In this document: positions 1-49,505 of the stretch, piece after piece | Layout of the letters: each line of letters begins with the position of its first letter | Numbering within the stretch: position 1 is the first letter of the stretch | Assembly: GCF_014646055.1 (NCBI RefSeq) | Contig: NZ_BMMS01000017.1 | Location: 947-50,451, forward strand | Length of the DNA stretch: 49,505 nt | Direction: 5' to 3' | Source of the DNA: Wenjunlia tyrosinilytica | Lineage (GTDB): Bacteria > Actinomycetota > Actinomycetes > Streptomycetales > Streptomycetaceae | The notes under the pieces: generated by a model | What the model saw: only the letters and a program-made list of their open reading frames with translations | Told to the model about the DNA's origin: nothing | Databases searched by the model: none | Translations under genes and position numbers: made by a program

Positions 1-3000
1 GGTGTCCTCGTCGGTCGTCGCAGTCGGCGAGTTGAAGGTGCGGACGACGGTCTCGTACTGGTCGGTCGGCAGGATGGGCAGCCGTGCCACCGGCTCACCG
101 GCAAGGTCCACCATGGACTGCAGGAGTTCGAGATAGCAGCGCACCATCCGCTCGGCGGTGGTGCGGTCGAACAGCGCGGTGGCGTACTCCAGCGATCCTC
201 CGACCGTGTCGCCGCTCTCCCGCAGCGACAGCATCAGGTCAACCCGGGAGGTCCCGTACGACGCGGTCGGCATGAGGCCGGTGCTCAGTCCGGTCAGCTC
301 AGGAACCGGGCCGAGGTCCGGCAGCCAGGCGAACAGCACCTGGGTGAGCGGGTCGTGTGCGGGGCTGCGTACCGGGTTGGCCAGGTCGACGATCTCTTCG
401 AAATGGACGTCCTGGTTCGCCATCGCGTCGAGCACCCGCCGGGTCACCCGGCGCAGCAGGTCACCGACGTCCGGCTGGCCGGTGAGGTCGACTCGGATCG
501 GAAGGGTGTTGACGAAGAAGCCGATCAGGGCCTCGGCCTCCGGGCGACGCCGGGACGCGGACGGGATGCCGATCACCAGGTCCTCGTCGCCGCTGAGTCG
601 GGACAGCAGCGCCGCCCAGCTCGACAGGAGCGTCATGAACAGCGTCGTGTCGTGCTGACGGGCCAGCTCCCTGAGCCGTCGCACCAGCTCGGGCGGTACG
701 TCGATCGGGACGGCGTCGCCGGCCCGGTCCTGGTGCGCCGGGCGGGGCCGGTCCAGCGGGAGCCGGAGCGCGGCCGGTGCCCCGGTCAGCAACTCCCGCC
801 AGTAGGACCGCTGCTTCTCCCGCTGCTCGGTGGACACCAGTCCGGCCTGCCAGGCGGCGTAGTCGCGGTACTGCATGGTGAGTTCCGGCAGCTCGGGGTC
901 CCGGCCGCGGACCAGGGCGTCGTAGAGCGCGGCAAGCTCTCGGAGGAAGATGTGCACGGACCAGCCGTCGGAGACGATGTGATGCATGGTGATCAGCAGC
1001 GTGTGCCGGTCGTCGCCCTCGACGATCAGTCGGCCGCGAACCAGCGGGCCGACCGTGAGGTCGAACGGCTTGCGGGCCTCCTCCTCGGCCAGCCGGGCCA
1101 GATCGGTATCGTCGGAGGCCTGCTGTTCGAGCAGGTCGAACCGGACTCGGGCGGCGGGAATGACGCGCTGGACCGGCTGCCCGGCCTCGACCGCGAAGAC
1201 GGCGCGCAGCGCGTCGTGCCGGGCGACAATGGTGTCCAGCGCCGTCCGCAGGGCCTCACGGTCCAGCCGTCCGCCGAGCCGCAGGCCGGTGGGCATGTGG
1301 TACGCCTCGCTGCCGCCGGGCAGCTGGGCGATGAACCACATACGGGTCTGGGTCAGCGGCACCACGGCCTCGTCGTCGCGGGCCGGTGCGTCGTCCGGGC
1401 CGGTGGCCGCCGCGGCGGTCACCTCGGTCGCGAAGGCGGCCAGCACCGGCCGGGCGAACAGCGCGGCGACCGCCACGTCCACGCCTGGAGCCTGCCGCAG
1501 CCGGGACATGACCTGGGTGGCCAGCAGGGAGTGGCCGCCTAGGTCGAAGAAGTTGTCGTACCGGCTGACCCGATCGACGCCGAGCAGGTCGGCCCAGATG
1601 TCGGCCAGCCGCTGCTCCACGTCTCCTTGCGGGGCCGAGTAGTCGCGGGTGACCAGGGCGTCGTCGGTCGGGGCCGGCAGCGATCGCCGGGCGATCTTGC
1701 CGGTCGGGGTGAGCGGCAGGCGGTCCAGCCGGACGAACGCGGTCGGCACCATGTATGGCGGCAGCGTCCGCGCCAGGTGCTCACGCAGATCCGCCGCATC
1801 GGAGGGTGCGCCGGTCGTGGCGGGGACGTAGTAGGCCACCAGCCGTTCGGCGCCGGGGGTGTCCTGACGGGCGAGGACGACGGCCTGGCCGACTGCCGGA
1901 TGCTCGCGGAGTCCGGCCTCGATCTCCCCGAGCTCGACCCGGAAGCCGCGCACCTTCACCTGGAAGTCATTGCGCCCGAGGAACTCGATCGTGCCGTCCG
2001 GCAGCCACCGGCCCAGATCCCCGGTGCGGTACATCCGTTCACCAGGCCGCTCTGCGTACGGATTCGGCAGGAACCGTTGCGCGGTCAGCCCTGCCCGGTT
2101 GAGGTAGCCGTGCGCCAGGCCGTCACCGCCGAGGTGGAGCTCGCCGGTGACGCCGATCGGGACCGGACGGCCCCGCCCGTCCAGCAGGTAGCTCTGGGTG
2201 TTGGGCACGGGGCGGCCGATCGGGATGCTGCGCCGCCCGTCGGGCGGTTCCGGGATCTCGTACGAGGCGGCGAACGTGCTCTCCGTGGGCCCGTACCCAT
2301 TGACGAGGTGCCGCGGCGGGTTCGACCGCAGCACCCGGGCGACCACCTCGGGGGTGAGCACGTCGCCGCCGACGACCAGGTGCCGCAACGCGCCGAAGTG
2401 CTCCGCGAGCCGGTCGGCGTACTCGTTGAACAGACCTGCGGTCAGCCACAGCAGATTGACGCCGTGCCGGGTGAGCGCCGCGCCGAAGCGACGCGGGTCG
2501 AGCACCTCGTCCCGGCCGATCACAGCGACCTGCCCGCCGCACAGCAGCGGTCCCCACAGTTCGAGGGTCGCCACGTCGAAGCTGGGGCTTGACGCGAACG
2601 CCGAGCAGGTGTCGGCGTCCATCGGTACCAGACCCCCGCTGACGACGAGCCGGACGATCGCGCGGTGCGGCAGCAGCACACCCTTGGGTGTCCCGGTGGA
2701 CCCGGAGGTGTAGAGCACGTACGCCGCCGACTCGCTGCCGGGGCGCGGCGCGGTGGCCACCCGGGCGTGGCCGACGCGGTCGCGGTCGGCGTCGATCCGG
2801 CTGACTCCGGCGTACGACGGCAGGGTCGTCCCGCTGTCGCTCACCACGTACCGGGAGCCGCTGTCGCTGAGCAGGAATGCCAGCCGGTCGGCAGGGAGGT
2901 CCGGGTCCAGCGGGACACACGCCGCCCCGGCCTTGAGGACGGCGAGCTCAGCGGCGATCAGCTCGAGGGAGCGGTGCAGCGCCACGCCGACGTTGTCCCC

Positions 3001-6000
3001 GGCCCGCAGGCCACCGGTGGCAAGCAGCCCGGCCAGGTGTTCCGCCCACTCGTCCAGCTCCGCGTAGGTGATGGCGCGCTCACCGTGGACCGCGGCCACC
3101 CGGTCCGGCGTCCGCCGGGCCTGCGCCTCGAACAGCTCGTGCAGGCACAGGTCCCGGGGGAAGTCCAGCCTGTCGCCGGAGAAGTTGCCGGTCAGCTCCC
3201 GGTGTTCGGCGCCGCTGATCAGGTCGAAGCTCGAGATCGGATCGCCGGGCCGGTCGGCCAGGCTGCGCAGCAGGACCAGGAAGTGCTCCCGGAGCCGCAC
3301 CACGTCGGCGGCGTCGAACGCGCTGGTGGCGTACTCGAACAGGCCGGTCAGGCCGGCCCCGGACTCGGAGACGATCAGCGACAGGTCGAACTTGGCCGTG
3401 CCCTCGACGGCGGCGTCGATGCGCCCCTCCAGGGTCACATGCGCGTCGAGGCCGGGCAGCAGGTCCGAGTCGGCGTCCGGGGTCAGCTGCGCGCTCTCGA
3501 AGATGAAGGCGGCCTGCACCAGCGGGTTCAGGTCGGTGCCGCCGGCCGCCCCGGCCGCGACCACCACGTCGGCGAACGGCACCTCGTGGCTGAAAGCGGC
3601 CGCCGTCTCGGCGGCGAGCCTGCCGAGCAGCTCGGTCGCGGCCGGGTCGCCGGACAGGTCGCAGCGCAGCACGACGGTGTTGGAGAAGAAGCCCATCATC
3701 TGCTGCAGCTCGGCCCGGTCCCGGCCGCTGGTGATCGTGCCGACGGCGAAGTCGTCCTGACCGGTGTGCCGCTGCAGCAGGGCGACCCAGGCCGCGAGCA
3801 GGACGGTGTACAGCGTGCAGCCGCAGGCCCTGGCCAAGGCGCGCAGGGCGTCGGCGAGCTCGGTCGGCAGCTCGAAGGATTCGGTGGCGCCGCGGCGGTT
3901 CGGCGCCGCGACCGGCCGCGGCCCGCTCCGCAGCGGCAGCGGCTCGAGCTGGTCGAGGTGCGCGGCCCACCAGTCCAGCGTCCGCCGGTACGCCGGGGTG
4001 TCGCGCCGAGTCCGCTGCCAGCGCGCGAAGTCGGTGTACTGCAGGGCCGGGACCGGCCGGTTGAGGGGCTCGCCGCGGACGGCCGCGCGGTAGTCCTCGA
4101 CCAGTTCGGTGAGCAGCAGGCCGATCGACCAGCCGTCGGTGATGATGTGGTGCTGGGTCAGGGAGAGGATGTGGTCGTGGTCCGACCGGGTGATCAGGAC
4201 CGCGCGCAGCGGCGGACCGGCGCCCAGGTCGAACGCCGTCCGCTGCTGGTCCGCGACGACGGTGTCCGTGACGTCGGCGGCGTCCGGTCGGCCGCGCAGG
4301 TCGAGGTGGCCCAGCTCGACGTCCGCGTCCGGGGACACCAGGGCGCGCGGCATCCCGTCCCGGTCGGTGAACCGGGTTCGCAGGACGGCGTGGCGGGCGA
4401 CGATGCCGCGGAGGCAGGAGGCCAGTACGTCCCGGTCCAGTGGCCCGGTCCAGCGCAGCCGGAAATGCACGTTGTAGAGCGCGCTCGCGCCGTGGGACCG
4501 CTCGATCAGCCACAGGCCGGCCTGGCCGAGGGACAGCGGACTGGTGTCGTCGGCCCGGTCGCCGCCGGCCGGGCGGATCGGCGCTTCCGCCGCGCTGCGG
4601 CCCAGCGTCGCGGCCAGCTCGGCCTCGTGCCGGTCGATCGCCGACCGCAGCTCGCCGGTCAGCGCGCCGGGCGGCGCGTCGACCACGAGCCGGTTGTCGC
4701 CCAGCGCGAACCGGACACCCGCCTTCTCGGCAGTGGAGATCAGCTCGCTGACGTTCCATGCGGTGTCGAGGTACGCCGCCACCGCCGCCGGTGTCGGGTG
4801 GTCGTACAGCAGGGTGGGCGGCAGGGTGAGCCCGGTGACCGCGGCCAGCCGGTGGTGCAGCCGTATCGCCTGCAGGGAGTCGAGTCCGAGCTCACGCAGC
4901 GGACGGTCGGGCGGCACGCTGTCGGCGGGCGACCGGCCGAGTACGGCAGCCGCCTCGCCGGCGACCACGTCCCGCAGCAGGGGACCGCGGGCCGCGCCGG
5001 GCGTCTGCTCGAGCCGCGGTCGCAGGGGCGAGTCGGGGTCGCTGTCGGCCGGGGCAGCCGCCGGCCAGCGCAGCACGGCCTTGAGCTCGCCGTTGCGCAG
5101 CAGGTCGCGGGTGTGCCGTCGGCGCAGCTTTCCGCTCGAGGTCTTGGGCAGCGCGCCCGGCCGGATCAGGGCGACCTCACGGGTGCTCAGCTCGTGTGCG
5201 TCCCAGATGGACTCGGCCAGGTCCTCGGCGACCTTGGTGAGGTCGCCGCGCAGGTGGCCGCCCTTCACCTCGGCGACGATGCCGAGCTGTTCTCCGATGT
5301 CGTCGGCGAGGGCGACGGCGATGCTGTTGCCGGACCGGATCGCCGGATGCTCCTCGACCGTCGCCTCGAGATCCTGCGGGTAGTGGTTCCGGCCGGCCAC
5401 GATGATGAGATCCTTCAGCCGGCCGGTGACGTACAGCTCGCCGTCGCGCAGAAAGCCCAGATCACCGGTACGCAGGAAGTCGTGGCCGACTCGGGACGGC
5501 AGCTTCGCTCCGAAGGCTGCGGCCGTCGCCTCCGGGTTGTTCCAGTAGCCCTGGGTGATACTCTCCCCGGCCAGCCAGATCTCGCCCACCTCGTCGGGGC
5601 CGCACTCGCGGAGCGTCTCCGGGTCGGCGATGGCCACGGTGAACCCGAGCGACGGGCGGCCGCAGCTCACCACGGTCCGGCCGGCCGACCCGGTCGCGGC
5701 GGCGACCACGCTGTTCTGTTCGAGCGCGGCCGGGTCGACCGCAATCCCCGGCTCGGCGCCCAGGGGGCCGTTCGAGACGGAGAGGGTCGCCTCGGCCAGG
5801 CCGTACGAAGGATAGAACGACGATCGGCGGAACCCTGCCGGGGCGAACTGGCGGCTGAAGCTCTCCAGTGTCGCCGGCCGGATCGGCTCGGCCGCGTTGA
5901 CGACCGTTTCCAAGGTGGACAGGTCGAGTCCGGTCAGATCGTCGGCGGTCGCCCGGCCGCAGCACAGCTCGTACGCGAAGTTCGGCCCGTGCACCAGCGT

Positions 6001-6780
6001 GGCCCGGTACCGGGAGATCGCCCGCAGCCAGCGCGTCGGGTCGCGGATGAAGGCCGCCGGTGGCATCAGGGCCGCGAACAGCCCCTGCCAGAGCGGCATG
6101 AGCAGCGCGCCGATCAGGCCCATGTCGTGGTGGATCGGCAGCCAGCTGACGATGCGGGTGCCCGGGTTGACGCGCGACGACCGGGCCATCATCGCGATGT
6201 TCACGGCCAGGTTCCGGTGGTTGACGACGACACCCCGCGGCGTGCTCGTCGAACCGGACGTGTACTGCAGGAAGGCGACACCGCCGGGCTCGGGCGCGGC
6301 GGGAGTCCACTCGTCGGCGCCGGTCCGCAGATCCGGCACGGTCGACCAGCGGATGCCCATGAACGATTCGCCGGGCCGCACCCCGAACCGGCCGACCGTG
6401 TCGGCGTCAGCGAGCACGAGGGCCGCGCCCGAGTCCTCGACGATCCCAGCCAGCCGGTCGACGTGCCGAGTGGATCCGGGCGCGGGTACCGGAACCGCGA
6501 TGATCCCGGCGTAGAGGCAGCCCAGGAAGGCCGCCACGAAGTCCGGGCTCGACGAGCAGCACAGCAGCGCACGGTCGCCGGGTCCGGCCAGTTCACGCAG
6601 TCCCGCGGCGACCTGGCACGCGGCCCGGTCGATCTCGGCGTAGGTCAGCCGCGCCTGCTCGTGCTCGCCGTCCGGCAGGAACGCCAGGGCGACGTGTTCG
6701 GGCCGGTGCGCGGCCCACCACCGCACCGCGTCGACCAGTGCCGGAAAGTCCGGATAGAACAGCTCACGAGTCGGCGTCAC
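1..6780 (-). CDS. Lipopeptide-type NRPS, FAAL-ACP-C-A-PCP-C (3' end outside window)
   Basis: Multidomain synthetase that should activate a fatty acid as acyl-AMP, load it on a carrier domain and condense it with an amino acid. Start is GTG at 6780 behind a GGAGAG-like site; the frame stays open for 2260 codons to base 1, so the rest lies beyond the edge. Domains read directly: fatty-acyl-AMP ligase about residues 1-570 (YTSGSTSTPRG near 172, SWLPIHHDMGLIG, SYGLAEATL); carrier with Ser in LGLDSLQ near 634; condensation domain with HHIITDGWS near 876; adenylation domain with YTSGSTGTPKG near 1356, GYGPTES and YRTGDLG; carrier with GGHSLL near 1749; second condensation domain with HHIVSDGWS near 1932, followed by the start of another module. 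No epimerase follows the adenylation domain. By alignment to GrsA I read its binding-pocket code as D-V-L-W-V-G-G-F-A; I cannot assign a substrate. Family assignment is very secure. Confidence 0.95.
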   Translation of the reverse strand, partial: MTPTRELFYPDFPALVDAVRWWAAHRPEHVALAFLPDGEHEQARLTYAEIDRAACQVAAGLRELAGPGDRALLCCSSSPDFVAAFLGCLYAGIIAVPVPAPGSTRHVDRLAGIVEDSGAALVLADADTVGRFGVRPGESFMGIRWSTVPDLRTGADEWTPAAPEPGGVAFLQYTSGSTSTPRGVVVNHRNLAVNIAMMARSSRVNPGTRIVSWLPIHHDMGLIGALLMPLWQGLFAALMPPAAFIRDPTRWLRAISRYRATLVHGPNFAYELCCGRATADDLTGLDLSTLETVVNAAEPIRPATLESFSRQFAPAGFRRSSFYPSYGLAEATLSVSNGPLGAEPGIAVDPAALEQNSVVAAATGSAGRTVVSCGRPSLGFTVAIADPETLRECGPDEVGEIWLAGESITQGYWNNPEATAAAFGAKLPSRVGHDFLRTGDLGFLRDGELYVTGRLKDLIIVAGRNHYPQDLEATVEEHPAIRSGNSIAVALADDIGEQLGIVAEVKGGHLRGDLTKVAEDLAESIWDAHELSTREVALIRPGALPKTSSGKLRRRHTRDLLRNGELKAVLRWPAAAPADSDPDSPLRPRLEQTPGAARGPLLRDVVAGEAAAVLGRSPADSVPPDRPLRELGLDSLQAIRLHHRLAAVTGLTLPPTLLYDHPTPAAVAAYLDTAWNVSELISTAEKAGVRFALGDNRLVVDAPPGALTGELRSAIDRHEAELAATLGRSAAEAPIRPAGGDRADDTSPLSLGQAGLWLIERSHGASALYNVHFRLRWTGPLDRDVLASCLRGIVARHAVLRTRFTDRDGMPRALVSPDADVELGHLDLRGRPDAADVTDTVVADQQRTAFDLGAGPPLRAVLITRSDHDHILSLTQHHIITDGWSIGLLLTELVEDYRAAVRGEPLNRPVPALQYTDFARWQRTRRDTPAYRRTLDWWAAHLDQLEPLPLRSGPRPVAAPNRRGATESFELPTELADALRALARACGCTLYTVLLAAWVALLQRHTGQDDFAVGTITSGRDRAELQQMMGFFSNTVVLRCDLSGDPAATELLGRLAAETAAAFSHEVPFADVVVAAGAAGGTDLNPLVQAAFIFESAQLTPDADSDLLPGLDAHVTLEGRIDAAVEGTAKFDLSLIVSESGAGLTGLFEYATSAFDAADVVRLREHFLVLLRSLADRPGDPISSFDLISGAEHRELTGNFSGDRLDFPRDLCLHELFEAQARRTPDRVAAVHGERAITYAELDEWAEHLAGLLATGGLRAGDNVGVALHRSLELIAAELAVLKAGAACVPLDPDLPADRLAFLLSDSGSRYVVSDSGTTLPSYAGVSRIDADRDRVGHARVATAPRPGSESAAYVLYTSGSTGTPKGVLLPHRAIVRLVVSGGLVPMDADTCSAFASSPSFDVATLELWGPLLCGGQVAVIGRDEVLDPRRFGAALTRHGVNLLWLTAGLFNEYADRLAEHFGALRHLVVGGDVLTPEVVARVLRSNPPRHLVNGYGPTESTFAASYEIPEPPDGRRSIPIGRPVPNTQSYLLDGRGRPVPIGVTGELHLGGDGLAHGYLNRAGLTAQRFLPNPYAERPGERMYRTGDLGRWLPDGTIEFLGRNDFQVKVRGFRVELGEIEAGLREHPAVGQAVVLARQDTPGAERLVAYYVPATTGAPSDAADLREHLARTLPPYMVPTAFVRLDRLPLTPTGKIARRSLPAPTDDALVTRDYSAPQGDVEQRLADIWADLLGVDRVSRYDNFFDLGGHSLLATQVMSRLRQAPGVDVAVAALFARPVLAAFATEVTAAAATGPDDAPARDDEAVVPLTQTRMWFIAQLPGGSEAYHMPTGLRLGGRLDREALRTALDTIVARHDALRAVFAVEAGQPVQRVIPAARVRFDLLEQQASDDTDLARLAEEEARKPFDLTVGPLVRGRLIVEGDDRHTLLITMHHIVSDGWSVHIFLRELAALYDALVRGRDPELPELTMQYRDYAAWQAGLVSTEQREKQRSYWRELLTGAPAALRLPLDRPRPAHQDRAGDAVPIDVPPELVRRLRELARQHDTTLFMTLLSSWAALLSRLSGDEDLVIGIPSASRRRPEAEALIGFFVNTLPIRVDLTGQPDVGDLLRRVTRRVLDAMANQDVHFEEIVDLANPVRSPAHDPLTQVLFAWLPDLGPVPELTGLSTGLMPTASYGTSRVDLMLSLRESGDTVGGSLEYATALFDRTTAERMVRCYLELLQSMVDLAGEPVARLPILPTDQYETVVRTFNSPTATTDEDT

Positions 6781-7592
6781 AGTGGCTCTCCCTCTCCTGT
6801 GTGCGATTCCAGATATGCGTTTCCGGACGCAGGACCACACCCGGCGCGGCGCCCTGAAATGATTGGATTCACCTTGGGCGCGCAACCCGCAATGGAAAAA
6901 CCCTGCACCGGAATTCAGTTGGACGGTTCCTTCCGGTACCGCCGTCCCGCCGATGCAGGTCGATACATCGTGATCTGCGCCCAGGGCCGATGTATAGGTG
7001 GCCGGGCATTTCGCTCAGCACGCATTCAGCGCACGTTCAGAGCCGTGCGACCCGGCGGAACCGGTCGGCCGCGACACTGGAATCCGGGTGGCCGGGCGCT
7101 GCCCGGTCGGCGGGGTCGCGCCGGACCCGAAGCGGAACATCCGCGCCCCACTTACCGATCGCGGCGGACGAACGCCCGCGCCGGCACCGCGCACATCCCG
7201 ACCGTGAGCACCGCGGTGATGCAGTATTGGCTGCCGTGACCCGGCTCGGCGAGCCGCGGGCAGCCGGCGGACAAGTGGCCGAGCCCTGGACAGGTCACCT
7301 CGTGAAGGCGGGGGCCAAAGGACGACCGAGCGGTGTGATGCGATCAGGTCGTCGATACGGCGGTCGATCCTCCACCGGGACCAGGTGGGGATTGCACACC
7401 GGGGTCGGGCCGTTGAGCGGGCGGAAATTCGCCAAGACCTCCACACGGCGGTGCGGGTCCTCGGCAATGGAAGTGAGGGGACTGCCTCCGGGACAGGACG
7501 GGCCCGATAGTTGGGCGTCGGGTCGGCGCCCGCCCGGCACCGGTGATTTCATTGAGCTGAACCAATCCGGTGTGATCCGCGTGACTGCAGGC
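6781..7592. other. 812-bp non-coding stretch between NRPS and IclR genes
   Basis: No convincing gene: the frames here have low third-position GC and no recognisable motif. The part next to the NRPS start (6800-7000) is less GC-rich than its surroundings and holds the inverted repeat listed separately, so it probably contains the NRPS promoter. The remainder (7000-7592) shows nothing recognisable. Confidence 0.5.
6963..6995. promoter_or_regulatory. 8-bp inverted repeat upstream of NRPS, candidate operator
   Basis: ATACATCG at 6963-6970 and CGATGTAT at 6988-6995 are perfect inverted arms separated by 17 bases, about 180 bp upstream of the NRPS start. The spacing would suit a dimeric regulator binding two turns apart. 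Binding is inference only. Confidence 0.35.
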
Positions 7593-8423
7593 ATGAACAG
7601 CCACCCCGAACACCACCGCAGCCCTCAGAAGTCCTCCCGCGTGCGCGGACGCCGCCCGCCCCGCGGAGAACCCGTGCTGGAACGGGCCTTTCGCCTGCTC
7701 GCCTGCTTCGAGCCCCAGACCCCGGTACGGTCCCTGACCGCCCTGGCGGCACATGCGCGCCTGCCCAAGGCCACCGCGCTGCGCCTGGCCCGCCAACTGG
7801 TGGAGCAAGGCGCCTTGGAGCGCACGGATGCCGGCCACTACACCATCGGCTTACGCCTGCTGGAACTCGCATCCCTCGCCCCGCGCGGCCACGGCCTGCG
7901 CGACACCGCCCTGCCCTACCTGGAAGACCTCCATCACGCCACCCGCCAGCATGTGCAGCTGGTGGTGCGCGAAGGCTTGGACGGTGTGCTGGTCGAGCGG
8001 CTGTCCGCACGCGACGCACAGCCCATCATGTACCGCGTCGGCGGTCGGATACCGCTCAACGCCACCGCGCCCGGGCTGGTCCTGCTGGCCTTCGCCCCCA
8101 CCAGCGTGCAAGAGGAGTACCTCGCCGGCAGCAGGCCGACCGAGGAGGACGAGAACGACCGGCACCCCACCGGCGAGGCGCTGAGAGCCGAGCTTGCCGC
8201 CGTGCGCCGCGACCGGTTCGCGGTGTACTCCCGCCGCCAATGGGACATACCCATGACCGGGGTGTCCGCCCCCGTCCTGGACCGGCATGACACCATCGCC
8301 GCCGTCTCGGTCGTCACCCCGTCCCAGCAGATCCCGCCGACGGGCCACATCCCCGCCGTGGTGGCCGTGGCCCGCGCCATCACCCGCGCCCTGGCCCAAA
8401 CCGCGCCCGCCCTCTCGCAGTAG
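7593..8423 (+). CDS. IclR-family transcriptional regulator
   Basis: A 276-residue DNA-binding regulator. An N-terminal winged helix-turn-helix is visible around residues 35-85 (RSLTALAAHARLPKATALRL and the following LVEQGALER wing). It is followed by an IclR effector domain with the typical segments around YRVGGRIPLNATAPGLVLLA and YSRRQWDIPMTGVSAPV. Length is normal for IclR. ATG 7593 is preferred because it is the first good start before the basic N-terminus; in-frame GTGs at 7572 and 7581 are alternatives and no strong ribosome site decides. It converges with the oxidoreductase gene, ending 50 bp from it, and lies divergent to the NRPS. It could regulate the NRPS, but nothing in the sequence proves this. 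The ligand is unknown. Confidence 0.88.
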   Translation: MNSHPEHHRSPQKSSRVRGRRPPRGEPVLERAFRLLACFEPQTPVRSLTALAAHARLPKATALRLARQLVEQGALERTDAGHYTIGLRLLELASLAPRGHGLRDTALPYLEDLHHATRQHVQLVVREGLDGVLVERLSARDAQPIMYRVGGRIPLNATAPGLVLLAFAPTSVQEEYLAGSRPTEEDENDRHPTGEALRAELAAVRRDRFAVYSRRQWDIPMTGVSAPVLDRHDTIAAVSVVTPSQQIPPTGHIPAVVAVARAITRALAQTAPALSQ

Positions 8424-8473
8424 CCGCAGACCTGTGAACGGGTCCTGCCCAGATGGCTGTGCGCCGACCGTGC

Positions 8474-9463
8474 TCACGGAACGGTGACCACGGCCTTGCC
8501 GCGAGCGTGGCCCTGCTCCACATGGCGCACGCCCTCGGCCGTGTCGGCGAGGGGGTAGATCCGGTCGACCACCGGGGTGAGCTTGCCGGCCTCGATGAGC
8601 GCGGTGACGGCGAGCAGGTCCTCGTGGGTCGGTCCGGCCGGGGCCGCCGGGTGGATCAGGCGCAGCCGCTGCCGGACGCACGTGTTGAACGCGATCAGTT
8701 GCAGCATGGAGCCCACCGCGCCGAACGCGTGGCCGGGCGAGCCGCCGCCGTTGGCCACCAGGGTCCCTGTCGAGGTGAGCGCCTTGCGCAGTCGGCTCAG
8801 CGGGCGGTTGCCCACGTTGTCCAGGATCACGTCGTAGTGCACGCGTCCGTCCGTGAAGTCCTCCCGGGTGTAGTCGACGACGTGCGCGGCACCGAGTGAG
8901 CGCACCAGTTCGACGTTGCGGGTGCTGCACACCCCGGTGACCTCCGCGCCCAGGGCCGCGGCGATCTGCACGGCAAACGTGCCCACGCCGCCTGCGGACC
9001 CGTTGACCAGCACCCGCTGCCCGGGCCGCACCCGGCCCACGGTCCGGATGCCACGCAGAGCGGTCACCGCCCCCATCGGCACGGCTGCGGCCTCCTCGAA
9101 GGTCAGGCTCGCGGGCTTGGGCACCAGCAGATCCGTCGTGGTGCGCGCGTACTCGGCGAAGGAGCCCGGGCAGAAGCCCATCACCTCGTCGCCCGGCTCG
9201 AACCCGCGCACGTCGGCGCCGACCGCCGCCACACGTCCGGCGGCGTCGATCCCGGCCACCCGGGACTTCGGCCGGGTCAGTCCCACAGCTCCCATCAGCC
9301 GCGCCACCAAGGGGTCGCCGCGCATCATGTGCCAGTCGTACGGGTTGAGCGCGGCGGCGTGCACCCGCACCAGCACCTGGTTCGCCCCGACCCCGGGCCG
9401 GTCGGTGTCCGCCAACTGCAGGATGTCCGGCGGGCCGAACCGCTCCTGAACGATCGCCTTCAT
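8474..9463 (-). CDS. NAD(P)-dependent medium-chain reductase (quinone reductase/zeta-crystallin type)
   Basis: A 329-residue cytoplasmic oxidoreductase. The N-terminal GroES-like fold is visible (VRVHAAALNPYDWHMMRGD). The Rossmann nucleotide site AGGVGTFAVQ lies at residues 157-166. The catalytic zinc ligands of true alcohol dehydrogenases are absent, which fits quinone- or enoyl-reductase members. ATG 9463 follows GGGGGGA with good spacing; an in-frame ATG five codons upstream has no better site. It is the downstream partner of the TetR gene on the same strand. Its upstream region holds two perfect palindromic operators, so expression is probably TetR-controlled and induced by a small electrophile or quinone-like ligand. 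The substrate cannot be read from sequence. Confidence 0.88.
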   Translation of the reverse strand: MKAIVQERFGPPDILQLADTDRPGVGANQVLVRVHAAALNPYDWHMMRGDPLVARLMGAVGLTRPKSRVAGIDAAGRVAAVGADVRGFEPGDEVMGFCPGSFAEYARTTTDLLVPKPASLTFEEAAAVPMGAVTALRGIRTVGRVRPGQRVLVNGSAGGVGTFAVQIAAALGAEVTGVCSTRNVELVRSLGAAHVVDYTREDFTDGRVHYDVILDNVGNRPLSRLRKALTSTGTLVANGGGSPGHAFGAVGSMLQLIAFNTCVRQRLRLIHPAAPAGPTHEDLLAVTALIEAGKLTPVVDRIYPLADTAEGVRHVEQGHARGKAVVTVP

Positions 9464-9549
9464 CGGGTCCCCCCCCATCACCTCGTGATCGACGCTGTCG
9501 CCGTGTTCGCCGAGTACTGCACCGGCCGACCGGTGGCGAGCACTGGAGA

Positions 9550-9590
9550 TGTACGGCGTACACCTCCGGAGAGTAGGTGTACGGCGTACA
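9550..9590. promoter_or_regulatory. Tandem palindromic operators (two TGTACGGCGTACA sites)
   Basis: Two identical 13-bp perfect palindromes lie at 9550-9562 and 9578-9590, 28 bp centre to centre. The second extends to a 17-bp perfect palindrome (GGTGTACGGCGTACACC). They sit 87-127 bp upstream of the reductase start and just downstream of the TetR gene, as expected for TetR-dimer operators. A smaller palindrome CTCCGGAG (9564-9571) lies between them. The sites are seen directly; the binding protein is inferred. Confidence 0.8.
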
Positions 9591-9749
9591 CCCGTCAAGG
9601 GGTGAGGAGGCCGGGTTCGAGGCGCGCCGTGCGCAAGCGGGAATCGACGCCGCAGACCACGCAGGGTGCCGTGCGCCCTTGCGGGAGGAGCGCGGAAGTC
9701 GACGGCTGAAGGCCTCGGGGATGTGCTGCCGGGACCCTTCACCGGTGGG

Positions 9750-10442
9750 TCAGGTCGTGCCCCGGAGCCGCTCGAGGCCGTCCAGCGTCAGGTCCAGAGC
9801 GAATTCGAACTCGAACTGGTCGTCGCAGCCCGAGCCGACCACGGACTCCTGGCTGTGGGCGACCGCCATGGCCAGTTCGGTGACGTGGGGGTAGCGCGCG
9901 GCCATCTCCTGCGGCGCCATCGCGTCCGGATCCGGCTCGCGGTCGGAGGTGTCCTCGAACAGCTCCTGGGAGAAGCCCAGTAGGCGGCTGCCCATGACGT
10001 GCATCGCGTGATGGACCAGGTCGATCGAGAACCCCCCGGCCCGGAAGATCCCGATCATCGAGTCCAGGTACTCCATCACCGCAGGGGTCGGCATGGCCCG
10101 GGCCTTGATCCGCGACTCGACGACCTCGCACGCCCACGGGTGGCGCAGCAGCATGCGGCGGGCCGACAGCACCCGCCGGCGAATGGCGGTCTTCCAGTCG
10201 GTGTCGCCGGCCGGCGGGTCGATCTCGCCGACGACGGCGTCGATCATGCCGTCCAGCAACTCATTCTTGTTGGCCACGTGCTTGTACAACGCCATCGGCA
10301 CGACGCCGAGCATCTGCGCGATCTTGCGCATACTGAGCGCGTCGACTCCGCCTTCATCGGCCAGGGCGATGGCGGCGCTCAGAACCCGCTCCTTGCTCAA
10401 GGGCGCGCGGGGCTTCGCGGCGGCGCCGGCCTGCGTGGCCAT
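9750..10442 (-). CDS. TetR-family regulator with TetR_C-type ligand domain
   Basis: A 230-residue repressor. The N-terminal helix-turn-helix spans about residues 15-60 (LSKERVLSAAIALADEGG, then MRKIAQMLGVVPMALYKHV). The following helical domain resembles the tetracycline-repressor C-terminal class. ATG 10442 is chosen because AGAGGGG lies nine bases upstream; an in-frame ATG three codons earlier sits directly on that site and is less likely. The neighbouring reductase gene has two palindromic operators, and a degenerate copy lies 60 bp upstream of this gene, so autorepression plus control of the reductase is likely. The ligand is unknown. Confidence 0.88.
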   Translation of the reverse strand: MATQAGAAAKPRAPLSKERVLSAAIALADEGGVDALSMRKIAQMLGVVPMALYKHVANKNELLDGMIDAVVGEIDPPAGDTDWKTAIRRRVLSARRMLLRHPWACEVVESRIKARAMPTPAVMEYLDSMIGIFRAGGFSIDLVHHAMHVMGSRLLGFSQELFEDTSDREPDPDAMAPQEMAARYPHVTELAMAVAHSQESVVGSGCDDQFEFEFALDLTLDGLERLRGTT

Positions 10443-10501
10443 CTCCACCATCCCCTCTCGCACGGGCAGGGCCCGCAGCCGACCGTCTCCCCCTGGAGGA
10501 A

Positions 10502-10516
10502 TGTACAGCGTCCACC
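10502..10516. promoter_or_regulatory. Degenerate copy of the TetR operator in front of the TetR gene
   Basis: TGTACAGCGTCCACC differs at two positions from TGTACGGCGTACACC, the operator found twice before the reductase. It lies about 60 bp upstream of the TetR start codon, a position suited to autoregulation. A still weaker variant (TATACGCGGACA, 10537-10548) is nearby. Confidence 0.55.
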
Positions 10517-10641
10517 CGGTCCACTCCCACGACAGGTATACGCGGACATCCACAGCATGACGGGATGACTGGAGGGGCGCGATGTCGCGGCCGCCACGGC
10601 CGTCGCCGGCCTCACCGGCGCAAGCGCCGGGACCGCACCCT

Positions 10642-10821
10642 TCAGCGCAGGCCGGCCGCCGCACGTTCCCGGCGGCCACCAGTCCTCGCCGAGCAGGCGT
10701 CGGTTCTCTCGGTGAAGGCGCGGTGGATCGCGCGTACCGCGCCCGGCCGCTCCATGAGCTCCATAACCCATGGGCCCGTGACGGTCCGCCAACTGTCGTC
10801 TGCCGACTGCCGGTTGAGCAA
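10642..10821 (-). CDS. Possible small or remnant gene, 59 residues
   Basis: This frame opens at TTG 10821 after an in-frame TGA and encodes a plausible segment (WVMELMERPGAVRAIHRAFT) with about 85 percent G/C at third positions, better than the competing frames here. An AGGAGG lies upstream but 13 bases away, too far for a convincing start. The C-terminal third reads poorly. It could be a small protein or the remnant of a larger gene. I do not recognise it. Confidence 0.25.
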   Translation of the reverse strand: MLNRQSADDSWRTVTGPWVMELMERPGAVRAIHRAFTERTDACSARTGGRRERAAAGLR

Positions 10822-11160
10822 AGTGCGCGGTCGGCCTCCTCAATGACTGAGTGCGATTCACAATAGCCGAGCCATCCTGCCGGGCCCGGTGGTTGAACCA
10901 TCTGACGGGCATTCGGAGGATTCACGCGAGGGCGCATTTCACGGAAAGAGGAATGGCCCTTCCCAGTTTCCGGTTCGCGCATCCCCGAGCAATGCACACG
11001 TCTGCCTGTCACCGGCTCCGGAGCTGAGTGGGCATACATGTGCGCAGCTCAGGAGGGGTGCCGCAGGGCGGCTACGGCGAGCGTGCGGTCCGCTGAGGCT
11101 CGTGTACACCGCGCAGCGCCGATTGCAAGGCCTTGGCCAACCATCTTCTCGTAAGGGCCC

Positions 11161-11191
11161 TTGACAAAACTCTGGCCAGCAGGAATAAGCT
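11161..11191 (+). promoter_or_regulatory. Promoter of the ROK-YhfX-permease operon
   Basis: A perfect TTGACA -35 at 11161-11166 is followed by TAAGCT (TAnnnT, 11186-11191) after 19 bases, or AATAAG after 17. It lies about 50 bp upstream of the ROK start and fits a principal-sigma promoter. Confidence 0.6.
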
Positions 11192-11206
11192 CATACCCGC
11201 ATTTGA

Positions 11207-11219
11207 TTTCATCCTGAAA
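11207..11219. promoter_or_regulatory. Inverted repeat TTTCATCCTGAAA, candidate ROK operator
   Basis: TTTCA and TGAAA are perfect arms around TCC, in an AT-rich patch between the predicted -10 and the ribosome site of the ROK gene. A repressor bound here would block the operon promoter. Autoregulation is inferred. Confidence 0.5.
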
Positions 11220-11237
11220 CAAAAGAAGGGCGCTGGA

Positions 11238-12410
11238 GTGGAGAGCAGTGATGCCCGACTCGCCAATCGAGCGGCCGTACTGAACGAGCTGCTGTCCCGG
11301 GACACGGCCACCCGTGTCACGATCGCCGTTCGGACGGGGCTGAGCAAGGCCACCGTCTCCCGCGTCACCGACGACCTCATCCAGGAGGGGCTTGTCCGCG
11401 AGAACGGTCCGCTGCCGGGTTCCGGCCCCGGCCGGCAGGCGCTGGCGCTGAGTATCGCGGGCGAGGACAAGTACGTGTGCGGGGTCGACCTCGGCGGCAG
11501 CAACACCCGCTTCCTGGTGACCGACGTCGCCGGCCGGGTCCGCGCCTGGGCCCGTGAGGCCACTCCTCGCACCGCCACGACCGCCGAGACCGCCCGGTGG
11601 CTCACCGATCGAGTCACCGCTCTGGTCGGATCCGGCGAGCTCCACGTGACCGCGATCGGCCTTCCCGGCGCGGTGCACCCCATCACACAGAGCGTGCGGA
11701 CCGTCCCCAACCTTCCGCAGGTGGCGGGGACCGCGTTCACCGAGACCGTGGCGGCGGCCCTGCCCGGCACCACGATCTTCGACAACGACGCCAATGTGGC
11801 GCTGCTCGGGGAGGTCACCGCTGGCGCGGCCCGCGGGCGCGGGACCGCGGTCATGATCAGCATCGGTACGGGGCTGGGCGCCTCCGTCTACCTCGACGGA
11901 CGGTTGCTGACGGGACGCACCGGGGCGGTGGGCGAATTCGGGGTCCTGCCGTATGCGGACGGCACCTTGGAGAGCGTGATGTCCGGTGCCGGGATGGTGG
12001 ACAGGGCGCGGCGGCTGGGCTTCGAGGTCCGGGACGCCGTGCAGATCTTCGACCGGGGGGAACCGCAAGCCGTTCTGCGCGACGCCACCGCCGCCCTGCT
12101 CAGCATGGTGACCACGCTCAAAGTCGCGTACGAACCGGAGGTCGTGGTGCTGGGCGGGGGGGTCGCGCCCAGGCTGGCCGCCAGGCTCGATGCTCTGAGC
12201 TGGTTGCTGGACGATCCCACCCCCGAACCCCCGGAGATCGCACTGTCGACCCTCGGTGACCCGGCGGGAGCGATCGGTGCCCTGGTGGCCGCACTCCACT
12301 GCCACTACCGGGCCTTCGACATACACACGCCTGATCTCGGCGGTGTCGCCACTACCCTGCTGCGCTCTCTGCCAGGTGAGGAGTCCCATGTTCCTGCGCC
12401 GTCTGCGTGA
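11238..12410 (+). CDS. ROK-family regulator with altered ligand/zinc site
   Basis: A 390-residue protein with an N-terminal helix-turn-helix (about residues 22-55, VTIAVRTGLSKATVSRVTDD) and a C-terminal ROK domain (GVDLGGSNTR, FDNDANVALLGE, SIGTGLG). GTG 11238 is chosen because AAGAAGGG sits eight bases upstream; frames starting earlier lack a ribosome site and cross the promoter. Unusually, the stretch that in most ROK proteins carries E-x-G-H and a cysteine zinc cluster reads GEFGVLPYADGTLE: the Glu remains, but the His and all zinc cysteines are missing. Its partners handle amino acids rather than sugars, so the ligand may not be a sugar. The downstream YhfX-type gene overlaps its end by 23 bases, indicating translational coupling. 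Confidence 0.88.
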   Translation: MESSDARLANRAAVLNELLSRDTATRVTIAVRTGLSKATVSRVTDDLIQEGLVRENGPLPGSGPGRQALALSIAGEDKYVCGVDLGGSNTRFLVTDVAGRVRAWAREATPRTATTAETARWLTDRVTALVGSGELHVTAIGLPGAVHPITQSVRTVPNLPQVAGTAFTETVAAALPGTTIFDNDANVALLGEVTAGAARGRGTAVMISIGTGLGASVYLDGRLLTGRTGAVGEFGVLPYADGTLESVMSGAGMVDRARRLGFEVRDAVQIFDRGEPQAVLRDATAALLSMVTTLKVAYEPEVVVLGGGVAPRLAARLDALSWLLDDPTPEPPEIALSTLGDPAGAIGALVAALHCHYRAFDIHTPDLGGVATTLLRSLPGEESHVPAPSA

Positions 12411-13602
12411 AACCAACCCCGGGCTGGCGGCCGCCGCCGTACGCCTGCACCAGGAGGAGGCTCTTCTCGCCAACACCTACCTGCTCGATCTCGACGCCCT
12501 GCACGCGAACGCCTCCGCTCAGGTGTCCGAGGCCGCGCGGCACGGACTGTCTCTCTATGCCATGGCCAAGCAGTTCGGTCGCAACCCGGACGCGCTGCGC
12601 ACCCTCGCCGAGGCAGGCATCGACCGTGCGGTGTGCGTCGATCTCCAGGGCATGGAGGCCGTGCTCCGGGCCGGAACCCGCGTCGGCCACGTGGGCCACC
12701 TCGTGCAACCCCACCGCGGCAGCGAGGACGCCGTGCTCGCCGCGGAACCCGAGGTCGTCACGCTCTTCGACGAGCGGATCGCGGCCCGGATCGGCGCGGC
12801 GGCCGTGCGGGCCGGGCGGGTTCAGCCGATACTGCTGCGGGTCCGCGGCCCCGAGGACAGCTACTACTTCGGCCACGCGGGCGGATTCCCCCTGGCAGAC
12901 ATCGAGAAGTCCGCGGCGCTGGTCGACGGGATCGACGGGCTGCGGGTGGCGGGAGTCACGAACTTTCCCTGCATGGCCGCGGACCAGGCGACCCGCTCCG
13001 TGCGGCCCACCCGCAATTTCGCGACTCTCGTCGAAGCCGCGGACCGGCTGCGGACCGCCGGATTCGAGATCACCCAGGTCAACGCCCCGGGGACCACGTC
13101 GGCCGGGACGTTCGCCGAGCAGGCCCGGTACGGCGCCACTCATGTCGAACCGGGCAACGGACTGCACGGCACCACTCCCCTGCATCGCTTCGACCCCTGC
13201 CAGCCCGAGATCCCAGCGATCGTCTACGTCTCCGAGGTGTCCCACCTGGACGGCGACCACGCCTACGTCTTCGCGGCCGGCTACTACGTCGACAAGGTCC
13301 TCGGCGACTACCGGCTGACCGCCTTGTGCGGTTCCGACCCGGACAACCTCAACGAGTTCGAGGTGGAGACCGCGGACGCGGGGGCCATCCACTACTACTG
13401 CCGGCTGCGCGACGCGCGGCGCCGGGGCGTCCGCGTCGGCGACTCGGTCGTCTTCTGCTTCCGCCCGCAGGTCTTCGTCACGCGTGGACGTACGCAGGCC
13501 GTGGCCGGAATCCACCCCAGGAATGCCGCGGGACCGGCGGCACGCCTGGATCTACGGGGCGTCTACGACGGGGAGGCCCGTCCTGTCACCGGGGTGGCGT
13601 GA
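12388..13602 (+). CDS. YhfX-type PLP enzyme (alanine racemase N-terminal fold)
   Basis: A 404-residue protein resembling E. coli YhfX along its length as I recall it: TYLLDLDAL, AMAKQFGRNP (the Lys is the likely PLP-binding residue), GHLVQ, TNFPC, QVNAPGTTSAGT, YGATHVEPGNGLHGT and CFRPQVFVTRG. The fold-type III barrel suggests racemization, deamination or aldol chemistry on an amino acid. The real substrate of YhfX proteins is not established. ATG 12388 has GAGGAG four bases upstream and starts inside the ROK gene, so the two are coupled. The permease follows after 29 bases. Together they suggest uptake and conversion of an unusual, perhaps D-configured, amino acid. Confidence 0.85.
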   Translation: MFLRRLRETNPGLAAAAVRLHQEEALLANTYLLDLDALHANASAQVSEAARHGLSLYAMAKQFGRNPDALRTLAEAGIDRAVCVDLQGMEAVLRAGTRVGHVGHLVQPHRGSEDAVLAAEPEVVTLFDERIAARIGAAAVRAGRVQPILLRVRGPEDSYYFGHAGGFPLADIEKSAALVDGIDGLRVAGVTNFPCMAADQATRSVRPTRNFATLVEAADRLRTAGFEITQVNAPGTTSAGTFAEQARYGATHVEPGNGLHGTTPLHRFDPCQPEIPAIVYVSEVSHLDGDHAYVFAAGYYVDKVLGDYRLTALCGSDPDNLNEFEVETADAGAIHYYCRLRDARRRGVRVGDSVVFCFRPQVFVTRGRTQAVAGIHPRNAAGPAARLDLRGVYDGEARPVTGVA

Positions 13603-13631
13603 GCCACCCCACCGCCGCAAGGAGATCCACA

Positions 13632-15053
13632 ATGGACAACCAACCCTCAAGACTGCGCAGCGGCGCGCTCGGCGCCCTCGGCGCCGCAGCCATAGCCATG
13701 GCGTTCATGGGCCCCGCGACCAGTGTCTTCTTCAACACACCCCTGGCGGCCGCGGCCGCCGGCTATGCCCTGCCACTGGCGATCCTGCTCGCCCTGGTGG
13801 TCTGCCTTCTCGTCGCGTCCGTCATCGCGTCCTTCGCCCGCAAGCTGCCGACGGCCGGCTTCGCCTACACCTTCAACACCCACGGCTTCGGCCGACGCGG
13901 CGGCTTCCTGTCCGGCTGGCTGCTGCTCCTGGCCTACGGCATGGTCGGCCCCATGCTCCTGTCGGCGATCGGATCGTTCACCTCCACCTTCTTCCGGGAC
14001 GAGTTCCACAGGGACGTGCCGTGGTGGAGCCTGACCTTGTTCTACGGGGCGGCCATCTGGGGCATCAGCGCCCTGGGGGTCTCCCAGTCGGCCAAGACAG
14101 CGCTCATCTTCCTGGTTCTGGAAGTCGGGGTGATGGTCTCGCTCTTCGCCATCGTCCTGGGCAAGGGGGGCGCCGACGGGCTCAGCCTGGCCCCGCTGAC
14201 GCCAGGGGCATCCGCAGGCGGTATCGCCGGCCTCGGCAAGGGGATGCTGTGGGGGGTCCTGATGTTCATCGGGTTCGAATCCGCGGCCACGCTCGGCGAG
14301 GAGGCCAGGTCGGCACGGCGCGCCATCCCGATCGCACTGTTCACCGCCGTGCTCGCCATCGGCGCCTTCTATGTGCTGTCCGGCTACACGGCCGCCGTCG
14401 GCTTCGGCGACCATGGCGGCCTGGCCAAGGACAGTGAGCCGTGGACGACACTGATGAGCAAGTACTGGGGTCTGGGCTGGCTGCTTGCGCTCACCGTGCT
14501 CAACAGCATGTTCGCCAACCTGATCTCCGGTGTCACCGCGCAGGTCCGGGTGGTCTTCGCGATGGGCCGGGAGGGCCTCATCCCGCGTCGGCTCGGAGTG
14601 ATCGGCGCCCGGCTCGTACCGCAGGCCGCTCTCGGCTTCTACATGGCCTTCTCGCTGTCGGCCGCGCTGATCGGCGGGGTCTGGATCTCCCCGCTGGGCA
14701 TGTACGGCTTCGCGGGCACCATTGTCGGTCTGAGCATGGTCGTGGTCTACATCACCATGAGCCTGGCTCTGATCCGCTTCTACCTCCGTGAACATCGGGC
14801 GGAGTTCTCCGCGCTGCGTCAAGGAGTGGTTCCCGTCGCAGCGGCCCTGCTGCTCCTGCTCCCCGTCTACGGCCAACTGGACCCCCTGCCCACCGGACCG
14901 AACAGGGTAGCGCTGTTCCTGATCGTCGGCTGGATGGCGGCGGGGCTGGCGTACCTGGTGTGGATAGGGGCCAGCCGGCCCGACCTGCTGTCCGCCATGG
15001 GCAGGGTCTGGGGTGACGAACCGGCTGAAGTCTCGCCCGTGGCTCAGGTCTGA
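13632..15053 (+). CDS. APC-superfamily amino acid permease
   Basis: A 473-residue inner-membrane transporter with about twelve hydrophobic helices. The first helix carries the glycine-rich APC signature (GALGAAAIAMAFMGPATSVF), and the GFESAATLGEEAR motif typical of amino-acid permeases lies near residue 215. AAGGAG ends seven bases before the ATG. It is the last gene of the ROK-YhfX-permease operon and is followed by two hairpins. The likely role is proton-coupled import of the amino acid handled by the YhfX-type enzyme. The substrate is not readable from sequence. Confidence 0.9.
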   Translation: MDNQPSRLRSGALGALGAAAIAMAFMGPATSVFFNTPLAAAAAGYALPLAILLALVVCLLVASVIASFARKLPTAGFAYTFNTHGFGRRGGFLSGWLLLLAYGMVGPMLLSAIGSFTSTFFRDEFHRDVPWWSLTLFYGAAIWGISALGVSQSAKTALIFLVLEVGVMVSLFAIVLGKGGADGLSLAPLTPGASAGGIAGLGKGMLWGVLMFIGFESAATLGEEARSARRAIPIALFTAVLAIGAFYVLSGYTAAVGFGDHGGLAKDSEPWTTLMSKYWGLGWLLALTVLNSMFANLISGVTAQVRVVFAMGREGLIPRRLGVIGARLVPQAALGFYMAFSLSAALIGGVWISPLGMYGFAGTIVGLSMVVVYITMSLALIRFYLREHRAEFSALRQGVVPVAAALLLLLPVYGQLDPLPTGPNRVALFLIVGWMAAGLAYLVWIGASRPDLLSAMGRVWGDEPAEVSPVAQV

Positions 15054-15073
15054 GCCGGACTCGTGGGCTGATG

Positions 15074-15136
15074 GGCCGAGTGTGCTCGGCCGGTGAGTGG
15101 GTCCTGTCCTCGCGTGCACGGGCCGCGGGGACAGGA
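15074..15136. terminator. Two stem-loops between convergent genes
   Basis: GGCCGAG-TGTG-CTCGGCC (15074-15091) is a 7-bp perfect hairpin. TCCTGTCC (15102-15109) pairs with GGACAGGA (15129-15136). They lie between the permease stop and the end of the convergent propeller gene and probably end transcription in both directions. No T-run is present, as is common in Streptomyces. Confidence 0.6.
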
Positions 15137-15174
15137 TTCTCAGGGATGCCGCGCCTGCACGGCGACCCGAGGCG

Positions 15175-16377
15175 TCATGCGGCGGCGATACCCTCCATGC
15201 CGCCCGAATCGGGTGAGAAACGCGGCAGACCCTCGGTGGCCTTGGTGACCAGGGTCAATGTGCCGTTGGCCTCGACCCGGAAGCCGTCGACGTTGCCGGT
15301 CGTGGCGTTCTGTACGTAGAGGAAGGCGCCGTCAGCGGAGGCGGCGATGTCGATCGCGCCACGGGAGTCGGCCGACAACGGCACCGCTTGCCTGGCCACC
15401 ACGCCGACCTTCCCGGCCGGGTTCACCGAGTAGGCGGTCACCGCTGAGTTGCCGGTGCTCGCGCCGTAGAAGAAGCCACCCGCGGCCTCGATCCAGCACA
15501 GGGTGTTCTGTCCGTTCGGCACCGCGGCCGACACGGTGGTCAGCTTGCCCTGGGCGCTGACCTCGTAGGTGCTGACCGTCGACTTCTCGGCTTCGGTGAC
15601 GATCATCCGGCCGCCCTGGTCGAAAGTGAAGCCGAAGGGGACATTGCCCGCCGACTTGTTGGATACGGCCCTTTCCGCGAGGGTGCCGTCGGCCGCGACC
15701 GGGAAGACCTCGATCGTATTGGTCTTCTTGATGGTCACAGCGAGATTCTTGCCGTCGGGCGTGAATGAGACCTGGGCGGGGTTGTCGGTGAAGACCGGGA
15801 CGGTGGGGCCCTTGAAGCCGAGCAGTCGCTTCGAGTCGGGCATGGGCTTCAGGCCCCTGTCGGTGATGGTGAAGCCCTGCACCGAGGTGTCGCCGCCGCC
15901 GTTCAGCACATACGCCGTGTCACCGTGCACCGCCACCGACAACGGGAAGTCGCCTCCAGAGGAGGCAGAGTGGCGGCCCGAGAGCTTCTGGCCGGACACG
16001 TTGAAGGAGGTGACCGAGCCACTGCCCGCGTTGACGGCGAGCAACTGGTGGTGACGCGCGGCGTAGACCAAGGAGCCCTGCGAGGCGAGGGCGTCGGTGG
16101 GCGCTCCTGTGGCGACCGCGCCCTTTCCACCGGTCGGATAGGTACGGGCGGCGGTCAGTTCGCCGGTATCGGAGCGCTTGAAGACGTGGATGGTGTTGCC
16201 GGACACCTCGTTGCCCTGGACGAATACCGCGTGGTCGGCGCCAGTGGCCTCGGCGGGATTGTGTTCCTCGCCGGCGGTGGCCAGGCTTAACGTCGCCACA
16301 GTGGCTGCCACCGTGATCACGGCGACGGACAGGCCGACCACGCGGCTCTTCATACGGGTCCTGCGGCGTGTGCTCAT
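15175..16377 (-). CDS. Secreted lactonase-like beta-propeller protein
   Basis: A 400-residue exported protein. A basic start (RRRTRMKSR) and hydrophobic core (VVGLSVAVITVAATVATLSL) form a signal peptide ending near residue 35. The rest is a series of propeller-type repeats (GSVTSFNVSGQKLSG, NAVSVS-like FPLSVAVHGDTAYVLN, PAQVSFTPDGKNLAVTIK, NGTLTLV) like the YVTN/6-phosphogluconolactonase group. ATG 16377 is preferred because AGGAGG lies ten bases upstream; ATG 16353 is an alternative. It lies 161 bp downstream of the ECF-like gene on the same strand and may be its target or operon partner. Enzyme activity is uncertain; many such propellers are binding proteins. Confidence 0.8.
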   Translation of the reverse strand: MSTRRRTRMKSRVVGLSVAVITVAATVATLSLATAGEEHNPAEATGADHAVFVQGNEVSGNTIHVFKRSDTGELTAARTYPTGGKGAVATGAPTDALASQGSLVYAARHHQLLAVNAGSGSVTSFNVSGQKLSGRHSASSGGDFPLSVAVHGDTAYVLNGGGDTSVQGFTITDRGLKPMPDSKRLLGFKGPTVPVFTDNPAQVSFTPDGKNLAVTIKKTNTIEVFPVAADGTLAERAVSNKSAGNVPFGFTFDQGGRMIVTEAEKSTVSTYEVSAQGKLTTVSAAVPNGQNTLCWIEAAGGFFYGASTGNSAVTAYSVNPAGKVGVVARQAVPLSADSRGAIDIAASADGAFLYVQNATTGNVDGFRVEANGTLTLVTKATEGLPRFSPDSGGMEGIAAA

Positions 16378-16538
16378 TTCGCGGATGCCTCCTGAGTGGG
16401 GGAACGGGTATCACCCTGGAGAGCTGGGCAGGAGGACACGGGCGGTTCCGGGGACACGTCATGATTTCGTAAGGCCCCGAAACCGATCGGCTCCGGGCCT
16501 GCGGGGCTTCCGCAACCTGGCCATCAGCACGATCCGTG

Positions 16539-18029
16539 TCACAGGTCGGCCGCCCACCGGTCCGCGGCGAACCACAGCACCTCGGTGCACGGCAGGGCCG
16601 ACGGTGGGCAACTCGCGGTCAGAAACACGTCGTGGACGCCCTTGGTCGCCGCGATCGGGACGGACACCTCGCCCAGTGAGCCGTCGGCTGGTGCCGCAAA
16701 CACCGCGAGCGGGCGCGCGGCGAGCGAGTCCAGTCGCACTTCCAGAACGGCGTGCGCGCCGACCGGGGCCGAGATCCCGGCGCTGAGCCGAGTGGCCGGA
16801 GTGCCGGTGAAATCCACTCGGTCGTAGCGCAGCCAGGAAGAGGGGCCGAGTGATCGCGCCCGCGGATCGCCGCTGCCGGGCGCGCTGTAGTCCTGCACCG
16901 CGTATGTGTCGCCGCGCACCCGCGGGGTGCCCGGCAAGGCCGGCTTTCCCTGCGGTGCGCCGCGCACCAGGGCGACCAGCACGGCGGCGAGTGCCACGGC
17001 ACCGCAGCCACCGGCCCACAGCAGGAGGTGCCGTCGGCCCGGGACCGCGCTCCCGCGCCACTTGGGCCTGCCGCCCCAGCCGACGGGCAGCGCCTTGGGA
17101 CAGAACGCGGGAACGGGTTCGGGGAGGGAATCGGGTGGGGGTTCGGGCAGCGGGCTCTCGATGTCCACGCCGAGCAGCGCCAGTTCGAGGAACCGCGGTT
17201 CGCGCTTCGGCGGCGCGGTGGATGCCTTGGTCGCCTGATAGGTGTTTGCCGGCCACCAGCCCAGAAGCAGGGGCGGCAGCGTCCTCCGCAGCCAGGTGGT
17301 CAGTTCCTTCAGCTCCGTGTAGACGGCCAGACAGTCGGAGCAGGACCGCAGATGCCCGATGATCGCGTGCAGGGCCGGATACCCGTCCGGCCGCGCTGCG
17401 GCCTCCAGTTGTCCCGCGGCGCCCTGGCAGTCCTCGCCGATCCGTCGGACGTAGGCGTCGGCGACGGCCTCGCGCAGACTGTCCGTCGCCTGCTCGGTCA
17501 TCGGGGCGAGCTGGTCCAGGTCCAGCCCGATGATCCGGGCCACCAGCGCCGGCTCGTCCCGCTCCACGACGGCGTGCCACAGCAGGCACTGCGCGGACTC
17601 CGGCAGGCTGGTGAACGCGGCGACGAGGGACCAGTCGTCGTTCAGCGGCCACTGGCAGCCACCGCCCACCCAACTGCGGAACCTCGGGGTGAAGTGGACC
17701 CCGGACTCCTGAGCCGACTGCTGTACGGCTGCGGTGCGCACGGCGGCCAGCAGTCGTATTCGCAGGCAGCCCCGGTGGCGCCGGTCGAGCACCGCGCGGG
17801 TCCCGTCCACGGTCGCCCGCAGCACCTGGGCGAAGGCCCGGCAGGCGAGTTGGTGCGCGTCGGCGGGGCAACTGGCGCATTGGGCGGCATAGCCGAACAC
17901 CGCGGGATAGTGGCGGCGGTAGAGCGTCCGGAACGATTCGATCGCCCCCTCGCGCACCAGGCCGAGCAACTCGGCGTCGGAGCGGGATTCCTGGCCACTG
18001 CCGGAACGGAGACCTCGGCGCAGCAGCAT
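16539..18029 (-). CDS. ECF sigma-like protein fused to zinc-finger-like, membrane and outer carbohydrate-binding-like parts
   Basis: A 496-residue single chain. The N-terminal part has ECF region 2 character (SDAELLGLVREGAIESFRTL, then YRRHYPAVFGYA), followed by a weak region 4 (LPESAQCLLWHAVVE). Near residue 225 is HAIIGHLRSCSDC, a His-Cys-Cys pattern like zinc-finger anti-sigma factors. A Pro-rich linker precedes one membrane helix (LLLWAGGCGAVALAAVLVAL, about 340-360). The outer segment (about 375-496) resembles a beta-sandwich carbohydrate-binding domain. ATG 18029 has AGGAGG six bases upstream; a GTG at 18080 has none. An ECF group with membrane-anchored extensions is known (I recall ECF53), and signal-dependent cleavage releasing the sigma part would be the model. 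The target promoters are unknown. Confidence 0.78.
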   Translation of the reverse strand: MLLRRGLRSGSGQESRSDAELLGLVREGAIESFRTLYRRHYPAVFGYAAQCASCPADAHQLACRAFAQVLRATVDGTRAVLDRRHRGCLRIRLLAAVRTAAVQQSAQESGVHFTPRFRSWVGGGCQWPLNDDWSLVAAFTSLPESAQCLLWHAVVERDEPALVARIIGLDLDQLAPMTEQATDSLREAVADAYVRRIGEDCQGAAGQLEAAARPDGYPALHAIIGHLRSCSDCLAVYTELKELTTWLRRTLPPLLLGWWPANTYQATKASTAPPKREPRFLELALLGVDIESPLPEPPPDSLPEPVPAFCPKALPVGWGGRPKWRGSAVPGRRHLLLWAGGCGAVALAAVLVALVRGAPQGKPALPGTPRVRGDTYAVQDYSAPGSGDPRARSLGPSSWLRYDRVDFTGTPATRLSAGISAPVGAHAVLEVRLDSLAARPLAVFAAPADGSLGEVSVPIAATKGVHDVFLTASCPPSALPCTEVLWFAADRWAADL

Positions 18030-18121
18030 GACGAACCTCCTGGGGTGGCGGGGCAGAGGGCGGCACGGGTGGTCGCCCACCAGTTGCCCGTTTCACGGTG
18101 TTCGGGGCCCGGCCGACCGCG

Positions 18122-18388
18122 TCAATCGCCGTTCGCTCCCGCGCGGTCCGCCCGCCCGCGCGTATCCGGTGCGGCCCCGTCGGGCGAGGCATCGTTGTCA
18201 GCGCCTTCCCCGCCCAGGGGACAGGGCCGACCCGTTGCCCGCCGGCATTGGCACGGTGGCCACGAGGACAGGCAGCCCCACCCCGAGAACGGATCGCTTG
18301 CCTCTACCTCCACGCTGGGACCCTCGCGCGTGACCCTGCCTTCCCTGTCCACTGTGTAGACCCTCAGATCCATCCGGTGGGTGCGCAC
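18122..18388 (-). CDS. Small conserved-looking actinobacterial protein, 88 residues
   Basis: An 88-residue soluble protein beginning MRTHRMDLRVYTVDREGRVT, with a central WPPCQC motif and a disordered, charged C-terminus. The YTVD...PPCxC pattern resembles small hypothetical proteins I have seen in Streptomyces; the function is unknown. GTG 18388 is chosen because GAGAGGGG ends six bases upstream. It lies 93 bp before the ECF-like gene on the same strand and overlaps the end of the frame at 18364-18621, so it may belong to the same transcript. Confidence 0.5.
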   Translation of the reverse strand: MRTHRMDLRVYTVDREGRVTREGPSVEVEASDPFSGWGCLSSWPPCQCRRATGRPCPLGGEGADNDASPDGAAPDTRGRADRAGANGD

Positions 18389-18621
18389 GGCCCGCCCCTC
18401 TCATGTCTCATGCGCTCGGCAAGGCGCGCGGCCCCTTCGGGACGCAAGCGATCGATGGACTCCTGCGCCCGGTCGCCGCCAGGACCCCGATCACGCGCCG
18501 GTATCTCGGTCGTGTCCCCCTGCCGCAACGGAGCGCCGGTGGTGGCCGTCCGGAACACAGCCGACTGGGAGCGCGACCGAAGCCGCATGCGACGCCACTC
18601 TGCGCGATCGACCCTGGCCAA
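18364..18621 (-). CDS. Possible small hydrophilic protein, 85 residues
   Basis: Frame with about 78 percent G/C at third positions, encoding a charged, Arg/Glu-rich protein (GDTTEIPARDRGPGGDRAQE, then SIDRLRPEGAARLAERMRHE). The opening TTG at 18621 lacks a ribosome site, so the true start may be an internal ATG. Its 3' end overlaps the next small gene by 25 bases. No family recognised. It could be a real small gene or a chance frame. Confidence 0.32.
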   Translation of the reverse strand: MARVDRAEWRRMRLRSRSQSAVFRTATTGAPLRQGDTTEIPARDRGPGGDRAQESIDRLRPEGAARLAERMRHERGGPCAPTGWI

Positions 18622-19109
18622 ACCTAGGACGATTCTTCATAACTGCCGGTCAGATCCCCTATTGCGAGAGAAAAATCCGAGCAGTCGAGGTGGGGCGTCA
18701 GAAGGGATGCCGATGGTGGCCCGGGGGACGGCAGTACCTCGGCACAGGCCCGCACAGCCGCCTCGGGGGTGTGTGATGACCCTCGCGCTCCCCTTGACCC
18801 CGGCACGCTCAGCGGCTGGGTGGATCTGGGGCCAACAGGGCGACCCCCGGCGGGCGCTGTCCTGCGTCGAGCGCGCCCTGAGCCTTCACCACAACCCCGC
18901 CTGCCCTGCGCCGACGTGAAGATCAGTGCCGCGGTACGTACCGGCCGGCGGGGCTCCCGGCCAACGCGCGTCCGTGGCCGATCATCACTTTCGTCCGCGG
19001 AGGCATCCTCCCGCAGACCGATCCCCATGACCTTCGTTGGCCCTTGAATCCCCCGGAACCCGGGTCGGCAACCCAGCAAGCCGACCCATCCCCATCGGAG
19101 GTCAGTGAG
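18622..19109. other. Spacer between small minus-strand genes and protease
   Basis: Apart from the SARP relic at 18768-18892 there is no gene. Bases 18893-19109 form the upstream region of the protease; no clear promoter was recognised. Confidence 0.5.
18768..18892 (+). pseudogene. Internally deleted relic of the SARP gene (36327-39203)
   Basis: Two pieces of the downstream SARP locus occur here in inverted orientation and almost abutting. Bases 18768-18810 match 39313-39355 (SARP leader) at 37 of 43 positions. Bases 18821-18892 match 36816-36887 (TPR-coding) at 68 of 72 positions. The roughly 2.4 kb between them in the intact copy is missing. The TPR piece is still readable (GWIWGQQGDPRRALSCVERA against GWIWDQQGVPRRALSCVERS). 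This is a decayed paralogue, not a functional gene. Confidence 0.85.
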
Positions 19110-20945
19110 TTGAGCCCACGACGTGTGAACAAGCGGATCGGCGCAATCGCCGGAGCTGCCACGGCAGCGGCCGCGGCAGCGGCGCTGGTGTTGCCCTACG
19201 CCAACGCCAACTCGGACGCACCACCGAGCCCACGGGCATTCGCCCAACAGGACGCAGCGAAGCTCGGGTTCACCCTCGCGTCCAAGCTCGGCGAGAACAC
19301 CGCCGGCTGGTACTACGACGGCCAGGCCGACCACTTGGTCGTGAACGTGTTGGACGGCAAGGCCGCGGAACGGGTCCGGGCGGAGGGCGCCGTGGCCAAA
19401 CTCGTCCAGAACAGCCTGGCGGAGCTGGATTCCACCACGCAAACACTGGACAAGTCGGCCGCGATACCCGGCACCGCCTGGTCGATCGACCCGAAGACCA
19501 ACAAGGTCGCGGTCATCGCAGACCGCACGGTCTCAGGCAAGAAGTGGGAAACACTGAAGAAGGTCGTCACCGGGCTGGGCGGCACGGCGTCCGTCGAGCG
19601 CACCGACGATGAGTTCAAGCAGTTCGTCCGGCTCGACGACGGGGAGACTGACGGCGGCTCCGAAACGGGCGGTGCCGACGACGGCGGCGCTGATGCGGGC
19701 ACGGACGGCGGCGCCGACGACGGCGGAACCGACGCGGGCACCGACGGCGGCTCCGATGACGGCGGCGCTGATGCGGGCACCGACGGGGGCGCCGACGACG
19801 GCGGAACCGACGCCGGCACCGACGGCGGCTCCGATGACGGCGGCGCTGATGCGGGCACCGACGGCGGTGCCGACGGTGGCGCTGACGGTGGAGGCGACGG
19901 CGGAGGCGACGGCGAGACCACCGGACTCATCGGCGGCCAAGCCATCTGGAGCAAAGACGGAGGCCGCTGCTCGCTCGGCTTCAACGTCACCGCCGACGGA
20001 GCGCCCGCCTTCCTGACGGCAGGTCACTGCACCGCCCACGCGGATACCTGGGCGGCCAGGCCGGGCGGCGAGACAGTGGCCACCGAAGCGAAGTCCGAGT
20101 TCCCCGGGAGCGACTACGCCCTGGTGAAGTACAACGACGCGAACACCAAGCCCAAGAGCGCGGTCGATCTGCAGAACGGCACCACACAGGAGATCACCCA
20201 GGCCGCCGAGGCGAGCGTGGGCATGGAGGTGCAGCGCAGCGGCAGCACAACCGGTCTGCACGACGGCAAAGTGACCGCCCTCAACGCCACGGTCCACTAC
20301 AAGAGCGGCGGCACCGTCAAGGGCGCCATCCAGACCGACGTGTGCTCCGAGTCTGGTGACAGCGGCGGCCCGCTGTTCTCCGGCAACTCGGCGCTGGGTC
20401 TGCTCTCCGGCGGCGGCGGTGACTGCGACCAGGGCGGCAGGAGCTTCTACCAGCCGGTCACCAAGGCGCTGGAGGCCACGGGCTCCGAACTCGGCGGGGG
20501 CGACGGCGGCGGTGGAGGCGCTGACGGCGGAACCAACACAGGCGGTACCAACACAGGCGGTACCAACACAGGGGGCACCGACACAGGTGGTACCGACGCG
20601 GGCACCAACGGCGGTGCCGATGACGGCGGAACCGACGCAGGCACCGACGGCGGAACCGACGCGGGAACTGATGGCGGAACCGACGACGGCGGAACCGACG
20701 AGGGCACCGACGGCGGAACCGACGAGGGCACCGACGGCGGAACCGACGACGGTGGAACCGACGAGGGCACCGACGGCGGAACCGATGACGGCGGAACCGA
20801 CGAGGGCACCGACGGCGGCTCCGACGACGGTGGTGCCGATGACGGTGGGGTCGACGAGGGCACCGACGGCGGTGCCGACGATGGTGGACCCTTGTCGGCG
20901 ACGCGGGCGATAACTCCGGTGGCGCCGCTGGCGCCGCGGAGGTGA
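19110..20945 (+). CDS. Secreted chymotrypsin-like serine protease (streptogrisin type) with acidic repeat tracts
   Basis: A 611-residue preproprotease. A signal peptide ([20 protein letters not shown]) ends near residue 34. A streptogrisin-type propeptide follows to about 170. The S1 domain has all catalytic residues: His306 in TAGHCT, Asp335 in GSDYALVKY and Ser418 in GDSGGPL. Two low-complexity Gly/Asp/Thr tracts flank the domain (about 174-268 and 470-594). Both are strongly acidic and unlike the short linkers of ordinary streptogrisins. TTG 19110 follows CGGAGG by eight bases; the frame extends upstream without a ribosome site. The last 17 residues ([18 protein letters not shown] region) differ in composition, and the -1 frame continues in acidic Gly-rich style to a stop at 20983, so a 1-base loss near 20890-20897 is likely. 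It acts outside the cell. Confidence 0.9.
19630..19915 (+). repeat. In-gene tandem repeat, 39/78-bp periodicity
   Basis: Encodes repeats of a 13-residue unit such as [13 protein letters not shown] and [14 protein letters not shown] 39-bp segment starting at 19746 recurs exactly at 19824, giving a 78-bp higher-order period. Such arrays change length easily by slippage or recombination. Confidence 0.85.
20520..20890 (+). repeat. Second in-gene repeat tract, C-terminal to protease domain
   Basis: Begins with GGTNTGGTNTGGTNT and continues in [13 protein letters not shown]-type units. It differs from the first tract by Glu-containing units and more Thr. It ends where the suspected frameshift lies. 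Confidence 0.85.
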
Positions 20946-21020
20946 CCGGCCCAGAAGCCGGGGGCGGTCCCGAGGAGCGCTGAGCTGATTCGTCGGCTTC
21001 GATCCTCACCGTTGCCCAAT

Positions 21021-21056
21021 GGGACCCCGGGCACCACCTGGTGCCCGGGGTCTCCC
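21021..21056 (+). terminator. Strong 14-bp stem-loop after the protease gene
   Basis: Bases 21023-21036 pair perfectly with 21039-21052 (GACCCCGGGCACCA and its complement), with a minimal loop. It is the strongest hairpin seen in the window and lies 75 bp after the protease stop, or 38 bp after the alternative-frame stop. Confidence 0.85.
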
Positions 21057-21151
21057 CTCCCCCGTCCCACCCGGCGCCCTGCGCCGCACCCGTCCCTCCG
21101 CCGGGCCCTCCTCCGGCCCGGCGGAGGCCAGGCTCCGACTCCACTTACAGA

Positions 21152-21164
21152 GAATAATTATTTC
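21152..21164. promoter_or_regulatory. AATAATTATT operator upstream of GH20
   Basis: GAATAATTATTTC, with the 10-bp palindrome AATAATTATT at 21153-21162, is identical to the site at 24193-24205 before the RpiR gene. In a genome this GC-rich, a repeated 13-bp AT-only-core site next to genes of one cluster is strong evidence for a shared operator. Confidence 0.75.
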
Positions 21165-21433
21165 TGATTCCATAGAATAAGAATCACAAGTGTGGTAATT
21201 TTTCTCCGCGCGACACATCGCCGCGCCCGCACCGTCCCCTGCCCGCCCTTCGATCGGCGCCGGGTCCGGTGCGTAGCCGAGTCGCCCCCACTCGGTGAAC
21301 CAGGCACCCCGTTCGCCCTCCCCTTGTCCGCACTTCGGCGTGCGCCCGCACGTCGCGTCGCCCTGGAACTCCGGCTGATCCCGCCGAGTCGTGCCATTCC
21401 GCCCGCCGCCGCCCCACGATCAAGGGAACTCCC

Positions 21434-23032
21434 ATGCTGCTCCCCCGGCCGCTCTCCGAGGAACGGCTCCCTGGCCGCTTCACGCTCACCTCGCGCATGG
21501 TGCTCCATGCCGACTCGGCGGCACTGCCGGCCGCAACCCTGCTGGCGGGCTATCTGGAGAATGCACTCGGAGCCGTCACGAGGACCAGCACGGTCGAGGG
21601 ATCGATCCGGCTGCGCGTCGCGGACCTCCCGCATGCCCGGGGAAACGCCGAAGCGTACCGAATCCATGTGAGCGAGCGGGGAATCGAGCTGACGGGCCAG
21701 GCGCGCGAAGGACTCCTGCATGCCGTCCAGACGTTCCGCCAGCTCCTGCCGCCGACGGCGGCGCCGACCTTCGCCCCCTCGAACCCGCACCATGCCTGGG
21801 ATGTGCCCTGCGTCATGGTCCTCGACGCTCCGCGCCTGCGCTGGCGGGGTCTGATGCTGGACGTCGCCCGCCATTTCACACCGGTGGCAGGCGTACTGCG
21901 GCTTCTGGACCTCATGGCGCTGCACCGGCTCAACGTCATGCAACTCCATCTCACCGACGACCAGGGCTGGCGCCTGGAGATCGCCAAGTACCCTCGCCTG
22001 ACGGAGATCGGCGGTCGCCGCAAGGCCGCGCCCGCAGATCCGGCGGACCCGAGTTGCCGGGCCACCGGGCCCGCGCACGAAGGCTGGTACACGCGGTCGG
22101 ACATCCACACGATCATCACCCACGCCGCCAGGCGCGGCATCACCGTGGTTCCCGAGATCGAGCAGCCCGGCCATGTGCAAGCCGCCCTGGCCGCCTATCC
22201 CGGCCTGGGCAACAATCCGCGCGAGCGGGTCGGCGTCTGGGACCGGTGGGGCATCAATGACCGGACGGTCAACGCCGAGCATGGAACGCTCGGTTTCTTC
22301 ACCGATGTCCTCGATGAAGTGATGGACATGTTTCCCTCCGCCTATGTGCATCTCGGCGGCGACGAGTGCTCGACACAGGAGTGGGACTCCAGTCCTGCCG
22401 CGGTCGCCAGGGCGAAGGAACTCGGGCTGGCAGGCACCGGCGCGCTGAGCGGCTGGATGATGCGCTGCCTCGCGGACCATCTTTCCGGGCGGGGCCGTCG
22501 GGCCGTCGGCTGGGACGAAGTGGCCGACGGCCCACTTCGGCAGAACACCGTGGTGATGTCCTGGCATGGTGCCGAGGTCGCCGAGTCCGCGGCGGAACGT
22601 GGTTTCGACGTGGTGCTCGCGCCGTGGCGGCAGACCTACTTCGATCTGCACCAGAGCGCCGAAGGCGAGCCGCGGGCGCAGAAGGGGGTGCTCACCCTGG
22701 CCGACAGCTATGCCTTCGACCCGTTCACCGGCCGCTTCGACGCCGACCTGTCCCAGCGGCTGCTCGGCGTCCAGTGCCAGTTGTGGACCGAGTACATAGC
22801 CTCGCTCGACCATCTCGAGTACATGGCCTTCCCGCGTGTCTGCGCGTTCGCGGAACGTGCCTGGGGCCATGGCGGGGACTACTCGGGCTTCCTCGCACGA
22901 CTGCCGTCCCACCTGCGACGGCTCGACGGGCTGGGCGTGCGCTACCGGCGTCCCACCGCCGAGGACATGGTGCCGGTCCACTCCGGCGAGGCGGCCGTGA
23001 CCGATCCCGTTGACGGCCGGCCCTCGAGATGA
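21434..23032 (+). CDS. GH20 beta-N-acetylhexosaminidase
   Basis: A 532-residue glycosidase that should release terminal N-acetylglucosamine or N-acetylgalactosamine by substrate-assisted catalysis. An N-terminal GH20b-like domain is followed by the catalytic barrel from about residue 130 (LRWRGLMLDVARHFTP, LHLTDDQGWRLEI). The catalytic Asp-Glu pair is Asp310-Glu311 in HLGGDECS. A late Trp (QLWTEY) completes the sugar site. No signal peptide is visible, so it probably acts in the cytoplasm on imported oligosaccharides. AAGGGAA precedes the ATG. It is the first of three same-strand genes (GH20, kinase, RpiR) and has an RpiR-type operator upstream. Confidence 0.92.
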   Translation: MLLPRPLSEERLPGRFTLTSRMVLHADSAALPAATLLAGYLENALGAVTRTSTVEGSIRLRVADLPHARGNAEAYRIHVSERGIELTGQAREGLLHAVQTFRQLLPPTAAPTFAPSNPHHAWDVPCVMVLDAPRLRWRGLMLDVARHFTPVAGVLRLLDLMALHRLNVMQLHLTDDQGWRLEIAKYPRLTEIGGRRKAAPADPADPSCRATGPAHEGWYTRSDIHTIITHAARRGITVVPEIEQPGHVQAALAAYPGLGNNPRERVGVWDRWGINDRTVNAEHGTLGFFTDVLDEVMDMFPSAYVHLGGDECSTQEWDSSPAAVARAKELGLAGTGALSGWMMRCLADHLSGRGRRAVGWDEVADGPLRQNTVVMSWHGAEVAESAAERGFDVVLAPWRQTYFDLHQSAEGEPRAQKGVLTLADSYAFDPFTGRFDADLSQRLLGVQCQLWTEYIASLDHLEYMAFPRVCAFAERAWGHGGDYSGFLARLPSHLRRLDGLGVRYRRPTAEDMVPVHSGEAAVTDPVDGRPSR

Positions 23033-23084
23033 CCGGCGGCGGCGTCCTCGGCTGCCCCGGCACCCTCCGCCCGTCGCCGTAGAC

Positions 23085-23107
23085 TGCGGTCGGCATACCC
23101 GACCGCA
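23085..23107 (+). promoter_or_regulatory. 9-bp stem-loop between GH20 and kinase genes
   Basis: TGCGGTCGG and CCGACCGCA pair perfectly around CATAC. It overlaps a TAGACT -10-like element (23080-23085). It could be a partial terminator after GH20, a processing site or an operator for a kinase promoter. Confidence 0.5.
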
Positions 23108-23144
23108 CGCGCAAAGAGCCGTCACCAGTTCCGCGGAGGATGCC

Positions 23145-24146
23145 ATGATGCACGGTCCAGGTCCGCTCGTCCTGGGAGTGGACGCCGGTGGTACGTCCAC
23201 GCGTGCGCTGATCGCGGATCTCGACGGACGGGTGCTGGCCCGGGCCCGCGGCGCCGGGGCCAATCCGTTGGCGCACGGTATGGAGGAGGCCTTGGCGGCG
23301 CTCCAGGACACCGTCCGGCGAGTGCTGCACAACCTGGACCCGCAGGCGGTGGGATTCGCCGTCCTGGGCTTGGCAGGCGATGAGCTCACACGTGAGGGCG
23401 GTCCCGCCGAGAAGCTGGACGCGGCATTGCGTGACGCGGGGTTGGGGTGCCCGTACACGGTCGTCGGTGACGCTCTGGTCGCGTTCGCCGCGGGGACCCC
23501 CGAGCCCGAGGGAACCGTCCTGATCGCCGGCACGGGTGCGGTCGCCGTCCGCGTCGTGAAGCGGTCCATCGCGGAAACCGCGGGCGGATACGGGTGGCTG
23601 CTCGGGGACGAGGGGTCCGGCTTCTGGCTGGGGCGCGAGGCGGTCCGCCTCGCCGCCGACACGCTTCGCGGTCGCGGTCACGCCCTGCGGCTCACCGAAC
23701 TGGTGGCCGGGGACCTCCTCGGCGGGCCCAGTCCCGCGGCGGACCGACTGGTGGCGGAACGGCTGATCGCGGCCGCCTACGCCGGTTCTCCGATGAGGCT
23801 GTCAACGCTGGCACCTCATGTCAGCGCCGCCGCGCTCGCCGGGGACCGCGCCGCTCAGGCCGTCCTGGACAGGGCCGCCGCCCATCTCACGGCGTTGCTG
23901 GCCGATGTCCGCGCGGCTGAGGGACCCACGCGACCGGTGGTCCTGGCAGGGTCCTGCCTCACGCCCGGCGTCCTGGGTGATCGCACCGCCCGAGCCATCG
24001 CCGCAAGTGGGGAGGCTCAGGTGCTGTTCGCCCGCGAGGGTAGCGCCGGAGCCGCGTGGCTCGCGGCGTTGCCGCTGCTCGAGGACTCCCCCAGCCGCCT
24101 GGCGGCCCTTCACTCGCAGCTGGTCACGGCAGGGAGGCCGCGGTGA
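23145..24146 (+). CDS. BadF/BadG-type N-acetylglucosamine kinase
   Basis: A 333-residue ATP-dependent sugar kinase of the actin-like ATPase fold. Motifs in order: GVDAGGTSTRALIADLDG (phosphate 1), VVGDALVAFAAGT, LIAGTGAVAV (phosphate 2), GWLLGDEGSGFWLGREAVR and the C-terminal VVLAGSCLT. This matches GlcNAc kinases that make GlcNAc-6-phosphate. GGAGGA lies in front of two adjacent ATGs (23145, 23148); either may be used. With GH20 upstream and RpiR downstream it would phosphorylate the hexosamine released by GH20. Specificity for GlcNAc is inferred from context. Confidence 0.88.
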   Translation: MMHGPGPLVLGVDAGGTSTRALIADLDGRVLARARGAGANPLAHGMEEALAALQDTVRRVLHNLDPQAVGFAVLGLAGDELTREGGPAEKLDAALRDAGLGCPYTVVGDALVAFAAGTPEPEGTVLIAGTGAVAVRVVKRSIAETAGGYGWLLGDEGSGFWLGREAVRLAADTLRGRGHALRLTELVAGDLLGGPSPAADRLVAERLIAAAYAGSPMRLSTLAPHVSAAALAGDRAAQAVLDRAAAHLTALLADVRAAEGPTRPVVLAGSCLTPGVLGDRTARAIAASGEAQVLFAREGSAGAAWLAALPLLEDSPSRLAALHSQLVTAGRPR

Positions 24147-24191
24147 CCACCGCGGGTGGGCACAGCCGGTTCCGCGCAGCCCGCAGAGGAG

Positions 24192-24244
24192 GGAATAATT
24201 ATTTCCATCAGCTTGACATTATTGAAATATGGACAATAATTATC
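24192..24244 (+). promoter_or_regulatory. RpiR promoter flanked by two AATAATTATT-type operators
   Basis: TTGACA (24213-24218) and AATAAT (24235-24240) with a 16-bp spacer form a strong promoter. One operator (GGAATAATTATTTCC, 24192-24206) lies just upstream of the -35; a second (AATAATTATC, 24235-24244) covers the -10. This geometry predicts negative autoregulation. Confidence 0.75.
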
Positions 24245-24294
24245 TGCGGTCTTCGGCTTCGCGCGGAGTGGAGCCCTCAGGAGGGAACACGGGC

Positions 24295-25242
24295 GTGAGC
24301 ACGCAGGACGGACCGAGTGAAGCGGGCTTGCTGGCCCGGGTGAGCGCCCTGCGGCCGACCTTTTCAGAAGCGCTCGACCAGGTGGCGGGCTATGTCCTGA
24401 AGGACCCGGCCGGGGCTTCGCGCATCACGATCACCGAGCTGGCCTCCCGTGTCGGCACGTCACCGGGGACGGTCACACGCTTCTGCCGCGCCGCCGGCTT
24501 CAGCGGTTACCAGGAACTCAAGGTCGCGCTCGCCGAGGAGGTCGGACGGGGCGCCCAGAACCGCTGGAAGACCGACATCGGACGGGCCATCGAGGAGGAC
24601 GACTCCTTGGAGCACGTCATGCAGGTGGTCCTCGCCGCGAACAGCAGGGCCCTGCAGGAAACGGCCGCGCAGATGGACCTGGGCATCGTCGACTCCTTCG
24701 CCCAGGCGCTTGTCGGGGCGCGGCAGGCGCACTTCTTCGGGATCGGGACCAGTGGCGTGGCGGCGGAGGAGCTGCGCCTGCGGCTGCAACGCATCAAGGT
24801 GCCCTGCTGGGCCTGGCAGGACGTGCACAACGGGCTCATCGCCGCGGCCCTGCTGGGCAACCGGGACGTCGCCGTCGGCATCTCCCACTCCGGCCGGGTC
24901 ACGGAAACCCTGGAGTTCCTCACCGAAGCCGCTCGCCGTGGCGCCACCACGGTGGCCATCACCAGTGACGCCCTTTCGCCGCTGGCCGACGTCGCCGAAC
25001 TGGTCCTGACGACCTCGGCACAGGCCACCGCCCTGCGGAGCGACGCACTGGCCGCGCGGCACTCGCAACTCCTCATCCTGGACGTGGTGTACGCACGGAT
25101 CGCCCAACTCACGCACGAGCGCACGCTTTCCGCGCTGGAGGTCACAGCCGAGGCGGTCACGGCGCACCGCACGCCTCAGCCGCGGAACAAGTCGCGGCGT
25201 GCCCCGCGGGGCAACCGGCCGGCACCGGCGTCACCGCCGTGA
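24295..25242 (+). CDS. RpiR-family regulator with SIS domain
   Basis: A 315-residue regulator. The N-terminal helix-turn-helix (about residues 5-80) contains ITITELASRVGTSPGTVTRF. The C-terminal sugar-isomerase (SIS) domain (about 130-265) contains HFFGIGTSG and VGISHSGRVTETLE, typical for binding phosphosugars. GTG 24295 is chosen because AGGAGGG lies nine bases upstream and earlier starts fall inside the predicted promoter. It has its own promoter with two operators and the same site lies before GH20, so it should repress both units. A likely inducer is an amino-sugar phosphate made by the neighbouring kinase (inference). Confidence 0.9.
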   Translation: MSTQDGPSEAGLLARVSALRPTFSEALDQVAGYVLKDPAGASRITITELASRVGTSPGTVTRFCRAAGFSGYQELKVALAEEVGRGAQNRWKTDIGRAIEEDDSLEHVMQVVLAANSRALQETAAQMDLGIVDSFAQALVGARQAHFFGIGTSGVAAEELRLRLQRIKVPCWAWQDVHNGLIAAALLGNRDVAVGISHSGRVTETLEFLTEAARRGATTVAITSDALSPLADVAELVLTTSAQATALRSDALAARHSQLLILDVVYARIAQLTHERTLSALEVTAEAVTAHRTPQPRNKSRRAPRGNRPAPASPP

Positions 25243-25347
25243 GCCGGTTCTTCGGCGTCCGGTGACCGGCGGTCTTCGTGTGGGCCATGCGGTCAGGATG
25301 GCCCCTGCTCCGGGAGGCGGGGCCGGGTGCCACATGTCATGCGGGTG

Positions 25348-25353
25348 TAGCGT
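25348..25353 (+). promoter_or_regulatory. TAGCGT -10 for leaderless LytS mRNA
   Basis: TAGCGT ends six bases before the LytS ATG, and no ribosome site is present. This is the typical spacing of actinobacterial leaderless transcripts. Confidence 0.5.
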
Positions 25354-25359
25354 CCGAGC

Positions 25360-26628
25360 ATGCCGTGGTTTTCCACCGTTACGGCCGCAGGGCTTCTGGC
25401 AGCAGCGCTGATTCTCTTCATCGCTGCCGGGTTCCTGCTGCTCCGCGCCGTCGGCAAGCGGCAGTTCCTCGGCACCGCCCAGGAGCAGGCGACTTACGAG
25501 ACGCTGCACACAGCCTCGCTCGCGGCGCCCCCTCTGCGGGCCACGCTGAACACGGACAGCGCGCGACGGGCCGGCCGGCATCTGCGGGCGCTGCTCGATG
25601 TGCCGGCGCTGGCGATGACGGACGCCGCCGGCACGGTGCTCGTCTGGGACGGGGCCGCGCCGGAGCCGGGGCACGACCACAGGGCAGCCGTGCCCGAGCA
25701 CGCCGGGCGGGCCCTGGCCGCCGGACGCACCGAGGTCATCGGCCCTGGCGATACGCCCTGCAACAGGGCCGACTGCGCGCTGCGGCAGGGCGTGGTGGTG
25801 CCGCTGACCGTCGCCGGTCGGCCGGAAGGCGCGCTCGCGGTGTACACGTCCCAGGCCTCCACCGGCCTGGTCCGAGCCACCACGGAGGTCGCGCGCTGGG
25901 TGTCGACCCAGCTGGAGCTGGCCGAGCTCGACCGTTCACGCGCGGCCGTCGCGGAGGCCGAGGTACGCGCGCTGCGGGCCCAGATCTCGCCTCACTTCAT
26001 CTACAACTCGCTGTCGGCCATCGCCTCCTTCGTCCGCACCGATCCGGCACGGGCCAGAGAGCTGCTGGTGGAGTTCGCGGAGTTCACCCGGTACTCGTTC
26101 CGCCAGCACGGTGACTTCACCTCCCTTGCCGAGGAGCTGCGCTGCATCGACCGTTATCTGCTGCTTGAGCGCGCTCGGTTCGGCGGCCGCCTCCAGGTCT
26201 CGCTGCGCGTGGCACCCGAGGTGCTCTCCGTGGCGGTGCCCTTCCTGTGCCTGCAGCCTCTCGTCGAGAACGCTGTCCGCCACGGCCTCGAGCGCCGTGC
26301 GGGCCCCGGTCATCTGGTGATCACGGCGGAGGACGTCGGCAGCGAGGCGTGGATCAGCGTGGAGGACGACGGCACGGGGATGGATCCCGAGCAGCTGGCC
26401 GAAACCCTGAGGGGCGAGACGCGGGAGTCCGCGGCGCAGCCGCCCGGTTCCGAGCATCGGCGCGAGCCGGGGATCGGACTGCGCAACATCGACGAGCGGC
26501 TGCGTCAGGTCTACGGCGACGCGTACGGGCTGATCGTGGAGACCGCTCCCGGCGCTGGAACGAAGGTCCGGGTGCGGGTGCCGAAGTTCCACCCGCAGGC
26601 CGTCCAGAGCCGGGCCGGTCAGGGCTGA
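25360..26628 (+). CDS. LytS-type sensor histidine kinase
   Basis: A 422-residue kinase with one N-terminal membrane helix (VTAAGLLAAALILFIAAGFL), a GAF-like sensing region (about residues 65-180) and a HisKA_5/HATPase module. The phosphorylated His lies in QISPHFIYNSL; the ATP site includes LVENAVRHG, VEDDGTGMD and GIGLRNIDERL. The ATG has no ribosome site but a -10 six bases away, so the mRNA is probably leaderless. It is followed by its LytTR partner and by a symporter pair. Known LytS-type systems sense pyruvate and related carboxylates; here that is an inference from the symporter. Confidence 0.92.
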   Translation: MPWFSTVTAAGLLAAALILFIAAGFLLLRAVGKRQFLGTAQEQATYETLHTASLAAPPLRATLNTDSARRAGRHLRALLDVPALAMTDAAGTVLVWDGAAPEPGHDHRAAVPEHAGRALAAGRTEVIGPGDTPCNRADCALRQGVVVPLTVAGRPEGALAVYTSQASTGLVRATTEVARWVSTQLELAELDRSRAAVAEAEVRALRAQISPHFIYNSLSAIASFVRTDPARARELLVEFAEFTRYSFRQHGDFTSLAEELRCIDRYLLLERARFGGRLQVSLRVAPEVLSVAVPFLCLQPLVENAVRHGLERRAGPGHLVITAEDVGSEAWISVEDDGTGMDPEQLAETLRGETRESAAQPPGSEHRREPGIGLRNIDERLRQVYGDAYGLIVETAPGAGTKVRVRVPKFHPQAVQSRAGQG

Positions 26629-26698
26629 CAGCGATCCCGCGCATCCGGCGCGCACCCGGGCGGAGGGCAGCTTCCGCCGCGGGCTGCGGGGGAAGCGT

Positions 26699-26704
26699 TA
26701 GCCT
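26699..26704 (+). promoter_or_regulatory. TAGCCT -10 for leaderless LytTR mRNA
   Basis: TAGCCT ends six bases before ATG 26711, and no Shine-Dalgarno sequence is present. The response-regulator gene therefore seems to have its own leaderless promoter in addition to any read-through. Confidence 0.5.
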
Positions 26705-26710
26705 GGCACT

Positions 26711-27601
26711 ATGCTCCACGTTCTCGCGGTGGACGACGAAGTACCGGCCCTGGAGGAGCTGGCGTACTTGCTCCGCCGCGACCCCCGCGTCGACGAGGTC
26801 CGGACCGCGACGGACGGTGCGCAGGCACTCCTCGACATCGACCGGGCCTTGGAGACGGGACGACCGCTCGACGCCGTCTTCCTCGACATCGGCATGCCGG
26901 GCCTGGACGGGTTGGCCATCGCCCGCGTGGTCTCCCGTTTCGCCCGCCCGCCGATGGTGGTGTTCGTGACAGCGCACGAAGACCACGCGGTGGACGCGTT
27001 CTCGTTGGATGCCGCCGACTACGTGCTCAAGCCGGTGAACCCGGAGCGGCTGGCTGAGGCGGTTCGCCGGGTCGCCGATGATTCGCCCCGTGCCGGTGAC
27101 ACCGTGGAGCGGAGCGCCGCGAGCCCACCCGAGGAAGCGGCGCAGGCCTCCTCCGCCCCTGCCGACGAGGTCATCTGCGTCGAGCTGGCGGGGGTGACGC
27201 GCTTCATCCAGCGAAGTGAGGTCCTCTACGCCGAGGCGCACGGCGACTACGCGCGCCTGCACACGCCTTCGGCCACCCACCTGGTCCGGACATCGCTGAC
27301 CGCCTTGGAGGAACGGTGGGGCGATGGCGGATTCGTCCGTATCCATCGCACCTATCTCGTTGCCCTGCGCCAGGTCCAGGAGCTGCGTTTGGGGGCAGGG
27401 CAGGCGTGTGTGCGCGTGGGGGACGAGCTCCTGCCGGTCAGCCGGCGCCACGTCCGTCAGGTCCGGGACCTTCTGGTACGTCAGGCGGGGACCCGCCCGC
27501 CCGCGGGTGGCCCCACGCGTGCGCAGCCCGGGACGGCGCCCTCCACCTCCGGGGCCCCGTCGCTTCCTCGGCCCCTCCCCGACCGCGGAGGTAGAGGGTG
27601 A
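26711..27601 (+). CDS. LytTR-family response regulator
   Basis: A 296-residue regulator. The receiver domain (about residues 1-120) has the acidic pair DDE at 9-11, the phosphoacceptor Asp in FLDIGMPGLDG, Thr in FVTAHE and Lys in VLKPVNP. After a Pro/Ala linker comes the LytTR DNA-binding domain (about 160-260: RSEVLYAEAHGDYARLH, FVRIHRTYLVAL). A disordered Pro-rich tail ends the protein. Its stop overlaps the start of the next gene (GTGA), so it is coupled to the transporter genes, which are its probable targets. Confidence 0.93.
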   Translation: MLHVLAVDDEVPALEELAYLLRRDPRVDEVRTATDGAQALLDIDRALETGRPLDAVFLDIGMPGLDGLAIARVVSRFARPPMVVFVTAHEDHAVDAFSLDAADYVLKPVNPERLAEAVRRVADDSPRAGDTVERSAASPPEEAAQASSAPADEVICVELAGVTRFIQRSEVLYAEAHGDYARLHTPSATHLVRTSLTALEERWGDGGFVRIHRTYLVALRQVQELRLGAGQACVRVGDELLPVSRRHVRQVRDLLVRQAGTRPPAGGPTRAQPGTAPSTSGAPSLPRPLPDRGGRG

Positions 27602-28026
27602 CCGGCGGCCCGGGCCGCCCGGGCGGAGATCCTGCGGAGGGTGCTCCCAAGCGCCGCATCACAGTGGCTCACCCCAGGACGCTGGCCGCCCTCGGAGGCA
27701 GACGGCCGCCGGTCAGCGGACGCAAACCGGTCGCCGGCGACCTCGGGCGGCAGACACTCGGCGACATCTACCTCCACTCGTTGATGCGTGCACAGCTCCG
27801 GCTCGGGCTCGCCGTCGTAGGAGTCCTCGTCGCCGTGCTCGGCGGCCTGCCATTCCTGTTCCTGGCCGCGCCCGCCCTGCGGAACGCGATGGTGGCGGGG
27901 GTCCCCGTCCCATGGCTGATCATCGGCGTGGCCGTGCACCCGGTGATCCTCGCACTCGCCTTCGTCTGCCTGCGTCACGCCAGAAGGAACGAGGACGACT
28001 TCGCGGACCTGGTCGAACGCTCATGA
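27598..28026 (+). CDS. Small two-helix membrane protein associated with symporter (DUF485-like)
   Basis: A 142-residue protein with a cytoplasmic N-terminus and two hydrophobic helices (LRLGLAVVGVLVAVLGGLPF; WLIIGVAVHPVILALAFVCL), ending in a charged tail (RHARRNEDDFADLVERS). This shape matches the small proteins paired with sodium:solute symporters in actinobacteria. GTG 27598 overlaps the LytTR stop by four bases. The symporter follows after 40 bp. The likely role is assembly or regulation of the symporter. Confidence 0.75.
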   Translation: MTGGPGRPGGDPAEGAPKRRITVAHPRTLAALGGRRPPVSGRKPVAGDLGRQTLGDIYLHSLMRAQLRLGLAVVGVLVAVLGGLPFLFLAAPALRNAMVAGVPVPWLIIGVAVHPVILALAFVCLRHARRNEDDFADLVERS

Positions 28027-28066
28027 GGGGCGTCCACCGCGGCCACCTCTCGGAGGTTTGAACCCC

Positions 28067-29872
28067 ATGAGCGGCGCGGAGCCCGTGGTGGCCGTGGCCC
28101 TGGTGTGCGTCGCTACCGCCTTGTTCAGCGTCTACGGCCTGCGCCCGGGCCGTGCCACATCGGACTTCTACGTCGCCTCGCGTGCCGTCTCACCGCTGCG
28201 CAACGCCTCCGCGATCGGCGGCGAGTACCTTTCCGCGGCCTCGTTCCTCGGAATCGCGGGGCTCGTACTCGCCTTCGGCGCCGACATGCTGTGGTACGGC
28301 GTCGGCTACACCGCCGGGTACCTGGTGCTCCTGGCATTCGTCGCGGCGCCGCTGCGCCGCTCCGGGGCATACACGCTGCCGGACTTCGCCGAGGCGCGCC
28401 TGGAGTCGACCAGGGTGCGCCGGCTGACCGCCCTGCTGGTGGTGTTCACCGGCTGGCTGTATCTGCTGCCGCAACTGCAGGGCGCGGGCCTGACGCTGCG
28501 TACCGTGACCGCGGCCCCCCTGTGGGTCGGGCCGGTCGTCGTCACCGCCGTGGTGATGGTCACGGTTGCCTCCGGAGGGATGCGCAGCGTCACTTTCGTC
28601 CAGGCGTTCCAGTACTGGCTGAAGTTGACGGCGCTCGCCGTGCCCTTGATCTTCCTGCTGCTGGCCTGGCGCGCGGACGGTGCGCCCTGGCCGAGCGGCG
28701 ACGCCCCGCCGCGGTTCCGCGAGGCGACGACCGTCTCCGTTCAGCAAAGCGTTCGGGTGCAGGTCGACGAGCCCGTGACGGTCACGGTGAGCGGCAGTGT
28801 CGACGGGCATCGCGTGGACGGCACACGGGTACGTCTCGAGGCGGGCGAGCACAGGATCGGTGCGGGCGCACGCGTGGCGTTCCCCGCCGGGGCCGACGTT
28901 CCGCACCCGCAAGGCCGGCCCCCGCGCGACGGCCGGGACTGGTCACGCCCGCTGTCGGGCACCAGCCACCCGGTGTACGGAATCTACTCGCTGCTGGTCG
29001 CCACCCTGTTGGGGACCATGGGGCTGCCTCATGTGATCGTGCGCTACTACACCAACCCCGACGGAGCGGCCGCTCGCCGCACCACATGGGCCGTGCTGTG
29101 GCTGCTCGCCGCTTTCTACGTGCTTCCCCCGGTGTACGGGGCGCTCAGCCGCCTGTACACCCCCGAACTGCTCATGACCGGCCGTACCGACGCGGCCGTA
29201 CTGCTGCTGCCCGCCCGGCTGGTGGGCGGGACGGGCGGAGTGCTGCTGGGCACGCTGCTGACCGCCGGTGCGTTCGCGGCGTTCCTGTCGACGGCATGCG
29301 GACTGACCGTCTCGGTGGCTGGAGTGCTCGGGCAGGAACTGGAGCGCATGTGGGCGGCCGCCAGGGCACGGGTGACTTTTCGGCGCGGGCTGGTGAGCAG
29401 GCCGCGCCGCGCCAGGACGGAGCTGCGGATCGAGGCCCGCGACGTGCTGCGCCTGCGTCTGGCGGGCGTGGCTGCGGCCACGGTGCCATGCCTGCTGTCC
29501 TTCGTCGTCGCGCCCCGGGCGGCGGCGGACGTCGTCGGGCTGGCGTTCGCGGTCGCCGCGTCGTCGTTCTCGCCGTTGCTGCTTCTGGGCATCTGGTGGC
29601 GTGGACTCACCCCGCAGGGCGCGATGGCGGGCCTGCTGGTCGGCGGGGGGACGACTATCGGCGCGGTGGTCGTGACCATGGTCGCGGAGCCGCCAGGAGG
29701 GTGGGCCGGCACGATGCTGAGCCGCCCGGCGGCCTGGAGCGTTCCCCTGGCATTCGCGGTGATGATCGGGACGTCCCGGCTGACTCGTCGCAACGTTCCT
29801 CCGGGCACCGCGGGCGCGCTGTCCCGTCTGCATGCTCCGGAGCCACTGGCTGCGTCGCGCCGACCGGGCTGA
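28067..29872 (+). CDS. Sodium:solute symporter (monocarboxylate/acetate-type)
   Basis: A 601-residue membrane transporter of the SSS family with about thirteen helices. Typical segments are SDFYVASRAVSPLRNASAIG, GEYLSAASFLGIAGL and GLPHVIVRYYTNPDG. A hydrophilic, beta-rich insertion (about residues 215-300) is predicted outside the membrane and resembles that of actinobacterial acetate/pyruvate-type symporters. ATG 28067 is preferred to TTG 28058 because CGGAGG then has ten-base spacing. Context with LytS/LytTR suggests ligand-induced uptake of a small carboxylate. The exact substrate is inferred only. Confidence 0.9.
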   Translation: MSGAEPVVAVALVCVATALFSVYGLRPGRATSDFYVASRAVSPLRNASAIGGEYLSAASFLGIAGLVLAFGADMLWYGVGYTAGYLVLLAFVAAPLRRSGAYTLPDFAEARLESTRVRRLTALLVVFTGWLYLLPQLQGAGLTLRTVTAAPLWVGPVVVTAVVMVTVASGGMRSVTFVQAFQYWLKLTALAVPLIFLLLAWRADGAPWPSGDAPPRFREATTVSVQQSVRVQVDEPVTVTVSGSVDGHRVDGTRVRLEAGEHRIGAGARVAFPAGADVPHPQGRPPRDGRDWSRPLSGTSHPVYGIYSLLVATLLGTMGLPHVIVRYYTNPDGAAARRTTWAVLWLLAAFYVLPPVYGALSRLYTPELLMTGRTDAAVLLLPARLVGGTGGVLLGTLLTAGAFAAFLSTACGLTVSVAGVLGQELERMWAAARARVTFRRGLVSRPRRARTELRIEARDVLRLRLAGVAAATVPCLLSFVVAPRAAADVVGLAFAVAASSFSPLLLLGIWWRGLTPQGAMAGLLVGGGTTIGAVVVTMVAEPPGGWAGTMLSRPAAWSVPLAFAVMIGTSRLTRRNVPPGTAGALSRLHAPEPLAASRRPG

Positions 29873-29920
29873 GTTGCCCCGCACCACCGTCCATGGGCGC
29901 CGGGCAGCTACGAGGCCTCG

Positions 29921-30478
29921 TCAGGCAAGAGCCAGTGCCCGCTGCGAGCCGGCGCAGCACGGCGACGGTGACGGCCCGGTTGCGTGCCCTCGATCAGACG
30001 TCTTGACGGCAAGGGTGGCCCAGACGAGTTTCCCGCCCCGCGACTTGGCCACGGAACCCCAGCAGCTGGCCACGCACTGGAGGATGAGCAGGCCGCGGCC
30101 GTGTTCTTCCGCGGTTGTAGGGGGACAGGCGCTGGGCACGGCGGCGGGAGACTGGTCGGTGACGGCGATCAGCAGCTGCGGTTCCGCGGCCGTGCCGCAT
30201 TCGGCCAGGTACACCGCGACCGTCTCGGTACGGCCATGGAGCACCGCGTTGGTCACCAGCTCGGAAGTGATCAGGGCGGCATCCGCCGCCAGGTGCCCCA
30301 GGTTCCAGCTGTGCACATGTGCGGTGACCTCCCGGCGTGCCGTGGCGATGTGCGCCGTGTCGGCCGCCAGGGCCAGGTGGACGCGGTTCGGTCGGCGGTT
30401 GGTCGGCCCGCACCTGACACGCGGAGCCCGGCCGGCCGGGCGGCCTGGGCCTGGATCGCTTGCGACGGTGGTGTACAT
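29921..30478 (-). CDS. HATPase-domain anti-sigma-like protein (RsbW/SpoIIAB type)
   Basis: A 185-residue cytoplasmic protein with a single GHKL ATPase domain: the N box ALITSELVTNAVLHG, then VTDQSPAAVP and HGRGLLIL. Such Streptomyces proteins act as anti-sigma kinases or partners of PP2C phosphatases, of which two lie 2-6 kb away. ATG 30478 has GAAGGGAAG at suitable distance; the longer frame lacks a ribosome site. It converges with the symporter gene 48 bp away. Its target sigma factor is not evident in the window. Confidence 0.83.
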   Translation of the reverse strand: MYTTVASDPGPGRPAGRAPRVRCGPTNRRPNRVHLALAADTAHIATARREVTAHVHSWNLGHLAADAALITSELVTNAVLHGRTETVAVYLAECGTAAEPQLLIAVTDQSPAAVPSACPPTTAEEHGRGLLILQCVASCWGSVAKSRGGKLVWATLAVKTSDRGHATGPSPSPCCAGSQRALALA

Positions 30479-31017
30479 GACGGGTGCTTCCCTTCGGGCG
30501 GCAGTGAACGGAGGAGTCCGTTGCCGCCCCTGCTGCTGGCGGCCCTGCGAGATCAAATCCGCTCTCACCCGCGTGGACGAGGGTCCCTGCGGAGACAAAC
30601 GGCGTTTCCGCAATTCCTGTCTACGCCGTCCGGGGCCTGCCGTGTGCCCATCAGGGCTCCGGGCATGCCGAGCGGGCCCCCTGGTGCGACGGGTGGATCG
30701 GTGAGCGCGGTAAGCGGCAGCGACGGCACGACGAACGGCGGCGCGCGCCCGCTCACAGCCTGCCAGGGGCGCAGCGCGTTAGAAAAATATATTGCCGTGC
30801 AGCGTTGACACTCTAGATACCTGGTAATAATTTCTTTCACCAAGCCCCGTCAACCCCCATCCCCCGCATACGGCACACGCCGGCCCCTGGGTGCCCACTC
30901 CCCGTAGCGGTGGTCACCGGTGCGTCGCACGCCTCGGCTCCGTCGAGCGTGCACGTTCCCCACGTTCCGGCTCGGCCTCCGCCATCCCCCTGAAGCTTGC
31001 GAAAAAAGGAGCTCCAC
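30479..31017. other. 539-bp divergent spacer
   Basis: Between divergently read anti-sigma-like and six-hairpin-type genes. It holds a small palindrome AAACGGCGTTT (30597-30607), the promoter at 30805-30833 and a roughly 180-base leader to the next gene. No coding frame is supported. Confidence 0.5.
30805..30833 (+). promoter_or_regulatory. Consensus promoter TTGACA-N17-TAATTT
   Basis: TTGACA at 30805-30810 and TAATTT at 30828-30833 with 17-bp spacing, inside the AT-rich patch 30780-30840. It directs transcription toward the secreted protein at 31018. The -10 region contains AATAATT, part of the RpiR-type operator. Confidence 0.65.
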
Positions 31018-32280
31018 ATGCGTACCTCGCGCTTGTCCCGAACAGCCACGATGGCCACGGCCGTCGCGCTCGGCGCGGCCCTCGCACTCGGCACCGCCGG
31101 CACCGCGCAGGCCGGGTGCTACGGCTCGGCCATCTCACCGACCACCGCGGCCTCCCTCGACAAGGCGTACACCTTCCTGGACCAGGCCATGGACGTCCAC
31201 GGCTCCGGCAGTACCCTGCGCCTGCCGCAGAGCTACACCGGCGGCTACTTCACCTCCATCAACTTCGTCTCGTCCTTCACCTACGACGACGCGCTGACGA
31301 TCATGGCCTACCTGGAGCGCGGCAACGGCAACGACATCTCGCGCGCCCGCACCCTGGGCGACACCCTCCTCTACGCCCAGGAGCACGACCCGATCGGCGA
31401 CGGCCGGCTGCGCTCGTCCTACCAGCCCGACCCGTTCATCACCGCCGACGGCACCCCGTACATCGGCTCAGCCTCCAGCTATTCCGGGAACATGGCCTGG
31501 GCGGGACTGGCCTTCGCCCACCTTTACGCCGACACCGGTGTGCGGAAGTACCTCACCGCTGCCCTCACATGCGCCAACTGGATCCAGTCCCACAGCTACG
31601 ACACGCGCGGCGTCCCGGGATACACGGGAGGCCGGGACGCCGACAACAACCCTCTCACCTTCAAGGCGACCGAACACAACATCGACATCGGCGCGTTCTT
31701 CCACGTCCTGGCGACCCTCAGCGGGAACAGCACCTGGGAGACCCGGTCCCGGACCGCCTTCGACTTCGTCCACTCGATGTGGGACCCCACCGGCCACAAG
31801 TTCTGGACCGGCACCAACACCGACGGCGTGACAACCAACTACAACCCGGTCCCCGAGGACGTCCAGACCTGGGCGTTCCTCGCCACCAAGGACGACACCT
31901 ACCAGGCCTCGATCGACTGGGTCCGCAACAACCTCTCGGCCACCGACAACGGCTTCTCCGGCGTCAGCTTCAGCAACGCCTCCACCGCCAAGGTCTGGTT
32001 CGAAGGCAGCGCGCACCTGCTGGCCGCGTACTACGCCCGCAACGCCACCGGCGACGCGTCCCGGGCGTCCACGCTGCTGAGCTCCCTCCAGGCCGCGCAG
32101 GCCGGCGCTCCCAACACCGACGGAAACGCGATCGTCGCCGCCTCCAGCGACGGACTCGACACCGGATACGGCGACACCTACTACGCCTCACGTCACACTG
32201 GCGCCACCGCCTGGTACGCACTCGCCGCCGAGCAGGCCGACCCCTTCGTCCTCGACCCCGACGAGACCCAGTGGCGATGA
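31018..32280 (+). CDS. Secreted (alpha/alpha)6 six-hairpin glycosidase-like protein
   Basis: A 420-residue exported protein. A Sec-type signal peptide (RTATMATAVALGAALALGTA) is cleaved near AQA-GC, about residue 33. The mature part is rich in Trp, Tyr and Asn and shows repeated helical-hairpin segments (SFTYDDALTIMAYLERGN, NMAWAGLAFAHLYADTG, TEHNIDIGAFFHVLATL, VQTWAFLATKDDTY, GDTYYASRHTGATAWYALAA). This pattern is typical of six-hairpin glycosidases, with conserved acids in the hairpin loops. AAGGAG lies seven bases before ATG 31018. A consensus promoter lies 190 bp upstream. The substrate and exact glycosidase family cannot be named. Confidence 0.7.
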   Translation: MRTSRLSRTATMATAVALGAALALGTAGTAQAGCYGSAISPTTAASLDKAYTFLDQAMDVHGSGSTLRLPQSYTGGYFTSINFVSSFTYDDALTIMAYLERGNGNDISRARTLGDTLLYAQEHDPIGDGRLRSSYQPDPFITADGTPYIGSASSYSGNMAWAGLAFAHLYADTGVRKYLTAALTCANWIQSHSYDTRGVPGYTGGRDADNNPLTFKATEHNIDIGAFFHVLATLSGNSTWETRSRTAFDFVHSMWDPTGHKFWTGTNTDGVTTNYNPVPEDVQTWAFLATKDDTYQASIDWVRNNLSATDNGFSGVSFSNASTAKVWFEGSAHLLAAYYARNATGDASRASTLLSSLQAAQAGAPNTDGNAIVAASSDGLDTGYGDTYYASRHTGATAWYALAAEQADPFVLDPDETQWR

Positions 32281-32331
32281 CAGTGGCGATGAGGGCGGAA
32301 CGGCCACTGGCACTGGAACGACTGGAGGTGG

Positions 32332-33519
32332 TCAAGGCCGTTGGCCGGTCGAGGCGGCCGCGACGGCGGCTTGTCCGGCGGTGTCCTGGGCGAGCCGGTC
32401 CACGACAAGCATGGCCACATCGTCCGCCAGGCGGTCCCGGGTGTGCCGGATCAATCCCTGGTGCAGGTGTTCCAGGAACTGCGCCGGAGTGCAGGCCGGC
32501 GCCGCTTCCATGGCCTGGGGCAGGGCGAAGAAGTCGTTGCCGGGGTCGCAGGCCTCGATGACCCCGTCGGTGTAGAGCAGCAGCCGGTCGCCGGGGGCGA
32601 ACGGATAGCTCTGCGGCTCGGCGGCACGACCGGTGAGAAGGTCCTCCAGTCCAAGGGGCAGCAGAGGCGAGGCGGGCATCAGGGCATGCGCCTTGCCTCG
32701 GCACAGCACCAGCGGCGGCGGATGACCGCGATTGACCACCTGGACGACGAGTGCGTCCGAGACCTGGGCCACGAGCGCGGTGACGAAGGACTCCGCCCGG
32801 ACTTCCCCCTCGCCCCGGTCACCCACACCTGGGGCGGCGCCCTCGCGGCGCAGCGCGGCCGCGCAGTGGTTCATGACCCCCGCCAGTTCGTCCTCGTAGT
32901 GCACGGCCTCGCGGAACGCGCCCAGCACGGCAGCGGCCGAGCGCACCGCAGGAAGCCCCTTGCCCCGCACGTCACCGATGATCATCCGGACTCCGTGCCG
33001 GGTGGGCACGGCCTCGTACAGGTCACCGCCGATCTGCGCGCCCTTCTCGGCCGCAAGGTAAAGACTGGCTGCCCCCACCGGGCCCAGCCGCGCGGGGACG
33101 GGCCGCACCACGACCTCCTGCGCTGCCGCGGCGATCCGGCGGACCTGGTCGAGCTCGCTCTGCCGACGTCTACGCACAGCGTTACTGGTGGTGACACTGG
33201 CCACGGACACCACCAGGAGACCCAGGAGATTGCTGTAGATCTGCTGGCCACCCCACGCCTGGTGCAAGGTGGTCGTGGTCAGGCTGACCGCCAGAGCGCC
33301 ACCCGCCGCGGCCAGGGTGCCCAGGGGTCCCATCGTCAGCGACGCCAGGGCCGGCATCGCGGTCAGCAGAGGACCGGTGTACACCACGTGCGCAGGGGAG
33401 AGCTCCACACCCAGCCCAAGCAGCACGATCACGAATGGCACACACTGCGCGACCCTGAAAAGCACCCGGCTGGGACCGCCCACTCCTGCTGGGTGGGCCG
33501 AGCGGAAGAACGGCCGCAT
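32332..33519 (-). CDS. Membrane-anchored PP2C-type (SpoIIE-domain) phosphatase
   Basis: A 395-residue Ser/Thr phosphatase. Three to four hydrophobic helices occupy residues 15-115 (VPFVIVLLGLGVEL, LLGLLVVSVASVTTSNA). The SpoIIE domain (about 140-375) keeps its metal ligands: GGDLYEA, IIGDVRGKGLPAV, LLYTDGVIEACD and ADDVAML. Such proteins dephosphorylate anti-anti-sigma factors in partner-switching pathways. It is divergent from the larger PAS/GAF/PP2C gene, with 290 bp between them. It is probably active, in contrast to that neighbour. Confidence 0.9.
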   Translation of the reverse strand: MRPFFRSAHPAGVGGPSRVLFRVAQCVPFVIVLLGLGVELSPAHVVYTGPLLTAMPALASLTMGPLGTLAAAGGALAVSLTTTTLHQAWGGQQIYSNLLGLLVVSVASVTTSNAVRRRRQSELDQVRRIAAAAQEVVVRPVPARLGPVGAASLYLAAEKGAQIGGDLYEAVPTRHGVRMIIGDVRGKGLPAVRSAAAVLGAFREAVHYEDELAGVMNHCAAALRREGAAPGVGDRGEGEVRAESFVTALVAQVSDALVVQVVNRGHPPPLVLCRGKAHALMPASPLLPLGLEDLLTGRAAEPQSYPFAPGDRLLLYTDGVIEACDPGNDFFALPQAMEAAPACTPAQFLEHLHQGLIRHTRDRLADDVAMLVVDRLAQDTAGQAAVAAASTGQRP

Positions 33520-33809
33520 GACTACAGCCTGCCTCGCTCAAGTGGAGCGTTCCACCCAACGCCCTGCGCCGGCGGACGTAGGTCGGCGACTATGAATCGA
33601 AAAAGTATTCGATATCTCCCTCGGGGATGGGAGTTCTCCACTTTCCCGAGCCACGCAGAACACACCGGCGGCTCCTGGTCCGGCGACTCCCCCATGTGCC
33701 CGCATACGGTTGCGCCGATGGTGCTCAGGGGCTCCGGCGTGCGCCTTTCCGCACCCGCTACAAGACTGTGACTGTGAGGGAGCGAAGGGATTCGAACCAG
33801 CGAGGTGAC

Positions 33810-36233
33810 ATGGGCCAATCCTCCAGGGGCGGCACCGCCGAGGACCTGTTCCTCGACGGCGATGCCGCCGCTCTCGTGGACCGCGAAGGCCTGATCGTCG
33901 GGTGGACGCAGGCAGCGGTCGAGCTGTCGGGCCACTCGGCACAGGAAACGCTCGGACGGCCGGCCCGTTCCCTCTTGGCCGACCCCGACGCCTGGGAGCG
34001 GCTGGTGGCTTCCGCCAGTGCCCCCTCGTGGCAGGGAAACATCGCTCTGCGGCACCGCACCGGCCAGGTGATCGATACAGCCGTCCGGGTGCTGCCTCTG
34101 GAGTCGGCAGGAGTGAGCTGCCTCGTACTCGCGGAACCGGACGCGGTGTCCAAGACGCGGGAACGGGACCGGGCCCTGGTGGACGGGTTGTTCAGCCAGG
34201 ACCGCATCGGTCTCGTCCTCCTCGACACCGACCTGACCGTGATCCGCGACAATTTCCGCGCTCGGGGCGTCGTGGCCCCGGCCGAGGGCGCCCGCCTCGA
34301 CGACATCCTGGTGCCCTCGGACGCCCACTTGCTCGACGGACGGCTGCGCCAAGTCCTGGAGACGGGCGAGCCGATGGTCAATGTGGAGCAGGGAGCGCGG
34401 TTGCGCAGCGCTCCCGAGCGCGAGCGGTTCGTCGTGGTGACCGCGTTCCGGCTGCGGGAACCGGGAGGTCGGCCTCTGGGCGTGGCCGTCGGATTCACCG
34501 ACGTCACGACCGAGAACCGCGCGCGGCGCCGTTTGGCTCTTCTCCATTCCGCGGCGGGCATCGGCACCTCGCTCGATCTCATCCGCACGGCCGAGGAACT
34601 CGCCGATGTCCTCGTTCCGAACCTCGCGCACATGGCCTCCGTCGACCTGGTCGAGGTGGTGCTCAGCGGGGACGAGCCCCGAGTGATCCCGCCGGGAGAG
34701 GCCCCGGAAGCCGTCCTGTACCGGGCCGCCGGGGCCCGCAAGGGCGGTAGATGGCCCCGGGAGACCTATCCGCCGGGCTCCTCGGTGAAGGTGGATCCGG
34801 ACACACCCCAGGGGCGCATCCTCTATCAGGGAGGGGCGATCCTGACCCCCAGGCTCTCGGAGTTCAAGGCCCAGGTGGGATCCGCCGGGGAACTGGCTCG
34901 CATGTTCATCCCGGATGAGGCCCACTCCTCGCTCGCGGTGCCTCTGTTCGCCCGGGGCAGACTGCTCGGGCTGGTCGTGATGTGGCGGACGAGCCAGGAA
35001 GCGACCTTCAACGAGGATGACACCTCCTTGGCCGAGGAGATCATCTCGCGCGCCGCCCTCGGCGTGGACAACGCCCGGCGCTACACCCGCGAACACAACA
35101 CCGCGGTGACCCTCCAGCGCAGTCTGCTGCCGCGCCCCGTGGTGGAGACCGTCGCAGCCGAGACCGCGGGCACGTACCTGCCGGCCGTTGGAAGAGCGGG
35201 TGTCGGCGGTGACTGGTTCGACGTCATACCCCTGTCCTCCTCACGGGTGGCGCTCGCGATCGGAGGCGTGGTCGGCCACGGCCTGAAGGCCACGGCCACC
35301 ATGGCCCGCATGCGCACGGCGGTTCGCGCGCTGTCCGATCTCGACCTGACCCCGGAGGACCTCCTGCTTCATCTGGACGACCTGGTGGTGCAATTGGCCG
35401 GTGAAGGCCCGCCGGCGGACGGGACCGCAGGAGAAAACGCACTCGGGTCGAGTTGCCTGTACGCCGTCTACGACCCTGTCGCACGTCGGTGTGTCCTGGC
35501 CAACGCCAAATGCCCCACACCTGTCGTGGTCGGGCCGCGCGGCGGGACGGCCACCTTCCTCGACGTGCCCACCAGCCCCGCCCTCGGGACGGAGACGCTG
35601 CCGTTCGAGCCCGTCGAGATCGAGATGGAACCGGGAAGTGTGCTCGCCTGCTACACCGACGGACTGGTGGAACGGCGAGACGGCAGGCAGCTCGAGATGG
35701 AGCGCGTCAGGCAAGAACTGGAAAGGCGCTGTGACCCAGACCGTCCCTTGGCGGAGATCGGCCGTGAAGTCCTCACCGCGCTGGCACCCGATCCACCCGC
35801 CGAGGACGTGGTCCTGCTTCTGGCCCGTCTGGGTGCCGTGGACGACACGGACACCGCCGCCTGGGAACTGCCCGCCGATCCGGCCGTCGTCTCCCAGGCA
35901 CGCGAACTGGCCTCCGTCCAGCTCACCGCCTGGGGCCTGGAGGAACTGTCGTTCACCACCGAACTCGTCGTCAGTGAACTGGTGACGAACGCGATCCGCT
36001 ACGCGGACGGTCCGGTCACCCTGCGGGTCACGCGCGAACGCGTGCTCATCTGCGAGGTCTCCGACCACAGCAGCACCCAACCTCGACCGCGTCGTGCCCG
36101 TAGCACCGACGAGGGCGGACGCGGTCTGTTCATGGTGGCCCAGCTGACCCAGCGGTGGGGCAGCCGCTACACGGCCTCGGGAAAGACGATCTGGACCGAG
36201 CAGCCGCTCGACACCACACTCACCACCGCCTAG
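33810..36233 (+). CDS. PAS-PAS-GAF-PP2C-HATPase signalling protein with a lost metal-binding Asp
   Basis: An 807-residue cytoplasmic sensor. Two PAS-like domains (about residues 10-105 and 120-230) precede a GAF domain (about 245-420), a SpoIIE-type PP2C domain (about 435-665) and a GHKL ATPase (about 680-805: TELVVSELVTNAIRYADG, EVSDHSS, GGRGLFMV). Multi-domain phosphatase/kinase proteins of this order are common in Streptomyces and act on anti-anti-sigma factors. Here the motif usually read GDVxGHG is IGGVVGHG: Gly486 replaces the metal-binding Asp, which needs only one base change. GGDWFD and CYTDGLVERRD are intact. Phosphatase activity may be weak or lost while the ATPase part remains. 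ATG 33810 follows GAGG. Confidence 0.9.
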   Translation: MGQSSRGGTAEDLFLDGDAAALVDREGLIVGWTQAAVELSGHSAQETLGRPARSLLADPDAWERLVASASAPSWQGNIALRHRTGQVIDTAVRVLPLESAGVSCLVLAEPDAVSKTRERDRALVDGLFSQDRIGLVLLDTDLTVIRDNFRARGVVAPAEGARLDDILVPSDAHLLDGRLRQVLETGEPMVNVEQGARLRSAPERERFVVVTAFRLREPGGRPLGVAVGFTDVTTENRARRRLALLHSAAGIGTSLDLIRTAEELADVLVPNLAHMASVDLVEVVLSGDEPRVIPPGEAPEAVLYRAAGARKGGRWPRETYPPGSSVKVDPDTPQGRILYQGGAILTPRLSEFKAQVGSAGELARMFIPDEAHSSLAVPLFARGRLLGLVVMWRTSQEATFNEDDTSLAEEIISRAALGVDNARRYTREHNTAVTLQRSLLPRPVVETVAAETAGTYLPAVGRAGVGGDWFDVIPLSSSRVALAIGGVVGHGLKATATMARMRTAVRALSDLDLTPEDLLLHLDDLVVQLAGEGPPADGTAGENALGSSCLYAVYDPVARRCVLANAKCPTPVVVGPRGGTATFLDVPTSPALGTETLPFEPVEIEMEPGSVLACYTDGLVERRDGRQLEMERVRQELERRCDPDRPLAEIGREVLTALAPDPPAEDVVLLLARLGAVDDTDTAAWELPADPAVVSQARELASVQLTAWGLEELSFTTELVVSELVTNAIRYADGPVTLRVTRERVLICEVSDHSSTQPRPRRARSTDEGGRGLFMVAQLTQRWGSRYTASGKTIWTEQPLDTTLTTA

Positions 36234-36326
36234 CGCTCCAGTCGGGGGTCCGCTGTCGTCGCCGGTCGAGGCCGTGACTCATGAAAGTGCGCGAGGGCTC
36301 CACGTCGCCGCAGCGCAAGCGGCGCT

Positions 36327-39203
36327 TCACGCGTCCCGCAGGGGTGCGGACGGCTCGCCGCGGGCATCGGCGTGCGCCGGGTCGCAGGCGTCGAGTTGTG
36401 CCTGGACGCGTGCGGCCGCCGCAGTGCGGTGCTGCGTTCGGTAGAGGTCGAGGGCCTGCCGCCAGCAGTGGCGCGCCGCACTCGTCCGGTTCAGGGCTTG
36501 GTAGGTGTCCCCGAGGTGTGCCAGGACGTTGGCTTCGAACGCGGTGGCGGCGATGCCGATGTCCCGGGAGAGTTCCCGGGACATCGAGAGAGCCTGGTGG
36601 TAGTGGTCCAGTGCCTGGCCGTGCCGGCCGCTGAGGTGCGCGATGTAGCCCAGGCTGTCCAGGGTGCTCACCTCACCGCGGCGGTCGCCTTCACTCCGGC
36701 ATACGGCGAGGGCCCGCGCGCAGTGGGAGTGGGCCTGCTGGTAACGCCCAAGACGGGCGTGGCTCCACCCCATCGCGTTGAGGATCCTGGCCTCCCACAC
36801 GGCGTCACCGAGGGCGTGGTGAAGGCTCAGGGAGCGCTCGACGCAGGACAGCGCCCGCCGGGGGACACCCTGTTGGTCCCAGATCCAGCCGAGTGCGAAG
36901 TGGGCACTGCCCTGGCCGGCTGCGTCACCGGTCTGTTCGAACAGGGTGAGGGCCTGGCCCAAGTGGTCGAGGGCCTCGGTGTTCCGGCCCGCCTGGCCGC
37001 AGGACAGCCCCAGCCTGAGACGGGCGAGGGCCTGCACGGAAGGATCGTCCAGCTGTTCGGCGGCGGCGAGAGCGGCCCGCCACATGCCGAGGTTCTCCGG
37101 GAGGCGGTTCCGGTCCCACAGGAGGGCGAACACCGATTCGGCCAGCTGCCAGGTCAGAGTGTGCCAGCCGAGTTCCTGGGTAAGCTGCTGTGCGGCCAGC
37201 AGGCACATGTGTTCTGCATCGAACCACGCTCCCGCCGCCGCCGCGTCCGCAAGTGGGTGCGGTCTGCTGCCGGCAATCGGCGGTTCCAGCTCGAGCCTGA
37301 TCGGCCAGAAGGTGTCGGCCAGACGGCTGCCGCGGTCGGCGGTGTGGAGATAGAAGTCGACCAGGCGCCGCAGCGCGAGCGGGCGGACGGCCTCATGTTG
37401 GTCCTGCCGGGCGCGTTCGACGGCGAAGAGGCGGACCAGGTCGTGGAGTTGGTAGCGGCCAGGGCTCTGCTGCCTTACCAGGTGGGAGACCTCCAGGGCG
37501 TGCAGCAAGGTGCGAATGTCGGCTGGTGCACGGTTGGCCAGGGCGGCCGCGGCGGGCGGGCTGATGTCCGGGCCGGGGGCCATGCCGAGCAGGGTGAAGA
37601 CATGCGCCGCGTCGGGCTCGAGAGCCTGGTAGGAGGCGGAGAACACCGCGCGCAGGTCGGCGGCGATGTCGTCGGCGTCGAGTGCGTCGAGTCGGTTTGC
37701 GGACTCGGCCAGCTCGGCTGCGAGGTGGGACAGGGGGAAGTCGGGGTGGGCGGCCGCACGCGCGGCGACGGTACTCAGCGCCAGCGGGTGACCGCCGCAG
37801 TGCCGCAGGAGCGCGTTGACGGCCTCGGGTTCCGCGGCGATGCGGGCCTCGCCGAGGTGGCGGGTGAGGACCTCGGGGGACTCGTCCTTGGAGAGCGTGC
37901 ACAGGGTCAGCAGCCGCGCTCCCTGGGCGGTGACCAGGCTGCCCAGTCGGCGGCGGCTGGTGACCAGGACGGCACAGCTCGGGCTGCCGGGCAGCAGCGG
38001 GGTGACCTGGGCGGTGTCAAGGGCGTTGTCCAGCACGATGAGCATCCGCTTGCCCGCCACCAGACTGCGGTACAACGCGGCTTGGGCGTCGGGATCCACC
38101 GGGACGGCGGATGGCTCCACACCCAGGGCACCCAGGAAGCCCCGAATGGCCACCGGGGGCGGCACCGCCTCGCCCGAGGGGTCGAAGCCGCGCAGGTTGA
38201 CGTAGAGCTGGCCGTCGGGAAAGCGCTCCAGGTGGTTGTAGGCCCAGCGCAGGGCCAGGTAGGTCTTCCCGATGCCGCCCTTTCCGGTGATCGCCGAGAT
38301 CACCACCGATTCGCCCCGATCGGCGTGCTGATCGAGGTCGGCGGACAGCGCGGCGAGCTCCACGGCGCGGCCGGTGAACAGCGCCGGCGGTGCGGGCAAC
38401 TGACGCGGTACCGGGGCGGGCACGGCAGCCGGTGCGGGCCGGATGGTCACCGCGGGCCCGGTGTGCGGGGTGACAGCGGGGTCGCAGGTCAGGACCTGAT
38501 GGTGCAGCTGTTTGAGCGACGGGCCGGGATCGATGCCCAACTCGTCGGCCAGACGCTGCCGGGTGCTCTCGTAGCACTTCAGGGCCTCGGCGGTACGTCC
38601 GCACCGATGCAGCGCGAGGACGAGCTGCCCGGCAAGGCGCTCATCAAGCGGGTGCTCACGCGCGCGTGTGCGTAAGCGGGGCAGCAGATCGGTGTGGCGT
38701 TCGAGACGAAGCCCGATTTCGGTGGCGTCCAGCTCGGCGGCGAGGCGCTCCTGGTGAAGTACCTCGCGCAAGGAGTTGGCCCATGGAGTGTCCAACCCGC
38801 GCAGCGCGTCCCCGCGCCACAGGCCCAGGGCCTCCTCCAGAAGGGCCGCGGCATGCTCCTCGTCCGCGGCCCGGCCGGCTTCGGCGACCATGCCGCGGAA
38901 GCGGTGCAGGTCCACCGTCCGCGCATCGGCCGTGAGCACATAACCCGCGGGCCGCCGTGCTATCCGCACACTCTCCAAACCGGCCAGCGCCTGCCGCAGG
39001 TGGGACAGGTAGCTGTACAGCGTGCCGCGCTGCGCCGACCGCTCCCCCCACACCCGCTCGGCGAGCTGATCGGCTGTCACCTCGCGGTTGAGGTCGACCA
39101 GCAGGGCTGCCAGCACCAGCCGCTGGCGGGCATGGCCGAGTTCGACCAGGCGGCCGCCGATGCGCGCTTCTATACCGCCGAGAACCCCGAACGTTACCGC
39201 CAC
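36327..39203 (-). CDS. AfsR-like SARP regulator (winged helix-BTAD-NB-ARC-TPR)
   Basis: A 958-residue pathway-type activator. An OmpR-like DNA-binding domain (about residues 1-90: FGVLGGIEARIGGRLVELG, SYLSHLRQAL) and a bacterial activation domain (about 95-240: YVLTADARTVDLHRF, DELGIDPGPSL) are followed by an NB-ARC ATPase (GKGGIGKT near 306, MLIVLDNALDTAQV) and TPR repeats (about 690-940). GTG 39203 is preferred: GGAGG lies about ten bases upstream and SARPs begin at this motif. The frame continues upstream to 39350 through operator-like repeats. It could activate the NRPS or another antibiotic cluster; no target site was identified. An inverted, deleted copy lies at 18768-18892. Confidence 0.93.
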   Translation of the reverse strand: MAVTFGVLGGIEARIGGRLVELGHARQRLVLAALLVDLNREVTADQLAERVWGERSAQRGTLYSYLSHLRQALAGLESVRIARRPAGYVLTADARTVDLHRFRGMVAEAGRAADEEHAAALLEEALGLWRGDALRGLDTPWANSLREVLHQERLAAELDATEIGLRLERHTDLLPRLRTRAREHPLDERLAGQLVLALHRCGRTAEALKCYESTRQRLADELGIDPGPSLKQLHHQVLTCDPAVTPHTGPAVTIRPAPAAVPAPVPRQLPAPPALFTGRAVELAALSADLDQHADRGESVVISAITGKGGIGKTYLALRWAYNHLERFPDGQLYVNLRGFDPSGEAVPPPVAIRGFLGALGVEPSAVPVDPDAQAALYRSLVAGKRMLIVLDNALDTAQVTPLLPGSPSCAVLVTSRRRLGSLVTAQGARLLTLCTLSKDESPEVLTRHLGEARIAAEPEAVNALLRHCGGHPLALSTVAARAAAHPDFPLSHLAAELAESANRLDALDADDIAADLRAVFSASYQALEPDAAHVFTLLGMAPGPDISPPAAAALANRAPADIRTLLHALEVSHLVRQQSPGRYQLHDLVRLFAVERARQDQHEAVRPLALRRLVDFYLHTADRGSRLADTFWPIRLELEPPIAGSRPHPLADAAAAGAWFDAEHMCLLAAQQLTQELGWHTLTWQLAESVFALLWDRNRLPENLGMWRAALAAAEQLDDPSVQALARLRLGLSCGQAGRNTEALDHLGQALTLFEQTGDAAGQGSAHFALGWIWDQQGVPRRALSCVERSLSLHHALGDAVWEARILNAMGWSHARLGRYQQAHSHCARALAVCRSEGDRRGEVSTLDSLGYIAHLSGRHGQALDHYHQALSMSRELSRDIGIAATAFEANVLAHLGDTYQALNRTSAARHCWRQALDLYRTQHRTAAAARVQAQLDACDPAHADARGEPSAPLRDA

Positions 39204-39278
39204 CGCGGTCACCCCTCCGTCGATCGGATCTGCGTCTCCCGGACAGTCGGCCCTGCCGACGGGTAGCACGCGTCGGCG

Positions 39279-39304
39279 GCGCACCAACGGACGTGTTGGT
39301 GCGC
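39279..39304. promoter_or_regulatory. 10-bp perfect inverted repeat upstream of SARP
   Basis: GCGCACCAAC (39279-39288) and GTTGGTGCGC (39295-39304) are perfect arms around a 6-base loop, 76 bp before the SARP start. It could be a repressor site or an mRNA leader hairpin. Confidence 0.6.
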
Positions 39305-39359
39305 GCCAACGGGAGTGTGCCAGGATCAAGCGGAGCGCGACAGTCATCACACACCTTCA

Positions 39360-39371
39360 ACACGGCCGTGT
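39360..39371. promoter_or_regulatory. 12-bp perfect palindrome ACACGGCCGTGT
   Basis: It lies about 157 bp upstream of the SARP start, just beyond the leader piece that is copied in the relic at 18768. A regulator-binding role is inferred from symmetry alone. Confidence 0.4.
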
Positions 39372-39413
39372 ACCACCGAACCCGCTCCTGGGTTCCGTCG
39401 CGAGGCACTGAGT

Positions 39414-39439
39414 GCCGGCCGGGGCGGCGGGCCGCCGGC
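39414..39439 (-). terminator. GC-rich hairpin after the GH3 gene
   Basis: GCCGGC at 39414-39419 and 39434-39439 flank an internally pairing GGCGG/CCGCC segment, 39-64 bp after the end of the sugar operon. It probably separates that operon from the SARP gene. Confidence 0.45.
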
Positions 39440-39477
39440 GAGCAGGTCGGCCACCGTCCGCTGTCGGCCTGTCAATG

Positions 39478-40989
39478 TCACAGCTCCGACCGGTACGGAC
39501 GGCCGAGCAGGAGTTCGGCGGCGGCAATCGCACAGGCTCGGGACGAGCCATGGGTGGCCAGGAACGCGGTGGGAGGTGGGGGGCTCACGTGGGGCAGTCC
39601 CATCTCGACCACGACCGTGTCCGGGCGGATCCGGAGCAGCCGCTCGAGCGCCGCGGCGACCGATGGGTGCCGGTGGACGTCGCGGACCACCGCGACCACC
39701 CGGCGGCCGCGCTCGCTCGCCTTGGGGTCCGCAGGGGCGGACGCCGGGGTGGAATCCGGCTCGACGGTAACCCGGACCACCCGTGTGCCGGGCAGCTGGG
39801 TCCGCAGGAGCTCCCCGAGGCCCCAGGCGGTCTCGCCGATGGCTGGGGACTGCACCGTGTCGAATTCGACCACCAGCGGCGGTGCGCCCAGTGGGGTCAC
39901 TGCGCGGGCGGTCACCGCGCGGCGAGCCGCGGTCAGGGCCGCGGCCGGGACCCCGGCGCCGCGGCGGGCGCTTTTGGCGGCGTTCCCGAGGCCCGGCCCG
40001 TCGGAGCGGAACCGGGCCGCGAGAGCGGCCATCCGGGTCGCGGCCTCGGCGAGGCGCTCCTGCGGCAGCGCACCGGTTGTCACCGCCTTGACCAGCTCCG
40101 TCCGGAGCAGTTCGGTGCGTGCCTGCCCGTGGTGAGTGCCTACGCACAGGGCGTCCGCGCCGGCCGCTATCGCCCGCACTCCCCCGCCCGCGATCCCGTA
40201 GCGCTCGTACACCGCCTGCATCTCCAGCGAGTCGGTGATGACGACCCCGTCGAAGCCGAGGCGGTCGCGCAGCACGCCGGTGAGCAGTGTGCGGCTGACC
40301 GTCGCGGGCACCGTGTCGTAGGCGGGGACCAGGATGTGGGCGGTCATCACGGCCGCCACTTCGGCGGCGATCGCCGCCCGGAAGGGCGGAAAGGCGGTGG
40401 CCTCGAACTCCTCCCGGCTCTCGTGCACGACCGGAAGGTCGTGGTGGGAGTCCACCGTGGTCGACCCGTGCCCCGGGAAGTGCTTGGCACAGGCGGCGAC
40501 GCCCGCCGACTGCAGGCCCGTGACGTGCGCCGCGGAGTGGGCGGCGACCCGCTGCGGGTCGGCGCCGAAGGAGCGGGTGCCGATCACGGGGTTTCCGGCG
40601 GCTGTGTTGACGTCGACGACCGGGGCGAGGTCGAGGTTGATGCCTGCCGCGGCGAGTTCCGCGCCGATCCCGGCCGCGGCCTGCCGGGTCAGATCGCAGT
40701 CGTCGACGACTCCGAGGGCGAGGTTGCCCGGCCATGGGCTGCCGTGTTCGAGGTGGAGCCTGGTGACGTCACCGCCTTCCTCGTCGATACCGATGACGAG
40801 GTCGGGGTTTGCCGAGCGCAGCTGCCCGGTGAGGTTGGCCAGGCGTTCGGGTCCGGCCATGTTGGCGTGGTAGAGGACCACGCCGCCGATGCCTTCACCG
40901 ATCCGGTGCAGCAGCCAGTCGGGTGCGGTGATGCCGTCGAAGCCCGGCAGGATGCATGCGTCGGCGAGACGGTAGAGCTCCTGGGTCAT
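39478..40989 (-). CDS. GH3 beta-N-acetylglucosaminidase (NagZ-like)
   Basis: A 503-residue glycosidase. The barrel carries GIDEEGGDVTRL (67-78), KHFPGHG (169-175) followed by DSH (180-182), the NagZ-type catalytic loop, and the nucleophile Asp253 in ITDSLEM. A C-terminal domain of about 150 residues follows, as in the longer actinobacterial forms. There is no signal peptide, so it acts in the cytoplasm on imported amino-sugar oligosaccharides. Its ATG overlaps the kinase stop by four bases (ATGA). It is the last gene of the six-gene operon; the equivalent gene in the S. coelicolor das locus is dasD (recalled). Confidence 0.9.
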   Translation of the reverse strand: MTQELYRLADACILPGFDGITAPDWLLHRIGEGIGGVVLYHANMAGPERLANLTGQLRSANPDLVIGIDEEGGDVTRLHLEHGSPWPGNLALGVVDDCDLTRQAAAGIGAELAAAGINLDLAPVVDVNTAAGNPVIGTRSFGADPQRVAAHSAAHVTGLQSAGVAACAKHFPGHGSTTVDSHHDLPVVHESREEFEATAFPPFRAAIAAEVAAVMTAHILVPAYDTVPATVSRTLLTGVLRDRLGFDGVVITDSLEMQAVYERYGIAGGGVRAIAAGADALCVGTHHGQARTELLRTELVKAVTTGALPQERLAEAATRMAALAARFRSDGPGLGNAAKSARRGAGVPAAALTAARRAVTARAVTPLGAPPLVVEFDTVQSPAIGETAWGLGELLRTQLPGTRVVRVTVEPDSTPASAPADPKASERGRRVVAVVRDVHRHPSVAAALERLLRIRPDTVVVEMGLPHVSPPPPTAFLATHGSSRACAIAAAELLLGRPYRSEL

Positions 40990-42026
40990 GGCCGAGGTCC
41001 TGTTCCTCGCGCGTACTCGGGCCGGATGTCGGCTTCTTGCTCCTCGGGGACTTCGAATCGGGAGCGGAGCCGGTCCTGGGCGCCGACGTCGGCGCCCGCA
41101 CCGGCGAGGGCATGCATGGCTGCGCCGGCGACCGGGGGCAGGGTGACGACGCGCGGCCGCACGCGTGGAGCGCCGAGCGCGAGTCCGTCCTCGATCCGGC
41201 GCGTCAGGTAGGGGTCGCGGGCAGCCAGGACCCCGCCGCCCAGGAAGACCTCCGCGTCGGTGTCGGTGAGGCCGAGCCGCCGCAGCGCGGTCAGGGCCAT
41301 GGCGGTGACCTCGTCCGCCTGGCGGTCGAGGATGGCTCGGGCGACGGGGTCGCCCTCGGCGCAGGACGCGAACAGCAGGAGGGTCAAAGAGCTGAGTCGG
41401 GATCGCTCGAACCTGCCGGTGTGGAGCGCCTCGGTGACCTGGGCGACGGTGCTGGTACCGAAATGGGCGGCGACCTTCGGTCCCAGGGCGGTCCTCGGGC
41501 CGCGTCCGTCCTCGTCCCGGACCGCGTGCCACAGCACCTCGGCACCGAGGTCGGCTCCACCGCCCCAGTCGCCGGAAATGGCGCCGAGGGCAGGGAAGCG
41601 GGCGGTCGCACCGTCGGGTGCGACCGCGACGCAGTTGATGCCCGTGCCGCAGACCACGGCCACGCCCCAGCCCCGGGTGGAGCCGGCGTGCAGCAGGGCG
41701 AAGCAGTCATTGGCAACGTGGCTGTGCTCGGCCCAGCCTCGCGCGGCCACTGCGTCACTCAGCTCGGCCTCCTCGCTGGGCAGGTCGGCCCCGGCCAGGA
41801 AGGCGGACAAGCGGCCCACCGGCCGGCTGTCCAGCCCTGCTTCGGCCATCGTCTCCCGCAGGAGGACTTCGAGTGCGCCAAGGGCCGGGGCGATGCCGTC
41901 GACCTGCGGCCGGAAGGGCCCTCCACGGCGGCGGGCCAGCAGCCGTCCGCTGGTATCGGCACACACCACGTCCGTCTTGCTGTTGCCGCCGTCCACGCCC
42001 AGGATCACGGCTTCGTTCGCCGTCAT
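40986..42026 (-). CDS. BadF/BadG-type sugar kinase
   Basis: A 346-residue ATP-dependent kinase of the actin-like fold: GVDGGNSKTDVVCADTSG, VANDCFALLHAGS, VCGTGINCVAV, GAISGDWGGGADLGAEVL and VFLGGGVLA. It is related to, but clearly distinct from, the kinase at 23145-24146. It overlaps both neighbours by four bases, so all three are co-translated. Since the ABC system imports unphosphorylated sugar and GH4 enzymes usually need a 6-phosphate, this kinase may act on the disaccharide before GH4 (inference), as I recall is proposed for csnH/csnK. Confidence 0.87.
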   Translation of the reverse strand: MTANEAVILGVDGGNSKTDVVCADTSGRLLARRRGGPFRPQVDGIAPALGALEVLLRETMAEAGLDSRPVGRLSAFLAGADLPSEEAELSDAVAARGWAEHSHVANDCFALLHAGSTRGWGVAVVCGTGINCVAVAPDGATARFPALGAISGDWGGGADLGAEVLWHAVRDEDGRGPRTALGPKVAAHFGTSTVAQVTEALHTGRFERSRLSSLTLLLFASCAEGDPVARAILDRQADEVTAMALTALRRLGLTDTDAEVFLGGGVLAARDPYLTRRIEDGLALGAPRVRPRVVTLPPVAGAAMHALAGAGADVGAQDRLRSRFEVPEEQEADIRPEYARGTGPRP

Positions 42027-43294
42027 GCGCGGGCCCAGGGAAGGAAGGCCCGGTTGGCGGCGACCAGCTCGGCGGCCAGTGTCCGCGCTTGGTGTGCCTG
42101 GCCGACCAGGGGGTGTGCGAGCAGGGCGTCCTCGACCCTGTGGACACCGCCGTGGACCGCTGCCTCGAGGGCGAGCTCCTCGTACGCCGCGACGTGCGCC
42201 ACCAGTCCGGCGTACAGCGGAGCCAGCGGAGGCACCTCAAGGGGGTTCGCACCGTCGGGCCCGATCAGGGCCGGCACCTCGACCACGGCCTCGTCCGGCA
42301 GGAAGGGCAGCGTGCCGTTGTTGCGGACGTTGGCGACCTGCGGGATGTCCGGCTTGTCACCGCGTCGGCCGAGCAGTGCGGCGAGGAGGTTGACCGCCGC
42401 CTCGGAGTAGTAGGCGCCGCCGCGCTCCTCCAGCAGGGCGGGCTTCTCGTCCAGTGCCGGGTCGGCGTACATCCTCAGCAGGTCCTGCTCGATGGCCGCG
42501 ACCTGGTGGGCGCGGGACTGCCCGCCCCGCTGCTCGGCGACCACCTCGTCGTGGCCGTAGTAGTACGTCAGGTAGTAAGAGGGAACCACTCCCAGTCTGC
42601 GCAGGGTGTCCACGGGGAGGCGGGAGCGCCTGGCCAGCGCGTCGCCGTGCCGCTCCAGGATCTCCGGCAGCAGGTCGACGCCGTCCAACCGGGCGCCGCG
42701 CATCCACGTGAGGTGGTTGAGACCGGCGTGGTCCAGCACGATCCGGTCGGCGTCCACGCCGTACCAGTCGCCGATGGTGTGCTGCAGGCCGCGGGCGACG
42801 TTGCACAGGCCGACGGCACGGTGCCCGGCGTCCAGGAGTGCGCGCGTGACGATGCCTACGGGGTTGGTGAAGTCCACGATCCAGGCCTCGGGGGCGAGTT
42901 CGGCGACACGGTCGGCGATCCGCAGCACGGTGGGCACCGTGCGCAGGGCCTTGGCCAGGCCGCCGGCACCGGTGGTCTCCTGGCCCACGCAGCCGCACTG
43001 CAGCGGGATGGTCTCATCGGTGTGGCGGGCGGCCTGGCCGCCGATGCGCAGCTGCAGCAGGACCGCCGCCGCGCCGTCGATGCCGGAATCGAGGTCCCCG
43101 GTCGTGGTGATCGTGGCGGAGAGTCCCTGCCTGGCGAAGATCCGCGAGGCGAAGTCGCCGATCAGGCGCAGACGTTCGGCGTCCGGGTCGATGAGGACCA
43201 ACTCGTCGAGGGGCAGGATCTCGTGCAGTCGCGCGAACCCGTCGACGAGTTCGGGGGTGTAGGTGGATCCTCCACCGACTACGGCGAGCTTCAA
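42023..43294 (-). CDS. GH4 family 6-phospho-glycosidase-like enzyme
   Basis: A 423-residue NAD- and metal-dependent glycosidase. The dinucleotide site VVGGGSTYTPELV starts at residue 5. Metal ligands are the Cys of LCNVARGLQH and the His of HAGLNHLTW. The Tyr-rich stretch SYYLTYYYGHDE supplies the catalytic base region. The closest family description is 6-phospho-beta-glucosidase. TTG 43294 is chosen: AGGAGT lies nearby and TTGA overlaps the permease stop by four bases. A GH4 enzyme inside an ABC (not PTS) operon is odd unless the adjacent kinase phosphorylates the imported disaccharide. Confidence 0.9.
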   Translation of the reverse strand: MKLAVVGGGSTYTPELVDGFARLHEILPLDELVLIDPDAERLRLIGDFASRIFARQGLSATITTTGDLDSGIDGAAAVLLQLRIGGQAARHTDETIPLQCGCVGQETTGAGGLAKALRTVPTVLRIADRVAELAPEAWIVDFTNPVGIVTRALLDAGHRAVGLCNVARGLQHTIGDWYGVDADRIVLDHAGLNHLTWMRGARLDGVDLLPEILERHGDALARRSRLPVDTLRRLGVVPSYYLTYYYGHDEVVAEQRGGQSRAHQVAAIEQDLLRMYADPALDEKPALLEERGGAYYSEAAVNLLAALLGRRGDKPDIPQVANVRNNGTLPFLPDEAVVEVPALIGPDGANPLEVPPLAPLYAGLVAHVAAYEELALEAAVHGGVHRVEDALLAHPLVGQAHQARTLAAELVAANRAFLPWARA

Positions 43295-44214
43295 CCTTTT
43301 ACTCCTGTCAGGGTGACGCCTTCGATGAAGGCTTTCTGGGCGAAGAAGAAAACGACGATCACCGGGGCCATGGCGAGCAGCGTGGCGGCCATGGTGAGGT
43401 TCCACTGCACGGCGTGGACGGACTTGAAACTGGCCAGCCCGATGGCCAGCGTCCACTGCGAGGGGACTTCTCCGGTGTAGATCAGTGGGCCGTAGTAGTC
43501 GTTCCAGGCCGCGAAGAACTGGAAGAGGGCGACGGCCGCCAGGGCCGGGCGCATCATCGGCAGGACGACCCGCAGCAGTACCCGGATCTCGCCGCAGCCG
43601 TCGATCCTCGCCGCGTCCAGGTACTCCTCCGGCAGGGTGAGCAGGAACTGCCGCAGCAGGAAGATGGAGAACGCGTCCCCGAACAGCGTCGGAATGACCA
43701 GGGGCCAGATCGACCCGGTCAGGTGCAGCCGTGCCCAGAGGATGTACATCGGGATGACCAGCACCTGCGGAGGGAGCATCATCATGGTCAGGACGGCCAG
43801 GAAGGCGGCATTGCGGCCCTTGAACCGGAAACGGGCCAGCGCGTACGCGACCGGGACGCTGGAGACGAGCATCAGGGCGGTGGCCGAGACCGCGTAGACC
43901 AGGGTGTTGCCGAACCACGTGAGCAGCGGCGCTTTGGAGAAGACCGTGACGAAGTTGGACCACTGCCAGTGCCTCGGCCAAAGATCCGGGGTGAGTGCCT
44001 GCTGGTCCGTCATCACGGAGGTGAGCAGCACGAAGACCAGCGGCCCCAGGAACATCAGGGCCAACGCCAGGGCGATGCTGTGATCGGCGATCCAGATCAG
44101 TCGGCGCCGGTAGGCCGCCCGGTTGTCTCGAGCGTGGCGGCGCGGGGAGCTGGGATGACCTGGTGCCGCGGCTGCCGAGCCGGACCGGGGGGCCACAGCG
44201 GTCGGGGCTGTCAC
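43291..44214 (-). CDS. Sugar ABC transporter permease (MalG type)
   Basis: A 307-residue membrane protein with six helices. The EAA loop that contacts the ATPase is visible (LPEEYLDAARIDGCGEIRVL). GTG 44214 overlaps the upstream permease stop (GTGA). It forms the channel with the preceding permease. No ATPase gene is in the operon, so a shared ATPase such as MsiK must energise it (inference from Streptomyces biology). Confidence 0.92.
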   Translation of the reverse strand: MTAPTAVAPRSGSAAAAPGHPSSPRRHARDNRAAYRRRLIWIADHSIALALALMFLGPLVFVLLTSVMTDQQALTPDLWPRHWQWSNFVTVFSKAPLLTWFGNTLVYAVSATALMLVSSVPVAYALARFRFKGRNAAFLAVLTMMMLPPQVLVIPMYILWARLHLTGSIWPLVIPTLFGDAFSIFLLRQFLLTLPEEYLDAARIDGCGEIRVLLRVVLPMMRPALAAVALFQFFAAWNDYYGPLIYTGEVPSQWTLAIGLASFKSVHAVQWNLTMAATLLAMAPVIVVFFFAQKAFIEGVTLTGVKG

Positions 44215-45191
44215 GAGGCCACCTCCTGCGGCTGGAAGCCGGACGCACGGCGCAGCAGGGCTGCCGTGAAGACCATGGACACCGCGAAGAGGACGACGGC
44301 CAGAGCGCAGGCGTAGCCCATGTGGAACTGGTTGAAGCCAGTGATGTACAGCCACTGCGGGACGGTGAGCGTGGAGCCCTCGGGGTAGCCGGGGACGGCT
44401 CCGGAGTGGAGGCCGCCGGCGGCTTGGGCGGCGACCATCGCCTGGGTGAAGTACTGCAGGGCGGCGATGATGCCGGTGACCACGGAGAAGAGCAGCACCG
44501 GTGAGATGGAGGGGAAGGTGACGTAGCGGAAGCGCTGCCACGGGCTGGCTCCGTCGAGCGAGGCGGCCTCGTAGAGCTCCGTCGGTACCTCGAGCAGCGC
44601 GGCCAGGAAGATCACCATGACGTTGCCGATGCCCCACAGGGACAGCAGCGTCAGCGCGGGTTTGGACCAGGAGGGTGAGTTGAACCAGTCCGGGCCGGGG
44701 ATACCGACGGTCTCCAGGATGTGGTTCACCGGGCCCGTCGCTGGATTGAACATGTAGACGAAGGCGACCGTGGCGGCCACCGGGGGGACCAGCGAGGGCA
44801 GATAGAACACCGTCCGGAGCAGCCCGGCGCCGGACTTCAGACGGACCAGCAGCATGGCCACCGCGAGCGCGAAGAGCACCTGCGCGGGCACCATGACGAC
44901 GACCAGCCAGGCGGTGTTGCGGAACGCCTGCCAGATGTAGGGGTCCTGCTCCAGCAGGAAGCGGTAGTTGCGCAGTCCCACCCATCCGGCGGCGGAGACC
45001 AGATTGGCGTTGGTGAAGGACAGGTAGACGGTGGTCACCAGGGGGTAGACGAGGAAGACCGCGAAGCCGATCAGCCACGGTGACAGGAACGCGAGCACAC
45101 GGAGGCGGTGGCGTCGACGCCTGGCCCCCAGTGCCGGCGGTACGGGGCCCCGGGCCGCAGTGGGCGGCCGGGTGACGCTGGTAGTGGTCAT
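44211..45191 (-). CDS. Sugar ABC transporter permease (MalF type)
   Basis: A 326-residue membrane protein with a basic N-terminus and six helices. The EAA loop is VPTELYEAASLDGASPWQRF. ATG 45191 follows CGGAG. It lies 13 bp after the binding-protein gene and is coupled to the second permease by a GTGA overlap. It is the partner subunit of the oligosaccharide importer. Confidence 0.92.
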   Translation of the reverse strand: MTTTSVTRPPTAARGPVPPALGARRRRHRLRVLAFLSPWLIGFAVFLVYPLVTTVYLSFTNANLVSAAGWVGLRNYRFLLEQDPYIWQAFRNTAWLVVVMVPAQVLFALAVAMLLVRLKSGAGLLRTVFYLPSLVPPVAATVAFVYMFNPATGPVNHILETVGIPGPDWFNSPSWSKPALTLLSLWGIGNVMVIFLAALLEVPTELYEAASLDGASPWQRFRYVTFPSISPVLLFSVVTGIIAALQYFTQAMVAAQAAGGLHSGAVPGYPEGSTLTVPQWLYITGFNQFHMGYACALAVVLFAVSMVFTAALLRRASGFQPQEVAS

Positions 45192-45204
45192 CGTCGGCTC
45201 CGTC

Positions 45205-46581
45205 TCACTGGCCGAGCTTGAGCGCCGCGTTGCTCTGGGCATCCACGGAGGCGAGTCCGGACTTGAGGTCGGACACCTTGCCCTGCTGCCACTTCTCGGC
45301 GAACGGCAGGAGGTTGGCGACGTAGGCGCCGCCGTCGGCGCTGGCCGGCGTGGTGGAGCTGTGCGGGTGCTTGAAGACGTTGAGGAAGGTGGCGAATCGA
45401 GGGTCGCGAGCCACGGTGAGCTTCGGCGAGGTCAGTGCCTGGAGAGTGGTCGGGACGTTGCCTATCGCCTGGGCCAGGGACGCGACCGCGTCCGCGTCGG
45501 TGGTCAGGAACTTGAGGAGCTTCCAGGCCGCACCCGGGTGCTTGCTGCCCTTGGGGATGCCGATGACGTTGCCACCGATGTAGCCCGAGCCGTACAGCTC
45601 CGGCATGTCGTCGGCGACCGGCATGGGAGCGGTGGCGTAGTCGACCTTTGACTTGTCGTTCTTGATGAAGCTGGTGCGCCACTCGCCGTCGACCATCATG
45701 GCGATCTTGCCGGTCTCGAAGGCGTTGGCGGCCGAGAACTCGTCAGGCAGCCCGTCCTTGAACTTCTTCAGCTTGTGGGCGCCGATCGAGTCCACCAGCT
45801 TCTTCTGCCAGATCATGGCTTTGGCGAAGGCCGGGTCCCCCCCGGTGTTCGAGGAGCCGTCGGGCTTGAGCCACTTGGCTCCCCAACTGGTGACCAGGTG
45901 CTCGGGGACCATCTCGTAGCCGCCGAAGTACGGCATGGAGCCGGCGACCTTGATCGACCCGTCGGCGTTGAGCCGGGTCAGTTTCCTGGTGTACTCGGCG
46001 AACTGGCTCATGGTCTTCGGCGGGGAGGTGATGCCGGCGGCGGCGAACAGCTTCTTGTTGTAGTACAGCCCGAAGGTGTCGGCGAGCCACGGCATGGTGC
46101 AGCGCTTGCCCTTGAAGGCGGTGTAGGACTGGACGGCCAGGGGGATCTGGTTCATGTCCACGTGATCGGCCTTGATGAAGGGCGTCAGGTCCTGGAACGC
46201 GCCCGAGGAGCACCAGCCGCCGACGTTGCCCGCGAAGAAGGAGGCCGCGACATCCGGGGCGGTCCCGCCGCGCACCGCCTGGTTGATCTTGGTGTCGTCC
46301 TGCGCCTTCACCACCTTGACCGTGATGTACGGGTACTTGGTGCGGAAGGAGGCCAGGACGTCGTTGACCGCGCCGACCTCCCGGTCGTCCTTGAAGGCGT
46401 GCCAGAAGGTGATGGTCACCGGGGTGGTGTCCGAGGCGTTCGGTCCCGCCGCGGGGCCGGATGCTGCCGAGGTGCACCCGACGGCAGCGGCCGAGAACAG
46501 GGTCGCGGCCAGCGCGACGCGGATCGCCCGGGTAGTCGCGGCGTGTCGGGCGCAGTGCTGGATCTGTCTGGGGCGTCTCAC
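45205..46581 (-). CDS. Sugar-binding lipoprotein of ABC transporter
   Basis: A 458-residue extracellular lipoprotein. The signal peptide ends in a lipobox-like AVGC with Cys36 as the lipidated residue. The mature protein is a family 1 binding protein (TPVTITFWHAFKDDREVGAV, MPWLADTFGLYYNKKLF, GKIAMMVDGEWRTSF). GTG 46581 follows GAGAGG by eight bases; the longer frame runs into the operator region. It is the first gene of the operon and is divergent from the GntR gene. The ligand is probably an amino-sugar oligosaccharide such as chitobiose or chitosan fragments, by context. Confidence 0.92.
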   Translation of the reverse strand: MRRPRQIQHCARHAATTRAIRVALAATLFSAAAVGCTSAASGPAAGPNASDTTPVTITFWHAFKDDREVGAVNDVLASFRTKYPYITVKVVKAQDDTKINQAVRGGTAPDVAASFFAGNVGGWCSSGAFQDLTPFIKADHVDMNQIPLAVQSYTAFKGKRCTMPWLADTFGLYYNKKLFAAAGITSPPKTMSQFAEYTRKLTRLNADGSIKVAGSMPYFGGYEMVPEHLVTSWGAKWLKPDGSSNTGGDPAFAKAMIWQKKLVDSIGAHKLKKFKDGLPDEFSAANAFETGKIAMMVDGEWRTSFIKNDKSKVDYATAPMPVADDMPELYGSGYIGGNVIGIPKGSKHPGAAWKLLKFLTTDADAVASLAQAIGNVPTTLQALTSPKLTVARDPRFATFLNVFKHPHSSTTPASADGGAYVANLLPFAEKWQQGKVSDLKSGLASVDAQSNAALKLGQ

Positions 46582-46666
46582 GATGGCCACCTCTCGTCGA
46601 GAGACTGCGGAAGGTTCGGGATGAGTGGGGTGCTGGACGAGCGTGATCGCCCTGCGCACCCGGTAG

Positions 46667-46740
46667 CCTGGTAACCGGCAACTGGTAACCGGCAACTGGT
46701 AACGCCAAAAACTAACCAGTTACATTGCCTCTTGACCAGT
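46667..46740. promoter_or_regulatory. Cluster of TGGTAAC direct repeats and inverted ACTGGT/ACCAGT sites
   Basis: TGGTAAC occurs three times at a 14-bp period (46669, 46683, 46697). AACTGGT (46694-46700) faces ACCAGTT (46715-46721) across 14 bases, and another ACCAGT lies at 46735-46740 within TTGACCAGT, a possible -35. ACTGGT/ACCAGT are half-sites of the known DasR-type operator. This cluster lies between the divergent GntR gene and the sugar operon. Confidence 0.75.
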
Positions 46741-46812
46741 CCGGCGAGTGTGCTGCATTCTTTCCCTGCACGTCAAGGAAATCCCTGGAAGACCTGCAAG
46801 CGACTGGTAGGG

Positions 46813-46830
46813 AGTGGTCACATGACCAGT
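46813..46830. promoter_or_regulatory. GntR operator overlapping the GntR start codon
   Basis: TGGTCA-CA-TGACCA (46815-46828) is a perfect palindrome whose centre contains the ATG at 46822-46824. Extended, it reads AGTGGTCACATGACCAGT, a DasR-like site with a two-base longer centre. Another half-site, ACTGGT, lies at 46803-46808. Confidence 0.7.
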
Positions 46831-47658
46831 GGGCGTAGGGAAGAGTCTTCCTCCAAACGCGAGCGCATCAGGGAGCATCTGCGCGACCTGGTCGAGTCGC
46901 TGGAGGTCGGCAGCGCCATCCCGTCGGAGCGACAGCTCTGCGAGGAACTCGGTGTCTCCCGCCCCACGGTGCGGTCCGCGGTCGACGACCTGGTCCGTGA
47001 CGGCCTGCTGGTACGCCAGCACGGCCGAGGGATGTTCGTCGCGGCACCGAAGATCGCCCAGGAGCTCACACCATCCGCGTCAGCCGGTTTCGCCCCCAAG
47101 CGGGTGGGCGGCAGATGGAACAGCCGTACCGTGGACTTCACCCGGATCAGCGCCGGCGCGAGGGTCGGTCGGCGCCTGCGACTGTCTCCGGCTGATCCGG
47201 TGCTGCGGATCACCCGCCTGCGGATCGTGGACGACGTTCCCATCGCCATCGACACGGTGTTCGTCCCGGAGTCCCTGGTGCCGGGGCTGCGCGCCCAGGA
47301 CCTGCAGGGCAGCTCCTTCTACCAGCTCCTGTCGACCCGCTACACCATCGAGGTCGACGAGGCGGTCCAGAGTATTGAGCCGACCGTGACCGACGAGGAC
47401 GAATCAGCGTTGCTCGGCGTCCCGGTGCACTTCCCCGCGCTGCTCTTCGAGCGCACCACCGCGGATTCCACCGGCAGGATCGTGGAGTTCACCCACTCCG
47501 TCTACCGGGGAGACCGCTACCGCATCCTCACCCGGCTCAAGCTCTCCGGCCACCAGGCACCCGGCACCTCACTCACGGTGTCCGGCGCCTGGGACGACTC
47601 GGCACATGTGCCGGGTGCCGACACCATCACGACCGACCCGTACTTCCTCCAGGACTGA
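46822..47658 (+). CDS. GntR-family regulator, HutC/DasR subfamily with UTRA domain
   Basis: A 278-residue regulator. The winged helix (about residues 10-78) contains AIPSERQLCEELGVSRPTVR and VRQHGRGMFVA. The UTRA effector domain (about 100-255) contains RITRLRIVDDVPIAIDTVFV and FERTTADSTGRIVEFTHSVY, typical for sensing sugar phosphates. ATG 46822 follows GGGAG. The gene is divergent from the binding-protein operon, as I recall for dasR and dasABC, and is surrounded by ACTGGT-type half-sites, so it should control itself and the operon. It may be a DasR paralogue rather than DasR itself. Confidence 0.92.
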   Translation: MTSGRREESSSKRERIREHLRDLVESLEVGSAIPSERQLCEELGVSRPTVRSAVDDLVRDGLLVRQHGRGMFVAAPKIAQELTPSASAGFAPKRVGGRWNSRTVDFTRISAGARVGRRLRLSPADPVLRITRLRIVDDVPIAIDTVFVPESLVPGLRAQDLQGSSFYQLLSTRYTIEVDEAVQSIEPTVTDEDESALLGVPVHFPALLFERTTADSTGRIVEFTHSVYRGDRYRILTRLKLSGHQAPGTSLTVSGAWDDSAHVPGADTITTDPYFLQD

Positions 47659-47681
47659 ACGTCCGACGGCCTGAAATCCAA

Positions 47682-47700
47682 GCGTCGGCTTCCCCGACGC
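47682..47700 (+). terminator. 7-bp stem-loop after GntR gene
   Basis: GCGTCGG and CCGACGC pair perfectly around CTTCC, 24 bases after the GntR stop. Confidence 0.6.
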
Positions 47701-47865
47701 ATGCGCCGTCATGTCCCCGCGAGGAGCAGCACACCCCTGTCCCCCAACTCACCGCAGGCTCTCGGGGCCGGCTCCCCGTTCTGCGCCGCCGGCCCTCCAA
47801 GGAACAGCGCGACCCGCACATGCCGCAGGCCCCGCCCGCGGTTCCAAGTCCCCACCGGAGAGCAC

Positions 47866-49416
47866 ATGTCACGCACCACACGCACCACTCTCAGATCCAT
47901 CGGCACCAGACGCGTCGGCCTCGCCGCAGCGGCCGGGCTGGCCGCGGCCGCGGTGCTCGCGAGCCTGGTCAACGGGTCGGCGTCGGCCGGCCCCGGCTCG
48001 GCCAAGGCTTCCGCACAGCCCGCCGCAACCGCCGAGGCAGCCCCTTCCCTCAACTTCCAGGAGTGGCTCTACCCCGGCCCCGCCGGATCGTCGACCTGCA
48101 GCGCCCCGCAGGAGTACGCCGACGGACGCGTCCAGAACGGCGCCCTGAAGGCGGAGTACTACACCATCAACGCCAGCGGTAGCGCAGTACGGCTCGACGC
48201 CAGCAACCCCGACTACGCCTGCAACGGCTACAGTGCGGCGAACGTGGCGGATGTGAAGGCGCACTCGGCGAAGCAGTACGTCACCGTCTCGCTCGCGGAC
48301 CTCGCCGCCGAGCGGAACCTGACCGGCAGCGCCACGAAGACCAACGCCGCCGTCTCCACCCTGACGAACTTCGCCAAGCAGATCGGCTTCACCGGCGTCG
48401 ACGTGGACTTCGAGAACTACTGGGACTGGAACAACACCGACAAGGCCAACTTCTACAACTTCATCACCAAGCTGGCGACCGGCCTGCACAACGCCGGACT
48501 GAAGCTCCAGGTCGAAGGCCCACCTGACAACGGAACGGGCTTCAACTACGGCGACATCCTGGCCAGCGGCGCCGACCAGGTCGTCATGATGGCCTACGAC
48601 CTGGAGTACCAGTCCCCGGTGGGCAACACCTGTCTGGCGTTCGCCCCGTACGACTGGATGAAGGACCTCCTGACCGGGGCCCTGGCTCAGATCCCGGCCG
48701 CCCAGCGCTACCGCTTCGTGGCAGGCCTGCCCTCCGAGGCGTACTCCGCTGCCAACCAGTGCCAGGACATCAGGGGCAACCTGACGCTCAAGGACATGAA
48801 GAACGCCCCCGGCTACTCGAGCGACCCCGCCGTCATAGAGTCCCGCCGCGACCCCGAGTCCGGTGAGATCCGCTGGAGCTCCGGCGGGAAGTTCTACGAC
48901 TACGTGGACCAGACCGCCTTGGACCGCAAGCTCGACGTGGCGAAGGGCCTCGGCATCACCAATGTGTCCGTGTGGACGCTCGGCGGTGGAAACGTCTGGT
49001 TCTCCAAGAAGGCAACCGGTGGCGGTACCACCATCGAGGCCGAGGCCACGGGCAACACCCTCGCCGGCGCCGCGAAGGTGCTGGCGTGCACACCCTGCTC
49101 AGGTGGCAAGCGGGTCGGCTACATCAACCCGGGTTCCTCGCTGACCGTCAAGAACGTCCAGGCCTCGACGGCCGGCACCTACCAGGTGGCCGTTGCCTTC
49201 ACCAATGGAGAGCCGGACGCCCTGCAAGCCCGGATCAGCGTGAACGGCGGGGCTTCGCAGACGGTCTCCTTCGCTCCCAGCGGAGGGTACGACTCCCCCG
49301 GCTCGGTGACCGTGCCGCTGGCTCTGGCTGCGGGGACGAACACCATCCGCTTCGACAACCCCTCGGGTCCCGCCCCGGACTTCGACGCGATCACCGTACC
49401 GGGTAGTGCGGGGTAG
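47866..49416 (+). CDS. Secreted GH18 chitinase-type protein with C-terminal carbohydrate-binding module
   Basis: A 516-residue exported protein. The signal peptide (GLAAAAGLAAAAVLASLVNG) ends near residue 45. The GH18 barrel (about 60-385) has the family signature at 177-183, GVDVDFE, with Glu183 the likely catalytic acid, and later MMAYDLEY and VSVWTLGGGN. The C-terminal 130 residues (TTIEAEATGNTLAG, then SLTVKNVQ, GTYQVAVAF, NTIRFDNPSG) form a CBM35/CBM6-like module. ATG 47866 has CGGAG upstream; the longer frame is unsupported. It would generate oligosaccharides outside for the neighbouring importer. No DasR-type ACTGGT site is seen directly upstream. Confidence 0.88.
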   Translation: MSRTTRTTLRSIGTRRVGLAAAAGLAAAAVLASLVNGSASAGPGSAKASAQPAATAEAAPSLNFQEWLYPGPAGSSTCSAPQEYADGRVQNGALKAEYYTINASGSAVRLDASNPDYACNGYSAANVADVKAHSAKQYVTVSLADLAAERNLTGSATKTNAAVSTLTNFAKQIGFTGVDVDFENYWDWNNTDKANFYNFITKLATGLHNAGLKLQVEGPPDNGTGFNYGDILASGADQVVMMAYDLEYQSPVGNTCLAFAPYDWMKDLLTGALAQIPAAQRYRFVAGLPSEAYSAANQCQDIRGNLTLKDMKNAPGYSSDPAVIESRRDPESGEIRWSSGGKFYDYVDQTALDRKLDVAKGLGITNVSVWTLGGGNVWFSKKATGGGTTIEAEATGNTLAGAAKVLACTPCSGGKRVGYINPGSSLTVKNVQASTAGTYQVAVAFTNGEPDALQARISVNGGASQTVSFAPSGGYDSPGSVTVPLALAAGTNTIRFDNPSGPAPDFDAITVPGSAG

Positions 49417-49426
49417 CTGAGCCCAG

Positions 49427-49448
49427 CGCCCTCCACCGGGAGGGGCGC
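49427..49448 (+). terminator. Imperfect GC-rich hairpin after GH18 gene
   Basis: CGCCCTCC pairs with GGAGGGGCG with one bulged base, about ten bases after the stop. Confidence 0.45.
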
Positions 49449-49505
49449 CCGACATCTTCATCGACGGGTACGCAGACACCCGCGGTCGTGGGCGAGCATG
49501 GCTCG

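Follow-up and report, generated by a model that had tools for sequence, protein, structure and literature searches.

ROK sugar repressors such as NagC, Mlc, Lmo0178, and the Thermotoga ROK proteins combine an HTH with a ROK domain and act on a palindromic operator. ROK kinases that have lost the zinc site are also known: PMC5458393 describes the NanK enzymes of F. nucleatum and L. monocytogenes as lacking the cysteine motif, with Tyr replacing the ExGH His in LmNanK. The PLP enzyme YhfX of E. coli has a crystal structure (4kbx), and its gene belongs to the yhf operon, which contains yhfS/T/U, php, yhfW, yhfY, and YhfZ and no ROK gene. Despite this structure, literature searches, with few subscription papers within their reach, found no activity or function described for YhfX, and no description of a ROK-YhfX module.

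The window, a 49,505-nt stretch of Wenjunlia tyrosinilytica DNA, carries a ROK regulator next to a YhfX-type enzyme and an APC permease. The window ROK protein shares the HTH, the ROK domain, and a palindromic candidate operator with the sugar repressors, and its fold matched that of Lmo0178 on its operator with a Z-score of 32.0 (rmsd 3.9 over 358 residues). Unlike those repressors, it has neither the ExGH His nor the zinc cysteines, and its gene lies beside genes for a PLP enzyme and an APC-type permease. The cysteine motif is lost as in the two NanK proteins, which are kinases. The best structural match was S. aureus MecR2 (Z 33.2, rmsd 3.7 over 344 residues), a methicillin resistance factor according to its PDB title and not the regulator of a catabolic operon. 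MecR2 acts with a protein partner; by analogy, the window ROK protein could do so as an alternative. The window YhfX was 36% identical to E. coli YhfX (Z 52.6, rmsd 1.7 over 384 residues) and shared its KQxGR motif. The operon differed from the yhf operon in content, and none of yhfS, yhfT, yhfU, php, and yhfW was found in the window by tblastn at E ≤ 1e-6.

Gene layout and candidate operator

All three genes were confirmed on the + strand, in the order proposed by the sequence-only reading, which had called a ROK-YhfX-permease operon. The ROK regulator gene (11238–12410) has a GTG start and encodes 390 aa, with an N-terminal winged HTH at about residues 12–54 and the ROK domain at residues 81–351. 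The gene for the fold-type-III PLP enzyme (12388–13602, 404 aa) overlaps it by 23 nt, and this overlap was found in the window and seven syntenic loci if yhfX starts at the conserved MFL. The APC-superfamily permease gene follows (13632–15053, 473 aa, TM1 motif MGPATS). The identical order was recovered in seven of the eight loci compared, which upheld the coupling of the enzyme and the permease to the ROK protein. Downstream of the permease gene, a strong hairpin at 15098–15140 on the + strand (116-nt region, z −3.70) is a possible terminator without a U tract; it was absent from the list of the terminator scan.

The predicted promoter lies at 11161–11190 on the + strand, with a −35 element TTGACA (11161–11166) and a −10-like element ATAAGC (11185–11190) separated by an 18-nt spacer and set by eye against related loci. 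A strict sigma-70 scan of 10900–15300 listed no promoters. The promoter call is based on the recurrence of TTGAC 72–85 nt 5′ of the ROK start in all seven upstream regions. Between the promoter and a likely ribosome-binding site (AGAAGG, 11224–11229, + strand, predicted from the letters) lies the putative operator TTTCATCCTGAAA, a 5-3-5 inverted repeat at 11207–11219 with no strand assigned.

The pattern T[TC]TCANNNTGAAA was found before all seven full-length ROK genes of the ROK-YhfX-permease order (the window, L009–L013, and L016), and none of 2000 shuffled sets gave the same result. In the whole clade of the window ROK protein, it was found upstream of 11 of 13 full-length ROK genes, including a double site in 4/4 Embleya-type loci; in L084 and L086, which share the clade, the TTTCANNNTGAAA motif was not found. 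In L014, the HTH region of the ROK protein and the upstream operator were both missing. A single copy of TTTCANNNTGAAA was present in the window (0/100 shuffles). The earlier call of this repeat as the likely operator beside TTGACA thus held, and, judged by its conservation and its loss together with the HTH, TTTCATCCTGAAA is a real footprint and a conserved candidate operator. A wide ROK regulon was rejected: of the two copies of TYTCANNNTGAAAC in the 8.49-Mb genome, one lay at the operon, and the only other place was C70.

Lost site and retained pocket of the ROK regulator

The ROK domain scored 110.4 bits for PF00480 (cut-off 22.9), and the HTH region scored 29.4 bits for MarR_2 (cut-off 27). 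The ExGH position reads E233-F-G-V236 in the translation and alignment (codons at 11934–11945, + strand), with His replaced by Val, and the zinc motif CxCGxxGCx(E/D) was absent; the sequence-only reading was correct that the His and all zinc cysteines are missing. Among the YhfX-linked ROK regulators, the His was gone in 22 of the 23, and the zinc motif was present in none.

The ROK protein had also been called degenerate, and as a one-off feature this was not confirmed. Among the 19 other ROK proteins encoded in this genome, seven were also without the zinc cysteines, and six of these seven lacked the His as well, so the zinc motif does not define the family. The pocket Asn-Asp pair (N183, D184) and two glutamates (E233, E245) were kept, and these four residues and N158 were invariant in 20/20 aligned YhfX-linked ROK proteins from two phyla. 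Since zinc-less ROK proteins are common and the pocket residues are invariant, the idea of a degenerate, dying ROK protein was rejected.

In the ROK tree, in which several rows drew letter-composition warnings, the clade of the window ROK protein (14 rows) was supported at 100/100. Other ROK proteins of this genome fell between groups of the YhfX-linked regulators. A single origin of the 23 regulators was unsupported, as the starred branches force two label changes when counted against the nine presumed kinases alone. More than one ROK lineage has regulators that lack the zinc site and sit beside the same enzyme family.

Relatives and likely reaction of the YhfX enzyme

The window YhfX showed both domains of its family, with 72.7 bits for PF21279 (YhfX-like C-terminal, cut-off 27) and 53.3 bits for Ala_racemase_N, PF01168 (cut-off 24.1). 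In a single-sequence search of the PDB at E ≤ 0.001, E. coli YhfX 4kbx was the sole match (E 1.6e-68). The presumed PLP lysine of the KQxGR motif, K61 (codon at 12568–12570, + strand), was invariant in 34/34 alignment rows. The YhfX tree split into a yhf side (22 rows) and a ROK-module side (26 rows), with support of 100/98. On the ROK-module side, which includes the window, a ROK protein was encoded beside YhfX in 23 of the 26 rows, from two phyla.

Against PDB sequences, the YhfX profile gave E-values of 2.1e-7 for D-3-hydroxyaspartate aldolase, 9.9e-7 for D-threonine aldolase, and 0.015 for alanine racemase. By profile, the closest characterized relatives in the PDB are the hydroxyaspartate and D-threonine aldolases. 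These enzymes are of fold type III, like YhfX, and the profile match runs across the barrel only; the structures matched with Z 27.7–28.8 (rmsd 3.1–3.3 over 339–344 residues) at 16–17% identity. The D-threonine aldolase/D-serine dehydratase family has its own C-terminal domain, which holds a metal site, whereas YhfX has YhfX-like_C by Pfam. The metal ligands of this aldolase family are probably absent from YhfX. Since the aldolases are nearest by profile, a lyase reaction is favored over racemization for YhfX.

"Alanine racemase" is a frequent annotation of yhfX, and the operon could on that basis be an ordinary D-amino-acid or alanine racemase operon to which the ROK gene is linked by chance. 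This is highly improbable. The profile disfavors alanine racemase, PF21279 and PF01168 were the only domains listed at E ≤ 0.001, with no alanine-racemase C-terminal domain beside Ala_racemase_N, and the ROK linkage recurs in two phyla. Structural Z-scores separate the families poorly: those for aldolases, decarboxylases, and racemases lay close together (24–29).

Wider ROK-YhfX module and proposed mechanism

Fuller modules in other genomes contained varying sets of a presumed ROK kinase, a NagB-II-like SIS protein, PTE-like or M20 hydrolases, and a ribose-type ABC importer. The survey covered YhfX neighborhoods apart from those of matches H3, H7–H12, H15, H16, H18, H19, and further genomes; for G037 and G1008, about 2 kb of the YhfX locus was available, with the neighborhood outside the survey. 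Within the clade of the window ROK protein, Embleya-type loci encoded a SIS protein and, as a presumed kinase, another ROK protein without an HTH, and L084 and L086 encoded a ribose-type ABC importer, a PTE-like protein, a presumed kinase, and SIS. An M20 hydrolase was encoded upstream of yhfX in L015 and alphaproteobacterial modules and was ArgE/DapE-like where scanned (L015, L099). The best NCBIfam scores of the presumed module kinases were far below the cut-offs. Kinase, SIS, and hydrolase genes were all missing from the window operon, which looks like a short actinobacterial form of the wider module. In this genome, the module kinase had eight matches at 27–37% identity and no close copy, and the best SIS match was 42%.

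With moderate confidence, we propose a self-regulated catabolic operon that the ROK protein blocks and releases, with a sugar-derived amino ligand and YhfX as a lyase. Without ligand, a ROK dimer would occupy TTTCANNNTGAAA shortly after the predicted transcription start, blocking the single promoter of ROK-yhfX-permease. The permease would take up a small molecule, in the likeliest case a sugar derivative that carries an amine or amino acid. This molecule or its metabolite would bind the retained sugar pocket of the ROK protein and release the block. YhfX would then act on the amino group, probably by aldol cleavage or elimination rather than racemization. A sugar-derived amino ligand is favored over a plain amino acid because the sugar-pocket residues are invariant and sugar-type genes occur in the fuller modules. 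The missing close kinase copy weakens this case. The operon's lack of kinase, SIS, and hydrolase genes and the absence of the motif from L084 and L086 also count against the proposal.

The importer belongs to an amino-acid family (PF13520, 87.5 bits, cut-off 27), which fits a plain amino acid instead. The ROK pocket would then be repurposed, as the sequence-only reading had proposed, for such an amino acid or a YhfX product, and the operon would import and convert a D- or L-amino acid. The lost His and zinc site, the M20 hydrolase 5′ of yhfX, and the genome's lack of a close kinase copy agree with this. Against it stand the invariance of the remaining sugar-contact residues, the presumed kinase, SIS, and ribose-type ABC genes beside the same ROK clade elsewhere, and the commonness of zinc-less ROK proteins, and we consider it unlikely.

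By analogy with frl/fra, the module might instead serve a fructosyl- or glycosyl-amino acid of the Amadori type, passing it from importer to kinase to SIS deglycase. YhfX would then act on the amino acid so released. The importer, presumed kinase, and SIS set of the fuller modules would suit this, as would the yhf genes adjoining frl in E. coli and the match of the L052 SIS protein to FrlB (26% over 205 aa). We regard this as distinctly unlikely. The same SIS protein scored 161 bits as NagB-II and 31.3 bits as FrlB (FrlB cut-off 430), and the window had no FrlB match. FrlD is a PfkB-type kinase, whereas the module kinase is a ROK protein; neither kinase nor SIS is encoded in the window operon. 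An FrlA-like permease was rejected, with 26% identity over 66 aa only (E 0.002).

The ROK-linked clade places YhfX in a defined operon under a regulator whose operator is conserved, and it restricts the candidate substrates, which makes YhfX function testable by an inducer screen for ROK release from TTTCANNNTGAAA. A more specific version of the sugar-derived reading, which we consider very unlikely, is a new pathway for D-beta-hydroxy-alpha-amino acids from sugars. The substrates would be 2-amino-2-deoxy-aldonates such as D-glucosaminate, or their phosphates. They would enter by the amino-acid or ribose-type carrier and be sensed by the zinc-less ROK pocket; in modules that encode M20 and PTE-like enzymes, these would deacylate the substrates or open a lactone, and YhfX would split their C2-C3 bond as an aldolase or dehydrate them. 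This compound class would explain why one operon combines sugar and amino-acid genes, and the YhfX family would, if the reading is true, gain a function.

The operon and its candidate operator

The ROK regulator gene (11238-12410), the gene of the YhfX-type PLP enzyme (12388-13602) and the APC permease gene (13632-15053) are consecutive on the + strand, which confirmed the three-gene operon proposed by the sequence-only reading. The ROK gene overlaps yhfX by 23 nt. Seven close loci share this overlap when the conserved MFL is taken as the yhfX start, which suggests that translation of the two genes may be coupled. A strong hairpin was predicted 3' of the permease at about 15098-15140 (folding z of −3.70 for the region); it is absent from the terminator-scan listing. 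The flanking genes scanned were TetR-type and lactonase-like, and neither hints at the task of the operon. At 19044-20945, a long frame noticed by eye has a protease-like centre surrounded by many Asp-Gly-Gly-Thr repeats.

Genome contigs were scanned for YhfX, with a reach of close relatives only, and eight loci were found. The three-gene set sought in other genomes recurred in the same order, ROK, YhfX, permease, in 7/8 of these loci; their hosts were three Actinomadura, two Nonomuraea, one Sphaerisporangium and one Streptosporangiaceae MAG. The yhfX of one locus (L016, 6001-7190) consists of two frames meeting at about 6369, apparently by frameshift or sequencing error. The eighth locus lies on a Chloroflexi (Chloroflexota) MAG contig that ends at yhfX, with an M20 (ArgE/DapE-type) hydrolase directly upstream; no ROK was found in the 6 kb examined. 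YhfX matches at E ≤ 1e-20 were present in 34/394 genomes of the family, 20/394 of the class and 5/396 of the phylum, in samples that overlap and each include the window's genome.

The proposal of a repeat upstream of ROK as the operator was strongly supported by conservation. All seven full-length ROK genes with this gene order (window, L009-L013 and L016) are preceded by a single copy of the candidate operator T[TC]TCANNNTGAAA, on the ROK strand and 14-27 nt from the start codon. Its three central bases vary, and its arms are constant but for the second position, which is T or C. When the upstream regions were shuffled, none of 2000 sets yielded the motif. Counted from the predicted transcription start, the site spans about +10 to +22, which would suit a roadblock repressor. 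The ROK gene of the Streptosporangiaceae MAG locus (L014, 4374-5432), which adjoins yhfX and the permease, lacks the first 79 residues including the HTH. Upstream of it TTGACA is kept and the motif is missing (best place, 3 mismatches); operator and DNA-binding domain were apparently lost together, with the caution due to a MAG.

The zinc-less ROK regulator

The comparison took in 23 YhfX-linked regulators, 19 further ROKs of the genome, nine ROK proteins presumed to be module kinases, NagC and Mlc. The cysteine motif was present in 0/23 YhfX-linked regulators, and the His was missing in 22/23, being kept in L084. The ND pair and both glutamates were seen by eye in 23/23, and N158, N183, D184, E233 and E245 were invariant across a 20-row alignment. 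The loss of His and cysteines, for which the regulator had been called degenerate, was thus borne out, but it is not exceptional: 7/19 other ROKs of the same genome lack the cysteines, and six of these seven also lack the His. Of the NanK proteins described in PMC5458393, that of F. nucleatum is without the zinc motif, and a Tyr occupies the His position in that of L. monocytogenes. Judged by these cases, "zinc-less type" would be the better term. The structure model (pLDDT 86.8) matched the folds of MecR2 (Z 33.2, rmsd 3.7, 344 aligned) and of Lmo0178 on its operator (Z 32.0, rmsd 3.9, 358 aligned).

In the ROK tree, the window regulator belongs to a 14-member clade (100/100) of regulators. 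The candidate operator precedes 11/13 full-length ROKs of this clade, L084 and L086 being without it, and was not found in the ten other ROK loci searched. The Embleya-type loci have two sites forming one large palindrome near the start codon (4/4). A GTTCG...CGAA palindrome was seen by eye before ROK in 4/5 alphaproteobacterial loci (L099, L100, L102 and L104). The remaining nine regulators stand elsewhere in the tree, among ROKs of the window's genome that are also zinc-less. With labels set against the presumed kinases alone, two changes were forced by starred branches. YhfX modules seem to have taken up ROKs more than once, which would argue for a ligand suited to the ROK pocket. In Thermotoga, the ROK regulators that have been characterised are sugar-responsive (PMC3750489).

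Two kinds of YhfX surroundings

Among 20 family regions, 16 were of yhf type; of the eight yhf genes known from E. coli, only yhfY was unmatched in them, and the other seven (yhfZ, U, T, php, S, X, W) were present. The ROK-type module was found in 4/20. E. coli-like yhf operons thus occur in actinobacterial genomes (L053-L068, and L090-L092 as three of nine further regions). A YhfX tree of 48 rows, midpoint-rooted for drawing only and with a long-branch warning on the E. coli and Cetobacterium rows, was split at 100/98 into a yhf side (22) and a ROK-module side (26). Two of the 22 yhf-side rows carry a partial yhf set. ROK was unmatched in yhf-side loci L053-L068; in Cetobacterium, the annotation places a ROK regulator gene (L103, 16282-17397) about 4 kb past the yhf operon, from which iron-transport genes separate it. 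A regulator-kind ROK belongs to the module in 23/26 ROK-module-side rows, including that of L014 without HTH. Of the other three, two (L015 and L096) are truncated where their contigs end, and the plasmid locus L105 has ABC pieces and a SIS gene only. Within the literature searched, no description of the ROK-YhfX module of Actinomycetota and Pseudomonadota was found, and it seems undescribed there.

Two loci (L088 and L089) have yhfU, yhfW and yhfX with an FrlR-like GntR gene, and php, yhfS and a SIS gene nearby; they are perhaps a form between the two kinds. A yhfX-like frame (33.8%) was also seen at 6846-8000 of MT836239.1, an 11.7-kb faecal record labelled Bacteriophage sp., possibly a mislabelled bacterial piece.

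Fuller modules were found elsewhere. Embleya-type loci (L049, L050, L051 and L098) have the order ROK, permease, YhfX, HTH-less second ROK protein (presumed kinase) and SIS protein, and a locus of G005, G020 and G030, genomes of the window's family, closely resembles that of the Embleya record (Streptomycetaceae). L052 combines presumed kinase, permease, SIS and YhfX with a divergent ROK. In L084-L087, a ribose-type ABC importer is accompanied by a PTE-like protein and a second ROK protein; SIS is present in 3/4, and L087 also has an APC permease. Alphaproteobacterial plasmids (L099-L102 and L104) carry ROK, M20, ribose-type ABC and YhfX, with an additional SIS protein in Rhizobium L101; the same set of four occurs in L097, a locus from the window's phylum. 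The three SIS proteins scanned scored best against NagB-II (173, 161 and 275 bits, all below the cut-off of 430). For the two presumed kinases scanned by NCBIfam, the top models were ROK glucokinase or allose kinase, with scores far below the cut-offs, and the substrate-binding protein matched rhizopine, allose and ribose binders best, below the cut-off. The module thus combines sugar-type with amino-acid-type genes.

The window's genome (8.49 Mb in 172 contigs) has one yhfX by PF21279, that of the window. Another of its contigs carries ROK, M20, SBP, ABC permease and ABC ATPase (L124, C23:67000-85000, 8604-14209), 43-70% identical to their L099 counterparts. No yhfX lies between permease and ATPase, its place in L099-L102 and L104. 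Since yhfX is single, the window enzyme may serve this locus as well as its own operon.

Enzyme, permease and possible ligand

The YhfX model (pLDDT 92.7) had E. coli YhfX 4kbx as its best structural match (Z 52.6). D-threonine aldolases and hydroxyaspartate aldolase followed (Z 27.7-28.8), then diaminopimelate decarboxylases (up to 27.0; AQ1208, 27.3), D-serine dehydratase (25.5-25.9) and alanine racemases (24-26), the gaps between PLP enzyme families beyond 4kbx being small. Hydroxyaspartate aldolase (2.1e-7) and D-threonine aldolase (9.9e-7) led the profile search of PDB sequences, with alanine racemase at 0.015. With aldolases leading by profile, YhfX may reasonably be guessed to be a lyase whose substrate is a D-beta-hydroxy-amino acid. 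It presumably lacks the metal ligands typical of the aldolase family. K61, Q62, G64 and R65 were invariant in 34/34 YhfX rows.

In our judgement, a sugar-derived amine is a likelier ROK ligand than a plain amino acid. The amino acid of the sequence-only reading, less likely as ligand, is favoured by the importer family. The window's genome also holds only distant matches to the module kinase (27-37%), and its best SIS match reaches only 42%. On these grounds, phosphorylation may play no part in the window version of the module, or its substrate may be a simpler molecule. The closest solved structures to the permease were 6f34 (E 5.2e-13) and 5oqt (1.3e-12), both "amino acid transporter"; an FrlA-like identity was rejected by comparison with FrlA. 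The GTG turn of helix 1 in 6f34 and 5oqt aligns with ATS of the window permease, and MGPATS is kept in 13/13 module permeases besides it, so that the substrate may be other than a plain amino acid.
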